Below are positions 1-64,000 of a stretch of DNA of 64,000 nt, one piece after another (position 1 is the first letter of the stretch; each line of letters starts with the position of its first letter). The stretch covers positions 3,145,748 through 3,209,747 of the forward strand of contig NZ_CP081001.1 of NCBI RefSeq assembly GCF_029590555.1, written 5' to 3'. The notes under the pieces were generated by a model that was given only the letters and a program-made list of their open reading frames with translations, was not told the DNA's origin and did not search any database. A program made the position numbers and the translations under genes. This stretch comes from Sphingobium sp. V4 (GTDB lineage Bacteria > Pseudomonadota > Alphaproteobacteria > Sphingomonadales > Sphingomonadaceae).

Positions 1-1
1 C

Positions 2-118
2 CGCAGCGTCGCCGACGCGCTGGCGCTGGGCGCGGCCGCGGCGGCCGAAGTGATCTCGCACTGGGGCGCGCGCCCCGAAGAGGATCTGGGCGTGATCCGC
101 GACAGGCTGTTCGCCTGA
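2..118 (+). CDS. PfkB-family carbohydrate kinase (adenosine kinase-like), C-terminal fragment
   Basis: The first 39 codons of the window form an open frame ending in TGA at 116-118. The peptide contains AEVISHWGARPEEDL and ends in RDRLFA. This matches the tail of PfkB-family sugar/adenosine kinases of alphaproteobacteria, where an Ala/Gly-rich helix is followed by a segment of the form EVISHxGARPE-DL. The catalytic Asp and the nucleotide-binding part lie upstream of the window, so substrate specificity cannot be read. A strong hairpin terminator follows directly. The family call is from recognition of the C-terminal motif only. Confidence 0.6.
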   Translation, partial: RSVADALALGAAAAAEVISHWGARPEEDLGVIRDRLFA

Positions 119-124
119 TGCACG

Positions 125-157
125 AAGGCCCGCTTCTCCCTTGAGAGGCGGGCCTTT
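125..157. terminator. Intrinsic terminator, probably bidirectional, between convergent genes
   Basis: The arms 125-133 and 148-156 are perfectly complementary over 9 bp. Pairing continues inward (134-138 with 143-147, one G-T pair) around a four-base loop. Short A and T tracts flank the stem. It lies between the kinase stop at 118 and the convergent flippase stop at 161, so it can end transcription from both sides. Confidence 0.8.
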
Positions 158-160
158 CGC

Positions 161-1708
161 TCAGTCCGCCTTCTGCTTGCGGAACAGGGCGCGGTCGTCC
201 GACCCGAAGCCCCAGCGCCAGATGACCAGGCCATAGGCGGCCAGGATCGCCCAGATGCCGACCGCCAGCTCGACCCATTCCAGGCGCGGCGGCAGTGCGA
301 CGAAGCCGGCGCCGACGATGCAGGCGACACCCGCCGCGCTCATCAGCGGCCAGCGCCAGGCGTTGATCGGCGCGCCCAGCAGGCGCGAAAGCAGCCGCGC
401 CTTGACGAAGGCGCCCACGCCCAGCGCCAGACACAGCGCCAGCGCCGGCGCCGCCGCGACCCACATCACCGGCAGGTCCATCTCCCGCGCGGCCAGGATC
501 AGCGCAAAGCTGAACCCCGCCTGCAACCCGATCATGACGAGCGAGATCATCAGGTTGCGGTGGCGGGCGATATAGACCAGTGCCGATTCGCTGACCACCG
601 CCGTCGCCGCGACGACTTCGGCCAGCAGCAGGAAGGCGAGCGCCCCGGTGCCGCCGACGAAATGCGGCCCGACCAGGCCCATCACCGCTTCGCCGGGAAT
701 GCCCAGCGCCAGCGCGATGCCCGCCTGGGCGGCGATGATCCAGAATCCGACCTGGCTGACCTGCTTGGCGATCGCCGCGAGATTCTTTTCAGCGAGGTTC
801 CGGGTAATGACCGGCCCCAGGATCGGGTCGAAGCTGGTCTTCAATTTCTGCGGCAGCGACGCGACCTGCTGCGCCACATAATAGATGCCGATCACCGCCG
901 GGCTGACGAAGAGGCCCAGGATCGCCATGTCGAGCCGGCGCGATCCCCATTCGACGCCGTCCGCCGCGGCGAGCGGCAGGTTGCGGCGCGCCAGCCGCCA
1001 GAGCCGGCCGCGATCGGGTCGCCAGCCGCGCGGCCGGCCATAATGGCGCGCCAGCGGAATGATGGACGCCACCAGCGCGGCGATCATCGACACCGCATAG
1101 GCCAGGATCAGGCCGTCGCGGGTCGAATAGAAGGCGAAGGCGAAGGCGCCGATGCTGATCGTCCAGGGCTCGATGATCGATCGCGCCCGCACGGTCGCGC
1201 CGACATCGAAGCGATAGGCGCAGGCCGCCAGCGCCACGTCTGATCCTGCCACCGCGATGACCACCAGCGCCAGCAGCCGGTCGAGGCCGTTGACGTTGCT
1301 GTTGGGGAACATCGCGTGGGGGAAGGCGACGAGGATCGCCGATCCGATCAGCGCCGCGAGCAGGGTGACGATCATGGCGTCGGTCACGACATGGGCATGA
1401 GGTCGCTCGGTCTGGCTGAGCGCTCCGGCAAGGCCGCGCTTCAGTCCCAGCGTCGCGATCTGGGCGACGAATTCCACCACCAGCACGGCATAGGCGAAGC
1501 GCCCCAGCGCATCGGCGCCATACCAGCGACCGGCGATGAACAGGAAGGGCAGGCGCGCGGCGAGGCGCAGCAGGAAGCCGAAGACATTGGTCCGCCCGCC
1601 CTTGGCCAGGGCGGCGATGTCATCCCGCTCCTGGGCAGGCCCATCCTGGGCCAGACCGTGGGGCAATGATGCCTCCCTCGCCGAAATCGCCTCTTCTCCC
1701 TGCGTCAT
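161..1708 (-). CDS. Lipopolysaccharide/oligosaccharide flippase family protein (Wzx-like)
   Basis: The product is a 515-residue polytopic inner-membrane protein. About 45 hydrophilic residues are followed by a succession of hydrophobic segments, roughly 12-14 helices, with basic loops such as YGRPRGWRPDRGRLWRLARR between them. Length and layout fit the MATE-related polysaccharide exporter family (Wzx/RfbX), which moves lipid-linked glycans across the inner membrane. No glycosyltransferase or polymerase gene is adjacent, so the exported glycan cannot be inferred. The N-terminal extension makes the exact start uncertain; internal methionines are far downstream. Confidence 0.8.
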   Translation of the reverse strand: MTQGEEAISAREASLPHGLAQDGPAQERDDIAALAKGGRTNVFGFLLRLAARLPFLFIAGRWYGADALGRFAYAVLVVEFVAQIATLGLKRGLAGALSQTERPHAHVVTDAMIVTLLAALIGSAILVAFPHAMFPNSNVNGLDRLLALVVIAVAGSDVALAACAYRFDVGATVRARSIIEPWTISIGAFAFAFYSTRDGLILAYAVSMIAALVASIIPLARHYGRPRGWRPDRGRLWRLARRNLPLAAADGVEWGSRRLDMAILGLFVSPAVIGIYYVAQQVASLPQKLKTSFDPILGPVITRNLAEKNLAAIAKQVSQVGFWIIAAQAGIALALGIPGEAVMGLVGPHFVGGTGALAFLLLAEVVAATAVVSESALVYIARHRNLMISLVMIGLQAGFSFALILAAREMDLPVMWVAAAPALALCLALGVGAFVKARLLSRLLGAPINAWRWPLMSAAGVACIVGAGFVALPPRLEWVELAVGIWAILAAYGLVIWRWGFGSDDRALFRKQKAD

Positions 1709-1753
1709 TGGTTCGTATCGATTCTAGATGTTATGCAGCGAATGCGCGACGGC

Positions 1754-2725
1754 TCATTCGGGCCGCAGCGGGCGGGCCAGCAGCGCGTCGATGACCTGGC
1801 CCAACGGCGCAGCGTCGGCCAGCAGAGCGCACACCGCCTCCACCACCGGCATTTCCACCCCCGCCGCGCGCGCGGCGTCGCGCAGCACCGGCGCGGTATG
1901 CGCGCCTTCCGCCACGGTGCGGCGGTTGGACAGCAGGTCGGCCGCGCTCGCCCCTTCGCCCAGCCCCTTGCCCAGCGAGAAGTTGCGCGAATTGGTCGAA
2001 GAACAGGTCAGGACGAGATCGCCCAGGCCCGAAAGGCCGCCCAGCGTTTCCGCCCGCGCGCCGCGCGCCAGGCCGAAGCGGGTCATTTCGGCGAACCCGC
2101 GCGAAATAAGCGCCGCGCGGGCATTCAGGCCAAGCCCTGCTCCTTCGGCCACGCCGCAGGCGATGGCGAGCACATTCTTGACCGCGCCGCCAATCTCCGC
2201 GCCGATCACGTCGTCGGACAGATAGGGGCGGAAGGAGGGGCGGGCGATGCGGGCGGCCAGCCGATGGCCGAGTTCCTTGTCCTCGCAGGCGAGCGTGATG
2301 GCGGTCGGCAGCCCCTTGGCGACTTCATGCGCGAAGGTCGGGCCGGACAGCACGGCGATGGGCGAGCCGGGCTGTGCCTGCTGCGAGACTTCGGACATGA
2401 GCAGGCTGGAGCCTGCCTCTATCCCTTTGGAGCAGAGCACGAGCGGCACGCCGGCGGGCGCTTGCGCCACCACGCTGCGCAGATGCTGGGCCGGGCTGAC
2501 CACCAGTAGCATCTCGCATGTTCCCAGGTCCGTCATCGCGCCAGTGGCGCGGATCGAGGGCGAAAGCGGGATATTGGGCAGGTAGAGCGGATTTCCGTGC
2601 CCGCGATTGATCGCGTCGACCACGTCCGGCTCCAGCGCCCACAGCGCCACGTCCTGACCGTCGCTGGCCAGCAGTTGCGCCAGAGCCGTGCCCCAGGCGC
2701 CCGCGCCGATGACTCCCGCCTTCAT
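1754..2725 (-). CDS. gpsA: Glycerol-3-phosphate dehydrogenase [NAD(P)+]
   Basis: This cytoplasmic enzyme reduces dihydroxyacetone phosphate to sn-glycerol 3-phosphate for phospholipid synthesis. The 323-residue protein opens with MKAGVIGAGAWGTALAQLL, the GxGxWG dinucleotide-binding motif. It later shows CSKGIE and the catalytic-lysine region IGGAVKNVLAIACG. An upstream in-frame extension exists, but this ATG places the Rossmann motif at residue 7 as is usual. The gene follows tsaD on the same strand after 13 bases, so the two are probably co-transcribed, a pairing common in alphaproteobacteria. Confidence 0.97.
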   Translation of the reverse strand: MKAGVIGAGAWGTALAQLLASDGQDVALWALEPDVVDAINRGHGNPLYLPNIPLSPSIRATGAMTDLGTCEMLLVVSPAQHLRSVVAQAPAGVPLVLCSKGIEAGSSLLMSEVSQQAQPGSPIAVLSGPTFAHEVAKGLPTAITLACEDKELGHRLAARIARPSFRPYLSDDVIGAEIGGAVKNVLAIACGVAEGAGLGLNARAALISRGFAEMTRFGLARGARAETLGGLSGLGDLVLTCSSTNSRNFSLGKGLGEGASAADLLSNRRTVAEGAHTAPVLRDAARAAGVEMPVVEAVCALLADAAPLGQVIDALLARPLRPE

Positions 2726-2738
2726 GCCTTCACGCCCC

Positions 2739-3773
2739 TCATGCCTTGACTCCGGCGCCACGCGCCTTTTCCGCCGCCGGGTCGAGCGGCCAGCGCGGCC
2801 GGGCGGGAACGGTAAGATCGTCGACCAGCCCCGCTGCATAGCGCTCGGCCCCGGCCCAGGCGATCATCGCCGCATTGTCGGTGCACAGCCACAGCGGCGG
2901 CGCGACGAAGGGCAGGCCATGATCGGCGGCGAGCCGTTCGAGCGCGGCGCGGATCGGCTGGTTCGCGGCGACGCCGCCCGCCACGACCAGCGCGGTCACG
3001 CCCTCGCTCCGCCCCAGCGCGCGGCGGGTGCGGTCGATCAGACAGTCGATCACCGCCTGCTGGAAGGAGGCGGCAATGTCTTCGGTGGAATATTGGCCGG
3101 ACTGGACCGCGCGCATCACCGCGCTCTTGAGGCCCGCGAAGGAGAAATGCGGTTCGGCCGTGCCGACCAGCGGCCGCGGCAGCGGCACCGCTTTCGCATT
3201 GCCAAGCGCCGCCGCCTTTTCCACCTGCGGGCCGCCGGGATAACCGAGGCCCAGCAGCTTGGCGGTCTTGTCGAAGGCTTCGCCCGCCGCATCGTCGATC
3301 GTGGTGGCGAGCCGGGCATAGTCGCCCGGCCCCTTCACATGAAGCAGCTGGCAATGGCCGCCCGACACGAGCAGCAGCAGATAGGGGAATTGGAGCGTCG
3401 GGTCGGCCAGCCGTGGCGACAGCGCATGGCCCTCCAGATGGTTGACCGCCACCAGCGGCTTGCCCGCCGCATGGGCCAGCGCCTTGCCGGTGACGAGGCC
3501 GACCATCACGCCGCCGATCAGGCCCGGCCCGGCGGTGGCGGCGATGACGTCCACCTCGCCAAGCGTCATCTTCGCATCAGCCAGCGCCGCCTCGATCAGC
3601 GGGCTGAGCGCTTCTACATGGGCGCGGGCGGCGATTTCGGGCACGACGCCGCCATAGGGGCGGTGCGCCTCTTCCTGCGTCGCGAGTCGATGCGCGAGAA
3701 TCCGGCCGTCGGCCGTCACCAGCGCCGCCGCGGTTTCGTCGCAGCTCGATTCCAGGCCGAGGATGATTGTCAT
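2739..3773 (-). CDS. tsaD: tRNA N6-adenosine threonylcarbamoyltransferase
   Basis: TsaD transfers the threonylcarbamoyl group to A37 of ANN-decoding tRNAs, working with TsaB and TsaE in the cytoplasm. The 344-residue sequence begins [18 protein letters not shown]. It contains the metal-binding HLEGH motif at residues 112-116 and VSGGHCQLL shortly after, all Kae1/TsaD signatures. The chosen ATG gives the canonical N-terminus; a start four codons upstream is possible. It is divergent from hemC, with 44 bases between the starts, and is followed by gpsA on the same strand. Confidence 0.98.
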
Positions 3774-3817
3774 TGCCGCTTCCATCTAATGGTCGTGGCC
3801 ATTAGAGCAAGCCGCAT

Positions 3818-4759
3818 ATGCTTTTCACCGATCGATCGTTGCGCCTGGGCACCAGGGGATCGCCGCTGGCGCTGGCCCAGGCCCATATGGCCGCGCAGGC
3901 CTTGCGCGCCGCCCATGGCTGGGGCGAGGACGCCATCGAAATCGTCACCGTACAGACCAGCGGCGACCGGATACAGGATCGCGCGCTGGCCGAGATTGGC
4001 GGCAAGGCGCTGTGGACCAAGGAACTGGACCGCGCACTGTTTGCGGGCGAGATCGACTTTGCGGTGCACAGCATGAAGGATGTGGAGACGCTGCGCCCGC
4101 AGGCTTTCCGCATCGCCGCGATGCTGCCGCGCGCCGATGTGCGCGACAAGCTGGTCGGCGCGAAGAGCTTCGCCGCGCTGCCGGCCGATCCGCTGGTCGG
4201 CACCAGTTCGCCGCGCCGCGCTGCGCAGGTGAAAAGGTTGCGGCCCGACGCCGCCATCACCCTGTTCCGCGGCAATGTGGCGACGCGCCTCGCCAAGCTG
4301 GCGGCGGGCGAGGTTCATGCCACGCTGCTGGCGGCGGCGGGGCTCGACCGGCTGGACCAGGGCGAAGTCGGCACGCTGATCCCGATCGAGACGATGTTGC
4401 CCGCCCCGTCGCAGGGGGCGGTGGGGATAGAGGCGCTGGCCGACAACCGCCCGGTGCTGGAAGCATTGGCGGCGATCGACGACCGGGCCACCCATGACGC
4501 GGTGATGGCGGAACGGGCGGTGCTGCGCGGGCTCGGCGGCACCTGCCATTCGCCGATCGCGGCGCTGGCGCTGGTGGAGGGCGACGGCATCTTCCTGCGT
4601 GCCGAGATCATCAGCCCGGACGGTGCCGAGACGGTACGGGAAGAAGCCCGGCTGGCACGCGGGGACGAGGCGGCGGCCGAGGCGATCGGCCGGCTGCTGC
4701 TCGATCGGGCCAGCCCGGCCCTGCGATCCCTGTTCGTGGGTTCCGGGCCGGGGGCGTGA
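3818..4759 (+). CDS. hemC: Hydroxymethylbilane synthase (porphobilinogen deaminase)
   Basis: HemC polymerises four porphobilinogens into hydroxymethylbilane in haem biosynthesis. The 313-residue protein shows LRLGTRGSPLALAQ at the N-terminus and HSMKD at 84-88, containing the catalytic Asp. GTSSPRR lies near residue 129, and GGTCHSP carries the dipyrromethane-cofactor cysteine at 243. Its stop overlaps the GTG start of hemD in a GTGA arrangement, indicating translational coupling. It is the first gene of a three-gene run and is transcribed away from tsaD. Confidence 0.98.
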   Translation: MLFTDRSLRLGTRGSPLALAQAHMAAQALRAAHGWGEDAIEIVTVQTSGDRIQDRALAEIGGKALWTKELDRALFAGEIDFAVHSMKDVETLRPQAFRIAAMLPRADVRDKLVGAKSFAALPADPLVGTSSPRRAAQVKRLRPDAAITLFRGNVATRLAKLAAGEVHATLLAAAGLDRLDQGEVGTLIPIETMLPAPSQGAVGIEALADNRPVLEALAAIDDRATHDAVMAERAVLRGLGGTCHSPIAALALVEGDGIFLRAEIISPDGAETVREEARLARGDEAAAEAIGRLLLDRASPALRSLFVGSGPGA

Positions 4760-5439
4760 GGCGCGTCCTGATCCTGCGGCCCGAGCCGGCGGCGGGCAGG
4801 ACGGCGGCCAGGGCGGCGACGCTGGGGATGGACGCGCGTGTGCATCCGCTGTTCGCGCCGCAGCCGGTCGACTGGACCCCGCCGCCGATCGACAATTTCG
4901 ATGCCCTGCTGCTCACCAGCGCCAATGGGGCGCGGCTCGCCGGGGCGGAGCTGGCGCGCTACCGGGGGCTGCCCGCCTATGCGGTCGGCGCGGCGACCGC
5001 GCAGGCGCTTTACGACGCAGGCTTTGCCGCCGTGAACATCGGGGCCGGCGACGGCAGCGCCATCGCGGCGCGGATCGCCGCCGACGGGCATGAACGGGTG
5101 CTGCATCTGGCCGGCACCACCGTCGCGCCGATGGCGTCGGGCACGCTCCGGATCAGCCGGGTCGCGGTCTACAGCATGGCCAGCCTGCCGCCCGATCCCG
5201 CCCTGCCGGACGACGCCGTGGCGGGATCGATCCTGTTGGTCCATTCCCCGCGCGCGGGGGAAAGGCTGGCGGCGCAGTTGCCGGAGGCACGGCGCGCAGC
5301 GCTGCACCTCGTCGCGATCAGCCCGGCGGCGCTGGCCGCCTGCGGTCCGGGCTGGGCCAGCGCGCAGGCGCCCGCCCGTCCGCAGGATGACGAGATGCTG
5401 GCCCTCGCCCTGCGTTTGTGCGAAGGACATGCGCAATGA
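4756..5439 (+). CDS. hemD: Uroporphyrinogen-III synthase
   Basis: HemD cyclises hydroxymethylbilane with ring-D inversion to uroporphyrinogen III. The 227-residue protein starts at GTG inside the hemC stop (GTGA) with MRRVLILRPEPAAGRTA. It has the weakly conserved HemD features: DALLLTSANGARL around residue 50 and the short AVGAATAQAL segment. Sequence conservation in HemD is always low; the call rests equally on position directly after hemC. Its TGA overlaps the next start as ATGA. Confidence 0.93.
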   Translation: MRRVLILRPEPAAGRTAARAATLGMDARVHPLFAPQPVDWTPPPIDNFDALLLTSANGARLAGAELARYRGLPAYAVGAATAQALYDAGFAAVNIGAGDGSAIAARIAADGHERVLHLAGTTVAPMASGTLRISRVAVYSMASLPPDPALPDDAVAGSILLVHSPRAGERLAAQLPEARRAALHLVAISPAALAACGPGWASAQAPARPQDDEMLALALRLCEGHAQ

Positions 5440-6329
5440 CGGACGAAAGGGTCAGCATGAGCGACGGGGATGGGGTGGGCAGCACGACCGTGACGCCGCC
5501 CCCTGAGCGCCGCCGCAGCCTTTTGCCCATGCTGATCCTGATGCTGCTGGCCTTTGCCCTGGGGGTCGCGCTGACCGTCTGGGCCTGGCCTCAGGTCCAG
5601 CGCCGCTGGGGCACGCCGCAGGTTCAGCCCGTCGCCAGCCTGCCCATGCCGGGCGGCTCCATGGCCACCGTACAGCCGCGCCCGCTGACCGCCGATGCGG
5701 CGCAGATGCTCGACGGCCGCGTCGTCCAGCTGGAGGAGCGGCTGACCCGCATCACGGTGGAGGCACAGGCGGCGTCGGCCAATGCGGCGCGCGCCGAAGG
5801 GCTGCTGGTCGCCTTCGCCGCGCGGCGCGCGCTCGATAATGGCGCGCCGCTCGGCTATATCGAAGGGCAGTTGCGGCTGCGTTTCGGTCAGGCGCAGCCC
5901 CGCGCCGTCGCCACCATCATCAATGCCGCGCGCGAACCGGTGACGCTGGAGGATCTGCGCGCCGGGCTGTCCGATATCGGCCATGCGCTGACGACGCCGC
6001 CCGCCGATGCGGGCTGGTGGACGGCGCTGGAGCATGAGGCGCGCGCGCTGGTCACGATCCGCAAGGCGTCCACGCCCTCGCCCCGGCCCGAGGCGGCCTA
6101 TGACCGTGCGCTGCGCTATCTCGCCGGGGGGCGGGTAAGCGCCGCGCTGGCCGAGGTGGAACATATGCCGGGCCGGTCCGTTGCCGAACGCTGGGTGCAG
6201 ATGGCCCGGCGCTACATGGAAGCCCGCCGCGCACTCGACCTGATCGAGACCGCCGCGATCCTGGAACCGCGCACCCTGCGCAGCACGGAGGGCGCGCCGG
6301 TCGCCCAGACATCGCCGCTCGCGCCCTGA
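5436..6329 (+). CDS. COG4223-type (mitofilin-like) inner-membrane protein
   Basis: The 297-residue product starts at the ATGA overlapping the hemD stop. It has an N-terminal cytoplasmic tail rich in Pro/Arg, one transmembrane helix (LLPMLILMLLAFALGVAL, about residues 30-50) and a periplasmic alpha-helical region with heptad-like Leu/Glu segments. A conserved C-terminal part includes GQLRLRFGQAQPRAVATI. Proteins of this layout follow hemC-hemD in many alphaproteobacteria and are classed as COG4223, distantly related to mitofilin/Mic60. The biochemical role is not established; HemX-like function is only an analogy from position. Confidence 0.75.
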   Translation: MTDERVSMSDGDGVGSTTVTPPPERRRSLLPMLILMLLAFALGVALTVWAWPQVQRRWGTPQVQPVASLPMPGGSMATVQPRPLTADAAQMLDGRVVQLEERLTRITVEAQAASANAARAEGLLVAFAARRALDNGAPLGYIEGQLRLRFGQAQPRAVATIINAAREPVTLEDLRAGLSDIGHALTTPPADAGWWTALEHEARALVTIRKASTPSPRPEAAYDRALRYLAGGRVSAALAEVEHMPGRSVAERWVQMARRYMEARRALDLIETAAILEPRTLRSTEGAPVAQTSPLAP

Positions 6330-6458
6330 ACCCCTGTCACAAACGACGAATCGTTGATCCCGTGAGTTGAAACCGATGGACGTGTCGGGCGTTTGTCACG
6401 ACAATGTCATCTTTTCCGCTCCGGCACGCCGGTGCGGGGTCCAGGGATATTCGTCGTC

Positions 6459-7208
6459 GTGCCGCCTTACGCCCAATCTGTCAGCACATTCTGGAAGGAT
6501 CGCCTCGCGCCGGGGCCACGCGCTGCCGCGCTTCCTCCGGTGCAACAGTTGCTGGGCAATTTGTCGGTGCCCTTCGACCTCGCGCGGACGAAAGCGCAGG
6601 CGGCGATGCTGGCCGACGGTATGCGCGGCGACGGGCGCAGCATCTTGCTCATACCCGGCCTGCTGGCGTCGGAACAGCGCATGGGCTGGCTGCGCGATAT
6701 CCTGGCCGCCGCCGGTTATGATGCCCATGACTGGGGGATGGGGCGCAATTTCGGTCCGAAACCCGACAGTCTCGACCGGATCGACCGCTGCGTCGACGCG
6801 ATCCGCGAGAAGAGTGGCGGCCCGGTGACGCTCGTCGGCTGGAGCCTGGGCGGCCTCTATGCCCGCGAATATGCGAAGTTCGCTTGCGCCAAGGTCGGCG
6901 GCGTGGTCACGATGGGCACGCCCTTCTCCGGCGACCCGCGCGCCAACCATGCCTGGCGCCTCTATCAGCTCGTGTCGGGCTTCCCGGTCGACCGCCCGCC
7001 CTTTCCCTGCACCCGCGAGGAAAAGCCGCCAGTGCCGACCGTTGCGCTCTGGTCGCGACGCGACGGCGTGATCCTGCCGGAATGCGCCAGGGGGCGCGCT
7101 GGCGAGCGCGACCGCGCGATCGAGGTCGACTGCACCCATATGGGCTTCGCCGCCGCACCCGAAGGCATCGCCGCCGTCGGCAAGGCGCTGGAGGCGATCC
7201 GGTCCTGA
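6459..7208 (+). CDS. Alpha/beta hydrolase
   Basis: This serine hydrolase-like protein has no visible signal peptide. From the proposed GTG start it is 249 residues with the nucleophile elbow GWSLGG at 127-132 (Ser129), a probable acid in WSRRDG (Asp202) and the catalytic His in DCTHMGF (His227). It also has an LIPGLLA stretch near the oxyanion-hole strand, as in lipase-like lysophospholipases. An upstream in-frame TTG at 6393 would add 22 residues, but AGGGA seven bases before GTG 6459 favours the shorter form. The substrate is unknown. It converges on gltX, 20 bases away. Confidence 0.85.
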   Translation: MPPYAQSVSTFWKDRLAPGPRAAALPPVQQLLGNLSVPFDLARTKAQAAMLADGMRGDGRSILLIPGLLASEQRMGWLRDILAAAGYDAHDWGMGRNFGPKPDSLDRIDRCVDAIREKSGGPVTLVGWSLGGLYAREYAKFACAKVGGVVTMGTPFSGDPRANHAWRLYQLVSGFPVDRPPFPCTREEKPPVPTVALWSRRDGVILPECARGRAGERDRAIEVDCTHMGFAAAPEGIAAVGKALEAIRS

Positions 7209-7228
7209 ACGCGACCGCCGGTGGCGCC

Positions 7229-8557
7229 TTATCGGCCCAACCGCGCCAACGCTTCGTCCCGCCCGATCAGCGGCAATAACTGCGCCATGTCCGGCCCATG
7301 ATCCAGCCCGGTGAGCGCCCGGCGGAGCGGCAGGAACAATGCCTTGCCCTTGCGCCCCGTCTCGTCTTTCAGCGCCCCGGTCAACGTGCGCCAGATTTCG
7401 GCGTCGAAGGGCGCGTCCGACAGGATGCGATGCGCGGCGGCGAGGAAATCGCGATCCGCCGCGTCCGGTGACGGCGCGTCGAACGGCCCGGTGACGATGC
7501 GCCACCAGTCGGCTGCGCCCGCGACCGTCTCCAGATTGGGGCGGATCGCGGCCCAGGCGGCTTCATCGACGCCTGCGGGCAGCCGATCGGCGACGGCGTC
7601 GTAGGGCAGGAGATGGACGATCTTCTGGTTCAGGCTTGCCAGTTCGCCCTCGTCGAAGCGCGCGGGCGCGCGGCCGAAATGACCGAAGTCGAAACTGTCG
7701 ATCAGTGGCTGCATGTCCGCAAACGGCTCGACGGGCATCGAACTACCCAGCCGCGCCAGCAGAGACGCGATCGCCATCGGCTCCAGCCCGATCTCGCGGA
7801 AATGGGCGACGCCCAGCGATCCCAGCCGCTTGGACAGCTTGCCTTCGCTGCCGGTCAGCAGCGCCTCATGCGCGAACTGCGGCAGCGACGCGCCTAGCGC
7901 GGCGAACATCTGGATCTGGGTTGCGGTGTTGGACACATGATCCTCGCCGCGCAGCACATGGGTGACGCCCATGTCGACATCGTCGATGACCGATGGGAGC
8001 ATGTAGAGCCAGCTGCCGTCGGCGCGGCGGATGACGGGATCGGACAGCAATCTGGGATCGAAGCGCTGCTCGCCCCGGATCAGGTCGGTCCAGACGATCG
8101 GCCGGTCATGGTCCAGTTTGAAACGCCAGTGCGGCGTGCGGCCTTCTGCTTCATGGGCCGCGATCTGGTCGGCGGTCAGCGACAGTGCGGCGCGGTCATA
8201 GACGGGCGGCAGCCCGCGGCCGAGCAGGATCTTGCGGCGCAGGTCCAGTTCCTGGCTCGTCTCATAGGCCGGATAGACATGGCCGGACGCCCTGAGCGCC
8301 TCGAACCGCGCCTCATAGAGGGCGAAGCGCTCGGACTGCTTCTCCTCGCCGTCCTGGTTGAGGCCGAGCCAGGCCAGGTCCGCCTTGATCGATTCGGCAT
8401 ATTCGGGGCGCGAACGCTCCAGGTCGGTATCGTCCAGACGCAGCAGGAAGCGGCCGCCGGACTTCCTCGCCCACAGCCAGTTGTGGAGCGCGGCGCGGAT
8501 ATTGCCGACATGGAGATGGCCGGTCGGAGAGGGGGCGAAGCGGGTGATGACGGTCAT
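7229..8557 (-). CDS. gltX: Glutamate--tRNA ligase
   Basis: This class I aminoacyl-tRNA synthetase charges tRNA with glutamate. The 442-residue protein has the HIGH-type motif HLHVG at 14-18 and the KMSKS-type motif KLSKR at 240-244. It has an alpha-helical anticodon-binding tail and no Cys zinc cluster. Many alphaproteobacteria carry two GltX paralogues and make Gln-tRNA by the indirect GatCAB route; this short zinc-less form with KLSKR could be one of such a pair, and which tRNA it prefers cannot be read here. The ATG chosen gives MTVITRFAPSPTG. It lies downstream of nadE with a palindromic repeat between them. Confidence 0.95.
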   Translation of the reverse strand: MTVITRFAPSPTGHLHVGNIRAALHNWLWARKSGGRFLLRLDDTDLERSRPEYAESIKADLAWLGLNQDGEEKQSERFALYEARFEALRASGHVYPAYETSQELDLRRKILLGRGLPPVYDRAALSLTADQIAAHEAEGRTPHWRFKLDHDRPIVWTDLIRGEQRFDPRLLSDPVIRRADGSWLYMLPSVIDDVDMGVTHVLRGEDHVSNTATQIQMFAALGASLPQFAHEALLTGSEGKLSKRLGSLGVAHFREIGLEPMAIASLLARLGSSMPVEPFADMQPLIDSFDFGHFGRAPARFDEGELASLNQKIVHLLPYDAVADRLPAGVDEAAWAAIRPNLETVAGAADWWRIVTGPFDAPSPDAADRDFLAAAHRILSDAPFDAEIWRTLTGALKDETGRKGKALFLPLRRALTGLDHGPDMAQLLPLIGRDEALARLGR

Positions 8558-8570
8558 GAATATCCCTACG

Positions 8571-8648
8571 CCGTTCGCCCTGAGCCTGTCGAAGGGCTGC
8601 ACTTTTTTTCAAGAAAGAACAGGGCTTCGACAGGCTCAGCCCGAACGG
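8571..8648. repeat. Palindromic repeat element (REP-like), complete copy
   Basis: Two 24-base arms at 8571-8594 and 8625-8648 are inverted complements with 22 of 24 matches. They contain GAGCCTGTCGAAG and its complement, separated by a 30-base T/A-rich loop. The same arm recurs in degenerate form at 16670-16693. The element fills most of the 100-base nadE-gltX gap on the template of both genes, so it would form a strong RNA hairpin between them. Such repeats are familiar in sphingomonad genomes. Confidence 0.85.
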
Positions 8649-8657
8649 TCTTCAAAC

Positions 8658-10319
8658 TCAGATGGTCCGAAAACCGTTGGTGATCGGATAGCGGCGGTCG
8701 CGGCCGAAATTGCGGATGCCCAGCTTCACGCCCGGCGGCGACTGGCGGCGCTTATATTCGGCGATATAGAGCAGCCGCTCGATCCGCGCGACAGTCTCCT
8801 TCTCGAAGCCGCGCCCGACCAGTTCGTCGACCGACAATTCCTCCTCGACCAGGCCGTAGAGGATCGGATCCAGTATCTCATAGGGCGGCAGGCTGTCGTC
8901 GTCGCGCTGGTTGTCGCGCAATTCGGCGCTCGGCGGCTTGGTGATGACGCGCTCGGGCATCACCGGACCGGCCGGGCCATAGCCAAGCCCAAGCGACGGC
9001 ACATTCTCGTTGCGCCAGCGGCACAGGTCGAAGACGGTCGTCTTGTAGGCGTCCTTCAGCACCGAATAGCCGCCCGCCATGTCGCCATAGATGGTGGCAT
9101 AGCCGACCGACATCTCGCTCTTGTTGCCGGTGGTGAGCAGCATATGGCCATATTTGTTGGACAGGGCCATCAGCGTCACGCCCCGGATGCGCGACTGGAT
9201 ATTCTCCTCGGTCAGGTCGCGCGCACGGCCCTCGAAGACGGAGGCGAGCATCGTGTCGAACGCCGCGACGGCGGGTTCGATCGGGATGCTGTCATACCGG
9301 ACGCCGAGCAGGCGCGCGCACGCGACCGCATCGTCCAGGCTCTCCTGGCTCGTGAAGCGCGACGGCATCATCACGCACCACACGCGGTCGGCGCCCAGCG
9401 CATCGACCGCGACGGCGGCGGAGAGCGCCGAATCGATGCCCCCTGAAAGCCCCAGCACCACGCCCGGAAAGCGGTTGCGGTTCACATAGTCGCGCAGGCC
9501 CAGCACCATGGCGTTGTAGATGTCGGCCGGGCGGTCATCCAGTTCATGCTTTTCGCCGGGCAGGCAGACCCACTGGCCGTCCCACTTTTCCCAGCTGGTC
9601 AGCACCAGCGCCTCCTCCCAGTCGGGCAATTGCTGCGCCAGGCTGAAATCGGCGTTCATGACGAAGGAGGCGCCGTCGAACACCAGCTCGTCCTGACCGC
9701 CGACGCGGTTCAGATAGATGAGCGGCAGGCCGGTTTCGCGCACGCGCGTGCCCGCCACGGCGTTCAGCCGACGATCGTCCTTGTCCACTTCATAGGGGCT
9801 GCCATTGGGGCTGATCAATATTTCCGCGCCCTCGGCCCGAAGATGCGCGGTGACGAAGGGAAACCAGATATCCTCGCAGATCGGCACGCCGATCTTCACG
9901 CCCCGGAAGTCGATCGGCGCGGGCAGGGGGCCGGGGGCGAACAGGCGCTTTTCGTCGAATGTCCCGTAATTGGGCAACTCGCGCTTCTGCCGGATTGCGG
10001 TGACGGCGCCATTTTCCAGCAGCGCGACGACATTGAACAGCACCCCTTGCGAGGCGACGACGGTGCCGACCAGCATCGCCGGGCCGCCATCGGCGGTCTC
10101 CTGCGCCAGCCGGTCCAGCTGGTAATTGGCCTGCGTGACCAGCGCGGGCTTAAGCACGAGATCCTCGGGCGGATAGCCGATCAGCTGGAGTTCGGGATAG
10201 ACGATCAGGTCCGCGCCCCTGGCCCGGTCGCGCCATGCCAGCATGGCGTCGGCATTGGCCTTCAGGTCGCCCACGGACTGGGTCATCTGCGCGAGCGCGA
10301 TCACGAGTTTGTCGGTCAT
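8658..10319 (-). CDS. nadE: Glutamine-dependent NAD+ synthetase
   Basis: NadE amidates deamido-NAD to NAD+ using glutamine nitrogen. The 553-residue protein has an N-terminal nitrilase-type glutaminase with the triad Glu43 (YPELQLIGYP), Lys112 (QKRELPNYG) and Cys148 (VPICEDIW). It is followed by the ATP-dependent synthetase domain with LGLSGGIDSA (SGGIDS at 292-297). Both domains are full length, so free ammonia is not the obligatory donor. It is divergent from prs, placing two nucleotide-cofactor genes back to back. Confidence 0.97.
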   Translation of the reverse strand: MTDKLVIALAQMTQSVGDLKANADAMLAWRDRARGADLIVYPELQLIGYPPEDLVLKPALVTQANYQLDRLAQETADGGPAMLVGTVVASQGVLFNVVALLENGAVTAIRQKRELPNYGTFDEKRLFAPGPLPAPIDFRGVKIGVPICEDIWFPFVTAHLRAEGAEILISPNGSPYEVDKDDRRLNAVAGTRVRETGLPLIYLNRVGGQDELVFDGASFVMNADFSLAQQLPDWEEALVLTSWEKWDGQWVCLPGEKHELDDRPADIYNAMVLGLRDYVNRNRFPGVVLGLSGGIDSALSAAVAVDALGADRVWCVMMPSRFTSQESLDDAVACARLLGVRYDSIPIEPAVAAFDTMLASVFEGRARDLTEENIQSRIRGVTLMALSNKYGHMLLTTGNKSEMSVGYATIYGDMAGGYSVLKDAYKTTVFDLCRWRNENVPSLGLGYGPAGPVMPERVITKPPSAELRDNQRDDDSLPPYEILDPILYGLVEEELSVDELVGRGFEKETVARIERLLYIAEYKRRQSPPGVKLGIRNFGRDRRYPITNGFRTI

Positions 10320-10438
10320 GTGCCGCGCCCTAGTCCATTTTTAAGGCTGGCGCAAAAGCGCCTTTCCACATCGGACCGGCGCCGCTAAAGGGGCCGCGTT
10401 TCGCGCATCGTCACCAATTCGTCACAGGGGTTTTCTTC

Positions 10439-11374
10439 ATGAAACTCATGACCGGCAATTCCAACAAGCCGCTTGCGGCCGCCATCGCCGACTATATCGA
10501 AATCCCCCTGACCGACGCCAGCGTCCGCCGCTTTGCGGACGAGGAAGTTTTCGTTGAAATTCATGAGAATGTCCGTGGCGAGGACGTGTTCGTGATCCAG
10601 TCGACGGCCTATCCGACCAACGACAATCTGATGGAATTGCTGATCATGATCGATGCGCTCAAGCGCGCGTCGGCCAAGCGAATCACCGCCGTCGTCCCCT
10701 ATTTCGGCTATGCCCGCCAGGACCGGAAGCCCGGCCCCCGCACCCCGATCAGCGCCAAGCTGGTCGCCAACCTCATCACCACCGCCGGGGCCGACCGTGT
10801 CCTCTCGGTCGATCTGCACGCCGGGCAGATCCAGGGCTTCTTCGACATTCCGACCGACAATCTGTTCGGCGCGCCGGTGATGTCGGCCGACATCCAGGCC
10901 CGCTTCGGCGACAGGAACATCATGGTCGTGTCGCCTGACGTCGGCGGCGTGGTGCGCGCGCGCGCGCTGGCCAAGCGGCTCGACAACGCCCCGCTCGCCA
11001 TCGTCGACAAGCGCCGCGAGCGCGCCGGCGAATCCGAAGTCATGAACATCATCGGCGACGTGAAGGGCCGCTTCTGCATCCTGATCGACGATATCGTCGA
11101 TTCGGCCGGCACGCTCTGCAACGCCGCCGCCGCACTCAAGGCGGCTGGCGCCGAGGATGTCATTGCCTATGTCAGCCATGGCGTGCTGTCGGGCGGCGCG
11201 GTCGCCCGCGTCGAGGCGTCGGAGTTGCTGGAACTGGTCATCACCGACTCGATCCAGGGCACCGACGCGGTGATCGGCGCCCAGCGCATCCGCCACCTGC
11301 CCATCGCCCCCCTGCTGGGCGAAGCGATCAAGCGCATCGCCGACGAAAGCTCGGTCTCCAGCCTGTTCGACTAG
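10439..11374 (+). CDS. prs: Ribose-phosphate pyrophosphokinase
   Basis: Prs makes PRPP from ribose 5-phosphate and ATP for nucleotide, histidine and NAD synthesis. The 311-residue protein shows [20 protein letters not shown], then [19 protein letters not shown] and the PRPP-binding loop [17 protein letters not shown], all diagnostic. The length matches class I PRPP synthetases. It is followed by a clear terminator, so it is probably monocistronic. Confidence 0.98.
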
Positions 11375-11435
11375 AAGGACATAGGGCTGGCGGCGCCTGT
11401 CGGTCGCCAGCCTGTCAGATCGGGGAAGATCTTTC

Positions 11436-11465
11436 AGCCGTCGGACCGGTTCCGGCGGCTTTTTC
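11436..11465 (+). terminator. Intrinsic terminator of prs
   Basis: The arms 11436-11444 and 11452-11460 pair over 9 bp with one T-G pair and a seven-base loop. A run of five T follows. It lies about 60 bases after the prs stop and just before the convergent small membrane-protein gene. Confidence 0.85.
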
Positions 11466-11473
11466 GTTGTACC

Positions 11474-11716
11474 TCAATGCGTCGGGATCAGGATCAGGGG
11501 CAGCGCGAACACCAGCGCCAGCCCAGTGATGATCCGCTGGCCGCGCGACACGCCCAGCGGCCGATCGCGCCAGATCATCGGGCAGGCGAGCAGCGCGCAG
11601 AGGATCAGCATATTGGCGATCGTCGCCGATCCGCCGACGGGCAGATCCTGCCGCAGGGCGAGGCCCGCGAACAGGCAGATGAAGCTCAATATCCAGCCGA
11701 CCAGCGCCATGACCAT
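11474..11716 (-). CDS. Small membrane protein, unknown
   Basis: The 80-residue product starts MVMALVGWILSFICLFAGLAL and contains three hydrophobic segments (about 3-22, 33-50 and 61-78). A short basic loop, IWRDRPLGVSRGQR, separates the last two. I do not recognise the family. It converges on prs and is preceded on its strand by a VOC-family gene 42 bases away. Coding potential is supported by uninterrupted hydrophobic periodicity, but it could be a lineage-specific gene. Confidence 0.6.
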   Translation of the reverse strand: MVMALVGWILSFICLFAGLALRQDLPVGGSATIANMLILCALLACPMIWRDRPLGVSRGQRIITGLALVFALPLILIPTH

Positions 11717-11758
11717 CCCTTTCCGGCCCCAAGCTAGAAGGGCGGGGTTTCGGAAGGC

Positions 11759-12199
11759 TTAACTGATCGGCACCCAGGGATCATAGCTGCCGAAGCTCCA
11801 GACATTGCCCTCCGGGTCGAGCGCGGTATAGCCGCGCCCCGGATAGCCGTCATTGTCGCTCGGCTCCTGCACCACCACCGCGCCTTCGTTGCGGGCATGG
11901 AGGCAATGGGCGTCGGGATCGGGCACGACGACATAGACGCACCCCGTCACCCCGCCCAGGTCGCGCGCCGTCGACCAGGTGAAGAGCGATTCGCCTTCCA
12001 TGTCCTTGACGCTGCCCAGCATCACCATGCCCCGCCCCTGTTCTGGCCCCAGCACCAGTTGCGCATGATGGATGATGCCGGGATCGTGATCGTCGGGATA
12101 GACGGCGTGGCGGGTGAAGCCGAAGGCGTCGCACAGAAAGTCGATGGCGGCGGGCGCATCGGCGTAGCGCAGGCAGGGAATCGCGGGCGAACCGGGCAT
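11759..12199 (-). CDS. VOC-family (glyoxalase/bleomycin-resistance-like) protein
   Basis: The 146-residue protein has a beta-alpha-beta-beta-beta layout. It opens with IPCLRYADAPAAIDFLCDAF and later has RGYTALDPEGNVWSFGSY, the typical end of a VOC module with a metal-ligand region. Family members are small cytoplasmic metalloenzymes or binding proteins; the substrate cannot be predicted. It resembles the second VOC gene at 13169-13582 in fold only. It is divergent from hisN, with 87 bases between starts. Confidence 0.85.
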   Translation of the reverse strand: MPGSPAIPCLRYADAPAAIDFLCDAFGFTRHAVYPDDHDPGIIHHAQLVLGPEQGRGMVMLGSVKDMEGESLFTWSTARDLGGVTGCVYVVVPDPDAHCLHARNEGAVVVQEPSDNDGYPGRGYTALDPEGNVWSFGSYDPWVPIS

Positions 12200-12286
12200 C
12201 TTTCCTCTCCCCCCGCATCCGGCTTGTCGGATTCGGGACGCGGCCAGTCTAGCGCAGCCCGTCCCGACGGGCTAGGCGAAGCAGCC

Positions 12287-13105
12287 ATGACGACCCGCGA
12301 CGACCTGGCCCTTGCCAACCGCCTTGCCGATGCCGCCGCTGCGGCCATCCGCCCCTTTTTCCGCGCCCGCTATGATCTGGAGATCAAGGCGGACAAGTCG
12401 CCGGTGACGGAGGCCGATCGCGCTGCCGAAGCCGCGATCCGCGCGATCCTGGAACAGGAACGCCCCGGCGACGGCATCATCGGCGAGGAATATGGATCGG
12501 TGCGCGAGGATGCCGAGCGGGTGTGGATTCTCGATCCGATCGACGGGACGCGCAGCTTCATCGCCGGGCGGCCGATCTTCGGCACGCTGATCGCGCTGAC
12601 CCAGGGCGGCTGGCCGACGATCGGCATCATCGACCAGCCGATCGCGCGGGAACGCTGGGCCGGGATGGCAGGCCAGCCGACGACCTTCAACGGCGCGCCG
12701 GTCCGCACCCGCGCGTGCAAGGGACTGGAGGGGGCAGGGATAGCCACCACCAGCCCCCACCTGTTCGCGGATGGCGACGTGCCGCACTATATGGCGCTGG
12801 TCGCCGCCGTGTCCGGCGGGTCGCCGCGCCAGGGGCCGGTCTATGGCGGCGACTGCTATAATTATGGCCTGCTGGCGTCGGGCTTTCTCGACATCGTGAT
12901 CGAATCGGGCCTCCAGAGCTATGACTTCGCCGCGCTGGTGCCGGTGGTCGAGGGCGCGGGCGGCCTGATGTGCGACTGGAATGGCGAGCCGCTGACGGCG
13001 GAGAGCGAGGGCCATGTGCTGGCGCTGGGCGATCCGGCGCGGCTGGAGGATGTGCTGGAGGCGATCCATCAGGGCGCGCCTGACCATGCCCATGACCATC
13101 ATTGA
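12287..13105 (+). CDS. hisN: Inositol-monophosphatase-family phosphatase, probable histidinol-phosphatase
   Basis: The 272-residue protein carries the Mg-dependent phosphatase motifs GEEYG (Glu67) and WILDPIDGTRSF (Asp83, Asp86), and a C-terminal region YDFAALVPVVEGAGGLMCDW. In alphaproteobacteria the histidinol-phosphatase step is often done by this family (HisN), and this sequence resembles that branch. A role on inositol or other sugar phosphates is not excluded because no other his gene is nearby. The ATG chosen begins MTTRDDLALANRL. Confidence 0.85.
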   Translation: MTTRDDLALANRLADAAAAAIRPFFRARYDLEIKADKSPVTEADRAAEAAIRAILEQERPGDGIIGEEYGSVREDAERVWILDPIDGTRSFIAGRPIFGTLIALTQGGWPTIGIIDQPIARERWAGMAGQPTTFNGAPVRTRACKGLEGAGIATTSPHLFADGDVPHYMALVAAVSGGSPRQGPVYGGDCYNYGLLASGFLDIVIESGLQSYDFAALVPVVEGAGGLMCDWNGEPLTAESEGHVLALGDPARLEDVLEAIHQGAPDHAHDHH

Positions 13106-13168
13106 TCGCCGCAAACGCCGTACCTGACGGCGGCCACATCCCACAGGATCGCGCCGCCGATTGCCGGG

Positions 13169-13582
13169 TCACGCCCTGATCGGGCCTCCGATCGACCAGA
13201 CATGGCCGAACGGATCGATCAGCTGGCCGTAGCGCGCGCCCCAGAACTGATTGTCGAGCGGGAAGCGAACCTTCGCCCCGGCGTCCAGCGCCCGGCTCCA
13301 CCAGGCATCGGCGTCGTCCACCTCCAGGTGCAGCGTCGTCCCCGCTGGCGGTGGCACCGGTTCGCCCGCCGTCATCTCGTGAAAATGATCGTTCAGCATC
13401 AGCGGCCCGTCATTGATGATGAGGTGGGCGTGCATGATCCGCACGCCATCCTCGGCCATGTGCCGGGTCTGCTCGGTCGCGCCGAAGGCGGCCTTGTAGA
13501 AATCGATCGCGTCGGCTGCCTTGCCGTCGCCGATGGTGAGATGGGCGGTGACGCCCGGCATGGCGAAGGGAGTCTCGCTCAT
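13169..13582 (-). CDS. VOC-family protein, PhnB-like
   Basis: The 137-residue product starts MSETPFAMPGVTAHLTIGDG. It has the VOC pattern AIDFYKAAFGATEQTRHMAE, an HAHLIINDGPLMLND strand and the end segment GQLIDPFGHVWSIGGP. This resembles the PhnB/YdcJ-like branch often annotated as a glyoxalase/bleomycin-resistance protein. It converges on hisN and lies downstream of the AsmA gene. No partner indicates a substrate. Confidence 0.85.
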   Translation of the reverse strand: MSETPFAMPGVTAHLTIGDGKAADAIDFYKAAFGATEQTRHMAEDGVRIMHAHLIINDGPLMLNDHFHEMTAGEPVPPPAGTTLHLEVDDADAWWSRALDAGAKVRFPLDNQFWGARYGQLIDPFGHVWSIGGPIRA

Positions 13583-13637
13583 GGCCCTCTCCTTTTTCGA
13601 GTCGGTGTCCGCGCAGGATAAACCCCCGCCATCACGA

Positions 13638-15779
13638 TCAGAAGATGCCCAGGAATTTCCGGTCCTGGCTCTTTTGCTCCTTCCGGCTACCCTTGCCCTT
13701 CTCGTCCTTGGCGGTGGTGCCCCGCCCGACATCGTCGCGCGGCTTGCCGCCTCTGGTCCGCTGCGCCTGGGCATCGGCGCCGGCCAGCACCGGGCCGCAG
13801 GCCGCAGCCTTGGCGTCGCCGACATCGGCGAAGGCCAGCACCGCCGCGAGCGGACTGGCCGCCACGCCCAATGCCGCCGCCGCGCCGCCGCGCGCCAGCA
13901 GTTCGGGGCTGATCACGTCGATGCGGGGCCTGGCGAACCATCCGTTGACGCCGACCGGCGACTGGCCGGAAAACAGGCTGATCTTCTTGCCGTCGGCGCG
14001 GAAGACGAGGTCGAGCCTCTCGTTCCGGAACGAAAATCCGCCGCGCCCCAGCATCACATTCTTCTTCGTGTCGATCAGGATCGGGTCCGCCGCCGCCACG
14101 CCGTTGCGCACGGTGAAGGCGATGAGGCCGCAGTTGATCTCCACCGGCTGTTTCAGCTTCCCGGCGAACATCTTGGTGACGAAGGTGCCGACATCCAGTT
14201 CGGATAGCTGGACATTGCGCGCCCACATCGACCCGGCGGGCAGGATCACCGCGATCCGCCCGTTCGCGCTGCCGAGCGACTCATGCAGCGTGTCGCCCAG
14301 CCCGGTCATCTGCACCCGTCCCTTGATGGTGCCGGTGGTGCCCGATTCCTCCACCCCCCAGCGGGCGAGCAGCCTGCCCATGGGCGTCGGCGCCAGGCGG
14401 ATGTCATAGCGGGTGCGTACCGGCGACCGGCGGGCGTCGATTTCGATGTCGGACGCGACATGGCCGCCCGACATGTCGAAGGTCAGCGGCGACAGGGTCA
14501 GCAGGCTGCGGTCCAGCTTTACCGTCACCGCCGCGTTGGCGATGGGGACATTGGGGGCGCGGATGGTGCGGACGGCATAGCGGACATTGGCGTCGAAATT
14601 GCGGATCGCCTCCACCCGCAACGGCGCGTCGGGCAGGATGCGCGGCGCGCCGCCGACCGTCTCGATCGCGCCGTCCGCGCCCTGCGCTTCCAGCCGCTGC
14701 GGATCATAGCCGATGAAGGGGCCGACATCGACGATGTCGAGCGTCCGGGTGACGAGGTCGGCGTCGATCAGCAGGCGGTTCTTCGGCAGCGACACGGTCA
14801 TCCGCCCGGCCAGGTCGCTGTCGCCGAACCGGCCCTTCAGATGGGTGAAGCGCCATTCCTCCCCGGCCTTGGTCAGCGCGGAGGTGAAGCGATAGCGCCG
14901 CGTGTCGGGAATGGCGACGCCCAGGAAATCGAACAGCAGGCTCAGATTGGGACCGGTCGTCACCAGCCGCAGGTCGCTCCCCTCCAGCTCGGTCGCGCCC
15001 GGCAGCGATCCGCTCACCTCCAGCACCGTCGCCCCCGCCACCGCGCGCAGGGCCAGGCTGTTGCGGCCGCCCGTCATCGTCTCGTTGGGCGACAGCAGCC
15101 CGCCCGTCAGGGTGAAGGGCCGGTCGCGCATCGTCCCGTCGCCCGCAAAGCGCAGGTCGCTGGCAAAGCGCGTATCCCGCGCCTTCGCCGTCTCGAACCG
15201 GATGTCGGTCGCCAGCTGCATCACCGGGTCGCGATAGCGCAGCGTCGTGCCCGCCAGCAGCGCGCGACGGATCAGCGGCAGGGTGATCGGCTCGCCCTTG
15301 CGATCGGGATCGCCCAGCGTCCATGTATTATGCTGCCGGTCGCGCGACCATTCCAGGTCGGCGGCGGCGTTGCGCAGTTCCAGCCAGGGCAGGCGATAGC
15401 GGTCGCCGAAGATCAGGCTGAGCGGCGCGATCCGCATGTCGATAAGGTCGGCGTGGAACAGATCCGGGCGGCTCGCCCAGGGCAGGTTGGCGATGCGCAG
15501 CCCTTCGGCCCGGAACTTGATGGCGATCGGCGCGAAATAAAGCTGGAAATCGCCGCCGACGCGCACCTGCCGCTCCAGCTGGCCGGTCATCACGCGTTCG
15601 AACGGCGCTTTCAGGAACCGCCCCTTGGTGATGAACAGGATCAGCCAGAGCGCGAGGATCAGGCCGATGATCCAGAGCAGGACACGCGCCGCCAGCGGCA
15701 GGCGGCGCCAGCGATCCCGCCCGCGTCGGGCGTGATCGCGCCAGCCGGGAGGGGGCGGGGAAGGGGCGGCGTCGGCCAT
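13638..15779 (-). CDS. AsmA-family inner-membrane protein
   Basis: The 713-residue protein has a basic N-terminal tail, a single transmembrane helix (VLLWIIGLILALWLILF, about residues 33-50) and a very long periplasmic region of repeated beta-strand segments. Examples are FRAEGLRIANLPWASRPDLF and, near the C-terminus, LSELDVGTFVTKMFAG. This is the layout of AsmA/TamB-like proteins implicated in lipid transport and outer-membrane assembly. The C-terminal 60 residues are Lys/Glu/Gln-rich and low in complexity. Its neighbours give no partner. Function beyond the family is unknown. Confidence 0.85.
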   Translation of the reverse strand: MADAAPSPPPPGWRDHARRGRDRWRRLPLAARVLLWIIGLILALWLILFITKGRFLKAPFERVMTGQLERQVRVGGDFQLYFAPIAIKFRAEGLRIANLPWASRPDLFHADLIDMRIAPLSLIFGDRYRLPWLELRNAAADLEWSRDRQHNTWTLGDPDRKGEPITLPLIRRALLAGTTLRYRDPVMQLATDIRFETAKARDTRFASDLRFAGDGTMRDRPFTLTGGLLSPNETMTGGRNSLALRAVAGATVLEVSGSLPGATELEGSDLRLVTTGPNLSLLFDFLGVAIPDTRRYRFTSALTKAGEEWRFTHLKGRFGDSDLAGRMTVSLPKNRLLIDADLVTRTLDIVDVGPFIGYDPQRLEAQGADGAIETVGGAPRILPDAPLRVEAIRNFDANVRYAVRTIRAPNVPIANAAVTVKLDRSLLTLSPLTFDMSGGHVASDIEIDARRSPVRTRYDIRLAPTPMGRLLARWGVEESGTTGTIKGRVQMTGLGDTLHESLGSANGRIAVILPAGSMWARNVQLSELDVGTFVTKMFAGKLKQPVEINCGLIAFTVRNGVAAADPILIDTKKNVMLGRGGFSFRNERLDLVFRADGKKISLFSGQSPVGVNGWFARPRIDVISPELLARGGAAAALGVAASPLAAVLAFADVGDAKAAACGPVLAGADAQAQRTRGGKPRDDVGRGTTAKDEKGKGSRKEQKSQDRKFLGIF

Positions 15780-15939
15780 GGCACGGCATCAACGCGGCCC
15801 TGTCATTTTGGCTCCGAATCGCTTGCTTTTGCGGGCTTGCCCGACTATGGGCCGCCCTTCGCGATATTCAGTGAGACCGCCCGGCTAACTAGGGCTGCCG
15901 TGGCTGTCTGTAATCGTCGCGCTGCAAAAGGAGACGAAA

Positions 15940-16143
15940 ATGCCCAAGATGAAGACCAAGAGCGGTGTGAAGAAGCGCTTCAAGTTCACCGCCACCGGTA
16001 AGGTCAAGCACGGCGTCGCTGGCAAGCGTCACCGCCTGATCAGCCACAACGCCAAATATATTCGCCAGAACCGCGGCACCAGCGTGCTGTCGGATTCGGA
16101 TGCCGGTCACGTGCGCCTCTGGGCGCCGTACGGCCTTAAGTAA
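15940..16143 (+). CDS. rpmI: 50S ribosomal protein L35
   Basis: The 67-residue basic protein begins [20 protein letters not shown] and ends in APYGLK, the full L35 sequence. An AAAGGAGA ribosome-binding site precedes the ATG. rplT follows after 13 bases. infC, which normally precedes rpmI, is absent here and lies next to thrS at 53 kb. The upstream 160 bases to the AsmA start would hold the promoter; no clear -35/-10 pair was identified. Confidence 0.98.
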
Positions 16144-16156
16144 GGAGGCCTGACCC

Positions 16157-16519
16157 ATGGCACGTGTCAAGCGTGGTGTAACCACGAAGGCGAAGCATAA
16201 GCGGATTCTGCAACAGGCGAAGGGCTATTATGGCCGTCGCAAGAATACGATCCGTATCGCCCGCCAGGCCGTCGAAAAGGCCGGCCAGTACGCTTATCGC
16301 GACCGCAAGGTCAAGAAGCGCACCTTCCGTGGCCTCTGGATCCAGCGCATCAACGCGGGTGTCCGCGCCGAAGGCCTGACCTATTCGCAGTTCATGCACG
16401 GCCTGAAGCTGGCCGGCGTGGAGCTGGACCGCAAGGTTCTGGCCGACATTGCGATGCACGAAGGCGAGGCGTTCAGCGCCATCATCGCCCAGGCGAAGGC
16501 TGCGCTGCCCGCAGCCTGA
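16157..16519 (+). CDS. rplT: 50S ribosomal protein L20
   Basis: L20 is an early assembly protein of the large subunit. The 120-residue sequence starts [18 protein letters not shown] and includes [20 protein letters not shown] and [14 protein letters not shown], both diagnostic. It is co-transcribed with rpmI. A strong terminator follows, which separates it from lysE and from pheS-pheT, so the rplT-pheST read-through known elsewhere is probably absent. Confidence 0.98.
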
Positions 16520-16543
16520 GCAGACTGATCGCAAGATCGTCAA

Positions 16544-16586
16544 AAAGGGCGCCGGGGCAGATGCCTTCGGCGCCCTTTCTGTTTTT
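16544..16586 (+). terminator. Intrinsic terminator of rpmI-rplT
   Basis: The arms 16544-16554 and 16568-16578 are perfectly complementary over 11 bp. A run of five T at 16582-16586 follows. It lies 25 bases after the rplT stop. Confidence 0.9.
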
Positions 16587-16596
16587 CCGGCCAATC

Positions 16597-16693
16597 CCGT
16601 TCGGGCTGTTCTGACAAGTCATTTGCCTTGTCAGGAAAGCCCCGCACTCTCTTGAAGAGAAGAGCAGCCCTTCGACAGGCTCAGGGTGAACGG
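16597..16693. repeat. Palindromic repeat element (REP-like), degenerate copy
   Basis: The right arm at 16670-16693 matches the arm at 8625-8648 except for three bases. The start of the left arm, CCGTTCGGGCTG near 16598, is recognisable but diverges into a separate small hairpin (16611-16618 with 16627-16634). The element fills the gap between the rplT terminator and lysE. It is the second copy in the window of the repeat at 8571-8648. Confidence 0.65.
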
Positions 16694-16729
16694 AGTTGCA
16701 TTGCGAGCCTGCGACTGGAGGGCCATCCC

Positions 16730-17347
16730 ATGTCGCTTCATCTCTGGTGGTTGTACATTACGGCGGTTTTCCTGATCTCGGCCACGCCGGGACCGAACAT
16801 GCTGCATGTGATGACGCAGAGCATCGCTCATGGCCCGCGCAAGGCGCTGGCGACCATGGCCGGCCTGATGAGCGCGGTGCTGCTGTGCCTGATCGCCTCC
16901 GCGCTGGGCTTGGGCGCGTTGCTCAAGGCGTCGCCGCGCCTGTTCGATGTGCTGCGCTATGCCGGTGTCGCCTATCTCGTCTGGCTGGGGATCAAGGCGT
17001 GGCGCGCCCCCGTGGGTGGCGGCGGCGCGCAGGCGACGAGCATCCGCTCGGCCCGCGCCCTCTATGGCACGGGCCTGTTGACGGGCCTGTCCAATCCCAA
17101 GCTCATCATCTTCGCCGCCGCGCTCTTCCCCCAGTTCATCGACCTCAACCGCCCCTTCTGGCTCCAGTTGGCGATCCTGATCGTCAGCTTCGTGGCCATC
17201 GAGTTCGGCTGGCAGTGCGTCTATGCGCTGGGCGGCCTGCGCCTCGCCCGCTGGCTGGCGCCTGCCAACCGGCAGCGCCTGTTCAACCGCGGCACCGGCC
17301 TGCTCTTCATAGGCTTCGGCGGCGCTTTGCTGGGCGCGCGGGCTTAA
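16730..17347 (+). CDS. LysE/RhtB-family amino-acid exporter
   Basis: The 205-residue inner-membrane protein begins MSLHLWWLYITAVFLISATP, followed directly by GPNM, the LysE/RhtB signature (ATPGPNM). It has about six hydrophobic helices and the conserved LTGLSNPKLIIFAAALFPQF. The family exports amino acids such as homoserine or threonine; the substrate here is unknown. GGAGGG lies seven bases before the chosen ATG; an upstream in-frame extension runs through the REP-like repeat and is not coding. It sits between rplT and the GIY-YIG cassette. Confidence 0.93.
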   Translation: MSLHLWWLYITAVFLISATPGPNMLHVMTQSIAHGPRKALATMAGLMSAVLLCLIASALGLGALLKASPRLFDVLRYAGVAYLVWLGIKAWRAPVGGGGAQATSIRSARALYGTGLLTGLSNPKLIIFAAALFPQFIDLNRPFWLQLAILIVSFVAIEFGWQCVYALGGLRLARWLAPANRQRLFNRGTGLLFIGFGGALLGARA

Positions 17348-17360
17348 GCCACAAGCGTCC

Positions 17361-17391
17361 GTCATTCCCGCGAAGGCGGGAATCCATCTCC
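17361..17391. repeat. Left inverted repeat of the GIY-YIG cassette
   Basis: This 31-base arm contains the hairpin ATTCCCGC-GAAG-GCGGGAAT. It is the exact reverse complement of 17753-17783. It starts 13 bases after the lysE stop. Confidence 0.9.
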
Positions 17392-17402
17392 GGACCAAGC
17401 CT

Positions 17403-17728
17403 ATGCAAAGAGACTTTGATCCAACCGTCTACATCATCGCCAGTCATCGGAATGGCACACTTTACGGTGGTATCACGTCAAATCTGCTAAAGCGTCTCCA
17501 TGAACATCGTTCAGACTTGATCGATGGCTTCACGAAAGACTACGGCGTGCATCGTCTGGTCTGGTTCGAAAGCGGCGGATCGATGGAAGAGGCAGTCCGC
17601 CGCGAGAAGCAGATCAAGACGTGGAACAGGAATGGACGATCAACCTGATCGAGCGGGCCAATCCCGATTGGCGTGATCTCGCCATCGATCTGGGGTTCGA
17701 GCCATTGGAAAGCCGGCGTGTCGATTGA
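17403..17728 (+). pseudogene. GIY-YIG nuclease-domain protein, frameshifted
   Basis: The frame from ATG 17403 encodes TVYIIASHRNGTLYGGITSN, with the GIY-YIG pair in degenerate form (VYI and LYGG), then LLKRLHEHR and EAVRREKQIKTWNR. At 17631-17632 one base is missing. The original frame then stops at 17648, while the -1 frame continues with [16 protein letters not shown] to TGA 17726-17728. That continuation is the usual C-terminus of these roughly 100-residue UvrC-like GIY-YIG proteins. The intact protein would be about 108 residues. It lies wholly inside the inverted repeats. A sequencing error could produce the same picture. Confidence 0.85.
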
Positions 17729-17752
17729 GCGCCATGATATTGGGACAGGCCG

Positions 17753-17783
17753 GGAGATGGATTCCCGCCTTCGCGGGAATGAC
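17753..17783. repeat. Right inverted repeat of the GIY-YIG cassette
   Basis: This arm is the exact 31-base inverted complement of 17361-17391. It ends six bases before the pheS ATG at 17790, so its outer end and GACAGGG form the immediate upstream context, and possibly the ribosome-binding site, of pheS. Confidence 0.9.
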
Positions 17784-17789
17784 AGGGCT

Positions 17790-18881
17790 ATGACCGAAAT
17801 TAGCGCATTGAAAGCCGGCCTGATCGCCGACATCGCCGCCGCCGACACGCTCGACGGGCTGGAGGGGCTGCGCGTGGGGGCGCTGGGCAAGAACGGGGTC
17901 GTGACCGGCCTTTTGAAGACGCTCGGCCCCATGTCGCCGGAGGAGCGGCTGGAGAAAGGCCCGCCGATCCAGGATTTGCGCGAGTCTGTCACCGCCGCGC
18001 TGGCGGAGCGGAAGGCCGCGCTGGAGCAGGCCGCGCTCGACGCCCGGCTCGCGTCGGAACGGATCGACATGACGCTGCCCGCGGACATCGGCCCGCAGGG
18101 ATCGGTCCACCCGGTCAGCCAGGTCATGGACGAACTGGCGGAAATCTTCGCGGACCTGGGCTTTGCGGTCGCCACCGGGCCGGAGATCGAGGACGACTGG
18201 CACAATTTCACCGCGCTCAACATCCCCGAGACGCACCCGGCGCGCGCCATGCACGACACCTTCTATTTCCCCGATGAAGAGGGGCAGAAGAAGATGCTGC
18301 TGCGCACCCATACTTCGCCGGTGCAGATCCGCACCATGATGACGCAGGAGCCGCCGATCCGCATCATCGCGCCCGGCCGCGTCTATCGCAGCGACTCCGA
18401 CGCGACCCACACGCCGATGTTCCACCAGATCGAAGGGCTGGTGATCGACAAGGGCATCACGCTCGGCCATCTCAAATGGACGCTGGAAACCTTCCTCAAG
18501 GCGTTCTTCGAGCGCGAGGACATCGTCCTGCGCCTGCGCCCGAGCTATTTCCCGTTCACCGAACCCTCGGTCGAGGTCGATGTCGGCTACACCCTGACCA
18601 ATGGCCAGCGCGTGATCGGCGGCGACGGCGACGCGCTCGGTGGCGGCTGGCTGGAAGTGCTGGGCAGCGGCATGGTCAACCGCCGCGTGATCGAGGCGTG
18701 CGGCCTTGACCCCGACGAATGGCAGGGCTTCGCCTTCGGCACCGGGGTCGATCGCCTCGCCATGCTCAAATATGGGATGAACGACTTGCGCGCTTTCTTC
18801 GACGGCGACCTGCGCTGGCTCAAACATTATGGCTTCTCAGGCCTCGACGTACCCACGCTGAGCGGAGGAGTGGGCGCATGA
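17790..18881 (+). CDS. pheS: Phenylalanine--tRNA ligase, alpha subunit
   Basis: PheS is the catalytic subunit of the alpha2-beta2 class II synthetase. The 363-residue protein has a coiled N-terminal arm and a motif 2 region [20 protein letters not shown]. Its motif 3 is [16 protein letters not shown] near the end. The ATG chosen gives [20 protein letters not shown]; longer in-frame starts would translate the inverted repeat. The gene ends in an ATGA overlap with pheT. A repeat cassette lies immediately upstream. Confidence 0.97.
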
Positions 18882-21295
18882 AGTTCACCCTGAGCTGGCT
18901 CAAGACGCATCTCGCCACCGATGCGGACCTGCCCACCATCCTCAAGACGCTGAACGCGATCGGCCTGGAGGTCGAGGGCGTCGAGAATCCTGCGGAGAAG
19001 CTGGGCGCCTTCAAGATCGCCAGGGTGCTGACCGCCGAACGCCACCCGCAGGCCGACAAGTTGCAGGTTCTGACCGTCGACCATGGCGACGGCACGCCGC
19101 TCCAGGTCGTGTGCGGCGCGCCCAACGCGCGCGCGGGCCTGATCGGCGTGTTCGGGGTCGAGGGCGCGGTGGTCCCGGCCAATGGCATGGTCCTGAAAAA
19201 GACCGCGATCCGGGGCGTCGAATCCAACGGCATGATGTGTTCCACGCGCGAGCTGGAACTGGGGGACGATCATGACGGCATCATCGAACTGCCGGGCGAC
19301 GCCCCGGTGGGGCAGGTCTACGCCAGCTGGGCGGGCCTCGACGATCCGGTGATCGACGTCGCCATCACGCCGAACCGGCAGGACTGCATGGGCGTGCGCG
19401 GCATCGCGCGCGATCTGGCGGCGGCGGGCCTTGGCACATTGAATGCCATCATCGTCCCGACCGTCGCGGGTGTCGGCCCCGGCCCCGATGTGCGGACGGA
19501 TGACGAGGATGGCTGCCCCGCCTTCTTCGCCCGCACCGTGCGCGGGGTGACCAACGGCCAGTCCCCCGAATGGATGAGCAAGCGGCTCAAGGCGATCGGG
19601 CAGAAGCCGATCAGTGCGCTGGTCGACATCACCAACTATATCATGATCGACCTCGGCCGCCCGCTCCACGTCTATGACATGGCGACCCTCAAGGGCGGCC
19701 TCGTCGCGCGCAAGGGCAGGCCCGGCGAGCAGGTGCTGGCGCTCAACGGCAAGAGCTACACGGTCGATGACGGCATGACCGTCATCGCCGACGATGAGGC
19801 TGTCCACGATATCGGCGGCATCATGGGCGGCGAACATTCGGGCGCGCAGGACGCCACGACCGACGTGCTGATCGAATGCGCCTATTTCACGCCGGAACGG
19901 ATCGCCGTGACGGGCCAGAAGCTGGGCCTCACGTCCGACGCGCGCGGCCGGTTCGAGCGCGGCGTCGATCCTGCCTTCCTCGACGATGGCCTGTCGATCG
20001 CGACCAGCCTCGTCGTGGCCCTGTGCGGCGGCACGCCCAGCGAAGCGACCCGAGCGGGCGCGCCGCCGGTCGCGGCCAGGATCGTCAGCTATGATCCGGG
20101 CCAGTGCCTCGCGCTCGCCGGCGTGGACGTCCCCGCGGCCGAGCAGCGCCGCATCCTGGAAAGCCTGGGCTTCACCGTCACTGGCAGCGACGGCGGCGTG
20201 GACTATCAGGATGGCGTGCCGGTGAGCGTCGCTGCCGACTGGGTCATCGCCGTGCCGAGCTGGCGCCGCGACGTCGACGGCTGGCCCGACATCGTGGAAG
20301 AAGTGGTGCGGATCGTGGGCCTCGACCATGTGCCCTCCACCCCGTTGCCGCGCGTGCCGGGCGTCGCCCGGCCGACCGCCACGCCCGAACAGCTGGTCGA
20401 GCGCAGGGTGCGCCGCACCGCTGCCGCCCGCGGCCTTGCCGAAGCGATCAACTGGTCCTTCATCTCCGAAAAGGAAGCCGCCGCTGTGGGCGGGGGCGAC
20501 TGGATGCTGGCGAACCCCATCTCCGAAGACCTCAAGGTCATGCGCCCCTCGCTGCTGCCCGGCCTGCTGTCGGCGACCAGGCGCAATATCGATCGCAGCG
20601 CCACGTCGGTCCGCCTGTTCGAGTTGGGCCGGCGCTATTTCAGGCAGGGCGAGCGGGCGACCGTCGGCTTCGTGCTGGCGGGCGAGAAAACGGCCCGCAA
20701 CTGGCAGAGCGGCAAGGCGCAAGCCTTCGACGCCTTCGATGCGAAGGCTGAAGTGATCGCGCTGCTCGCCGCCGCCGGCGCGCCGGTCGCCAACCTCCAG
20801 AGCTTCGGTGACGCGTCCGCCGCCTATCACCCCGGCCAGTCGGGCACGCTGCGGCTGGGTCCGAAGGTCGTGCTCGCCGAATATGGCGTGCTCCACCCGT
20901 CGCTGGCAAAGCAGTTCGGCCTTGCGGGGGCCATCGTCGCGGGCGAAATCTTCCTCGACGCCATTCCGGGCAAGCGCAAGACGGGCTTCATGCGCGCGCC
21001 CTATGCGCCGCCCGCGCTTCAGGCGGTGAAGCGCGACTTCGCTTTCCTCGTACCCGAAACCGTCGAGGCCGATGCGCTGGTCCGCGCGGTCCGGGGCGCG
21101 GACAGGAAGAGCATCATCGACGCTCGCCTGTTCGACCTTTTTGTCGGGCCGGGCGTGGAGGAGGGACACAAGTCGCTCGCCATCGAAGTGACGCTGCAAC
21201 CGGGCGAGAAGAGCTTTTCCCAGGAAGAGCTGGAGGCGATCAGCGCCGCCGTGGTCAAGGCCGCGCAGAAGCTGGGCGCGTCGCTGCGGGGCTAG
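18878..21295 (+). CDS. pheT: Phenylalanine--tRNA ligase, beta subunit
   Basis: The 805-residue protein begins [12 protein letters not shown]. It has the N-terminal tRNA-binding (EMAP-like) domain around residues 40-150, including [17 protein letters not shown]. The B3/B4 editing region and B5 domain follow, and an FDX-ACB domain contains [18 protein letters not shown] near the C-terminus. The length matches the family. Its start overlaps the pheS stop by four bases (ATGA). Confidence 0.97.
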
Positions 21296-21383
21296 GCCCA
21301 AGCCCCGTTCGCGTCGAGCGACGTCGGGAGGCGGATAGGCGCGCTGGCCGCCTCCCCGACAGGCGCGAAGCCAACTAGGTCGG

Positions 21384-21935
21384 CTATTTCTTCTCGCCGT
21401 CCTTCTCGTCCTTCTTCGCCTCCTTCGCCACGGGCGGCGGCGTGATCGGCGCGATCTTGCACCCCTTCGCGCTCGCCAGCCCGCGCAGATAGCCGCGCCG
21501 CGCGATGCCCGCCGTCACCGCCGCCTGCAACCGGCGCTCGGCCGGGGCCGCGCCGCTGATCTCGCGCACCAGCCCGCGGAAGGGGATCAGCGAATTGACG
21601 ATGGTCTTGCCGACCGCCTCGGCGATCTTGCCGGTGCGATTCTCGTTGGCCTGCCGCCCGATCGTGAAATCCTCGCCCAGAACGGCGTTGAGTTCGCCCA
21701 GGGCGCCATTCAGCCCCTTGCAGGTCCGGCTGGCCGGCGCGGCATAGGGGTTGTCCACCGCCTTGAGCAGCACCGGCGGTATCTCGTCCTTGTCGATCCC
21801 GATGTCGCGCGCGGGTTGGGTGGCGATCTTGCCCGCCTTGTCCAGGGTTTCGTCACGGGGCTTGTCCTGTTCCTGCGCCAGGGCGGTGCCCGACAGCAGC
21901 AGCGACAGGGTGATGGCGATCATGGTTCGGTGCAT
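21384..21935 (-). CDS. Secreted protein of unknown function
   Basis: The 183-residue product has a clear signal peptide, MHRTMIAITLSLLLSGTALA, with cleavage predicted after ALA before QEQ. The mature part is mostly charged, with a single Cys pair (RTCKGLN and AKGCKIAP) that could form a disulfide. A C-terminal Lys/Glu/Asp-rich tail ends DEKDGEKK. I do not recognise the family. It is divergent from the epimerase gene and follows pheT convergently. Confidence 0.7.
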   Translation of the reverse strand: MHRTMIAITLSLLLSGTALAQEQDKPRDETLDKAGKIATQPARDIGIDKDEIPPVLLKAVDNPYAAPASRTCKGLNGALGELNAVLGEDFTIGRQANENRTGKIAEAVGKTIVNSLIPFRGLVREISGAAPAERRLQAAVTAGIARRGYLRGLASAKGCKIAPITPPPVAKEAKKDEKDGEKK

Positions 21936-22059
21936 TATGGTCCTCCGACCGCCCAAACCTGTGGCAGGGAGGATCGGTTCCCCCGCCGAAACGATCAGGG
22001 GGAGGAGACACCTGCCGATCAGGACGTTATGCGAAGGACGCACCCCGCAGGAGGCCCGC

Positions 22060-22956
22060 TTGTCCGACACCCGCATCGCCATCGCATCGGAAATTCTCTC
22101 CGCCGAGATAGACCCGCTGGGCGCCGAACTCTGGTCGCTTCGGGACGCGCAGGGTCGCGATCTGATGACCGATGCCGATCCCCGATGGTGGACCGGCCAT
22201 GCGCCCCTGCTCTTCCCCTTCGTCGGCCGGTCGCGCGGCGATGCCTACCGGCTCGACGGGCGCGAATATCCGATGCCGCAGCATGGCTTCGCCCGCCGCC
22301 GCGATTTCGCGCTGGTCGATCGCGACGCGGGCAGGGCGCTGTTCCGGCTGGAGGCGGACAGCGATTCGCGCGCCATCTATCCGTTCGACTTCCGGCTCGA
22401 CATGGGCTTTGCTGTTGAGGGCGCGACCTTGCGGATGACAGCCACCGTCAGCAACCGGGGGGAGGCGGACATGCCCTTTTCCTTCGGCTATCATCCCGCC
22501 TTCGCCTGGCCGCTCCCCTATGGCGGCGCGGCGGCCGATCATCGCATTACCTTCGAACGGCCCGAACCCGCCCCGATCCGCAAGGTCGGCGACGAACCCG
22601 GCCTCATCGCCCGCGACTCCGTGCCCTCCCCGGTCGAGGGCGACACGCTCGTCCCCACTCATGCGATGTTCGAGGGCGACGCGCTGATCTGGGATGATCT
22701 CGCCAGCCGCTCGCTGACCTGGGGTGCGCCCGGCCACCCGCACCTGCGGATCGACTTCCCCGACACCCCCTGGCTCGGCCTGTGGCAAAAGCCCGGCGCC
22801 CATTATCTGTGTGTCGAACCCTGGGCCGGCATGGCCGACCTCGTGGGCTTCGACGGGGATGTCTGGGACAAGCCGGGCATCATGGCGCTGCTGCCCGGCG
22901 ACTCCCGCAGCTTCCGCATGGACGTGACGCTGGTGGGGGATGGGGCGGGCGTCTAA
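22060..22956 (+). CDS. Aldose 1-epimerase (galactose mutarotase-like) family protein
   Basis: The 298-residue protein is of the COG2017 type, with GAELWSLRDAQGRDLMTDAD near the start, the conserved His in FGYHPAFAWPL and a late VEPWAGMAD containing the probable catalytic Glu. The family interconverts anomers of aldoses or glucose-6-phosphate. No ATG begins the conserved region. A TTG at 22060 with AGGAGG at 22049-22054 five bases upstream is the evident start and gives MSDTRIAIASEIL. It is followed by prfC after 44 bases. Confidence 0.88.
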   Translation: MSDTRIAIASEILSAEIDPLGAELWSLRDAQGRDLMTDADPRWWTGHAPLLFPFVGRSRGDAYRLDGREYPMPQHGFARRRDFALVDRDAGRALFRLEADSDSRAIYPFDFRLDMGFAVEGATLRMTATVSNRGEADMPFSFGYHPAFAWPLPYGGAAADHRITFERPEPAPIRKVGDEPGLIARDSVPSPVEGDTLVPTHAMFEGDALIWDDLASRSLTWGAPGHPHLRIDFPDTPWLGLWQKPGAHYLCVEPWAGMADLVGFDGDVWDKPGIMALLPGDSRSFRMDVTLVGDGAGV

Positions 22957-23000
22957 CGCGCGACTCGCTTTGGGCGCAAAAATCCCTATATGGGCGCGCC

Positions 23001-24578
23001 ATGACCATCCCATCCCGCCGCACCTTCGCGATCATTTCCCACCCGGACGCCGGCAAGACCACGCTGACCGAAAAGCTGCTGCTGGAAGGCGGCGCGATCC
23101 ACCTTGCGGGCGAGGTGAAGGCGCGCGGCGCCAATCGCCGTGCCCGCTCCGACTGGATGAAGATCGAGCAGCAGCGCGGCATCTCCGTCACCTCTTCGGT
23201 CATGACGTTCGAGCGGACCCGCGATGGCGAGACGATCACCTTCAACCTGCTCGACACGCCGGGCCACGAGGATTTCTCGGAAGATACCTATCGCACCCTG
23301 ACTGCGGTCGACTCTGCCGTCATGGTCATCGACGCAGCCAAGGGCATCGAGCCGCAGACCCGCAAATTGTTCGAGGTCTGCCGCCTGCGCAACGTCCCCA
23401 TCATCACCTTCGTCAACAAGGTCGACCGCGAGGGCCGCGAGATTTTCGGCCTGCTCGATGAAGTCGCCGACCAGCTCCAGCTCGATGTCTGCCCGATGAG
23501 CTGGCCCGTCGGCATGGGCACCGATTTCGAGGGCATCTACGATTTCGCCACTAACCGCTTGCGCCAGCCGACCGGCCCTTCGCGCGAGTTTGAGGGCAAG
23601 GAGCAGGTCTTCACCGGCCTCGACGATCCGAAGCTGGCCGATGTCCTCTCGGAACGGGGACTGGAAAAGCTGCGCGAGGAGGCGGAGCTGGCGCAGGGGG
23701 GCTATGCCGAATTCGACCTTGGCCGCTACCGCCATGGCGACCTGACCCCGGTCTATTTCGGGTCGGCGCTCAAGCTGTTCGGTGTCACCGAACTGATCGA
23801 CGCGCTGTCGGCCCATGCGCCGCCGCCCCGGTCGCAGCCTGCCGAACCTGCCGCCGTCGAACCGGAACAGAGCGAAGTCACCGGCTTCATCTTCAAGGTG
23901 CAGGCCAATATGGACCCGATGCACCGCGACCGCATCGCCTTCATGCGGCTCGTTTCGGGCAAGTTCCGCCGCGGCATGAAGCTGACCCCCAGCGGAAGCG
24001 GCAAGCCGCTCGCCGTCCATTCGCCGATCCTCTTCTTCGCGCAGGACCGCGAACTGGCGGACGAGGCTTTTCCCGGCGACATCATCGGCATCCCCAACCA
24101 TGGCGCGCTGCGCGTGGGTGACACCCTGTCGGAAAAGCCCGGCCTGCGCTTCACCGGCCTGCCAAATTTCGCGCCCGAAATCCTGCGCCGCGTGGCCTTG
24201 AAAGACCCGACCAAGACCAAGCAGCTGCGCAAGGCGCTGGACGACCTCAGCGAAGAGGGCGTAATCCAGGTCTTCTACCCCGAAATCGGCAGCAACTGGA
24301 TCGTCGGCGTCGTCGGCCAGCTCCAGCTCGAAGTGCTGATCTCGCGCCTCGAAGCCGAATATAAGGTGGCGGCGGGCCTCGAACCTTCGCCCTTCGACAC
24401 CGCCCGCTGGATCAGCGGGGACGAGGCGGCGGTCAAGGAACTGGCGTCCTATAATGGCGCCAACATGGCCCGCGACCGCGACGGCAATCTCGTATTCATG
24501 GCCCGCAGTGCCTGGGACATCGGCTACCAGCAGGAACGCCATCCCAAGGTGAAGTTCAGCGCGACCCGCGAACGATAA
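23001..24578 (+). CDS. prfC: Peptide chain release factor 3
   Basis: RF3 is a translational GTPase that recycles RF1/RF2 after termination. The 525-residue protein shows the G1 loop ISHPDAGKTTLTEKLLL, the switch region QQRGISVTSSVM, DTPGHEDF and NKVDR. The RF3-type C-terminal domains include QLQLEVLISRLEAEYKV. The ATG chosen is the canonical MTIPSRRTFAIISHPDAG start. It converges on the MFS gene over a strong hairpin. Confidence 0.97.
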   Translation: MTIPSRRTFAIISHPDAGKTTLTEKLLLEGGAIHLAGEVKARGANRRARSDWMKIEQQRGISVTSSVMTFERTRDGETITFNLLDTPGHEDFSEDTYRTLTAVDSAVMVIDAAKGIEPQTRKLFEVCRLRNVPIITFVNKVDREGREIFGLLDEVADQLQLDVCPMSWPVGMGTDFEGIYDFATNRLRQPTGPSREFEGKEQVFTGLDDPKLADVLSERGLEKLREEAELAQGGYAEFDLGRYRHGDLTPVYFGSALKLFGVTELIDALSAHAPPPRSQPAEPAAVEPEQSEVTGFIFKVQANMDPMHRDRIAFMRLVSGKFRRGMKLTPSGSGKPLAVHSPILFFAQDRELADEAFPGDIIGIPNHGALRVGDTLSEKPGLRFTGLPNFAPEILRRVALKDPTKTKQLRKALDDLSEEGVIQVFYPEIGSNWIVGVVGQLQLEVLISRLEAEYKVAAGLEPSPFDTARWISGDEAAVKELASYNGANMARDRDGNLVFMARSAWDIGYQQERHPKVKFSATRER

Positions 24579-24599
24579 ACCCTATTCGTGCTTCACGAG

Positions 24600-24633
24600 C
24601 ATGACTGGGCGGCATTGCTTCCGTCCAGTCATG
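24600..24633. terminator. Long hairpin between convergent prfC and MFS genes
   Basis: The arms 24600-24612 and 24621-24633 pair over 13 bp with one G-T pair and an eight-base loop. There is no T run on either side, so it could be a factor-assisted terminator or an mRNA 3'-end stabiliser rather than a classical intrinsic terminator. Confidence 0.6.
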
Positions 24634-24649
24634 AATGGCGCAATCTCGT

Positions 24650-25936
24650 TCAGCTGTCTATTTCGCTGTCGGCTTGCACCCAGTCGCGCCGCAGCGCCCG
24701 GCCCGCCAGCGCCATGAACAGGCCCGCGAGCAGGTAGAAGCCCAGCGCCGCGACGATCGCGTAGCGCAGCGCTTCCTGCCCATAGGCGGGCGTCAGCGCG
24801 TCGGACAGGTTGCCGACCGCCCAGCTTCCCAGCCCCAGCCCGACCAGATTGTTGATCAGCAGGAAGCAGGCCGCCGCGCTGGCGCGCATATGGGCGGGCA
24901 CCAGATGCTGGACAGCCGTCAGCACCGGGCCGAGCCATACATAGACCAGCGCCTGCGGGATCAGGAACAGGGCGAAGGCGACGGTCACGCTGCCCGACAG
25001 TACGCCCGCCACGAACAGCGGCATCCCCACGACATAGCTGACCGCCGGCACCCAGGCATAATAGGCCTTGTCCCTGCCGCCCAGCCGGTCGCCCAGCCAT
25101 CCGCCCAGCAGCACGCCCGCCACCCCGCCGATCAGCAGTAGCGCGCCCAGAAACTGGCCCGCGCCGATCAGGTCCAGGCCGAAGCTGCGCATCAGCAGGC
25201 TGGGCAGCCAGAAGGCGACGCCATAGCCGCACATCGAACTGCACGCCGCCCCCAGCGCCAGCATCCAGAAGCTGCGCTTGGCGGCGAGGATGCCGAACAC
25301 CGCGCTGACCGGCACGGCATCGCCCGCCTGGGCGGGCCGCGCCGGCTCGCGCACCACGAGGCGGAAGATCGGCGCGATCAGGATGCCGAGCAGTCCGACC
25401 GCGATGAAGGCCGTGCGCCATTCCACGGTCTGCGCGATATAGCCGCCCAGCAGCGCGCCCCCGGCGGACCCCAGCGGGATGCCGAGCGAATAGATGGACA
25501 AAGCGCGGGCGCGCTGATGCTGGGGGAAATAGTCGGAGATAACGGCATAGGACGGGGCGACGCCGCCCGCCTCGCCCACGCCCACGCCGATGCGGAACAG
25601 GAACATCTGCGTGAAGCTGCCCGCCACCCCGCACAGCGCGGTGAAGCCGCTCCAGACGGCGAGGCTGACGGTGATGACCCAGGTGCGGCTGGTCCGGTCG
25701 GCCAGCAGCGCCAGCGGGATCGCCAGCGTCGAATAGAGCAGGGCGAAGGCGATCCCGCCCAGCGCCCCGAGTTGCGTGTCGTTCAACTCCAGCTCCGCCT
25801 TGATCGGCCCGGCCAGGATGCCCAGTATCTGCCGGTCGAGGAAGTTGAACGTGTAGACCAGCAGCAGCATCGCCAGCACGACGCTTGAATAGACTGGACC
25901 ACGATAGGCGGGGGAAGGGGGGAGTCGATCGGTCAT
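24650..25936 (-). CDS. MFS transporter, spinster-like branch
   Basis: The 428-residue polytopic inner-membrane protein has about 12 hydrophobic helices. It has the MFS motif A region LALLADRTSRTWVI after helix 2 and GVGVGEAGGVAPSYAVISDY in helix 4-5. The latter, with YTFNFLDRQILGIL, is typical of the spinster-like MFS transporters abundant in sphingomonads. Substrates in this branch are mostly unknown. It converges on prfC, and no catabolic operon surrounds it. Confidence 0.9.
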   Translation of the reverse strand: MTDRLPPSPAYRGPVYSSVVLAMLLLVYTFNFLDRQILGILAGPIKAELELNDTQLGALGGIAFALLYSTLAIPLALLADRTSRTWVITVSLAVWSGFTALCGVAGSFTQMFLFRIGVGVGEAGGVAPSYAVISDYFPQHQRARALSIYSLGIPLGSAGGALLGGYIAQTVEWRTAFIAVGLLGILIAPIFRLVVREPARPAQAGDAVPVSAVFGILAAKRSFWMLALGAACSSMCGYGVAFWLPSLLMRSFGLDLIGAGQFLGALLLIGGVAGVLLGGWLGDRLGGRDKAYYAWVPAVSYVVGMPLFVAGVLSGSVTVAFALFLIPQALVYVWLGPVLTAVQHLVPAHMRASAAACFLLINNLVGLGLGSWAVGNLSDALTPAYGQEALRYAIVAALGFYLLAGLFMALAGRALRRDWVQADSEIDS

Positions 25937-25976
25937 GCCTGCTTCCTAGACCAACTTCAATCGACAGGCTTCAGGA

Positions 25977-26255
25977 TCAGAACGCGACCATGCCCGTCAG
26001 GCATAGCTGCGGCGGATTGCCGTCGAAGGCGGTCCGCCTGCCTTCCTTGCCCGGCAACGGGGCGGGGAACCAGGCGCTGTCGTTGATGATCGCCCAGGTC
26101 ACGGGCTGTGACGAAAGGAAGACATGAACGTCTTTCTGGGGCTGCGCTACGGTGTCTGGGATAGCAGTCGGCCGGCCGAGAAAGTGGCGGCCATCGCCGA
26201 CGCCCTTGTCGAGCGCCGGATCGGCACAAGGCGGTGCGTCTCGATCCGGCGGCAT
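25977..26255 (-). CDS. Hypothetical protein (doubtful)
   Basis: A 92-codon frame starts at ATG 26255, eight bases after the stop of the SNase-like gene on the same strand. It contains the plausible stretch DVHVFLSSQPVTWAIINDS and ends LCLTGMVAF. No ribosome-binding site is visible and no family is recognised. The opposite strand also holds a 62-codon frame here (26124-26312), so coding direction is uncertain. If neither is real, 25937-26263 is a non-coding stretch of about 330 bases. Confidence 0.3.
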   Translation of the reverse strand: MPPDRDAPPCADPALDKGVGDGRHFLGRPTAIPDTVAQPQKDVHVFLSSQPVTWAIINDSAWFPAPLPGKEGRRTAFDGNPPQLCLTGMVAF

Positions 26256-26263
26256 GGAGCGCG

Positions 26264-26833
26264 TCAGGCCGCGCACCAGTCGATGGGCCGCGCCGACCAG
26301 GGCCGGGCATGACCCTTCAGGATCATCAGTTCGCCCAGCGACACGCCGTCGCGGGTCAGGATGCGCGCGGAGGGATCGGCATCGGCAGGGTCGGGGCGTG
26401 CGTCGAAGGCGCCGCCGTTCATCATCGCCGCGAGCGCTATGCGGCCCTGCTCTGCGCGCCGGGCTTCCAGCGGGCATCGGGCGTTCGTCCGGGCGGGGAC
26501 GCTGATGTCGGAGAGATGATAGCGATGCCCGCGCCAGGCATAGGCATCCGCGGCCAGTACGCACGCGTCGCCGCGCAGATCATCACAGAGCGCGAATCGA
26601 TCCGAGATGCTGGCAGTGCCGGCCCGGCGGGCCGTTTCCTCGGCGGATGGCAATGCCTGCCCGATGAACGCCGCCGCCAGCATGGCAATCACCAGCACGA
26701 GGCATAGAAGCCCGATCGGCAGGACGCGGGTGCGCCTTTCCCGCCGTTCGTTGAGCCAGTTGCCGGGTTCGGCCGGGCGCCGGTCGCCCATTTCATAGAG
26801 ACTGCGTGCCATGTTTCGCTCCAGGGAAGTCAT
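26264..26833 (-). CDS. Membrane-anchored SNase-like (thermonuclease-fold) protein, degenerate
   Basis: The 189-residue product has a basic N-terminus, one transmembrane helix (IGLLCLVLVIAMLAAAFIG, about 40-58) and an exported domain. The domain includes AYAWRGHRYHLSDISVPA, then CPLEARRAEQGRIALAAMM and SLGELMILKGHARPW. This order of a beta-barrel strand, a Cys-containing helix and a final helix matches SNase-like proteins, but the catalytic Arg/Glu/Arg set is not clearly present. It may bind rather than cut nucleic acid. The ATG at 26833 is preferred over a TTG at 26851. Confidence 0.6.
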   Translation of the reverse strand: MTSLERNMARSLYEMGDRRPAEPGNWLNERRERRTRVLPIGLLCLVLVIAMLAAAFIGQALPSAEETARRAGTASISDRFALCDDLRGDACVLAADAYAWRGHRYHLSDISVPARTNARCPLEARRAEQGRIALAAMMNGGAFDARPDPADADPSARILTRDGVSLGELMILKGHARPWSARPIDWCAA

Positions 26834-26942
26834 CGCTCTATCCCCGATCAAGGAAAATTTCGGTTAACCAACTTCGGCGCCCGCGCCTTGACGGGCAGGG
26901 CGCGCCATGGTCAAGTCGGCTGGCTGGATCAAGGGAGGCGGC

Positions 26943-27329
26943 GTGAGCGATACCTGGTTGTATGACGAACATCCCGCGATGTTCCGGGCGCATCCGCTGC
27001 TATTCATTCTGCTGCTGCTGTCCGTCGTCGGCATCCTGGCGATCGGGATATGGTGGGTGATGCACAAGGGTGAGCGGCTGGCCCTGTCCGATCGGGAGGT
27101 TCTGATGGAGCGCGGCCTGCTGTCCAAGCAGCGGACAGAGGTCGCATTGTCGAGCATCCGGTCGGTGCGGATCACCCAGAGCCTGGGTCAGCGCCTGTTC
27201 GGCGTCGGCCATGTCGAGTTGTTCAGCGCCGGCGACGTGGCCGAAATCGCGATCAAGAACATGCCCCGGCCCGACCGCATCCGGGCGATAGCGGCGGCGC
27301 GCAACGTGGATCTGCTGCCGCAAAGATAG
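26943..27329 (+). CDS. Bacterial PH-domain (bPH2/YdbT-like) membrane protein
   Basis: The 128-residue protein starts at GTG 26943 with GGGAGG five bases upstream and reads MSDTWLYDEHPAMFRAHPL. A hydrophobic segment (about 20-40) is followed by a single bPH2 domain. That domain contains LALSDREVLMERGLLSKQRT and VALSSIRSVRITQSLGQRLF, ending with a conserved LFSAGDVAEI. Proteins of this type are membrane-associated and of unknown function. An upstream ATG at 26907 lacks a ribosome-binding site. It is divergent from the SNase-like gene. Confidence 0.82.
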   Translation: MSDTWLYDEHPAMFRAHPLLFILLLLSVVGILAIGIWWVMHKGERLALSDREVLMERGLLSKQRTEVALSSIRSVRITQSLGQRLFGVGHVELFSAGDVAEIAIKNMPRPDRIRAIAAARNVDLLPQR

Positions 27330-27479
27330 AAGATTTCATGCAGCCCCTTGACTTGGGCGCATTTATTTCAACGATAGGGATGCCAAAAGGGGGTCGTCAG
27401 AACTCCGCTCGCAAGAGGACGCCATGTCAGGAACGACCGTCCGCAAAGGTGTGGACGGCGCTGCTAAAGGGGTGTCGCC

Positions 27480-28181
27480 ATGGTGGGTTTGCGAGTGATG
27501 CCGTCCTTGTCGGACCTGACGGCCGAGCAGCGCGCGGACATCCGCCAGGCGTGCGGCTTTGCCTGCGTGCGCTGCGGCGTCACCATCTACCGCTATCTGG
27601 GCCTGCCGGACGGACCGGGCGCGACCCTGCTTTGCCCCACCTGCCATGGCCTGGTCGAGGAGGGGCGGCTGACCGCGACCCAGGTGCACAGCTTCCACGC
27701 CAACCCGGTGGTGCGCCAGCGTCATTTCGCGCGGGACCGATTGCCTTTTTCCGCCGAGTTGCCGCAACTGATCGTGGGCGGGGCACGGCTGTTGCGCGAT
27801 ACGCCGATTCCCATCACGCTGGATGGCGAACCGATCCTGATGTTCGCGCCGCCCCGGCGCACCAATGGCGCAACGCGGATCAGCGTCCGGCTGGGCGCGG
27901 CGGATGGCGAGGCGGAACAGATCATCGACGGCAATGAGTGGAAGCCGGCCAATGGCAGCTGGCATTTCCTGCTGCGCGGCGATCGCTATTCGATGATGGC
28001 GACGCGGGGCGATGGCCTGTGCGTGCTGCGCATCGTGGCGCGCAACAGGATCGCGGTGGAACATCTGCGCACGACGATCCGGGGGCGCCGGCTGGAGGTC
28101 ACGCCCGACTGGCTGGAGATTGACGGCAAGCGCTATGTCGATCGGATCGGCAGCGGGACGCTGATCGGCCTGGAACTATAA
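27480..28181 (+). CDS. HNH-like zinc-finger protein lacking the usual catalytic histidines
   Basis: The 233-residue protein begins with a domain resembling HNH endonucleases: LTAEQRADIRQACGFACVRC followed by LLCPTCHGLVEEGRLT. The paired CxxC motifs are Cys29/Cys32 and Cys52/Cys55. The His that normally starts the beta-beta-alpha metal site (a YEHI-type strand) is replaced by YRYLGLP, so nuclease activity is doubtful. About 150 further residues form beta-rich sequence of unknown type. It could be a nucleic-acid-binding relic or a phage-derived gene. It converges on the NTF2-like gene, nine bases away. Confidence 0.55.
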   Translation: MVGLRVMPSLSDLTAEQRADIRQACGFACVRCGVTIYRYLGLPDGPGATLLCPTCHGLVEEGRLTATQVHSFHANPVVRQRHFARDRLPFSAELPQLIVGGARLLRDTPIPITLDGEPILMFAPPRRTNGATRISVRLGAADGEAEQIIDGNEWKPANGSWHFLLRGDRYSMMATRGDGLCVLRIVARNRIAVEHLRTTIRGRRLEVTPDWLEIDGKRYVDRIGSGTLIGLEL

Positions 28182-28190
28182 GGCCACCAG

Positions 28191-28589
28191 TCAGGCCAGG
28201 GTTACGAAGATTTCCGCTTCGAGCAGCCAGGAGCCGGCGGTTTCTCGCCATTTGGCGGCATAGGTGCCGGATGCGAGCATCCGTCCGCTGTCGGCGGCGA
28301 TGCCCTGCCACTGGCCCTGCTCCATTGCGACCGGCTCCACTGGCGACACGATGATGCGGTCGGGCGTGCGGCAATAGACCAGCCGGTCGGCCGAAGCGAA
28401 TTCGCGCTTCCACGCCAGCAGCTGCGCCTTGCGCCCCGTAATCACCGCACTGTCCGACCCGGTGACGAGGATCGCGTCGCGCGCCAGCAGCGGTTCGATA
28501 GCCTTGAGGTCGGCATCGGCCAGCGCGCGGTTGAAGGTGGCGCGCGCCATGCGGATGGCGAGGTCTGCGGTCGCGGTCATGCTGCTCAT
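28191..28589 (-). CDS. NTF2-like/SnoaL-type (DUF4440) protein
   Basis: The 132-residue protein has the cystatin-like cone-fold pattern. An N-terminal helix, MARATFNRALADADLKAIEP, is followed by LLARDAILVTGSDSAVITGR and three strands ending in SGTYAAKWRETAGSWLLEAE. Such proteins are small binding or isomerase-type domains; the ligand is unknown. It follows the I78 inhibitor gene on the same strand after 34 bases. Confidence 0.75.
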   Translation of the reverse strand: MSSMTATADLAIRMARATFNRALADADLKAIEPLLARDAILVTGSDSAVITGRKAQLLAWKREFASADRLVYCRTPDRIIVSPVEPVAMEQGQWQGIAADSGRMLASGTYAAKWRETAGSWLLEAEIFVTLA

Positions 28590-28623
28590 TTTCGGAAGCG
28601 GTCGCTACGGGGACGTCGCGAGT

Positions 28624-28935
28624 TTACCCGCAGCGCGCGGATGTGATGATCATCGCCTCGTCATAGCTGACAGTCAGGCGATCCGGGCGGAAGTCCATGG
28701 TCATCGCCGTACCGGGGCCGCCCCAGCGCAGTGTCTTCGCGCCGGACGCCTTGAGCAGCTGCGCGCCGAGGTCCGCGCTCGCCTTCTGCCCGGCGAAGCG
28801 GTCCAGGCCATCATGATGACAGGGCCCTTCGGCCGTCGCGGGGGGCGTCGCCGGACCTTGTCCGCTCGCCCCGGCGCAGGCCGTGAGGGGAAGGGCGAGG
28901 GTTGCCGCCATCATGCCAAAAGCCGCCTTCCGCAT
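28624..28935 (-). CDS. Peptidase inhibitor I78-family lipoprotein
   Basis: The 103-residue product has a lipoprotein signal with the lipobox LTAC (Cys20). The mature domain contains FAGQKASADLGAQLLKASGA, then LRWGGPGTAMTMDFRPDRLT and a final Cys in SARCG. These are hallmarks of the I78 inhibitor family, whose members block serine proteases from the periplasm. The domain is complete. It is followed by the NTF2-like gene and lies 11 bases downstream of rnd. Confidence 0.85.
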   Translation of the reverse strand: MRKAAFGMMAATLALPLTACAGASGQGPATPPATAEGPCHHDGLDRFAGQKASADLGAQLLKASGAKTLRWGGPGTAMTMDFRPDRLTVSYDEAMIITSARCG

Positions 28936-28946
28936 GGTCCTTCTCC

Positions 28947-30113
28947 CTATTCGGTGCGCGTCATCTTGAGCCGGCCGCCCTTGACCGCGAAGGCGAGGCG
29001 GCCTTCGACCAGGTCGACCGCGTCACGGCCGAACTGTTCATAGCGCCAGCCTTCCAGGATCGACAGCCCGTCGCGCACGCCCGCCGCCAGCGCGTCGATA
29101 TCGTCGCTCCGCGCGATCAGCCGCGCGGCTACGTCGATGTCGCGCGAGCGGATCTTGAGCAGCAGCTTGAGCAGGTCCGCGACCAGCGCGCCGTCCTTGC
29201 CCAGCCCAGGCCGCTTGGGATCGCGCTCGGGCATTTCCTCCTTGCCCAGCGGCTTGTGCGCCGCGAGCGCGCTCATGAGGCGCGCGCCGATGTCGTTGGT
29301 GCGCCAGGTGGCGGAAAGGCCGCGCACCTTGCCCAGATCCTCCTGGCTGCGGGGCGGATGGCTGGCGATGTCGGCCAGCGTCTCGTCCTTGACGATGCGG
29401 CCGCGCGGCAGATTCTTGTCCTGCGCCTCAATCTCGCGCCAGGCGGCCAGCGCCTTCAGGCGGCCCAGCACATCGGCCTTGCGGCTGGCGATGCGGACGC
29501 GCTTCCAGGCGTCGGCCGGGTCATTCTCGTAATTGCTGGGGTCGCTGATCCGTTCCATTTCCTGGTCGAGCCAGTCGCCGCGCCCGGTCTTGCGCAACTC
29601 GTCCAGCATCTTGGGGAAAATCTGGATCAGGTAGGTGACGTCGCCGATCGCATAGTCGATCTGCCGCTTGTCGAGCGGGCGGCGCGCCCAGTCGGTGAAG
29701 CGCGCGCCCTTGTCGAGCTGCACGCCCAGCCAGGCCTCGACCAGATTGCCATAGCCGATCTGCTCGCCCAGACCCAGCGCCATGGCGGCGATCTGGGTAT
29801 CGAACATGGGATGCGGCGTCTTGCCGGTCAGGTTGTGGACGATTTCTATGTCCTGTCCGCCGGCATGGAAGACCTTGAGCACCTCTTCATTGTCGACCAG
29901 CAGGTCGAGCAGCGGCTTCATGTCGAGGCCTGGCGCCTTGGGATCGATCGCGGCCGCTTCATGGGCGTCGGCCACCTGCACCAGGCAGAGGTCCGGCCAA
30001 TAGCTGTTTTCCCGCATGAATTCGGTGTCGACGGCGACATAGGGGGAGTTCGCGATACGGGCGCAGAAATCGGCAAGGGTCTTGCTGTCGGTAATCAGCG
30101 GATGAATTTGCAT
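28947..30113 (-). CDS. rnd: Ribonuclease D
   Basis: RNase D is a 3'-to-5' exoribonuclease that trims tRNA precursors. The 388-residue protein has the DEDDy active site: [11 protein letters not shown] (Asp29, Glu31), a middle Asp in [13 protein letters not shown] and the final YAIGDVTYL. An HRDC domain around residues 210-290 and a second helical C-terminal domain complete the usual architecture. The ATG chosen gives [10 protein letters not shown]. It is divergent from aspS, and a shorter DEDD paralogue lies at 37469-38086. Confidence 0.95.
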
Positions 30114-30241
30114 ATGGTCTTCGATCTTATTATGGGCTGGCCCGCTCCCTGCGGGCTCGTCAATGCTTTGACAGGACCGGCCATAGCGGGGCTGCAACAG
30201 TTTGTCATTTCCGTAAAACGAAGCTGAAAGATCAAAACGCC

Positions 30242-32026
30242 ATGCACGCCTATCGCACCCATACCTGCGGCGCCCTGACCACGGCCGATGTCGGCAACGA
30301 GGTCCGCGTGTCGGGCTGGGTGCACCGCAAGCGCGACCATGGCGGTGTGCTGTTCGTGGACCTGCGCGATCATTATGGCATCACCCAGGTTGTGGCGAAG
30401 GCCGACAGCGATCCCTTGATGGCCCTGGAGAGCCTGCGTCTCGAATCCGTGGTGACGATCGAGGGCAAGGTGGTTGCGCGTGCGGCCGAAGCCATCAATC
30501 CCCGTATGCCGACCGGCGAGATCGAGATCGTCGCCGACCGCGTGACCATTTTGTCGACCGCGGCGGAATTGCCGCTGCCGGTCGCGGGTGAGCAGGACTA
30601 TCCCGAGGATATCCGCCTGCGTTACCGCTTTCTCGATCTGCGGCGCGAGACGTTGCACGCGAACATCGTGAAGCGCACGAAGATCATCTCCGACATGCGC
30701 CGCCGCATGGAAGGGGCCGGCTTCACGGAATATTCGACGCCGATCCTGACCGCGTCCAGCCCGGAGGGCGCGCGCGACTTCCTGGTGCCCAGCCGCATCC
30801 ATGCCGGCAAATTCTATGCCCTGCCGCAGGCGCCGCAGCAGTATAAGCAGTTGCTGATGGTCGCCGGTTTCGACCGCTATTTCCAGATCGCGCCCTGCTT
30901 CCGCGACGAAGACCCGCGTGCCGACCGCTTGCCCGGCGAATTCTACCAGCTCGACCTGGAAATGAGCTTCGTCACCCAGGAAGATGTCTGGAACACGATG
31001 GAGCCGGTGATCGCGCAGGTGTTCGAGGCGTTCGCCGAGGGCAAGCATGTGACCCCGGCAGGCAGCTTCCCGCGCATTCCGCACGCCGAAGCGATTCTGA
31101 AATATGGCAGCGACAAGCCGGACCTGCGCAACCCGATCATCATCCAGGACGTGACCGACCATTTCGTCGGGTCGGGCTTCGGCATTTTCGCCTCGCTGGT
31201 CGAAAGCGGCAGCGTGATTCGCGCGATCCCGGCGCCGGGCGCCGGCGCAGGCAGCCGCAAATTCTTCGACGACATGAATGTCTGGGCGCGCGGCGAGGGC
31301 TATTCGGGCCTTGGCTATATCAACATCAAGGATGGCGTGCCCGGCGGCCCGATCGCCAAGAATCATGGCGAAGAAGCCACCGCGAAGCTGATCGCTGCGC
31401 TCGGCCTTGGCCCCAATGACGGCGTGTTCTTCGCGGCGGGCAAGGAATCGCAGGCGGCCAAGCTTGCTGGTCTTGCCCGCATCCGCGTGGGCGAACAGCT
31501 CGACCTGATCGACAAGGACCGGTTCGAACTCTGCTGGATCGTCGATTTCCCCTTCTACGAATATGACGAAGACACCAAGTCGATCGACTTCGCACACAAC
31601 CCCTTCTCCATGCCGCAGGGCGGGCTGGACGCGCTGAACAATCAGGACCCGCTGACGATCAACGCTTTCCAATATGACATGGTCTGCAATGGCTATGAGA
31701 TCGCGTCGGGTTCGATCCGCAACCAGTCGCCCGAACTCATGGTCAAGGCGTTCGAGAAGGTGGGCCTCAGCCAGCAGGATGTGGAGGAACGTTTCGGCGG
31801 CCTCTATCGCGCCTTCCAGTACGGTGCCCCGCCGCATGGCGGCATGGCCGCGGGCGTCGACCGGATCGTGATGCTGCTCTGCGGCGCGCAGAATCTCCGC
31901 GAGATTACCCTGTTCCCGATGAACCAGCGCGCCGAGGACCTGCTGATGGGCGCGCCCAGCCCGGCCGAGTTCAGGCAGTTGCGCGAACTCCACATCCGCG
32001 TGGTGGAGCCGCAGGCCAAGGCGTGA
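30242..32026 (+). CDS. aspS: Aspartate--tRNA ligase (bacterial type, possibly non-discriminating)
   Basis: This class IIb synthetase of 594 residues has an N-terminal OB-fold anticodon domain ([20 protein letters not shown]). Its motif 2 region is [20 protein letters not shown], a bacterial GAD insertion follows, and motif 3 is [15 protein letters not shown]. Alphaproteobacteria without AsnRS use a non-discriminating AspRS with GatCAB; specificity cannot be told from the sequence alone. ppk2 follows after 58 bases on the same strand. Confidence 0.97.
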
Positions 32027-32084
32027 GTTTTTCCTTTCCGCCATGCCGGACTTGATCCAGCATGGCGGAAAAGGAGACGCGCTG

Positions 32085-32876
32085 ATGACCATCGACCTCG
32101 CCGATTACGAACAGGGCGCGAAATATCAGGGCGATTATGAGGCTGACCTGGCGGCGCTTCAGCAGCGTCTCGCCAAGATCCAGGTCGCCCATATCCTGCA
32201 TCACCGGCGCAGCATCATCCTGCTGGAGGGCTGGGACGCGGCGGGCAAGGGCGGCATCATCAAGCGGATGACCGCCGACTGGGATCCCCGCTATTATCAG
32301 GTCCATCCAATCGCTGCGCCGACCGAGGAAGAGCGCGACCATCATTTCCTCTGGCGCTTCTGGACACGCCTGCCCGCCAGCCGCAACATCGCGATCTTCG
32401 ACCGCAGCTGGTACGGCCGCGTGCTGGTCGAGCGGGTCGAGGGCTATTGTTCCAAGGCGGAATGGAAGCGCGGCTATGAGGAAATCAACGCGTTTGAACG
32501 GCAATTGTCCGATGCGGGCACCAATTTCGTCAAGCTTTTCGTCCATATCACGCAGGAAACGCAGGACGAACAGCTCGCGCAGCGGCTCGACACTCCGTGG
32601 AAACGGTGGAAGACCGGCGTGGAAGATTATCGCAACCGATCGCGGCACGCCGACTATCTCGATGCGATGCACGCCATGTTCCGCAAGACCGACAGCAAGA
32701 ACGCTCCCTGGCATGTCATCGACAATAATCATCGCAAGGCGGGGCGCATCGCGGCGCTGACCTATGTCGCAGACCGGCTGGAGCGGTTGGTGCCGATGGA
32801 CTTCCCCAAGGCCGACCCGGCGGTCATCAAGCTCGCGCGGGAGGCGTTCGGATACCGCGGTTCGGACAAAAAATAG
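32085..32876 (+). CDS. ppk2: Polyphosphate kinase 2 family protein
   Basis: PPK2 enzymes transfer phosphate between polyphosphate and nucleotides. The 263-residue single-domain protein has the Walker A motif EGWDAAGKGGIIKR (49-57 core) and the Walker B/lid region FDRSWYGRVLVERVEG (Asp106). Whether it prefers nucleoside diphosphates or monophosphates cannot be decided here. AAAGGAGA precedes the ATG; an earlier in-frame ATG at 32043 lacks one. It may be read through from aspS. Confidence 0.93.
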   Translation: MTIDLADYEQGAKYQGDYEADLAALQQRLAKIQVAHILHHRRSIILLEGWDAAGKGGIIKRMTADWDPRYYQVHPIAAPTEEERDHHFLWRFWTRLPASRNIAIFDRSWYGRVLVERVEGYCSKAEWKRGYEEINAFERQLSDAGTNFVKLFVHITQETQDEQLAQRLDTPWKRWKTGVEDYRNRSRHADYLDAMHAMFRKTDSKNAPWHVIDNNHRKAGRIAALTYVADRLERLVPMDFPKADPAVIKLAREAFGYRGSDKK

Positions 32877-32954
32877 CTTGGAATCAGGTGTTTGTAACAT
32901 AAGCGTCATTTTCACCTAACTCCACATTTACCAATTGCGGCCTATTCCGGCGGC

Positions 32955-34283
32955 ATGATCGCTGCCGTGCTTCCCTTTCCCCAGACGCCCGTGCCCGCTG
33001 TGCGGGACGCTGCCGACCTGCATCTCGACGGGACCGGTCCGGTGATCGGGCTGGGTCGGCCGCTGAGCGAGGCGGTGGACTGTTTCCAGCGCGACGCCGG
33101 GCTGCGCCTGCTGCCGGTGATCGACGGGAGCGGAAGGCCCGTGGGCGCCATATATGAGCGCGACATGCGCCGTATCCTCTTCAATCCCTTCGGCCATGCG
33201 TTGCTGCGCAACCCCAGTTTCGGCGGGCGCCTGAACGAGCATGTCCGTCCTTGCGCCTGCGTCGAGCGGATGACCGACGTGGAGTCGCTGGTTGACGTCT
33301 ATGCGGCGCAGGGCGAGGGCTGCGAGGGGCTGATCGTCACTGACCGGGGCCAGTTTGCGGGGGTGCTGGGCGGACCGCTACTGCTGCGCCTGACTGCCGA
33401 GCGTGACGCACGCGTCGCCCTGGCGCGGGCCGCGCGGGTGGAACAGATCACGCAGGAGAGCGCGAGCTTCCGCCTCGACGTTGGAAATCTGATCGCCGAT
33501 CTGGTGGCCATGGCAGACCAGTTGGCCACGTTGGCGCAGGCTGCGACCGAACGTGCGGCAGTCGACGGGGCGGATGCCGCCGCGATGGCTGTGGCGGCGG
33601 CACAGACGGCGGACCGGCTGGCCGGCATTGCGGCGGGTGGTATCGAACTGGGCCATGTGTTCGCCGCCATGGAGGCGGAAGCGAGCGATGCAGGCGCGGC
33701 CATTCGCGAGGCGGCGGCGCGCAGCCGATCCGGTGCGACCCAGAGCGCCGCGCTGGCGCAGGAAGCCGATGACATCGGCGAAGTGGTCGCCCTGATCGAC
33801 ACGATCGCGCGGGCGACCAGCATGTTGGCGCTCAATGCGAGTATCGAGGCGGCGCGCGCGGGGGCGGCGGGGCAGGGATTCGCCGTGGTCGCGCGCGAGG
33901 TGCAGTCGCTCGCGACGCAGACGCGCGGTGCGGCGGCCGAAATCGCCGGGCGGATCGATCATATCCGCGTCACCATTGGGGAGGTCGCGGCGGGACAGGC
34001 GCATATGGACGCCACCATGACGCGCGCCGATCGGCTGTCGACGGCCGTGTTCGATGCGGTCGCGCGCCAGGCCGCCTTCAGCCATGCCATTGCCGAAAGC
34101 GTGACCGAGGCCGACATATCGAGCGACCATATCCGCGCCGGCGCCGGCCAGATCAGCGACAATGCGTCGGCCAGCGCGTTGGGTGCCCGGACGATGCGCG
34201 CGGTGGCGGGGCGGCTGGCGGAGGAAGCCCATCGGCTGGAGGCGCGTGCTGCCGGCTTCATCGCGGCGATGCGGGCGGCATGA
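32955..34283 (+). CDS. Soluble methyl-accepting chemotaxis protein with N-terminal CBS-like domain
   Basis: The 442-residue protein has no transmembrane helix. Residues about 30-150 form a CBS-pair-like module: [20 protein letters not shown], then [20 protein letters not shown], then [20 protein letters not shown]. The rest is an MCP signalling domain with the hairpin tip [20 protein letters not shown] followed by [11 protein letters not shown]. It therefore probably senses a cytoplasmic nucleotide or metabolite and signals through CheA/CheW, which are not in the window. It starts 78 bases after ppk2, with no clear promoter. Confidence 0.88.
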
Positions 34284-34354
34284 CCCGTAAAAACAGCGCT
34301 GGCGCGTGGCGCAAATCCGGCTAGGCTGTCCGTCCATAAAAAGGAGAGGACGCC

Positions 34355-34540
34355 ATGCTCGTGATGTTCGTCGGCACCGATCGCACCCAGACCGCGGTCA
34401 ACCCCGCGCAGGTCACTTTCGTCTCCCAGGTGAGTGACGGCACCCGCATCCGTTTCAGCGAAGGGCGCAGCGTCACCGTGACCGAACCGATCGGCGCCGT
34501 GCTCGAAAGCCTCAACAGCGCATTGCGGCCGCACGAATAG
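34355..34540 (+). CDS. Small conserved-looking protein of unknown function
   Basis: The 61-residue product starts MLVMFVGTDRTQTAVNPAQV and ends LESLNSALRPHE. AAAGGAGAGGA lies just upstream of the ATG. The sequence looks like a compact beta-rich domain without Cys, TM or signal. I do not recognise a family. It lies between the chemoreceptor and the GMC oxidoreductase on the same strand. Confidence 0.65.
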   Translation: MLVMFVGTDRTQTAVNPAQVTFVSQVSDGTRIRFSEGRSVTVTEPIGAVLESLNSALRPHE

Positions 34541-34643
34541 AGCCTGTCGGCGGCGGCTGGCCGGGCGATCCGATGCGACATATCGCCGGGCCGGCTTGCG
34601 CCGTGCCGGAAGCGCGGGCCATGCTGCGTCCAGGGAGAGGCGC

Positions 34644-36272
34644 ATGGACCGCGATTTCGGCGCGTATGACTATATCATCCTGGGCGCGGGCAGCGCCGGC
34701 TGCGTGCTGGCCAACCGGCTGAGCGCCGATCCGCGCCATCGCGTGTTGTTGCTTGAGGCGGGCGGCCGCGACGACTGGCACTGGATCAAGGTGCCGGTCG
34801 GCTATCTCTACTGTATCGGCAATCCGCGCACCGACTGGTGCCTGAAGACCGACGCGGAAGCGGGCCTGGGCGGCCGCGCGATCGGCTATCCGCGTGGGCG
34901 CGTGCTGGGCGGCAGCAGTTCGATCAACGGCATGATCTACATGCGGGGCCAGGCGCGCGACTATGATGGCTGGCGGCAGGCGGGGCATGTCGGCTGGGGC
35001 TGGGACGATGTGCTGCCCTGGTTCCGCAAGGCCGAGGATCATTTCGGCGGCGGCGACGAGGCCCATGGCGCCGGCGGGGAAATACGGGTCGAGAGGCAAA
35101 GGCTCCGCTGGGACTTGCTGGAGCGCTTTCGCGAAGCCGCCGGACAATATGGCGTGCCCTATACGGAGGATTTCAATCGGGGCGACAATGAAGGGGCGGG
35201 CTATTTCGAGGTGACGCAGCGGCGGGGACGGCGCTGGAGCGCCGCCGACGCCTTCCTGCGTCCCGCGATGAGGCGGCCCAATCTGCGCGTCGTCACCGGG
35301 GCGGTGATCGACCGGCTGCTGCTGGAGGGACGGCGGGCGGTGGGAGCGAAATTCCTGACCGGAGGCGAACGCGGCGTCGCGCGGACGCAAGGCGAGGTGC
35401 TGCTGTGCGCCGGGTCGATCGGATCGCCGGCGATTCTGCAACGGTCCGGGATAGGAGATGGCGAGCGGCTGACCGCCCTGGGGATCGCGCCGGTCCATCA
35501 TCTGCCGCGCGTCGGCGAGAATCTGCAGGATCATCTTCAGATACGCTGCGCCTACAAGGTGACGGGCGCGGTGACGCTCAACATGCGGGCGGCCTCGCTG
35601 GCCGGCAAGGCGTGGATGGGGCTGGAATATCTCGCCCGGCGGTCCGGGCCGCTCGCGATGGCGCCGAGCCAGTTGGGGCTGTTCGTCAAATCCCATCCGC
35701 GCTTCGCCACCGCCAATCTGCAATATCATGTCCAGCCGCTCAGCCTGGCGGCGTTCGGGGGCGCGCTCGATCCCTTCCCGGCCTTCACCGCAAGCGTGTG
35801 CAACCTGCGGCCGCAGAGCCGGGGGAGCGTGTGGATCGGGTCCGCCGATCCTGCGCTGCCCCCGGCGATCCGGCCCAACTATCTCTCCGCGCCCGAGGAC
35901 CGGCAGGTAGCGATCGAAGCAGTGCGGGTGACGCGCGCCATTGTCGGCCAGCCTGCGCTGGCGCCCTATGCGCCGCAGGAGTTTCGGCCGGGTGCGGAGC
36001 GGCAGGATGAGGCGGCGATCCTGGAGGGGGTGGGCGCCATCGCCAGCAGCATCTTCCACCCTGTCGGCACGGCCGCGATGGGGACGGTGGTGACGCCGGA
36101 ACTGCGTGTCCGCGGAATCGACGGACTGCGGGTGGTGGACGCATCGGTGATGCCGACGATCATCTCCGGCAACACCAACGCGCCGGTGATGATGATCGCG
36201 GAGAAAGCGGCGGCGATGATCCTGGACGATGCGAAGAGCAGGACGTTCAGTTCTTCCGCTGGGGAACGGTGA
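34644..36272 (+). CDS. GMC-family FAD-dependent oxidoreductase (choline dehydrogenase-like)
   Basis: The 542-residue flavoprotein has the N-terminal dinucleotide motif YIILGAGSAGCVLANRL followed by LLLEAGG. GMC signature 1 is YPRGRVLGGSSSINGMIYMR, and signature 2 region is AGSIGSPAILQRSGIGDG. The C-terminal catalytic pair sits in HPVGTAAMG and NTNAPVMMIAEKAA. It oxidises an alcohol to an aldehyde or ketone; the substrate is unknown and no betaine gene is adjacent. GGGAGAGG precedes the ATG. Its last 26 bases overlap the 3' end of lptA on the opposite strand. Confidence 0.92.
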   Translation: MDRDFGAYDYIILGAGSAGCVLANRLSADPRHRVLLLEAGGRDDWHWIKVPVGYLYCIGNPRTDWCLKTDAEAGLGGRAIGYPRGRVLGGSSSINGMIYMRGQARDYDGWRQAGHVGWGWDDVLPWFRKAEDHFGGGDEAHGAGGEIRVERQRLRWDLLERFREAAGQYGVPYTEDFNRGDNEGAGYFEVTQRRGRRWSAADAFLRPAMRRPNLRVVTGAVIDRLLLEGRRAVGAKFLTGGERGVARTQGEVLLCAGSIGSPAILQRSGIGDGERLTALGIAPVHHLPRVGENLQDHLQIRCAYKVTGAVTLNMRAASLAGKAWMGLEYLARRSGPLAMAPSQLGLFVKSHPRFATANLQYHVQPLSLAAFGGALDPFPAFTASVCNLRPQSRGSVWIGSADPALPPAIRPNYLSAPEDRQVAIEAVRVTRAIVGQPALAPYAPQEFRPGAERQDEAAILEGVGAIASSIFHPVGTAAMGTVVTPELRVRGIDGLRVVDASVMPTIISGNTNAPVMMIAEKAAAMILDDAKSRTFSSSAGER

Positions 36273-36804
36273 AGGTGCCTGACACGCGCCCGCTGGGACT
36301 GGTCGTGGTGCCGTTCCCGCCGCCGGTCGAACGGCCGTCGACGGTGGAGCGGCCGCTGTTGAGATCCATCACCAGCCGCCCGCCGGTCAGGCGGTTCGTC
36401 CCTTGCGTCAGGGCGACATTGCCCAGCATGGTTATCAGCTTCGCGTTGAGATCATAGATGGCGACATTGCCGCGCGCGGTCTGGTCGGCCTTGGTGATCA
36501 CGACATTGCCGGACGCGTCGATCCGGTCGATCTCGATCCCGTTGCCGTTGGAGCCGCCGCCCGGCTGGTTGCGATAGGCGACGGTCATGCGCGCGGCGTT
36601 CAGCGTCATGCCGGCCTGCGTCACTTCGACATTGCCGGACACGACGACCCGGTCGGCGCGATCCTGCACCTCTATGCGATCGGCGGTGAAATTGACCGGG
36701 GCATTGCTGTCATGGTTGCGGAACACCTGCGCGCTCGCCCCGGCGATCATCACGCCGGCCGTGCCCAGGAATCCGATCGAAAGCGTCAAAAGGGTGCGTT
36801 TCAT
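36247..36804 (-). CDS. lptA: LPS-transport periplasmic bridge protein LptA
   Basis: LptA carries lipopolysaccharide across the periplasm between LptC and LptD. The 185-residue protein has a signal peptide (MKRTLLTLSIGFLGTAGVMI, then AGASA) and the OstA/LptA beta-jellyroll repeats. These include FTADRIEVQDRADRVVVSGN, VEVTQAGMTLNAARM and GNVALTQGTNRLTGGRLVM. Its ATG overlaps the lptC stop by one base (TGATG). lptB, which usually follows in alphaproteobacteria, is not present; a convergent GMC gene is there instead. Confidence 0.93.
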   Translation of the reverse strand: MKRTLLTLSIGFLGTAGVMIAGASAQVFRNHDSNAPVNFTADRIEVQDRADRVVVSGNVEVTQAGMTLNAARMTVAYRNQPGGGSNGNGIEIDRIDASGNVVITKADQTARGNVAIYDLNAKLITMLGNVALTQGTNRLTGGRLVMDLNSGRSTVDGRSTGGGNGTTTSPSGRVSGTFTVPQRKN

Positions 36805-37451
36805 CAGTTTCGCCCTTTGAGGCCATTTTGTTCGATACGCAAGCGCGCGCGGCCGTTGAGGGTCACCGTGCGCGCGCCCATGTCCGCCTCCAGATGGTCG
36901 GCGCTGAAAGTGCCGATCGGGATTCGGCCATCCACCCGGCCGGCGCTGCGCATCCGCCGGGTGGTGAGGTCGACGCCGACATCGCGCGTCGTCAGGCGAT
37001 ATCCGCCCGCCGCCTGGAACTGGACCGGCCCGTCGATCGCGACGCGCTCGCTATCCATGTCGTAGCGGCCCTTCTGCGCCGTGAGTACGGCGGGACCGTC
37101 CGACAAAAGGATGCGCGCGGACATGTCGTTCAGGTCTACGATCGGCTCGCGCGAGCTTTTCTGCACCGCCGATCCGGCGCGCAGCGAGAAGGGCTGCCCC
37201 TTGCTGTCCTCGCCACGATAAAGCGCCTCGGTCACGCGCATCCGTTCGCGCGCGACATCGACCTTGTTCTTGTCGAGCACGAAGCTGACCTTGTCGCCGC
37301 CGGTGAAGGGGGCGGTCGCCAGCAGTGCCGCCAGCACGCCGACCGCGACCGGCAGCCAGTTCTTGAGCAGCTTGACCAGACGGTCATGGCTGCCGCCCGG
37401 TCGCGCCCACTGGCGGCGCACGTCGCGTTGCTGATCGGCCTGGACGGACAT
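36804..37451 (-). CDS. lptC: LPS-export ABC transporter periplasmic protein LptC
   Basis: LptC receives LPS from the LptB2FG transporter and passes it to LptA. The 215-residue product has one N-terminal transmembrane helix (WLPVAVGVLAALLATAPF, about 32-49). A periplasmic beta-jellyroll follows, with MRVTEALYRGEDSKGQPFSL and ISADHLEAD-type segments (here FSADHLEADMGARTVTLNG). Its stop overlaps the lptA start by one base. It follows the RNase D-like gene by 17 bases, the gene order typical for alphaproteobacteria. Confidence 0.9.
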   Translation of the reverse strand: MSVQADQQRDVRRQWARPGGSHDRLVKLLKNWLPVAVGVLAALLATAPFTGGDKVSFVLDKNKVDVARERMRVTEALYRGEDSKGQPFSLRAGSAVQKSSREPIVDLNDMSARILLSDGPAVLTAQKGRYDMDSERVAIDGPVQFQAAGGYRLTTRDVGVDLTTRRMRSAGRVDGRIPIGTFSADHLEADMGARTVTLNGRARLRIEQNGLKGRN

Positions 37452-37468
37452 GCGGCGCGAACGCTCCC

Positions 37469-38086
37469 TTACATATGCGCGAAAATGTCGATCTCCGGCC
37501 AGCCGGCCAGGTCGAGTTCGGCCCGGTGTGGCAGGAAATCGAAGCAGGCCTGCGCCAGTTCCATCCGCCCTTCACGCGTCAGTCGCTTGTCCAGTTCAGC
37601 CTTGAGCTGGTGCAGGTAGCGCACGTCGGACGCGGCATAATCCTTCTGCGCATCGGACAGGACCGGGCTGCCCCAGTCGCTCGACTGCTGCTGCTTGCTG
37701 ATATCCTGGCCCAACAGTTCGCGCACCAGTTCCTTCAGTCCGTGCCGATCCGTATAGGTGCGCACCAGGCGCGATGCGATCTTGGTGCAGTAGACTGGAG
37801 CGGCCACGACGCCCAGATAATGGCGGATAGCGGCAATGTCGAAGCGGCCGAAATGATACAGTTTCAGTCGTTCGGGATCGGCCAGCACGGCGCGCAGGTT
37901 CGGCGCGGCATAATCGCTGCCGGGCGCGAAGCGCACCAGATGCTCGTCTCCCTTGCCGTCGCTGATCTGGACCACGCACAGGCGGTCGCGCGGGGTGATG
38001 AGGCCCATGGTTTCGGTGTCGACGGCGATCGGGCCGGGGGCGAGCACGCCGGCGGGCAGATCTTCTTCATGGAAATGCACGGTCAT
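37469..38086 (-). CDS. Short DEDD-type 3'-5' exonuclease (RNase D-like, no HRDC)
   Basis: The 205-residue protein contains only the exonuclease domain. The acidic residues are visible in IAVDTETMGL (Asp23, Glu25), the middle FGRFDIAAIRHYLG and the final YAASDVRYLHQLK. HRDC domains are absent, unlike the 388-residue rnd at 28947-30113. Genes of this type precede lptC in many alphaproteobacteria and are annotated as ribonuclease D or 3'-5' exonuclease. Its RNA or DNA target is unknown. Confidence 0.9.
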   Translation of the reverse strand: MTVHFHEEDLPAGVLAPGPIAVDTETMGLITPRDRLCVVQISDGKGDEHLVRFAPGSDYAAPNLRAVLADPERLKLYHFGRFDIAAIRHYLGVVAAPVYCTKIASRLVRTYTDRHGLKELVRELLGQDISKQQQSSDWGSPVLSDAQKDYAASDVRYLHQLKAELDKRLTREGRMELAQACFDFLPHRAELDLAGWPEIDIFAHM

Positions 38087-38192
38087 GCGCTCCCCTCTAT
38101 GGCGAAACCCGTCGCACCGCAATCAAGGCTTTGCGCGTGGCACAACATGCGGCCGAATGCTGGATTTTCGCGCCGAGATGCGTGTAAATCGG

Positions 38193-38210
38193 CCGATTGG
38201 CGCCAATCGG
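38193..38210. promoter_or_regulatory. Perfect 18-bp palindrome, candidate operator
   Basis: The sequence CCGATTGGCGCCAATCGG is fully symmetrical. It lies in the 280-base divergent gap between the RNase D-like gene (start 38086) and the cold-shock gene (start 38367). A homodimeric regulator site is the simplest reading. The rest of the gap, including a long stretch before the cold-shock ATG, shows no other feature I can name. Confidence 0.4.
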
Positions 38211-38366
38211 AACGGAACGGGACCGCTCCGGTGAAAATCATTCGCGCTGCCCTGAAAAGTTGATATAGTGATTCTCAAACCCGCCTTTGCGGTGGATTCT
38301 GCATGTCATTCGCCCGACATGTTTGTCCGATTGGTCTTGGGGCGAAGCGAAAGTGACTAACAGGGC

Positions 38367-39215
38367 ATGAGTTTTGATAGAGGTCGCCGCGGCGGGCGCG
38401 GCAAGGACAAGCGCGACGGTTTCGGCGACGACAATTTCTACGATCAGGGCAGCCGCGGTGGTTTCGGTGGCGGCTTCGGCGGTGATCGCGGCGGCTTCGG
38501 CGGCGGCGGCGGCGGCGGCTTCGGCGGCGGTGATCGTGGCGGTTTCGGCGGCGGTGACCGCGGTGGCTTCGGCGGCGGCGGCGGTGGCCGCGGTGGCTTC
38601 GGCGGCGGTGGTGGCGGCTTCGGCGGCGGCGGTGGCGGCGGTGGCCGCGGGATGCCCGCCCAGGTCGTTGGCGAAGGCAAGGGCGTCGTCAAATTCTTCA
38701 ATGGCCAGAAGGGTTTTGGCTTCATCGTTCGTGACGATGGCGGTGAGGATGTTTTCGTTCACATCAGCGCGGTCGAACAGGCTGGCCTGACGGGTCTGGC
38801 CGAAGGGCAGCCGCTCGGTTTCACCCTGGTCGATCGTGGCGGCAAGGTGTCGGCTACCGATCTGGTGATCGAAGGTGAACCGCTCCCGGTCACCGATCGT
38901 GCGCCGCGCGAACCTCGCGAACCGCGTGCGGGTGGCTTCGGCGGTGATCGTGGTGGCTTCGGCGGCGCCGATCGTGGCCCGCAGCGCCAGCTGACCGGCG
39001 AACGCGCCAGCGGCACGGTCAAGTTCTTCAACGCGATGAAGGGCTTTGGCTTCATCCAGCGCGATGATGGCCAGCCTGATGCCTTCGTGCATATCAGTGC
39101 GGTCGAGCGTGCGGGCATGGGCGCCCTCAACGAGGGCGATCGCCTCGACTTCGAACTGGAAGTCGATCGTCGCGGCAAATATGCTGCGGTGAACCTGCAG
39201 TCGAAGGCCGACTGA
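38367..39215 (+). CDS. Double cold-shock-domain protein with long Gly-rich RGG/FGG tail
   Basis: The 282-residue protein is a nucleic-acid-binding factor with two cold-shock domains. CSD1 is about 104-170 (KGFGFI 115-120, VFVHIS 129-134) and CSD2 about 214-282 (KGFGFI 225-230, AFVHIS 239-244). Residues about 29-95 consist almost entirely of RGGFGGG and DRGGFGGG repeats, and a shorter copy lies in the linker (188-201). Such low-complexity RGG/FG regions favour RNA binding and condensate formation. Double-CSD proteins are usual in alphaproteobacteria; a tail this long is not. It probably acts as an RNA chaperone. Confidence 0.92.
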   Translation: MSFDRGRRGGRGKDKRDGFGDDNFYDQGSRGGFGGGFGGDRGGFGGGGGGGFGGGDRGGFGGGDRGGFGGGGGGRGGFGGGGGGFGGGGGGGGRGMPAQVVGEGKGVVKFFNGQKGFGFIVRDDGGEDVFVHISAVEQAGLTGLAEGQPLGFTLVDRGGKVSATDLVIEGEPLPVTDRAPREPREPRAGGFGGDRGGFGGADRGPQRQLTGERASGTVKFFNAMKGFGFIQRDDGQPDAFVHISAVERAGMGALNEGDRLDFELEVDRRGKYAAVNLQSKAD

Positions 39216-39259
39216 AGCGCGCTACAAGCACCATCCCTGTTACAGGGGAGAGGATAGGG

Positions 39260-39290
39260 AAGGGGTCGTCCAGTCGGGCGGCCCCTTTTC
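39260..39290 (+). terminator. Intrinsic terminator of the double cold-shock gene
   Basis: The arms 39260-39271 and 39276-39287 pair over 12 bp with two G-T pairs and a four-base loop. TTTT at 39286-39289 follows. The 178 bases from here to the end of the next gene (39469) hold no gene I can support. Confidence 0.85.
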
Positions 39291-39468
39291 CTTTGACCCG
39301 GCCGGTGGCCGTAGCGCCCCGCATTTCGTGATGCGGCACCTGATTTTGAACCGGAAGCTGCGCGTCCGCCTGACGGCAATCAAGGCCGATCCACTGCTGT
39401 CCGCAGCAGAGCGCGCATGAAAATCCCTGTCCGGGGGCCGGCCTGCTACTGGAACGCTGCCCCGCTGC

Positions 39469-40869
39469 TCAACCCTGATCCTGATAGGCCATCTGCAATA
39501 TGCCCCAGTGGCGACCACGGACATGGATGGACGCGATCACCTGCTTGAGCAGCACGATCTCGCCTTCCGCGGTTGGGCGGCGATAGGCTTTGATGCAGAA
39601 GGGCTGGGTGATCTTGCACTGTTCGCGCGTGTCGGCGAAGTCGAAGATCAGCCCCTGGCGCGAATGTTCGGAATTCCATACATCGTCGCCCGTCCTCTGC
39701 GTATGGGATCGCTCGGGCATGGCGACTGCGCCATAGGCGTTGCGGTCGGTAAAGGTCATGCCGAACAGGCCGGAATAGGTCCGGGCCAGTTCCTGCCGCG
39801 CGCGGGCGGTGGGCAACATGACCGGCTGGACGGGGTGATTATACTGGACGGGATGTGTGCCGGGGATCGGCGAATAATCTTCGCTGAAAACCTCCGCCTC
39901 GCTGATACGGCCTTCCATAATCGCACGTTCGATCGCGCCCGCGACCGCTTCGGCCGATTCGAGGCAGAAGCGGATATAGGGCGAATCGGGAATGTCGACG
40001 CCGCTCTCAGCCAGATATTGCAGCAGCAAATTGGTGTCTTCGCTGGCGCTGGTGATGCGGCCTGACAGTCGGTGCAGACCGCCTGCATTGTCGTTCGACG
40101 TGCTCGCCAGCGCGGCCAGGCCGGTGCGGATCTCGCCTGCCGATCCCACCATGGACCCGATGCGCTGGGCCACGGTCTCGCTGTTGCCCGACAGGTCGAG
40201 CATCAGCGCCGCCAGCCGCTCGACCAGCGCCTCTATGTTGCGCGTGTCCGACTGGGCGGTGCGCGCTGTCTGGGCGCCACGGGTGATGCTGTCCAGCATT
40301 CCGCCAGCCTCGCCCGTCAGTGCGGCGATCGACTGCTCGATCGTCTGGGTCGCGGCGGCGGTTTCCTGCGCCAGTTTCTTCACTTCGGCCGCGACCACGG
40401 CAAAGCCGCGTCCGGCGTCCCCGGCGCGCGCCGCTTCGATCGTGGCATTGAGCGCCAGCAGGTTGGTCTGGCTGGCGATGCCGCTGATCACGCTGGTCAC
40501 ATGGGCGACCGTCTTCAAGGCCTCGCCAAAGCCGTCCAGCCGCGCATGGATGCGACTCACCTGCTCGATCAGGTCCACGAAATTGCTGTTCGCCGCCGAC
40601 AATTGTCGGCCTGAATCGTCGATGATGGAACGGGCGGCGACCGCTTTCTCACGGGCATCCTGCCCGGCCAGCGACACGCGCTCGCCATCCTGCGACAATT
40701 GTGCGGCCGCGCCGCTGATCGCCTCGATCGTGCGTGCCTGCTGCGTCACCCGATCGGCGAGTTCGCTGATGTCGGCCTGAAGGTCGAGCGTGCGTATCCC
40801 CAGGTCGCCGGACAATTTGGCGACCTTCATAACCGCGCGCGCGACATTGTCGGATTGCATGTCCCTCAT
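39469..40869 (-). CDS. Soluble methyl-accepting chemotaxis protein with C-terminal sensor domain
   Basis: The 466-residue protein has no transmembrane helix. The MCP signalling domain comes first (about 20-290; tip [20 protein letters not shown], then [15 protein letters not shown]). A C-terminal domain of about 150 residues follows, containing [37 protein letters not shown] and a final [18 protein letters not shown]. The GRHWG-x-L-x-x-AY ending resembles Cache/PAS-like sensor ends of chemoreceptors. The order is inverted relative to transmembrane receptors. ATG 40860 is an alternative start. It could couple to chemotaxis or another Che-like pathway. Confidence 0.88.
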
Positions 40870-40928
40870 TGCGCCAAGGGCTATCGGCCCATGGTAAATT
40901 AAGCGTTAGCGGCCTGGTTCGGCTCGTC

Positions 40929-41846
40929 TCAAAGCGCCCCGGCGAGCGCCAGCATCACGCCCGCCACCACCAGCATCAGTCCCAAGCCCTCGCTGCGCTG
41001 CATCTTTTCCTTTAGATAGAAGTGGCCGAAGGCCACCGTGAAGGCGACCTCGATCTGACCCACGATGCGCACCAGCGCCACCGGCGCCGTCGCAAATCCG
41101 GTGAACCAACAGGCCGAACCCAGTGCGGACAGCAGCCCGACCTGCCCCGACATGCGCCAACTGGCCAACACCCGGCGTATCTCGCCCCGTTCCCGCGCCA
41201 GCAGCCAGCCGCCCTGGATTGCCGTCTGGAGGAGCACCGTGACCACCAGCACGATCAAGGCCGCAAGGATGCGGTCGTCCCCGCCTACCTGCTGCGTCGC
41301 GCGGCGAATGCCGATCGCGGTCAGCGCGAAGAAGAAGCCCGACGCCATGCCGGTGAGGGCGGCCGGCTGGGCCAGCGCGCGCAGGAAGTCGACCGGTCCC
41401 ATCCGTCGGCCACCGGTGGACAGCAGCATCACGCCCGCCACTCCGCACCCGATGCCCGCCCAGGTCAGTGCCGCCAGTCGTTCCCCCATCAGCAGGAAGG
41501 ACAGGACAGCGCCCTGCACCGCCTCCGTCTTGGAATAGGCGGTGCCCACGACGAAATTGCGATGGCCGAACGCCAGGATGAGCAAGTTGGTGGCGATGAT
41601 CTGAGCCAAGCCGCCGGCCAGACAGAAGAGCAGGAAATGGGGCTGGAACAGTGGCCATGGTGCGGGAAATGCGAGCCGGTAGAGGGCGAGCAGCAGCAGC
41701 GCGAAAGGGATGCCGTACAGATAGCGGACCAGGCCCGCGCCGTTGAGCGACAGGTTGTGGCTGACGCGGCGCTGGACGGCGGTGCGCCAGGCCTGGGTCG
41801 CGCCCGCCATCAGGGTCGCCGGCAGCCAGAGAGGGGAGGTGATCAT
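40929..41846 (-). CDS. DMT-superfamily (EamA-like) transporter
   Basis: The 305-residue protein has ten hydrophobic segments in two five-helix halves. Conserved short motifs of EamA exporters are visible, such as TAYSKTEAVQGAVLSFLLMG with E at the helix 4 end, and EVAFTVAFGHFYLKEKMQRS in the second half. The family exports metabolites; the substrate is unknown. The ATG at 41846 is preferred over a start nine codons earlier. It follows the DUF3667 gene on the same strand by 30 bases. Confidence 0.85.
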   Translation of the reverse strand: MITSPLWLPATLMAGATQAWRTAVQRRVSHNLSLNGAGLVRYLYGIPFALLLLALYRLAFPAPWPLFQPHFLLFCLAGGLAQIIATNLLILAFGHRNFVVGTAYSKTEAVQGAVLSFLLMGERLAALTWAGIGCGVAGVMLLSTGGRRMGPVDFLRALAQPAALTGMASGFFFALTAIGIRRATQQVGGDDRILAALIVLVVTVLLQTAIQGGWLLARERGEIRRVLASWRMSGQVGLLSALGSACWFTGFATAPVALVRIVGQIEVAFTVAFGHFYLKEKMQRSEGLGLMLVVAGVMLALAGAL

Positions 41847-41876
41847 GCCTGCCCTATAGCGGGCCGACGCCAACCG

Positions 41877-42935
41877 TCACCCCATCACGACCAGGAAGGT
41901 GAAGAAGAGCGAGAGCGACACGCAGGCGAAGCCATAGAGTAGGGGCAACCGGCAGAGAGCGCCTGCGCGAGAGAGCGCATAGGCGTCCTTGAACTGGCGA
42001 TACATGTGCCAGGCAGCGAAAAGCAGCAGCACCAGCGTGACGAGGCCGCTGGTCACATGGACCGCCGTCAGCAGCATCGACAGGCAGAAGAGCAGCGACA
42101 TGAAGGCGATCGAATAGGTCACATAGATCGCATGGTCGTAGACCTTGTAGCGGCGGCTGAAAGGGAAGAGCAACCACAGGAAGGGCAACGAGATCAGGAT
42201 CAATGCCCAGGAAAATTTATACGCGTTGGCCTTGAGCTTGTAATAGGCAAATTCTGGATTTTCCGCGGCGGCGCTCAACGTCTTGCCGACCGTCCTGGCG
42301 ACGCCGCCGCTCATGCCCTCGCCCATCAGCGAATCGGTGATGTCACTGGCCAGGGTCAACCCCTTCCGCTCCGCCCGCGCTTCGGTCAGCCTTTCGGTCA
42401 ATATCTCCCGGCGCGATGCGGACAGGCCCGGCTTGCTCAGGTCCGCCTCGATCTTCCGGATACGGGCATCGGCCTTTTCCTGCTCCTTGCGCAGTTCGGC
42501 CTGCGCCTCGGCGTTCATCTGCACGGCCTGCGGCGCCTTGCCTCCTTCGCCTTGAGCGGTCAGCGAGAAGATGGCGTACATCAGGAAGGCGGTGAACAGG
42601 AACAGGGCGAAGGGCGACACGAACTTGGCCCGTTCCCCTTCAATATAGCGCCGTGTCAGCTTGCCCGGCCGCAGCGCCAGTTCGGGCAGCGTGGTCCAGA
42701 TCTTGCCCTCGAAATGGAGCACGCCATGCGCCAGATCATGGCCGATGGCGGCGAAGCTGCGGTGGACATGCGCGGCTTGACCGCATTGGGCGCAATAATT
42801 GCCGGCCAGCGTCGCGCCGCAATTGAGGCAGGGGCCGTGCCCCGGCACGTGCGATTCGCCATGGCCCGGTTCGACCGCCCGCGCCAGCATCGCTCCGGTG
42901 ACCGCGTCACCCGCCGCTTCGATTCCCCCAGTCAT
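41877..42935 (-). CDS. DUF3667-family membrane protein with N-terminal zinc ribbon
   Basis: The 352-residue product has a zinc-ribbon-like knuckle CLNCGATLAGNYCAQCGQ (Cys36, 39, 48, 51). The DUF3667 signature GKIWTTLPELALRPGKLTRR follows, then YIEGERAKFVSPFALFLFT. A first membrane helix, a 60-residue charged coiled-coil-like insertion (about 140-200) and about four C-terminal helices complete it. Function is unknown; the order of cytosolic ribbon plus membrane part suggests a sensor or assembly factor. It lies between the DMT and prolyl oligopeptidase genes. Confidence 0.85.
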   Translation of the reverse strand: MTGGIEAAGDAVTGAMLARAVEPGHGESHVPGHGPCLNCGATLAGNYCAQCGQAAHVHRSFAAIGHDLAHGVLHFEGKIWTTLPELALRPGKLTRRYIEGERAKFVSPFALFLFTAFLMYAIFSLTAQGEGGKAPQAVQMNAEAQAELRKEQEKADARIRKIEADLSKPGLSASRREILTERLTEARAERKGLTLASDITDSLMGEGMSGGVARTVGKTLSAAAENPEFAYYKLKANAYKFSWALILISLPFLWLLFPFSRRYKVYDHAIYVTYSIAFMSLLFCLSMLLTAVHVTSGLVTLVLLLFAAWHMYRQFKDAYALSRAGALCRLPLLYGFACVSLSLFFTFLVVMG

Positions 42936-42989
42936 GCGTCGGAGACTATCAGCGGTGTATGACGGACACCAGACGGGTTGAGACGCGCG

Positions 42990-45155
42990 CTATTCCGGCT
43001 TCGTCCGGATCGTCAACCCGGTGAACCGGGCGAGGAAGGCGTAGCTGTCGGCATATTCGTCGATCAGCTTGTCGACCGGCTTGCCCGCGCCATGGCCGGC
43101 GCGGCTTTCGACCCGCAGCAATCGTGGCCGGGATCCGATATCCGCCGCCTGGAGCGCGGCGGCATATTTGAAGCTGTGGGCGGGTACTACCCGGTCATCG
43201 GTGTCTGCCGTGGTCACAAGGATGGCGGGATAGTCCTTGCCCGACAGGATGTTGTGATAGGGCGAATAGCCGTAGAGCAGCGGGAAATCCGTGGCGCTGT
43301 CCGGCGATCCATAGTCGTCGACCCAGTAGCGTCCGGCGGTGAACCGGTCGAAGCGCAGCATGTCCATGACGCCCACGGCCGGCAGCGCCGCGGCGAACAG
43401 GTCGGGGCGCTGGTTGACCACCGCGCCGACCAGCAACCCGCCATTGGACCGCCCCTCGATCGCCAGCCCGTCCTGCGGCGTGTAGCCGTTGGCCTTCAGC
43501 CACTCGCCCGCGGCGATGAAGTCGTCGAACACATTCTGTTTGTTCGCGCCGCGCCCGGCCTCGTGCCAGGCTTTGCCGAACTCGCCCCCGCCGCGCAGAT
43601 TGGCGATGGCATAGGCGCCGCCCTGCTCAAGCCACGCCATCCGAACCGCCGAATAGCCCGGCGTCAGCGAGATGTTGAAGCCGCCATAGCCGTAGAGAAT
43701 GGTCGGCGCGGCGATGGCGCGATCGGCCAGCACCTTCTTGCGCAGGACGGTGATGGGGATCATCGTTCCATCCTTCGACGGGTAGAGCCGCTGTTCGATC
43801 CCGAAATCGTCGGGATTGAAGGGCAGGTCGGGCTGGGCGAAGAGCTGATATTGCTGAGTTGCCGTGTCGAAGCGATAGATGCTGGCCGGGGTGACGAAGC
43901 CGGAAAAGCTGAAGAAGGTTTCGGGATCGCCCGCGCGCCCGCCAAAGCCGGCCGCGGTGCCGAAGCCCGGCAGGGGCACGTCGCCGACCTTGCGCCCGTC
44001 CAGTTCGACCAGCTCGGCGACGGTCTGCGCGTCGCTCATATAGGCAAGGATCAGCCGGTTGCCGATCAGCGATCCGCCGGCCAGCGTTTCGGCCCGCTCG
44101 GCGACCAGTTCCTTCGGCCCCTTGCGCGGTCGCGCTGCATCCAGCGTCACCACCCGCATATGGGCCGCCCGGCTGTCGGTGATGAAATAGAGGGTCGTAT
44201 CGCGGCTGCCGATCAGTCGCCAGTCATTGGCCGGTCCCTTGACCAGCCGACGTGGCTTGACCGGGCCGCCGGTCAGTTCGGCGACATGGATTTCGCGGCG
44301 GGGATCGATGCCCTGGAAGGAACTGATGACCAGCCAGCGGCCGTCGCCCGTCACCTGGGCCTGATGACTGAGCGCCGGGCGATCCGGGGTTGCGTAGACG
44401 AGCTGGTCCTGGGATTGGGACGTGCCGACGCGGTGGTAGAAAATCTGCTGATCTTCGGTGGCGGAGCGGAAGGCCTCGCCGTCCTGCGGCGCGGCGAAGC
44501 GGGAATAGAAAAAGCCTTCTCCCCGGCCGTCCCAGGCGATCTGCGAGAATTTGACCCATTCCACCGCATCGGCCAGCGTCCGGCCACTGTCGACGTCCAG
44601 CAACTTGAGCGTGCGCCAGTCGCTTCCGGCATCCTGTATGGCATAGGCAAGATATTTGCCGTCGGGGGAAGGGGCCCATTCGGCAAGCGCGCTGGCACCA
44701 TCCTTCGCCCAGTCATTGGGATCGAGCAGCATCCTTTGTGCGCCGTCGATGCCTTCGCGGACATAAAGCGGCGTCTGGTTCTGGAGACCCTTGTTATAGC
44801 CGTAGAAATAGCGCCCGCCCGCCTTGCGGGGCACGGTGTAGCGGCCGTGGGAGAAAAGCGCCTGCATCCGGCCCTTGAGCGCCTCGCGGCCCGGCAGGCT
44901 GTCGATATAGCGGCGGGTCAGCCCGTTTTCCTGCGCCACCCAGTCCCGCACCGCAGGGTCGGCGCGCAGGTCATTTTCGAGCCAGCGATAGGGATCGGCG
45001 ACCTTTACGCCGAAATGATCCTCCACCAGGTCCAGCCGCCGGGCGGCGGGATAGCGCAGCGTCCTGTCGCCGGCCTCGATCGTCGCGCCATCGGGCCGGG
45101 CGAGCGACGGGGCCGCCGCCAGCAGCAGCGGCAACAGGATCAGGGCGGCGCGCAT
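42990..45155 (-). CDS. Prolyl oligopeptidase (S9A), exported
   Basis: The enzyme cleaves short peptides after proline. The 721-residue protein has a signal peptide (MRAALILLPLLLAAAPSLA) and a beta-propeller of about 400 residues. The C-terminal hydrolase domain carries the triad Ser570 (EGRSNGG), Asp near 653 (TADTDDRVVP) and His688 (RAGHGAG). The region DPYRWLEND at the start is typical of S9A. The signal peptide implies periplasmic action on peptides. The gene ends 54 bases before the DUF3667 start and is separated from rplQ by a terminator. Confidence 0.95.
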   Translation of the reverse strand: MRAALILLPLLLAAAPSLARPDGATIEAGDRTLRYPAARRLDLVEDHFGVKVADPYRWLENDLRADPAVRDWVAQENGLTRRYIDSLPGREALKGRMQALFSHGRYTVPRKAGGRYFYGYNKGLQNQTPLYVREGIDGAQRMLLDPNDWAKDGASALAEWAPSPDGKYLAYAIQDAGSDWRTLKLLDVDSGRTLADAVEWVKFSQIAWDGRGEGFFYSRFAAPQDGEAFRSATEDQQIFYHRVGTSQSQDQLVYATPDRPALSHQAQVTGDGRWLVISSFQGIDPRREIHVAELTGGPVKPRRLVKGPANDWRLIGSRDTTLYFITDSRAAHMRVVTLDAARPRKGPKELVAERAETLAGGSLIGNRLILAYMSDAQTVAELVELDGRKVGDVPLPGFGTAAGFGGRAGDPETFFSFSGFVTPASIYRFDTATQQYQLFAQPDLPFNPDDFGIEQRLYPSKDGTMIPITVLRKKVLADRAIAAPTILYGYGGFNISLTPGYSAVRMAWLEQGGAYAIANLRGGGEFGKAWHEAGRGANKQNVFDDFIAAGEWLKANGYTPQDGLAIEGRSNGGLLVGAVVNQRPDLFAAALPAVGVMDMLRFDRFTAGRYWVDDYGSPDSATDFPLLYGYSPYHNILSGKDYPAILVTTADTDDRVVPAHSFKYAAALQAADIGSRPRLLRVESRAGHGAGKPVDKLIDEYADSYAFLARFTGLTIRTKPE

Positions 45156-45186
45156 CCTCTCTTTTCGTCACTCTTTTCAAACGGAA

Positions 45187-45216
45187 CAGGCCGCAGCTCT
45201 AGAGAGCTGCGGCCTG
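45187..45216 (-). terminator. Terminator of the alpha operon
   Basis: The arms 45187-45200 and 45203-45216 are exact inverted complements over 14 bases, with TCTAGA at the centre. On the minus strand the stem is followed by TTCCGTTT, so it would end transcription from rplQ just before the prolyl oligopeptidase gene. Confidence 0.75.
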
Positions 45217-45259
45217 CCGGTAAAGCATCCAGTCCCGACCAGCAGGACCGGTTAAAAAA

Positions 45260-45685
45260 TCAAGCCTCTTCCAGCTCGTCCGCATCGGCGCCCTGGACCG
45301 GACCGGAGTCCTGGCCCTTGGCATCGACGTCGCGGTCGACCAGCTCGATGATCGCGATCGGCGACGCGTCGGAAGCGCGGTAGCCGGCCTTGATCACGCG
45401 GGTGTAGCCGCCGTTGCGATCCTTGTAGCGCTCGGCGAGCACTTCGAACAGCTTGGCCAGCTGCACATCGTCCTGCAGGCGGGCCGAAGCCAGGCGACGG
45501 TTGGACAGGCCACCCTTCTTGGCGAGGGTGATCAGCTTTTCGACGTAAGGACGCAGTTCCTTGGCCTTTGCGGTGCCGGTCAGGATCTGCTCATGCTTGA
45601 TGAGCGACGCTGCGAGGTTGCGCAGCAGCGAGTTGCGGTGACCGGCGCTGCGCTGCAGCTTGCGATGACCAATCTTGTGACGCAT
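45260..45685 (-). CDS. rplQ: 50S ribosomal protein L17
   Basis: The 141-residue protein starts MRHKIGHRKLQRSAGHRNSL and includes NLAASLIKHEQILTGTAKAK, diagnostic of L17. The C-terminal 20 residues (DAKGQDSGPVQGADADELEE) form an acidic extension, as in several alphaproteobacteria. It is the last gene of the alpha operon, separated from rpoA by 175 bases with two hairpins. Confidence 0.98.
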   Translation of the reverse strand: MRHKIGHRKLQRSAGHRNSLLRNLAASLIKHEQILTGTAKAKELRPYVEKLITLAKKGGLSNRRLASARLQDDVQLAKLFEVLAERYKDRNGGYTRVIKAGYRASDASPIAIIELVDRDVDAKGQDSGPVQGADADELEEA

Positions 45686-45733
45686 GATAATTCCCTTCGT
45701 TCGTTAAGGGGCCGTGCGAGGTACCCCAGACCT

Positions 45734-45755
45734 GGCGGTGTTATGGGCCACCGCC
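45734..45755 (-). promoter_or_regulatory. Hairpin in the rpoA-rplQ gap (proximal to rplQ)
   Basis: The arms 45734-45740 and 45749-45755 pair over 7 bp (GGCGGTG with CACCGCC) around an eight-base loop. It lies about 50 bases upstream of the rplQ start on the transcript and has no T run. It could be an attenuation or processing structure. Confidence 0.4.
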
Positions 45756-45826
45756 CTATGCCCCTGCCCTAAATCAGGCGAAGTTCACACCGTCGCAGGG
45801 CACCGGAATGCCGGAACGGTGATCGC

Positions 45827-45854
45827 CCTTCCCCGAGCGAACCCGGGGAAGGGA
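45827..45854 (-). promoter_or_regulatory. Hairpin directly after the rpoA stop
   Basis: The arms 45827-45836 and 45845-45854 pair perfectly over 10 bp around an eight-base loop. It lies six bases after the rpoA stop on the minus strand and lacks a T run. It may be a stabilising or partially terminating structure between rpoA and rplQ. Confidence 0.5.
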
Positions 45855-45860
45855 AAGGGA

Positions 45861-46922
45861 TCAGCCCAGCAGCTCCTGTTCGAGCTTCTTGGCCATTTCC
45901 TCGATATTTTCCGGCGGCCAGCCGGGGATGTCCATGCCCAGGCGCAGACCCATGGACGACAGCACTTCCTTGATTTCGTTCAGCGACTTGCGGCCGAAAT
46001 TGGGGGTGCGCAGCATCTCGGCCTCGGTCTTCTGGACCAGATCGCCAATATAGATGATGTTGTCGTTCTTGAGGCAGTTGGCCGAGCGGACCGACAGTTC
46101 CAGTTCGTCCACCTTCTTGAGCAGATAGCGGTTGATCTGGTTGGCGTCGCTTTCGCCTTCCGAAGCCGTGGTGGCGGCATGGCCGGCAGCCGGGGCGGCG
46201 GCAGGCAGGGCGTCCTCGAAATGGACGAACAGCTGGAGCTGGTCCTGCAGGATGCGGGCAGCATAGGCCACCGCGTCTTCCGGCGTGACGGTGCCGTCGG
46301 TGTCGACGGTCAGCGACAGCTTGTCATAGTCCAGTTCCTGGCCGACGCGGGTATTGTCGACCTTGTAGGCGACCTGACGCACCGGCGAATAAAGCGCGTC
46401 GATCGGAATGAGGCCGATTGGCGCATCGGCCGGACGGTTGGCGACGGCGGGGACATAGCCCTTGCCGACATCGGCGGTCAGTTCCATGTTCAGGGTCGCG
46501 CCTTGGTCCAGGTGACAGATCACCAGATCGGGGTTCATCACTTCGATGTCGCCGACGACGCTGATGTCGCCCGCCTTCACCACGGCCGGGCCGGTGGCGG
46601 AGAGCTGAAGGCGCTTGGGGCCTTCGCCTTCCATGCGGAGCGCGACCTGCTTGATGTTGAGGACGATGTCGGTCACGTCCTCGCGCACGCCGGCCAGCGA
46701 CGAGAATTCATGCAGGACGTTCTCGATCTTGATCGAGGTGACCGCCGCGCCCTGAAGCGAGGACAGAAGAACCCGGCGCAGCGCATTGCCGAGCGTCAGG
46801 CCGAAGCCGCGCTCCAGCGGTTCGGCAACGAAGGTCGCCTTGCGCTTGCCGTCACCCGACGCCTTGATTTCGAGGCTGTTGGGCTTCTTCAATTCCTGCC
46901 AGTTCTTCATGTTGACAGTCAT
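45861..46922 (-). CDS. rpoA: DNA-directed RNA polymerase subunit alpha
   Basis: The 353-residue protein has the N-terminal assembly domain with [20 protein letters not shown]. An Ala-rich linker (about 233-250) follows, then the C-terminal DNA/activator-binding domain with [20 protein letters not shown] and [19 protein letters not shown]. The ATG chosen gives [20 protein letters not shown]; an upstream in-frame extension is untranslated leader. It is the third gene of the rpsM-rpsK-rpoA-rplQ operon. Confidence 0.98.
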
Positions 46923-47044
46923 GTATTTCCCCTGGGGATGGGCCGGAACGCTTGTGAAATCCTGCACCCGACAGGACATTCCGGCGATGCAAACGGGTAA
47001 ACGGGCGACGCGTCCGCCGCCCGCATGTCATGCAGCGCTGCGTG

Positions 47045-47434
47045 TCAGACGCGGCGGCGCTTGGACGGACGCACGCCGTTGTGCGGAATCGGCGTCACGT
47101 CGCGGATGGAGGTGATGTGGAAGCCGACGGCCTGCAGTGCGCGCAGGGCCGATTCGCGGCCCGAACCGGGCCCCTTCACTTCGACTTCGAGGGTGCGAAC
47201 GCCATGTTCTGCGGCCTTGCGGCCGGCGTCTTCGGCGCACACCTGGGCGGCATACGGGGTCGACTTGCGGCTGCCCTTGAAGCCCATCATGCCGGCCGAG
47301 GACCACGAAATCGCGTTGCCCTGGGCGTCGGTGATGGTCACCATGGTGTTGTTGAAGCTGGCGTTGACGTGCGCGACGCCGGCCGAGATGTTCTTGCGTT
47401 CGCGGCGCTTGATGCGCTGGGGTTCGCGTGCCAT
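47045..47434 (-). CDS. rpsK: 30S ribosomal protein S11
   Basis: The 129-residue protein contains [20 protein letters not shown] and ends [16 protein letters not shown], the S11 signature with its basic tail. It lies 75 bases after rpsM and 122 bases before rpoA on the minus strand. Confidence 0.98.
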
Positions 47435-47509
47435 TTTGCTCTATCCTACTGAAATCGTTTGAAAGCAGAAGTCGCCGGAGGGTCCGTCCGAAGGACCGAC
47501 CCTCAACGA

Positions 47510-47878
47510 TTACTTCTTCTTGCCGGCGATCGGCTTCGCCTTGCCCTTGCGGGTGCGCGCATTGGTGTGCGTGCGCTGACCGCGGACAGGCAGGCCCTTG
47601 CGATGACGCAGGCCGCGATAGCAGGCCAGGTCCATCAGGCGCTTGATGTTCATCGCGGTTTCGCGACGCAGGTCACCTTCGACGGTGTGGCCAGCGTCGA
47701 TCGTCTCGCGGATCTGCAGGACTTCGGCGTCCGACAGGTCCTGAACGCGGCGGCTGTGGTCGATGCCCAGCTTGTCGGCGATGTCGACGGCGGTCTTGCG
47801 GCCGATGCCGTGGATGTAGGTGAGCGCGATGATCACGCGCTTGTTGGTCGGGATGTTGACACCCGCAATACGTGCCAT
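47510..47878 (-). CDS. rpsM: 30S ribosomal protein S13
   Basis: The 122-residue protein begins [20 protein letters not shown] and includes [19 protein letters not shown] and [20 protein letters not shown], diagnostic of S13. It is the first gene of the alpha operon here; secY and adk, the usual upstream genes, are absent, so the promoter must be in the 232-base gap at 47879-48110. Confidence 0.98.
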
Positions 47879-48004
47879 GGTAATTTAATCTCCTGCTCCA
47901 CAGGGTTGGCAAGCGCCCGCCCTATCTCAAAGCGTCCGGGCCGCCCTTCCCTGGCGAGGAAAAACGGCCGATTTCCTATTCCCCTAGACGCAAAAAAGAC
48001 GGCT

Positions 48005-48019
48005 AGTGCAGAATGCACT
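48005..48019. promoter_or_regulatory. Inverted repeat upstream of rpsM, candidate operator or promoter element
   Basis: AGTGCA-GAA-TGCACT is a perfect 6-bp inverted repeat in the 232-base gap between rpsM and the glutamine cyclotransferase gene. It lies about 130 bases upstream of rpsM. No clear -35/-10 pair was found; the remainder of the gap shows nothing else I can name. Confidence 0.35.
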
Positions 48020-48110
48020 GCCGCTCACCAGCGTGTTGGGGAAGAGGGCGCATAGCGATTCGTGCCAAAATAGTCAACTCCCCGGCTGGTGGAATGGCGG
48101 CTTCCCGCAG

Positions 48111-48857
48111 TCAGCGCGCCACCCTGATCTCGAACAGCCTGGGCCAGTTCTTGCCGGTCACGAACACCCGGTCGGTGGCTGCGTCATAGGCGATGCCGTT
48201 GGCCACTGCCTCGCTGTCGCTGACGCCGGCTTCCTTCAGCAGCGGGGCGATGTCGATCCAGTCGATCACGGCCCCGGTGGCGGGATCAATGCGTGCGATC
48301 CGGCTGTCATACCAGATGTTGGCCCAGATCTCGCCGCGCACCCACTCCAGTTCGTTGAGGCGATCGACCGCGCGGCCGTTCCAGCTCACGGTGATGCGGC
48401 GCTGTTCGGCCAGGATCTCGGGATCGAGGAAGCGCAGTTGCGCGCTGCCGTCGCTCATGATGACGGCGCGCCCGTCCTGGGTCATGCCCCAGCCTTCGCC
48501 CTCATAGCGGAAGTCGGACAGTGGCGTGAAGTCGGCGAGGTTCCAGACGAAGCCCTGGCGGTGGCGCCAGGTTAGGCTGATGAGGCGGTCCTTCCAGTTG
48601 ACGATGCCCTCGCCGAAATAGCGCCCGTCGATGACCCGCCGCTGGAGAATCCTGCCGGTCTTGAGGTCGACCTTGCGGATGTCCGACCGGCCCTCCAGCC
48701 CGGTGCTCTCATAGAGCGCGCCGTCGAGATAGAAGAGCCCCTCTGTGAAGGCCGTGGGGTCATGGGGGTAGGCGCGGACCAGTGTCCAGGGCGTGTCCGC
48801 CTGCGCCGGCGCGGCGAGCGCGAAGGCAGCGATGAGCGCGAGCAAGGCACGTTTCAT
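48111..48857 (-). CDS. Glutaminyl-peptide cyclotransferase (plant/bacterial type), exported
   Basis: The enzyme converts N-terminal Gln to pyroglutamate. The 248-residue protein has a signal peptide (MKRALLALIAAFALAAPAQA) and a five-bladed-propeller sequence typical of the family. Examples are AYPHDPTAFTEGLFYLDGAL, YESTGLEGRSDIRKVDLKTG, then LNELEWVRGEIWANIWYDSR and ANGIAYDAATDRVFVTGKNW, ending FEIRV. Its start overlaps the ygfZ stop as ATGA, so the two are coupled. It lies upstream of rpsM on the same strand. Confidence 0.93.
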   Translation of the reverse strand: MKRALLALIAAFALAAPAQADTPWTLVRAYPHDPTAFTEGLFYLDGALYESTGLEGRSDIRKVDLKTGRILQRRVIDGRYFGEGIVNWKDRLISLTWRHRQGFVWNLADFTPLSDFRYEGEGWGMTQDGRAVIMSDGSAQLRFLDPEILAEQRRITVSWNGRAVDRLNELEWVRGEIWANIWYDSRIARIDPATGAVIDWIDIAPLLKEAGVSDSEAVANGIAYDAATDRVFVTGKNWPRLFEIRVAR

Positions 48858-49591
48858 TCGGCGGCCTGTCCTTCGACCGCCGTAGCGAGCCAGGCGGGGA
48901 GGGTGGCGGGGTCGAGCGTTTCGACGCGCCTCAGTTCGACCGACAGGCCAAGGTCGGGAAGCGCGGCGCGCTGGCGCTTCTCGTCGGCCTGCGCCAGTGG
49001 GACGGCGACCAAGCGGCGGCTCACCTTGTTGCGATAGTGCATCCGCGCCGTATTCTCCTGCCCCACATAGCAGCCCTTGTCATAGTCGACGCCGTTCAGT
49101 TCTTCCGCATTGGTTTCGAGCCAGAGAATCTGGTCCTGCCCCAGCTCCGCCACTCCTTCGAATATGCCGAGCGAGAGGCGATGGGCGCGGAAGGCGGCAG
49201 AGGCATCGCCTGCGTCGGCGGGGGCCAGCCAGCGATGACCCAGCGCGGGCAGGCGCGGGTCGAACGGCCTGTCGCCTGCACCAAGCGACCAGTGGACGGC
49301 GCGCGACTCGTCATGGGCGATCACGACCTTTCGGCGCAGCCGGTAGAGGGTCAGGCGCCTGGCCAGCGCGTCGGCCTGGCCACCTTCGCAGTCGATGAGG
49401 ATATCCTCGCCATCCGCCCACAGGATGAAATCGAACAGCGCCTTGCCCTGCGGCGTCAGCAGCCCGGTCCAGCGGGGGTAGCCTTCGGTCAGCGTCATTA
49501 CGTCGCGGGTGAGCAGGCCTTGCAGGAAGGGCTTGGCTTCCTCGCCTGAAATTCTGAGGATCGCGCGATCGCGCAGGGTGGTGCCGGTCAT
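48854..49591 (-). CDS. ygfZ: tRNA-modifying/folate-binding protein YgfZ
   Basis: YgfZ binds folate and supports Fe-S enzymes such as MiaB. The 245-residue protein has the GcvT-like fold and the signature DYDKGCYVGQENTARMHYRN (KGCYxGQE). The N-terminus LRDRAILRISGEEAKPFLQG is also typical. The ATG chosen gives MTGTTLRDRAIL. It is divergent from the dihydroorotase-like gene, with 68 bases between starts. Confidence 0.92.
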   Translation of the reverse strand: MTGTTLRDRAILRISGEEAKPFLQGLLTRDVMTLTEGYPRWTGLLTPQGKALFDFILWADGEDILIDCEGGQADALARRLTLYRLRRKVVIAHDESRAVHWSLGAGDRPFDPRLPALGHRWLAPADAGDASAAFRAHRLSLGIFEGVAELGQDQILWLETNAEELNGVDYDKGCYVGQENTARMHYRNKVSRRLVAVPLAQADEKRQRAALPDLGLSVELRRVETLDPATLPAWLATAVEGQAAE

Positions 49592-49659
49592 CGGCTTTAG
49601 GTAGGACGGCGACACGACTTAGCCAAGCCGTCCGCGCGAACGGAATATAGGAATATCCC

Positions 49660-51003
49660 ATGACCCAGACCTTCGACATGATCCTCAGGAACGGCACCGT
49701 CCATACGCCGGGCGGCGCGGAAAACGTGGATGTGGGCGTGCGCGGCGGCAGGATCGCGGCGATCGGCACGTTGCTGGGCGCAGGTTCAGGTGGGGCGGGC
49801 GAGGTGATCGACTGCACCGGGCTGGACGTTCTGCCCGGCTGCATCGACAGCCAGGTCCATTTCCGCGAGCCGGGCCTTGAACATAAGGAAGACCTGGAAT
49901 CGGGCAGCCGCGCCGCAGTGCTGGGCGGGATCACCGCCGTGTTCGAAATGCCCAACACCAATCCGAACACCGACACGGCCGAGCGCGTGCATGACAAGCT
50001 GAAGCGCGCCCATCACCGCATGTGGTGCGACCATGCCTTCTATGTCGGCGCGACCGCGGACAATGCCGAACAGCTGAAAGAGCTGGAGCGCATTCCCGGC
50101 ACGTCGGGGGTCAAGATCTTCATGGGCGCGTCGACCGGCAGCCTGCTGGTGGACGATGACGATGCGCTGTCCCGCGTGCTGGCGTCGGGCACGCGCCGCG
50201 TCGCCATCCATGCCGAGGACGAGGCGCGGATGAACGCGCGCAAGGATCTGCGGGTCGAGGGTGATCCGTCCTCCCACCCGGTCTGGCGCGATGATGAAAG
50301 CGCGATGATCGCGACGAAGCGAATCATCGCGCTGGCCCGCAAGGCGCGCCGCCGCATCCATATTCTGCACGTCACGACGCCCGCGGAACTCGAATATATC
50401 GGCCAGAACAAGGATGTCGCCACCTGCGAGGTGACGCCGCAGCACCTGACCATGGCGGCCGAGGACGCCTATCCGCGCCTGGGCAGCCATGCGCAGATGA
50501 ATCCGCCGATCCGCAGCGCCGCCCACCGCGACGGCCTCTGGTTCTGGCTCAACCAGGGCGTGCCCGACGTGCTGGGCAGCGACCATGCGCCGCACACGAT
50601 CGAGGAGAAGGCCAAGCCCTATCCCGCTTCGCCCAGCGGGATGCCGGGGGTGCAGACGCTCGTCCCGCTGCTGCTCAACCATGTGGCGGAAGGACGGCTG
50701 ACGCTGCGTCGCTTCATCGAGTTGACCAGTTCGGGGCCGCAGCGCGTGTTCGGACTGACCGGCAAGGGGCGTATCGCGCTCGGCTATGACGCCGACTTCA
50801 CCGTCGTCGACCTCAAGAAGCGCTGGACCGTGGGCAAGGACTGGCTCGCTTCGCGCTGCGACTGGTCGCCGTTCGAGGGGATGGACCTGACCGGCAAGGC
50901 AGTGGGCACGATCATTCGCGGCCATCGCGTGATGTGGGAGGACGCATTGGCCAATCAGGCGGTGGGGGAACCGGTGCGATTCGAGTCGACCGAGTTCAAC
51001 TGA
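49660..51003 (+). CDS. Dihydroorotase-like cyclic amidohydrolase with QxH metal motif
   Basis: The 447-residue protein is of the type I dihydroorotase/allantoinase family. Its metal site shows IDSQVHFREPG near residue 65, where the usual HxH is QxH (Gln65, His67). The lysine for carboxylation lies in SGVKIFMGASTG. Further ligands are HAEDEA, HVTTPAE and GSDHAPH. In a subfamily this Gln is frequent, so activity may persist or be altered. Dihydroorotase in pyrimidine synthesis is likely; allantoinase-like activity is possible. rarD converges 12 bases downstream. Confidence 0.85.
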   Translation: MTQTFDMILRNGTVHTPGGAENVDVGVRGGRIAAIGTLLGAGSGGAGEVIDCTGLDVLPGCIDSQVHFREPGLEHKEDLESGSRAAVLGGITAVFEMPNTNPNTDTAERVHDKLKRAHHRMWCDHAFYVGATADNAEQLKELERIPGTSGVKIFMGASTGSLLVDDDDALSRVLASGTRRVAIHAEDEARMNARKDLRVEGDPSSHPVWRDDESAMIATKRIIALARKARRRIHILHVTTPAELEYIGQNKDVATCEVTPQHLTMAAEDAYPRLGSHAQMNPPIRSAAHRDGLWFWLNQGVPDVLGSDHAPHTIEEKAKPYPASPSGMPGVQTLVPLLLNHVAEGRLTLRRFIELTSSGPQRVFGLTGKGRIALGYDADFTVVDLKKRWTVGKDWLASRCDWSPFEGMDLTGKAVGTIIRGHRVMWEDALANQAVGEPVRFESTEFN

Positions 51004-51015
51004 GGGAGCGGATCT

Positions 51016-51918
51016 TCAGGCCGTCGCCGCCCGGTTCCGCCGGGCGGCCGCGATCCCGTCGCCAGCGAAGAGGAGGAGCCCCAGCCAGATCAGGCCGAAG
51101 CTGGCTATCTGGCCGCTGCTCAGCCGCTCGCTGAACAGCAGCACGCCGCACAGAAATTGCAGCGTCGGGGCGAGATATTGCAGCAGGCCCAGTGTCGCCA
51201 TCGGCAGGCGCTGGGCGGCGGTGGCGAACAGCACCAGCGGAATGGTGGTGACGGCGCCAGACACGATCAGCAGCGCGGTCGTCGGCGCATCCTGGCCGAA
51301 GCCGACGCCGCCATGGCCCGCTTCCCAGAAGAGATAGGCGAGCGCCGGCGGGGCGAGCAGCAGCGTTTCGACGCCAAGGCCGGTCATGGGCGCCACGGGC
51401 GTCACCTTGCGCAGCAGGCCGTAGAAGGCGAAGCTGAACGCCAGCGTCAGGCTGATCCACAGGCTGGTCAGGGCGGCGCCGGCGAGGATCGCGACGCCGA
51501 TGGCCGCGACCCCGATCGCGGCCATCTGCGCGCGTCGCAGCCGCTCCTTGAACAGCAGTACGCCCAGGGCGACATTGACCAGCGGATTGAGGAAATAGCC
51601 CAGGCTTGTGGCCACCACATGGCCGCTGTTGACCGCCCAGACATAGGTGAGCCAGTTGATCGCAATCATCAGGGCGGACGCAGCCAATGCCGCGAGCAGG
51701 CGCGGAGTGTGCAGCGCCACGCGGAAGGCTGGCAGACCGCGCCGCAGGGCAAGCAGTCCCAGTATCAGCAGCAGCGACCAGAGGACGCGCTGCGTCACGA
51801 TCTCCACCGGATCGACATGGTGGAGCAGCCGGAAGAACAGCGGCAGCAGCCCCCATATGCCGTAGGCGCCGACCGCTGCCAGCAGGCCGCGCCGCAATTC
51901 GGTATCGGTCTGGGTCAG
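51016..51918 (-). CDS. rarD: EamA-family transporter RarD
   Basis: The 300-residue DMT transporter has ten hydrophobic helices and the RarD-type start RRGLLAAVGAYGIWGLLPLF. No ATG, GTG or TTG lies at a sensible position before the conserved region. A CTG at 51916-51918 inside the upstream stop (CTGA) gives MTQTDTELRRG, and a TTG at 51895-51897 is the alternative. RarD is named from chloramphenicol-sensitivity work, and its substrate is unknown. It follows the small membrane gene with a four-base overlap. Confidence 0.9.
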   Translation of the reverse strand: MTQTDTELRRGLLAAVGAYGIWGLLPLFFRLLHHVDPVEIVTQRVLWSLLLILGLLALRRGLPAFRVALHTPRLLAALAASALMIAINWLTYVWAVNSGHVVATSLGYFLNPLVNVALGVLLFKERLRRAQMAAIGVAAIGVAILAGAALTSLWISLTLAFSFAFYGLLRKVTPVAPMTGLGVETLLLAPPALAYLFWEAGHGGVGFGQDAPTTALLIVSGAVTTIPLVLFATAAQRLPMATLGLLQYLAPTLQFLCGVLLFSERLSSGQIASFGLIWLGLLLFAGDGIAAARRNRAATA

Positions 51919-52136
51919 ATGATGCCTCCGCCCAGGAACAGCCGCAGCGCGCCGAAGGCTGCCACGATCAGGCAGAAATTCTGCCCGCTTTTCCTGGAGG
52001 ACATGAGGCCGATGAAGGCGCCGAACAGGGCCATTGGCACCAGGAGCCAGTTGAGCGCTCCCAGCAGCGGGAAGACCGCCGGGATCATCAGGATCAGGGT
52101 CACGAGGCCGATGAAGCCGGAAAGGATGTTGAGCAT
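51915..52136 (-). CDS. Small three-helix membrane protein, unknown
   Basis: The 73-residue product reads MLNILSGFIGLVTLILMIPA at the start and has three hydrophobic segments, ending AAFGALRLFLGGGII. The loop MSSRKSGQN separates the last two. An upstream GTG/TTG pair at about 52142 could extend it by a few residues. Its TGA overlaps the likely rarD start as CTGA. I do not recognise the family. Confidence 0.65.
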   Translation of the reverse strand: MLNILSGFIGLVTLILMIPAVFPLLGALNWLLVPMALFGAFIGLMSSRKSGQNFCLIVAAFGALRLFLGGGII

Positions 52137-52294
52137 CGTCAACACATGGGCGCCAACCTGTCCCAGAGCAAGACATGGCGCTGATGCCAGTATGACCAAA
52201 CTGGCCTTTCGCTGAAAAATGGGCCAATTCGGCCTGGCCTTGATTGAATATGGCAGTTGCGACGGCGTATTGCCCGGTGGCGAAGGAGTAAAAT

Positions 52295-53038
52295 ATGGCG
52301 CTTATTCGGTCCGTCGGCATAATGTCGCTGGCGCTCGCGCTCGCCGCCTGCGGCAAGGGCGACAAGGACGCCAATCTCGCTGCCCTTGATGCGCAGCTGA
52401 CCAACAATGCCGCCGATCCGGCGCTCAAGGGTGCGCTGGCCGATCCGATCGTCGTCGATCCGCAACTGGTGGGGCGGTCCAACCGCAATGCCGTCCGTCC
52501 CGCCGACCGCCCCGCCAATGGCGCGGTGCCGATGTTGCCGGGCGATGCGGGCAAGGCGCAGGCCCTGGCGGTGAAACAGGCCGGTGGCAAGCTGCTGTCC
52601 GCACCGGCCGCTAGCCAGGGTGAAGCGATGGCCTCCACCGTGACGCTGGGCGCCGTGGCCCGAGAACAGGCGGCGCGTCGCGGCGGCAATGCCGGCTGCG
52701 CGAAGAAGCTGAGCTATGGCATGGAATGGGCGCAGCGCCTGCCTGAACCCTTCACCCTCTACCCCGGCGGGCAACTGACCGAAGCGGCGGGCGCGCAAGT
52801 CGATGGCTGCACCCTGCGCGCGGCTAGTTTCGTCACGCCGGTCCCGCGTCAGGGCGTGATGGACTATTATTATACGCTCGCGCGCCGCGCCGGTTATGAC
52901 GGCGAGCACAAGATCATGGGTGGCGACCATGTGCTGGGCGGCACGCGCGCGGCCGATGGCAGCGCCTATTTCATCCTCTTCACCGACGCTCCCGGCGGCA
53001 AGACCGGCGTGGACATCATCGCGGACAATGGGCGCTAA
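52295..53038 (+). CDS. Lipoprotein of unknown function
   Basis: The 247-residue protein has a lipoprotein signal (MALIRSVGIMSLALALAACG, lipobox LAAC with Cys19). The mature part has a Pro/Ala-rich linker. A domain follows with two Cys (GGNAGCAKKLSYGMEWAQRL and VDGCTLRAASFVTP) and the stretch DYYYTLARRAGYDGEHKIMG. The Tyr-rich segment suggests a binding or sensor role but no family is recognised. AAGGAG lies shortly before the ATG. It converges on infC over a 99-base gap. Confidence 0.75.
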   Translation: MALIRSVGIMSLALALAACGKGDKDANLAALDAQLTNNAADPALKGALADPIVVDPQLVGRSNRNAVRPADRPANGAVPMLPGDAGKAQALAVKQAGGKLLSAPAASQGEAMASTVTLGAVAREQAARRGGNAGCAKKLSYGMEWAQRLPEPFTLYPGGQLTEAAGAQVDGCTLRAASFVTPVPRQGVMDYYYTLARRAGYDGEHKIMGGDHVLGGTRAADGSAYFILFTDAPGGKTGVDIIADNGR

Positions 53039-53137
53039 CACCGATCGGCGCGGGCTTCCCTGTTCCGGAAAGCAGCAGGGCGGAGCCTGTTTCCAGACCC
53101 CGCCCGACAAATCATGCATTTACAGGTCGCGACCCGC

Positions 53138-53671
53138 TTATTTCGGGGCCAGCACCATCAGCATCTGGCGGCCTTCCATGCGCGGATAGGCTTCGACCTT
53201 GGCGATTTCGGCGACATTTTCGGCCACGCGCTGGAGCAGGTTCATGCCGAGCTGCTGGTGGCTGAGTTCGCGGCCGCGGAAGCGCAGGGTGATCTTCACC
53301 TTGTCGCCCTCGCCGATGAAGTCATGGACCTTCTTCATCTTCGTATCATAGTCATGATCGTCGATGTTCGGACGCATCTTGATCTCCTTGATCTCCTGCG
53401 TCCTCTGGGTCTTGCGGGCGATGTTCGCCTTCTTCTGGGCCTCGTACTTATATTTGCCGATGTCCAAGAACTTGCAGACCGGCGGATCGGCGTTGGGCGA
53501 CACTTCGACGAGATCGAGGCCGATCTCATAGGCGCGCTCAATCGCCTCCTGCGTAAACATCACACCCAGATTTTCGCCTTCGTCATCGATCACGCGCACC
53601 TTGGGCACGCTGATGAATTCGTTATAACGGGGGCCGGACTTCGGCGGCGGCGCCATCGGGCGGCGCATCAT
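53138..53671 (-). CDS. infC: Translation initiation factor IF-3
   Basis: IF-3 prevents premature subunit joining and checks the start codon. The 177-residue protein (from the first ATG) has the N-domain [20 protein letters not shown] and the C-domain [20 protein letters not shown] with [19 protein letters not shown], complete. The first ATG at 53671 has no ribosome-binding site nearby. TAGGAG at 53692-53697 instead lies before in-frame ATT (53687-53689) and ATA (53681-53683), which would add four to six residues. rpmI and rplT, the usual partners, are elsewhere. Confidence 0.97.
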
Positions 53672-53727
53672 CGGGGGACGTATAGCAATATCTCCTATGG
53701 TCGTTTCGAAAAACGGACGGCTCTTAG

Positions 53728-53786
53728 CGGCTTTTGCGAAAAGCCGAAAGGGGTGCGTGCTTCCGCCGTAACGGAATCACGCACCC
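53728..53786 (-). terminator. Two hairpins in the thrS-infC gap
   Basis: The arms 53751-53759 and 53778-53786 pair over 9 bp (GGGTGCGTG with CACGCACCC). The arms 53728-53735 and 53739-53746 pair over 8 bp around a three-base loop. On the minus strand the first follows the thrS stop by 16 bases and is followed by CTTTCGGCTTTT. They could end thrS transcription partly or control infC translation. Confidence 0.6.
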
Positions 53787-53802
53787 TTATGGCATTTCTG
53801 CC

Positions 53803-55809
53803 TCACTGCATATCGGGTGCCCTGGCTTCTTTTGCAAGACGTTCGATGACATCATCGAGCGAAAGGAAGCTCTGCCCCTCCTTGCCCAGTTCGCGCAGCG
53901 CCACCGTGCCCTCGTCCGCCTCTCGCCGACCGACGACCAGCAGATTGGGCACTTTTCCAAGGCTATGCTCGCGCACCTTGTAATTGATCTTCTCGTTGCG
54001 GATGTCGAGTTCTGCACGAATACCGGCCGCGCGCAGCTTTTCGACGGCAGCCCTCGCATAGTCATCGGCGTCCGACACGATGGTCGCGACCACCGCCTGC
54101 ACCGGGGCCAGCCAGAGCGGAAACTTGCCCGCATAATGTTCGATCAATATGCCGATGAAGCGTTCATAGCTGCCGAAAATGGCGCGGTGAAGCATGACCG
54201 GACGGTGCCGCTCGCCATCTTCTCCGACATAAGAGGCGTCGAGTCGTTCGGGCAGCACGCGGTCGGACTGGATCGTGCCGACCTGCCAGGTGCGTCCGAT
54301 CGCGTCGGTCAGATGCCATTCCAGCTTGGGCGCGTAGAAGGCGCCTTCGCCCGGCAATTCCTCCCAGCCATATTCGGGCGTGTTGAGGCCAGCGGCGGCC
54401 ACCGCGTTGCGCAGCTCTGTTTCAGCCTTGTCCCACATCTCGTCGCTGCCGAAGCGCTTTTCCGGGCGCAGCGCCAGCTTGATCGAGTAGGTGAAACCGA
54501 AATCCTTGTAGATGCGGTCGGCCAGCGCGCAGAAGGCGCGAACTTCCTCGACGATCTGGTCCTCGCGGCAGAAGATATGCGCGTCATCCTGCGTGAACTG
54601 GCGCACGCGCATCAGGCCATGCAGCGCGCCATGCGGCTCGTTGCGGTGGCAGCAGCCATTTTCGTAGAAGCGCAAGGGCAGATCGCGATAGCTCTTGATC
54701 CCCTGGCGGAAGATCAGGACATGCGCCGGGCAGTTCATCGGTTTGAGCGCCATCCAGTCGGCATCGTCCGACACCAGCGGGCCTTCATCATCGACATTGG
54801 GCACTTCGTCGGGGATGACGAACATGTTTTCGCGATATTTGCCCCAATGGCCCGACTGTTCCCACTGGCGCGCGTCCATCACCTGCGGTGTCTTCACCTC
54901 GCGATAGTCCGCAGCGTCGATGGCGCGGCGCATATAGGCTTCCAGTTCGCGCCAGATCAGATAGCCCTTCGGGTGCCAGAAGACGCTGCCATGCGCTTCC
55001 TGCTGGAGGTGGAACAGGTCCATTTCCGCGCCCAGCTTGCGATGGTCGCGCTTGCCTGCTTCCTCCAGCCGCGTCAGATGTTCGGCCAACTGCTTCTTGT
55101 TGAGCCAGCCGGTGCCGTAGATGCGGGACAGCATCGCGTTCTTCTGGTCGCCCCGCCAATAGGCGCCCGACACGCGGGTCAGCTTGAAGGCGGTGGGGTC
55201 GAGCTTGCCGGTCGAGGCCAGATGCGGCCCGCGGCACATGTCGTACCAGCCGTCACCCGAATGATAGACGGTCAGTTCCTCACCTGCGGGCAGTTCGGCG
55301 GCCCATTCCGCCTTGAACGTCTCGCCGGCGGCACGCCACTGGGCGATCAGGGTGTCGCGGTCGATCACTTCGCGGCGCAAGGGCTTGTCGGCAGCGATGA
55401 TCTTGCGCATCTCCGCCTCGATCGCCGGCAGGTCTTCCTCTGTAAAAGGACGCGGCTTTCCGTCGATGATTGGCGGCGCGAAGTCATAATAGAATCCGTC
55501 GTCCGTCGCCGGGCCGAAGGTGATCTGCGTCCCCGGAAACAGCGCCTGGACCGCTTCGGCAAGCACATGCGCAAAGTCGTGCCGTGCCAGTTCGAGTGCG
55601 TCGGCCTCATCCCGCGATGTCACCAGCGCCAGCTGGGCGTCAGCCTCCAGCGGGCGCATGATGTCGCGCAACTCGCCATCGACTCGCGCGGCGATGGCCG
55701 CCTTGGCCAGGCCCGGCCCGATCGCCGCCGCAATATCCGCCGGCGTAGTGCCGGGCGCGACTTCACGCACGGAACCATCGGGCAGGGTGATCTTGAGCAT
55801 GGCGGACAC
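53803..55809 (-). CDS. thrS: Threonine--tRNA ligase
   Basis: The 668-residue class II synthetase has an N-terminal TGS domain ([20 protein letters not shown]). The editing domain carries [19 protein letters not shown] and MCRGPHL. The catalytic core shows [13 protein letters not shown] and [20 protein letters not shown], and an anticodon-binding C-terminus completes it. The start may be GTG at 55809 or ATG at 55800; both keep the TGS domain. infC follows on the same strand, as in the classical thrS-infC unit. Confidence 0.97.
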
Positions 55810-55972
55810 GAGTGGTCTTTCTGTTGAATGGGCTGATCGGCGGCCCTGAAAAGCCGCGCCTTCCCCATAAATGGGCCGCCCGCCCTGTCAATAGAAGCCC
55901 TCTTGCCAACAGAAGCGGCTGCGCGCATGGTGTATGTGTTGATATATCATAATAAACGCAAGGAGGGACTTT

Positions 55973-56428
55973 ATGGCTTTGAGCTTCGCAAGACCCCAGT
56001 CACGCGCCGGGGACGGGTCGTCGATGGACGCGCGCCCGATGTCGGAGATGAACACGACGCCGCTCATCGACGTGATGCTGGTGCTGCTGATCATGTTCAT
56101 CATCACCATCCCGATCCAGACGCACAGCATCGGCATCGACCTGCCCCAGGCGCCGATCGAAACGAACCTGCCGCGTCCCGATCCGGTGAAGAACAAGGTG
56201 ACGATCGATGCAGGCGGCGTGGTCCGTTGGAACGGCGCGGCGGTCGATCGGCTGATGCTGCGGCAATATCTGGCCGCCTCGCTGCGGCTGCCGGTGGAAC
56301 CGGAACTCCAGTTCCAGCCGGATGCGGCCGCCCGTTATGTCACGGTCGACGAAGTGCTGGCCGACATCAAGCGATCGGGCGTGACCAGACTCGGTTTTGT
56401 CGGCAATGAACGCTATGCGGGCTTCTGA
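55973..56428 (+). CDS. ExbD/TolR-type biopolymer transport protein, orphan
   Basis: The 151-residue protein has one transmembrane helix (VMLVLLIMFIITIPIQ, about 34-49) preceded by the family signature MSEMNTTPLIDVMLVLL, with the conserved Asp33. A periplasmic domain follows. ExbD uses proton motive force together with ExbB to energise TonB. No ExbB/TolQ or TonB gene is in the window. AAGGAGG precedes the ATG. It is divergent from thrS and followed on the same strand by a 59-codon gene. Confidence 0.92.
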   Translation: MALSFARPQSRAGDGSSMDARPMSEMNTTPLIDVMLVLLIMFIITIPIQTHSIGIDLPQAPIETNLPRPDPVKNKVTIDAGGVVRWNGAAVDRLMLRQYLAASLRLPVEPELQFQPDAAARYVTVDEVLADIKRSGVTRLGFVGNERYAGF

Positions 56429-56535
56429 GAGCCTGCGCTTCCTTTCCCGTATGGCGAAGCCCCGGACGCTGCCTGCAAGCGGCTTGCCGCTGGCCTGCGG
56501 AGCGGGTAAATCCCGCGCGGGAAGGGAGGCTCGGA

Positions 56536-56715
56536 ATGAAGGTGATGCGTTACGCGCTGACGGCCCTGCTTTGCTACGCCGCCTTCTGGGGCGCCGCGCA
56601 TGTCGGCATGTTGCCGCTGCTGCGTACTGATCCCATGGTCGATGCCTCGCCGCAGGCGATGCCCGGAGCGGAAGCGGCCCGACAGGTGCGCCGTTACCTG
56701 CCCGTCATTCGCTGA
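56536..56715 (+). CDS. Small exported or membrane protein, 59 residues
   Basis: The frame reads MKVMRYALTALLCYAAFWGA, with a basic start and one hydrophobic stretch (about 6-23). The rest is AHVGMLPLLRTDPMVDASPQ and a basic end RQVRRYLPVIR. GGGAGG lies ten bases before the ATG. It follows exbD by about 100 bases and ends three bases before the convergent DsrE gene. It could be a small membrane subunit working with the ExbD protein, but this is only positional. Confidence 0.55.
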   Translation: MKVMRYALTALLCYAAFWGAAHVGMLPLLRTDPMVDASPQAMPGAEAARQVRRYLPVIR

Positions 56716-56718
56716 TTT

Positions 56719-57084
56719 TCAGGCGAAGAGCAGGCGCGCCGCCTCATCCGACTGCTGAAGGAAGCTGACCGGGCCGCCAATCTCCACGCCATGCGGCAAA
56801 TCATCGGCCACCAGGCCGGCCAGCGCCAGGCCGCTCTGGCAGGCCGTGATCGTCACGCCAAGGCCGATCGCTTCCTCCACCAGCGCGGCCAGGGCCGGCA
56901 GCCCCGCCGCCTGATGCGCGGCATCGCGCGGGGCGGCGATGGGCGTCCGCAGCAGCGCTACGGCATCGAGTTGAAGGAAAAGAGCCGATTCTCCTCCCAG
57001 CGCCGCCTGTGCAGCCGCCAGCACCAGTGCCCCGCGCAGCCGCTCCGCCTCCGCCGTCGCGACGACGATCCTCAGGGGACGCAT
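56719..57084 (-). CDS. DsrE-family protein
   Basis: The 121-residue protein has the DsrE/Rossmann-like pattern RIVVATAEAERLRGALVLAA at the start and the conserved Cys in GVTITACQSGLALAGLV (Cys82). DsrE-type proteins are sulfur carriers in relay systems. Its start overlaps the end of the ThiF/MoeB gene by 13 bases, so the two are coupled, and the pair may transfer sulfur together. It is the last gene of the minus-strand unit from ubiE. Confidence 0.8.
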   Translation of the reverse strand: MRPLRIVVATAEAERLRGALVLAAAQAALGGESALFLQLDAVALLRTPIAAPRDAAHQAAGLPALAALVEEAIGLGVTITACQSGLALAGLVADDLPHGVEIGGPVSFLQQSDEAARLLFA

Positions 57085-57839
57085 AGTTCCACGGCGCAGC
57101 CGGAGCAGGCGGGGTCTTTCGCGACATCGAGCGTGCGGAAACGCATGGAGAGGAGATCGGCGATCAACAGTTTGCCCGCCATGTCGGTGCCGAACGGCAC
57201 CAGCGCGCGGATCACCTCCAGCGCGGCAAGGCTGCCGATCGCGCCGGTCAGCGCCCCGATCACGCCGGTTTCCGCGCAATTGCGCTCCGCCGCGTCCTCC
57301 GGCGCGCCGACCAGGCAGCGATAGCAGGGCTTGTCGCCTTCCCAGCCGCGATAGGTGGCGAGTTGCCCCTCGAACGGGCCGACCGCCGCCGACACGAGCG
57401 GAATCCGCAGCCGTTGCGCCGCGTCGGCGACGGCAAGCCGGGTGTCGAAATTGTCGCAGCCGTCCAGCACGACATCCGCCTCGCGCAGGATCAGGTCGGC
57501 ATTGCCGGCGTCGATCCGGGTGTTGATCGGGATGAGCTTCACGTCGGGATTGATCCGCGCTACCGCCGTCATCGCCGCCTCCGCCTTGGGCGCGCCGACA
57601 TCGGCCGTGCCGAAGAGGACCTGGCGTTGCAGATTGGACAGCGCCACCGCGTCATGATCGATCACGCGGATGGTGCCCACGCCCGCCGCGGCCAGATACA
57701 GGATTGCCGGGCTGCCGATGCCGCCAGCCCCGATCACGGCGACATCGGCGCCGAGCAGCCGGGCCTGGCCCGCGCCGCCAATCTCCTTGAGGATGATGTG
57801 GCGGGCATAGCGTTCCAGCTGATCGTCCCTCAGGATCAT
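57072..57839 (-). CDS. E1-like adenylyltransferase of the ThiF/MoeB/HesA family
   Basis: The 255-residue enzyme activates a ubiquitin-like sulfur-carrier C-terminus with ATP. It has GAGGIGSPAILYLAAAG (37-43 core), IDHDAVALSNLQRQVLFG, the active-site Cys188 in RNCAETGVIGALTGAIG and the zinc pairs CYRC (172, 175) and CSGC (245, 248). There is no rhodanese domain, so it resembles MoeB or ThiF rather than MoeZ. A carrier (MoaD or ThiS) is not adjacent, but DsrE is. Its ATG overlaps the preceding stop as ATGA. Confidence 0.9.
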   Translation of the reverse strand: MILRDDQLERYARHIILKEIGGAGQARLLGADVAVIGAGGIGSPAILYLAAAGVGTIRVIDHDAVALSNLQRQVLFGTADVGAPKAEAAMTAVARINPDVKLIPINTRIDAGNADLILREADVVLDGCDNFDTRLAVADAAQRLRIPLVSAAVGPFEGQLATYRGWEGDKPCYRCLVGAPEDAAERNCAETGVIGALTGAIGSLAALEVIRALVPFGTDMAGKLLIADLLSMRFRTLDVAKDPACSGCAVELCVP

Positions 57840-58318
57840 GGCGCGTCGGACCACAGGAAGCGGACCTGTGAGCGCTTCCACACAGGTGTCGCAGGGCTGA
57901 TGTCGCCCGACGTGCTGCGGACGCTGCCAAGGGGCCGACCGTCCGCCATGACGCGTTCCACCACGGCACTGCTCCGGCTGGGGCGGAAAGAATGACTTAG
58001 CGTGCCGAGGATGCGGCGGCTGACGAACTGTTCCACGTCCGGGCAATTGGCGTTGACCGGGGCGATCTTCAACGGCTTGCCCTCGGGCGACAGCAGGAAC
58101 AGCATGTCGATCTCCAGCAGCCAGGAGCCTTCATGATTGACGGCGCCGCTGCATTCGCCATGGCGATAGAGGCGGGCGACCTCCTCCGACCAGCGCGGCG
58201 AAACCTTGCGGCCCAGCCAGCCTTCTATGACCGGGACGCTGCCCAGATCCTGGGGCATGGGCGGGGCGGCGGCCGCCACCGGCGCCGCAGCCAGCATCAG
58301 CGAAAGCAGCATCGTCAT
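57836..58318 (-). CDS. Secreted protein of unknown function
   Basis: The 160-residue product starts MTMLLSLMLAAAPVAAAAPP, a signal peptide. The mature domain has WSEEVARLYRHGECSGAVNH, then WLLEIDMLFLLSPEGKPLKI and a second Cys in NANCPDVEQFVSRRIL, so a disulfide is likely. No family is recognised. It starts four bases after the dut stop and overlaps the ThiF/MoeB start by four, in a tightly coupled operon. Confidence 0.75.
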   Translation of the reverse strand: MTMLLSLMLAAAPVAAAAPPMPQDLGSVPVIEGWLGRKVSPRWSEEVARLYRHGECSGAVNHEGSWLLEIDMLFLLSPEGKPLKIAPVNANCPDVEQFVSRRILGTLSHSFRPSRSSAVVERVMADGRPLGSVRSTSGDISPATPVWKRSQVRFLWSDAP

Positions 58319-58322
58319 CGCA

Positions 58323-58778
58323 TCACACTCCTGTGGAACCAAAGCCCCCCTGTCCGCGGGCGGTATCGTCGAGACTATCGACTTCCGCGAAGCTGGCAAG
58401 CTGCACCGGCGCGACGACCAGCTGGGCGATGCGGTCGCCCCGCGCGATACCGAAGGGCAGGTCACCCAGATTGATGAGGATGATCTTCAATTCGCCACGA
58501 TAGTCGGCGTCGATCGTGCCGGGCGTGTTGGGCAGGCTGATGCCATGTTTCAGCGCCAGGCCGGAGCGGGGGCGTACTTGCACCTCATAGCCTTCGGGGA
58601 TCGCCATCGCGAATCCGGTCGCCACCGCATGGCGGCCGCCCGGTTCCAGCACCAGTTCCTCGGCCGCCACCACGTCCATGCCGGCGGCGTGCGCGGTGGC
58701 ATAGGCGGGGACGGGCAGTCCTTCGCCATGAGGCAGGCGCTTGAGCTTTATTTCAATCGGCGAGAGCGGAGAGGGCAT
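58323..58778 (-). CDS. dut: dUTP diphosphatase
   Basis: Dut removes dUTP from the nucleotide pool. The 151-residue trimeric enzyme shows [20 protein letters not shown], the catalytic Asp in [27 protein letters not shown] and the C-terminal P-loop-like [10 protein letters not shown]. All five motifs are present. It overlaps the end of coaBC by 26 bases. Confidence 0.97.
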
Positions 58779-60027
58779 GGGCGACCTTCGCGATGAGTTT
58801 CGTGGCGACCTCGCCCTTTGGCAGGACGGGCCATGTTTCGATGCCAGCGGCGGTGACGATCTGCACGGCGTTGGCGTCGCCGCCCATCACGTCGCCGGAC
58901 ACGTCGTTGGCGACGATCCAGTCCGCGCCCTTCTTCGCCAGCTTCGCCCGGGCATGGTCGGCGATCTTCTGCGTCTCGGCGGCGAAGCCGACCAGCAAGG
59001 CGGGGCGCTGCGCATGATGGCCCAGCGTCGCGAGGATGTCTGGATTTTCGACGAGGGCGAGCGGTGCGGGCTGGCCGGAGCCGTCCTTCTTGAGCTTCTG
59101 GTCGGCGGCGTCGGCGGTGCGCCAGTCGGCGACGGCGGCGACCATGATCGCGGCGTCGGCGGGCAACGCTGCCTCGACGGCGGCGAGCATCTGCCGCGCG
59201 GTTTCCACATCCACCCGGTCGACGCCTGTGGGGGTCGCCAGATGCACCGGCCCGGCCACCAGCGTCACCCGCGCGCCGGCTCTTGCGGCAGCGGCGGCGA
59301 TGGCGAAGCCCTGCTTGCCCGACGAGCGATTGGCGATGTAGCGCACCGGGTCGATCGGTTCATGCGTCGGCCCGGCGGTGATAAGGATATGCTTGCCCGC
59401 CAAAGTCCCGTTCGGATCGCGCGGATCGGCAACCAACCGCGCATCGCTGGCAAAGTCGGGCTGGTCCGCCAGCGGATCGACGCTGCGCGGCATCGCCAGC
59501 AGGCGTTCGATCTCCGCCGCGATTGCCTCCGGTTCAGGCAGCCGCCCCTTGCCATATTCGCCGCACGCCATTTCGCCGTCGTCAGGCGTCATGACGTGGA
59601 CGCCATCGGCATGGAGCCGCTCCAGATTGCGCTGCGTCGCCTTGTGATGCCACATCCGCACGTTCATCGCGGGCACCGCCAGCACCGGCTTGTCGGTGGC
59701 GAGCAGCAGGGTCGTGGCCAGGTCGTCGGCGATGCCGTTCGCCATCTTTGCGAGGATATTGGCGGTCGCGGGCGCGACGACGACCAGATCGGCCTGGCGC
59801 GACAGCTGGATATGGCCGATCTCCCGCTCGGCCTTGAGGTCGAACAGGTCATCAAAGACCTGATCCTCCGTCAGCACGCCAAGGCTGAGCGGCGTCACGA
59901 ACTGCTTTGCGCTTTCCGTCAGCACCGCCCGCACCGCGACACCGTGCTTGCGCAGCAGGCGCACCAGTTCAAGCGCCTTATAAGCCGCAATGCCGCCGGA
60001 GATGATAAGAAGGACGCGCTGGGTCAT
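58753..60027 (-). CDS. coaBC: Bifunctional phosphopantothenoylcysteine decarboxylase/phosphopantothenate--cysteine ligase
   Basis: CoaBC makes 4'-phosphopantetheine for CoA. The 424-residue protein has the CoaC flavoprotein half with [48 protein letters not shown] and [14 protein letters not shown]. The CoaB half contains [20 protein letters not shown] directly followed by SGKQGFA. Both are complete. The ATG overlaps the ubiB stop (ATGA). Confidence 0.97.
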
Positions 60028-61565
60028 AGCTGCAGATGTAGGACCGCAGCGCCCAGCACACCAGCCGCCGCCGCCATCACCGCCACGGCTGCATAGCGCC
60101 AGCCGCCGCCGACGCGGATCAGTTTTACTTCGGTCAGCGGGGGCGGGGGCGGGGCGCCGCCCTTTTCGGGGAAGGCGTCCTCGATCCGCTTCACCAGGCC
60201 CGGAAGCCGCTGGAGCGTGCGCCAGTTTTCGATCAGCGTATCGGCGGCCTTCGCCTCCGGCCCCAGTTCGTCGCGCAGCCACGACTTCACGTAGGGACCG
60301 CTCGTCTCCCACAGGTTGATGTCGGGGTCGAGCGCGGTCGCGACGCCCTCGACCATCACCATCGTCTTTTGCAGCAGCAGCAGGTGCGGCTGGGTCTGCA
60401 TGTCGAAGTCGCGGGTGATGGCGAACAGGCCGTCCAGCATCCCCCCGACCGACAATTCGCGGACCGGCTTGCCGCGCATCGGTTCACCCACTGCGCGCAG
60501 GGCGGTGGCGAACTCGGCGACATTATGATGGGCGGGCACATATTGCGCCTCGAAATGGATTTCCGCGACGCGCTTGTAGTTGCCGGTGATGAGACCATAG
60601 AGAATCTCGGCCAGCCACATGCGGGCGCGCCGGTCGATCCGGCCCATGATGCCGAAGTCGATCGCGACGATGTCGCCGTCGGCGGTCACGAACAGGTTTC
60701 CCTGATGCATGTCGGCGTGGAAGAAGCCCTCGGCAATGGCCTGCCGCAGGAAGGCGTTGACGAGGCGCGCGGCCAGTTCCTTGACGTCATGGCCCGCCGC
60801 GATCAGTGCATCGCGATCGGAAATCTTGATGCCGTCGATCCACTCCATCGTCATGACCTTGCCGGTCGTGCGGTCCCAGTCGATGGCGGGGATGCGATAG
60901 CCGGGCATCGCCTCCATGGCTTCGCTGAGTTCGGAGGCGGAGGCTGCCTCGCGTCGCAGGTCCAGTTCGCGCGCGGTCCATCGCTTCATGTTGGCGATGA
61001 CCAGGCGCGGGCGCAGGCGGGCGATCTCGCCGCCAAGCTGCTCGACATGGGCGGCCGCCCATTCATAGGTCTGGATGTCGCGGTTGAACTGGTCGATTAC
61101 GCCGGGCCGGATCACCTTGACCGCCACGTCGCGCCCGTCGGTGGTAAGTGCGCGATGCACCTGCGCGATCGATGCGGCGCCGACCGGCACTTCGTCGAAG
61201 CGGCTGTAGAGCGCTTCGAGCGGCCGGCCGAAGCTGGTCTCGATCTGCGCCCTGATCGTGTCGAACGGGACCGGGGGGAGGGCGTCCTGCAAGCGCAACA
61301 GATCGTTGGCGGCATGATCGCCGACCAGGTCGGGCCGGGTCGCCAGCGTCTGGCCCAGCTTGATCGCCGCCGGGCCGATCGACTGGAAGGCGTCGGCATA
61401 GCGCGGTTGCCTGGGCACGCGTGCGCCGAAACGGGCGATGCGGACCAGCCGGCGGACCGGGCCGGGCGTCAGCGGATCGCGCTCGATCCCGCGCAAGGCG
61501 CCGTGCCGTGCCAGTGTGCGCCCCCATTTCAGGAGGCGGAAGATATGGGTGATATGGGCGGTCAT
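60024..61565 (-). CDS. ubiB: Ubiquinone-biosynthesis protein UbiB (ABC1/ADCK family)
   Basis: UbiB is a membrane-bound atypical kinase/ATPase needed for ubiquinone synthesis. The 513-residue protein has the KxGQ region AIKLGQTLATRPDLV, a VAVKVIRPGV strand, HADMHQGNLFVT and DFGIMGRID. One hydrophobic segment, AAVAVMAAAAGVLGAAVL, lies at the C-terminus. ubiE precedes it by seven bases and coaBC overlaps its end by four. Confidence 0.96.
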   Translation of the reverse strand: MTAHITHIFRLLKWGRTLARHGALRGIERDPLTPGPVRRLVRIARFGARVPRQPRYADAFQSIGPAAIKLGQTLATRPDLVGDHAANDLLRLQDALPPVPFDTIRAQIETSFGRPLEALYSRFDEVPVGAASIAQVHRALTTDGRDVAVKVIRPGVIDQFNRDIQTYEWAAAHVEQLGGEIARLRPRLVIANMKRWTARELDLRREAASASELSEAMEAMPGYRIPAIDWDRTTGKVMTMEWIDGIKISDRDALIAAGHDVKELAARLVNAFLRQAIAEGFFHADMHQGNLFVTADGDIVAIDFGIMGRIDRRARMWLAEILYGLITGNYKRVAEIHFEAQYVPAHHNVAEFATALRAVGEPMRGKPVRELSVGGMLDGLFAITRDFDMQTQPHLLLLQKTMVMVEGVATALDPDINLWETSGPYVKSWLRDELGPEAKAADTLIENWRTLQRLPGLVKRIEDAFPEKGGAPPPPPLTEVKLIRVGGGWRYAAVAVMAAAAGVLGAAVLHLQL

Positions 61566-61572
61566 GCCGGCG

Positions 61573-62304
61573 TCAGATCTTCCAGCCCGAATGGATCGCC
61601 ACCAGCCCGCCCAGGATCGGTTCGACCTTCGTGTTCACGAAGCCTGCCTCGCGGATCATGGTTTCGAATTTCGGCATGGGGGGGAAGCGGCGGATCGATT
61701 CGATCAGGTAGCGATAACTGTCCGCGTCATTGGCGAACAGCTTGCCAAGCTGCGGCACCAGCTTGTGCGAATAGACGTCATAGACGTCCGAAAAGCCCGG
61801 CCAGGTGGTGGTGGAGAATTCCAGGCAGAAGAAGCGCCCGCCGAACTTCAATACGCGATGGGCCTCGCGCAGCGCCTCGTCGATATGGGTGACGTTGCGG
61901 ATGCCGAAAGCAATCGTATAGGCGTCGAATTCGCGGTCGCCGAAGGTCAGTTGTTCGGCATTCTGCTCCGACCAGATCAGCCCCTCATACCCTTTCTTCT
62001 GTGCCCGCTCGACGCCCACGGCCAGCATCTCGGGATTGATGTCCGAAACCGTGACATGCGCGCCAAGCCTGTGCATCCGGAACGCGATATCGCCCGTGCC
62101 GCCCGCCATGTCGAGAATCTGTTCCCCGGCGCGCGGCTTCACGCGCCGCACGAACTGGTCCTTCCACAGCCTATGCGCGCCGCCCGACATGGCGTCGTTC
62201 ATCAGGTCATATTTTGCCGCGACATTGGAGAAGACCGCGCGGACCATGCCCGCCTTTTCGGCGGCATCGACGTCGCGATAGCCGAAGGATGCTGTTTCGC
62301 TCAT
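61573..62304 (-). CDS. ubiE: Demethylmenaquinone/ubiquinone methyltransferase UbiE
   Basis: UbiE methylates the C2 position of ubiquinone precursors with SAM. The 243-residue protein begins MSETASFGYRDVDAAEKAGM and shows YDLMNDAMSGGAHRLWKDQF, the SAM-binding ILDMAGGTGDIAFRMH and AFGIRNVTHIDEALREAHRV. The ATG gives the usual start; the gene is divergent from mutM, with 82 bases between starts. It is the first gene of a seven-gene minus-strand unit. Confidence 0.97.
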   Translation of the reverse strand: MSETASFGYRDVDAAEKAGMVRAVFSNVAAKYDLMNDAMSGGAHRLWKDQFVRRVKPRAGEQILDMAGGTGDIAFRMHRLGAHVTVSDINPEMLAVGVERAQKKGYEGLIWSEQNAEQLTFGDREFDAYTIAFGIRNVTHIDEALREAHRVLKFGGRFFCLEFSTTTWPGFSDVYDVYSHKLVPQLGKLFANDADSYRYLIESIRRFPPMPKFETMIREAGFVNTKVEPILGGLVAIHSGWKI

Positions 62305-62386
62305 GATGAAGCCCTCTAGACAGAGATGCGGCGCTGTTCCAGCCAAGAAGCTGGTTATTCTGCCTGACCTTTCCTAGATGCCGTTC

Positions 62387-63214
62387 ATGCCAGAACTTCC
62401 CGAAGTCGAAACCACCGTCGCGGGCCTGCGTTCCGTCCTTCAGGGGAGCATTCTGACGCGGGTGGAGCCGCGTCGCGCCGACCTGCGCTTTCCCATCCCG
62501 GTCGACCTGCGCCAGCGGCTGACCGGTGCGACTGTCACGGGCCTGTCGCGCCGCGCCAAATATGGCCTCATCGAAACCGATCGCGGCGACATGATGATCT
62601 TCCATCTCGGCATGTCGGGACGCTGGCGGATCGACCCGGCGGAGATCGGCGCGCACGACCATCTGCTGCTGGAGACGGCGCCGAGGGAGTCAGGGCAGGG
62701 CCATCTTCTCTCGCTCAACGACCCGCGCCGATTCGGGTCGCTCGATCTCGTCCGGTCCGATGCGTGGCGGGCCTATGCCCCCTTCACCCGCATGGGACCG
62801 GAACCGCTCGGCCCGGATTTCGACGCCGTTCGGCTCGCCGCCGCGCTCCGGGGCAAGGCGACGTCGATCAAGGCCGCGCTGCTGGACCAGCGGATCGTGG
62901 CGGGGTTGGGCAATATCTATGTGTGCGAAGCGCTCAACATGGCGGGCATTGCCCCGACTCGACCCGCGGGCAAGATCAGCCGTCCGCGGCTGACGCTGCT
63001 GGTCGAGGCGATTCGCGATGTGTTGTCGGCCGCGATCGTCGCAGGCGGATCCACGCTGCGCGATTATGCGCGGCCCGATGGGGAACTGGGCTATTTTTCC
63101 AAACAATGGCGTGTTTACGGGCGCGAAGGCGAGCCGTGCCTTTGCGGTGGCACGGTCTTGCGGCGAGTCGATGGCGGCCGATCGACCTTCTTCTGCCCGA
63201 AATGCCAGAAATAG
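62387..63214 (+). CDS. mutM: Formamidopyrimidine-DNA glycosylase
   Basis: MutM removes 8-oxoguanine and ring-opened purines. The 275-residue protein starts MPELPEVETTVAGLRSVL, with the catalytic Pro2 after Met removal and Glu3. It has the helix-two-turn-helix region LDQRIVAGLGNIYVCEALNM and the C-terminal zinc finger CLCGGTVLRRVDGGRSTFFC ending in PKCQK. The ATG three codons upstream (62378) would bury the catalytic Pro, so 62387 is chosen. Confidence 0.97.
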   Translation: MPELPEVETTVAGLRSVLQGSILTRVEPRRADLRFPIPVDLRQRLTGATVTGLSRRAKYGLIETDRGDMMIFHLGMSGRWRIDPAEIGAHDHLLLETAPRESGQGHLLSLNDPRRFGSLDLVRSDAWRAYAPFTRMGPEPLGPDFDAVRLAAALRGKATSIKAALLDQRIVAGLGNIYVCEALNMAGIAPTRPAGKISRPRLTLLVEAIRDVLSAAIVAGGSTLRDYARPDGELGYFSKQWRVYGREGEPCLCGGTVLRRVDGGRSTFFCPKCQK

Positions 63215-63229
63215 CGCGGGTCCGGGCGG

Positions 63230-63258
63230 TTGACGCCTGCCGTGAACCCCTGTAAGGG
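63230..63258 (+). promoter_or_regulatory. Candidate sigma70-type promoter of rpsT
   Basis: TTGACG at 63230-63235 and TAAGGG at 63253-63258 are separated by 17 bases. They lie about 70 bases upstream of the rpsT ATG. The -10 is a poor match, so support is positional. Confidence 0.35.
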
Positions 63259-63330
63259 GCGCACCTTCACGAGGCAGGTCGGACCGTCGATTGGCCTCTT
63301 CCCGAGATTTGACGAGAACCGAGGAATAGA

Positions 63331-63594
63331 ATGGCCAATACGCCGCAAGCCAAGAAGCGCATCCGTCGCAACGAGCGTCGCGCCGCGATCAATGGCGCCC
63401 GCATCAGCCGGATCCGCACCCTGGTGAAGAAGGTGGAAGCCGCCATCACCGCCGGTGACAAGGACGCCGCCGCCACCGCGCTGCAGTCGGTCCAGCCCGA
63501 ACTGGCCCGCGGCGTCGCCCGCGGCGTGCTGCATAAGAACACCGCCGCGCGCAAGTTCGGCCGCCTGACCAAGGCCGTCAGCGCGATCGCCTGA
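63331..63594 (+). CDS. rpsT: 30S ribosomal protein S20
   Basis: The 87-residue basic protein begins [20 protein letters not shown] and ends [12 protein letters not shown], diagnostic of S20. In alphaproteobacteria rpsT commonly stands directly before dnaA, which supports the reading of the following region. A strong terminator lies 27 bases after the stop. Confidence 0.98.
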
Positions 63595-63621
63595 TCCCTC
63601 CAAGGGATTATCGGAATTGAG

Positions 63622-63653
63622 AGCCCGCCCCGGATCTCCGGGGCGGGCTTTTC
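63622..63653 (+). terminator. Intrinsic terminator of rpsT
   Basis: The arms 63622-63633 and 63638-63649 are perfectly complementary over 12 bp with a four-base loop, followed by TTTT. It isolates rpsT from the downstream gene. Confidence 0.9.
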
Positions 63654-63905
63654 ATCGTTCGTTCACATGCCAGTCACTTTTTGACATCCGCGCAATTCCT
63701 GCGATTCGACCCCCATGGCCAAAATCGCTCACGACTAAATATCTGAAAAATAAGTATTATTTTCCGATATTTGCTTTTCCGCGGATTCGCTGAGTCAACG
63801 GCTTTATTTCACTTTTTTGAACCGGGACGGCCTTGATCCGGCCAAGCGGGCCTGTCTATTTTGATCCTCCGGCCGCCACTCGAATCACATTCGGCGGCCG
63901 TCACA
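63654..63905. promoter_or_regulatory. Regulatory region in front of putative dnaA, with dyad and GANTC sites
   Basis: This 250-base stretch has no gene. It holds an AT-rich dyad (63737-63772: outer arms AAATATC/GATATTT, inner near-complement) and four GANTC sites at 63703, 63784, 63792 and 63882. A GC hairpin (63870-63877 with 63893-63900) follows. No exact TTATCCACA box was found; TTATTTCAC at 63804 is the closest. A GANTC cluster before dnaA is known from CcrM-bearing alphaproteobacteria. Whether the replication origin is here or after dnaA is not decided. Confidence 0.5.
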
Positions 63906-64000
63906 ATGTCAGATGATGCAAGATGCTCGGGGAAGCGTGTGCTTTCCCGAACAACCATGTTTGCGCCATATGATGCGGGGTCTGGGGGGACGACTTGGCA
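63906..64000 (+). CDS. Start of a gene cut by the window end, probably dnaA
   Basis: An open frame from ATG 63906 (or ATG 63957) runs to the window edge and reads MFAPYDAGSGGTTW after the second start. Too little is present to identify a domain. The ubiE/mutM/rpsT neighbourhood makes dnaA the likely gene. A 10-bp hairpin (63927-63936 with 63941-63950, one G-T pair) lies seven bases before ATG 63957. No clear ribosome-binding site is visible. Confidence 0.35.
   Translation, partial: MSDDARCSGKRVLSRTTMFAPYDAGSGGTTW

Follow-up and report, generated by a model that had tools for sequence, protein, structure and literature searches.

The RAYT (TnpA-REP) enzymes with their REPINs (REPtrons, GTAG REPs) are the closest described counterpart of the locus analysed here. 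In these systems REPs flank a nuclease gene, and gene-free doublets with outward-pointing heads share the ends of the gene-holding unit. The nuclease is mostly single-copy and the partners are repeat-specific. RAYT genes are often inherited vertically in a fixed position. The enzyme is an HUH tyrosine transposase (Y1), and its REPs carry the tag GTAG. A second group for comparison are the GIY-YIG homing endonucleases, which exist in group I introns and as free-standing forms and whose genes may promote their own spread.

A further REP superfamily, tagged CGTC, was described in 2013 (Di Nocera et al., PMC3733652). CGTC REPs are common intergenic repeats that include Neisseria dRS3 and Rickettsia RPE-4/6, and the paper lists TGTC as a variant head. 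It found no transposase gene associated with them, and suggests that these repeats lost their transposase or rely on those of other elements (PMC3733652). The paper is cited by both PMC6006769 and PMC12306157. Searches of open-licence papers listed none recognisable as connecting GIY-YIG proteins with REPs.

The unit between lysE and pheS

The window, i.e. the whole analysed stretch of 64,000 nucleotides from Sphingobium sp. V4, contains a small GIY-YIG gene enclosed by inverted repeats. The features are as follows.

17361..17783, forward strand: whole REP-nuclease-REP unit, 423 bp (inverted-repeat search; layout matched in relatives)
17360..17391, forward strand: left CGTC REP (sequence, inverted repeat and fold; fits the CGTC-1 description), with head CGTC at 17360-17363, stem at 17364-17371 and 17376-17383, loop at 17372-17375 and tail CCATCTCC at 17384-17391
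17403..17648, forward strand: GIY-YIG nuclease gene, cut short to an 81-aa ORF by a frameshift (PF01541, E 2.7e-13 in the V4 genome; ORF list)
17633..17728, forward strand: out-of-frame continuation of the GIY-YIG gene to its stop, the conserved C-terminal part (separate frame translation; alignment of homologues)
17753..17784, reverse strand: right REP, inverted, head TGTC (sequence, inverted repeat and fold), ending 5 bp before the ATG of pheS

The original prediction of exact 31-base inverted repeats around the gene, giving a unit of 423 bp, was confirmed by an inverted-repeat search, and the similarity extends further: the arms at 17361-17396 and 17748-17783 are 94% complementary over 36 nt, 31 nt of which are exact. 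Each arm was also correctly proposed to form its own hairpin. Folded alone with its head as DNA, it yields an 8-bp stem and a 4-nt loop at -8.9 kcal/mol; only 1/200 and 0/200 shuffles folded as well. The predicted placement agrees with the ORF positions, which put a lysE-like ORF (stop at about 17347) on one side and pheS (ATG at 17790) on the other.

The window REP consists of an unpaired CGTC or TGTC head, an 8-bp stem that starts with AT (ATTCCCGC), a 4-nt loop (GAAG) and a CCA-type tail (CCATCTCC), which are the features given for family CGTC-1. In the V4 genome (4.5 Mb), 36 arms fit the 31-nt pattern at up to three mismatches, and 24 of them are paired heads-out, forming eleven doublets and the GIY-YIG unit, as expected of CGTC-1 dimers. 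At the same tolerance, the 18-nt arm core has two copies in the 64-kb window (0.25 expected), and the 26-nt arm has 25 matches genome-wide compared to none for the reversed pattern. Judged by these features, the arms match CGTC-tagged REPs of family CGTC-1. They agree with the 2013 description (PMC3733652) in head, stem, loop and tail and in forming dimers joined at their heads; that paper found no associated transposase gene, whereas here the space between the REPs is occupied by a GIY-YIG gene.

The window copy of this gene is frameshifted. The ORF at 17403-17648 lacks the C-terminal part, which is found in another frame up to position 17728, and the frameshift precedes the conserved N. The locus of a second strain of the same species (G080) aligns to the window over 3300 bp at 99.6% identity and free of gaps. 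It therefore shares the frameshift, which is thus not the error of one assembly. A lone copy of the repeat CCCTTCGACAGGCTCAGGGTGAACGG is located upstream of lysE at window positions 16668-16693; repeats of this type also serve as arms for a different V4 GIY-YIG gene (L001, G000:C1:870897).

Intact homologues conform to the GIY-YIG superfamily, with its domain and the conserved residues Y, R, E and N. Across 22 diverse members ten columns do not vary, among them Y, R, H, E and K in the region of the active site; the N is conserved to at least 90%, and conservation is similar over 109 sequences. Pfam GIY-YIG matched all 22 members, T5orf172 being the sole other Pfam hit, and NCBIfam gave weak hits only, with a group I intron endonuclease model in 5/22. 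At the pheS locus, the median dN/dS was 0.13 (97 pairs of 16 homologues, the broken window copy excluded); the protein is under purifying selection. The closest fold to the structure model of the homologue from G029 (mean pLDDT 89) is that of UPF0213 (E 9e-4), followed with weaker E-values by Slx1 and the N-terminal domain of UvrC. Predicted fold and catalytic layout resemble these proteins, whereas identity is low (22-31% among the matches listed) and the UvrC-like gene of V4 (L003) is armless.

By analogy, the system would work like RAYT and REPINs, since inverted REPs flank a nuclease gene and gene-free doublets of the same REP occur in the genome. It is not a member of that group, because the enzyme is a GIY-YIG protein instead of a Y1 transposase and the REPs are tagged CGTC or TGTC instead of GTAG. 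It shares the catalytic domain with the GIY-YIG homing endonucleases but differs from them in that no intron or intein is involved, in its flanking REP hairpins and in its tie to a dispersed repeat family.

GIY-YIG genes and REPs in other genomes

A search of 80 relatives yielded 110 GIY-YIG loci among the matches listed (30 returned by the search and 80 fetched), including the locus of the window and a V4 remnant (L135). Arms were scored by a motif-free inverted-repeat test across the gene with a threshold of 16, and windows with identical geometry that were shifted within each locus served as control. The threshold was reached at 94/110 loci, compared to 1/212 displaced windows; 16 loci were below it. 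When each position was counted once according to flank similarity, 40 of 54 carried arms (12/12 shared positions and 28/42 others); as an independent count, this is the fairer one. No arms were found at ParE loci from the same genus (0/30), even at a threshold of 12. Of four GIY-YIG genes in V4, three reach a score of 16, L003 being the armless one. In all, 130 GIY-YIG loci among the matches listed for the relatives were read: 17 of 19 further loci were armed, with three copies of one unit already counted among them; in the added batch of 20, L140-L142 repeat the unit L139, and L143 is L139's own place. Two loci deserve mention. The remnant L135 (G000:C1:2021992-2022120) is short, adjoins a REP doublet and is perhaps a decayed unit. 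L088 (G070:C5:158053-161043) holds two equally scoring GIY-YIG genes at a distance of 578 bp, which may be a tandem duplication; it fell below the threshold when scored with the first gene only.

The entire ORF lies within the arms in all 94 armed units. The head is GTC[AG], pointing outward on both arms, in 72 of these and GTGYT in seven; three have inward heads and twelve fit no rule. Many REP types are represented in the arms, for example GTCATGCTGAAC..., GTCATTGCGAGCG..., GTCACCCCGGGCTT... and GTCATGCCAGCGAAGG.... For 40 armed loci with unlinked flanks, similarity of the proteins and similarity of the arms covary (Mantel r 0.52; 0/2000 permutations as high).

A scan of named genomes covered 80 of 587 confirmed stretches, many of them from MAGs of uncertain taxonomy, with an apparent overlap of at least two loci (L257, L264) with the 110 above. 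Arms were found at 52/80 loci, compared to 0/148 displaced controls, and 28 loci were armless. By label, 34/57 non-sphingomonad and 18/23 sphingomonad loci of these 80 stretches were armed. Armed examples are from Rhodanobacter (L269), Methylomonas (L263), Dechloromonas (L266), a planctomycete chromosome (L281) and a Nitrospira MAG (L285); armless ones are from Halopseudomonas (L286), Undibacterium (L318) and Caenimonas (L324). In Neisseria gonorrhoeae (L325), the arms count for less because the gene sits in an array of eleven dRS3-like repeats within 3.3 kb. Among plasmids, 34 records match; of the two flanks read, pNL2 of N. aromaticivorans is armed (score 31) and that of Rhizobium sp. K1/93 is not (score 7). 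Both comparisons agree with the expectation that GIY-YIG genes lie between paired arms more often than by chance, and the units with matching ends in relatives support the proposed analogy to REPs with a dedicated nuclease of the GIY-YIG instead of the RAYT type.

Pairs of arms were analysed in a census of 313 arms from ten genomes, with neighbours defined by a distance below 1 kb and pairing within one REP type; rows of G006, G007, G020, G024, G035 and G044 and the type-3 rows of G021 and G031 were left out. All 108 neighbouring pairs were oriented heads-out. Gene-free doublets with 55-63 bp from start to start account for 96 pairs, three pairs are spaced 114-244 bp without a GIY-YIG gene, and the nine pairs spaced 359-392 bp all contain one. 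It had been argued that arms occurring almost always without a gene would speak against a dedicated element. Literally this is the case, but such an excess of gene-free doublets is how a REPIN-like, non-autonomous population looks; the informative direction is therefore whether the genes have arms, and most genes of the family do.

The number of REPs tracks only the matching type of nuclease. Among 49 genomes, the median number of type-1 arms, not counting the two of the unit itself, was 25 in the 17 genomes that carry the pheS unit and 2.5 in the other 32 (P 2.6e-6). For type-3 arms, it was 9 in the 17 genomes that have a GIY-YIG gene in type-3 arms and 1 in the remaining 32 (P 3.7e-5), where the latter genomes may hold further GIY-YIG genes, as loci are those among the matches listed. 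The crossed comparisons were flat (P 0.73 and 0.28), and a joint regression gave t values of 5.5 and 5.2 for the own enzyme compared to 0.2 and -0.5 for the other. While the P values from the 49 genomes ignore relatedness, independent contrasts on a tree of the pheS region, for the 30 genomes with the pheS slot read, yielded P 0.0006 for type 1. A type-1 test with 61 genomes gave P 9.5e-7, but G084, G085, G086 and G088-G091 were assumed to be without the unit, two of which (G084 and G090) have 33 and 30 arms; reliance is placed on the tests with 49 and 30 genomes. Two exceptions were noted. G037 has 38 type-3 arms, and no GIY-YIG gene with type-3 arms was found among the loci read; its GIY-YIG gene L085 has related arms. 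G009 has 53 type-1 arms without the pheS unit; the GIY-YIG gene L047 of this genome has inward, type-1-like arms.

Genomic positions and traces of insertion

Of 97 loci scoring at least 14, 68 have flanks in common with others and form twelve groups, and 29 are solitary, besides 13 low scorers. By this comparison of flanks, the nuclease seems often to be inherited at a fixed place, the units being mostly single-copy at shared positions; RAYT genes behave likewise.

At the pheS slot, the unit is present in 12 and absent from 18 of the 30 loci read. Relatives thus do not all share it, so that the universal sharing that was to count against the original prediction is not what is seen; the clean empty site sought there was not found. 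In 15 of the 18 unit-free loci, a gap of 68-103 bp between lysE and pheS contains a conserved upstream sequence that occupied genomes do not have, and the other three have no lysE there, so that this is no simple insertion. The unit at this site is old and mostly vertically inherited. The conserved sequence upstream of pheS in unit-free genomes reads CCCTTTCCTTG...CGCTAAGG. To judge from these sequences, pheS expression may differ between unit-holding and unit-free genomes.

A second slot (L087) was compared in 30 genomes. It holds a GIY-YIG unit with TTGCGAGCG arms in five, a type-1 doublet in three, a doublet of the CCAGCGAAGGCTGG type in 14 (one of them a hybrid), a single hairpin in one, only 18-19 bp in four and other sequence in three. 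Depending on the genome, the slot is thus occupied by a GIY-YIG unit, by a REP doublet of another type, or by neither.

A base-exact empty site was found neither at pheS nor at the L087 slot, nor for the doublets of G027 in comparison with relatives, nor between two genomes of the same species; absence or exchange was clear in these comparisons, and the junctions were inexact. The target-site duplication of a classical insertion sequence was not observed: for the units, there were 0/72 at 2 nt, 2/72 at 3 nt (0.25 expected) and 0/72 at 4 and 5 nt, and for the doublets of G027 0/21 at 2 nt or more. G036 was considered as a case of clean transposition and rejected, as four contig ends share one GIY-YIG unit (at least two copies) and identity runs about 15 and 46 bp beyond the arms. 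In G027, a doublet of another repeat type (TTCGACAGGCTCAG; L330:5264-5360, G027:C11) extends over the end region of a gene, and in G012, G036, G046, G083 and G015 that gene has no such doublet.

The doublet lists of two strains of the window's species look alike as judged by eye, and the sole difference that was followed is one doublet with an internal deletion that kept both REP heads. With the nuclease frameshifted and the lists alike, the family looks dormant in this species.

Interpretation and alternative readings

The unit is probably a CGTC-REP doublet with a GIY-YIG gene in its spacer, acting as a REPtron-like driver in a system of the REPIN/RAYT kind. For this reading speak the recurrent architecture, the type-specific co-occurrence, the covariation of proteins and arms, purifying selection, the conserved catalytic residues and the slot exchange. 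Counting against it are the missing exact empty site and target duplication, the largely single-copy state of the nuclease units at shared positions, the armless loci, G037, the hydrolytic nature of GIY-YIG enzymes and the frameshifted window copy. The unit would be the driver, and the gene-free heads-out doublets would be its non-autonomous, REPIN-like relatives. The nuclease may recognise the REP hairpin or a cruciform; Slx1, among the near folds, is a nuclease of branched DNA. It might then nick at or near the CGTC head, and the element would be copied elsewhere by host repair or replication, without target duplication. GIY-YIG enzymes hydrolyse DNA and are not known to rejoin it, so that the copy step would need host enzymes. 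In this sense, we infer mobility of the units.

It is unlikely that a selfish GIY-YIG nuclease of the homing type invaded the spacers of REP doublets as a passenger, by cutting and repair copying, and that the REPs spread by other means. The domain is that of known homing endonucleases, the model for group I intron endonucleases gives weak hits in 5/22 members, and the gene is placed exactly in the doublet spacer. A passenger, however, should not raise the number of REPs together with the matching nuclease only, and homing would retain the arms of the host doublet, whereas the GIY-YIG arms at L087 differ from the doublets that other genomes have there. Somewhat less probable still is a domesticated enzyme of REP maintenance, which would act for the host on REP hairpins in DNA or RNA (removal of cruciforms, mRNA ends) and would have lost mobilisation. 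Vertical inheritance at shared positions, purifying selection and the modelled fold near Slx1 and UvrC domains are compatible with such a role, but the units occupy many distinct positions, several GIY-YIG types coexist within one genome, and the 56 type-3 arms of G027, many of them perfect and in unrelated contexts, suggest recent spread. That abundant REPs flank any small intergenic gene by chance is highly improbable and was rejected on the controls: CGTC REPs are common between genes (PMC3733652), but arms occur at 0/30 ParE loci and in 1/212 and 0/148 displaced windows, the 4.5-Mb V4 genome has only 36 of them, and different arm types go with different proteins.

The driver reading can be extended beyond this locus. 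The chances seem about even that, in several bacterial phyla, the CGTC REP superfamily has its own mobilising enzymes in the form of small stand-alone GIY-YIG nucleases. Such systems would form a class of bacterial mobile element whose driver is a hydrolytic hairpin nuclease in place of an HUH, DDE, tyrosine or serine enzyme. They would be RAYT's missing counterpart. Because the pairing recurs in many bacteria, the GIY-YIG nuclease is a candidate for the enzyme by which CGTC REPs, described as lacking one, are spread or maintained. Architecture, copy number and covariation tie the two together, so that the question of the CGTC REP enzyme can be put to the test using a single small protein and a single short hairpin. 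If the answer is positive, the many genes that so far bear no more than the label 'GIY-YIG nuclease family protein' would gain a role, and dispersed repeats such as GTCATGCTGAAC... and GTCATTGCGAGCG... would gain a partner.
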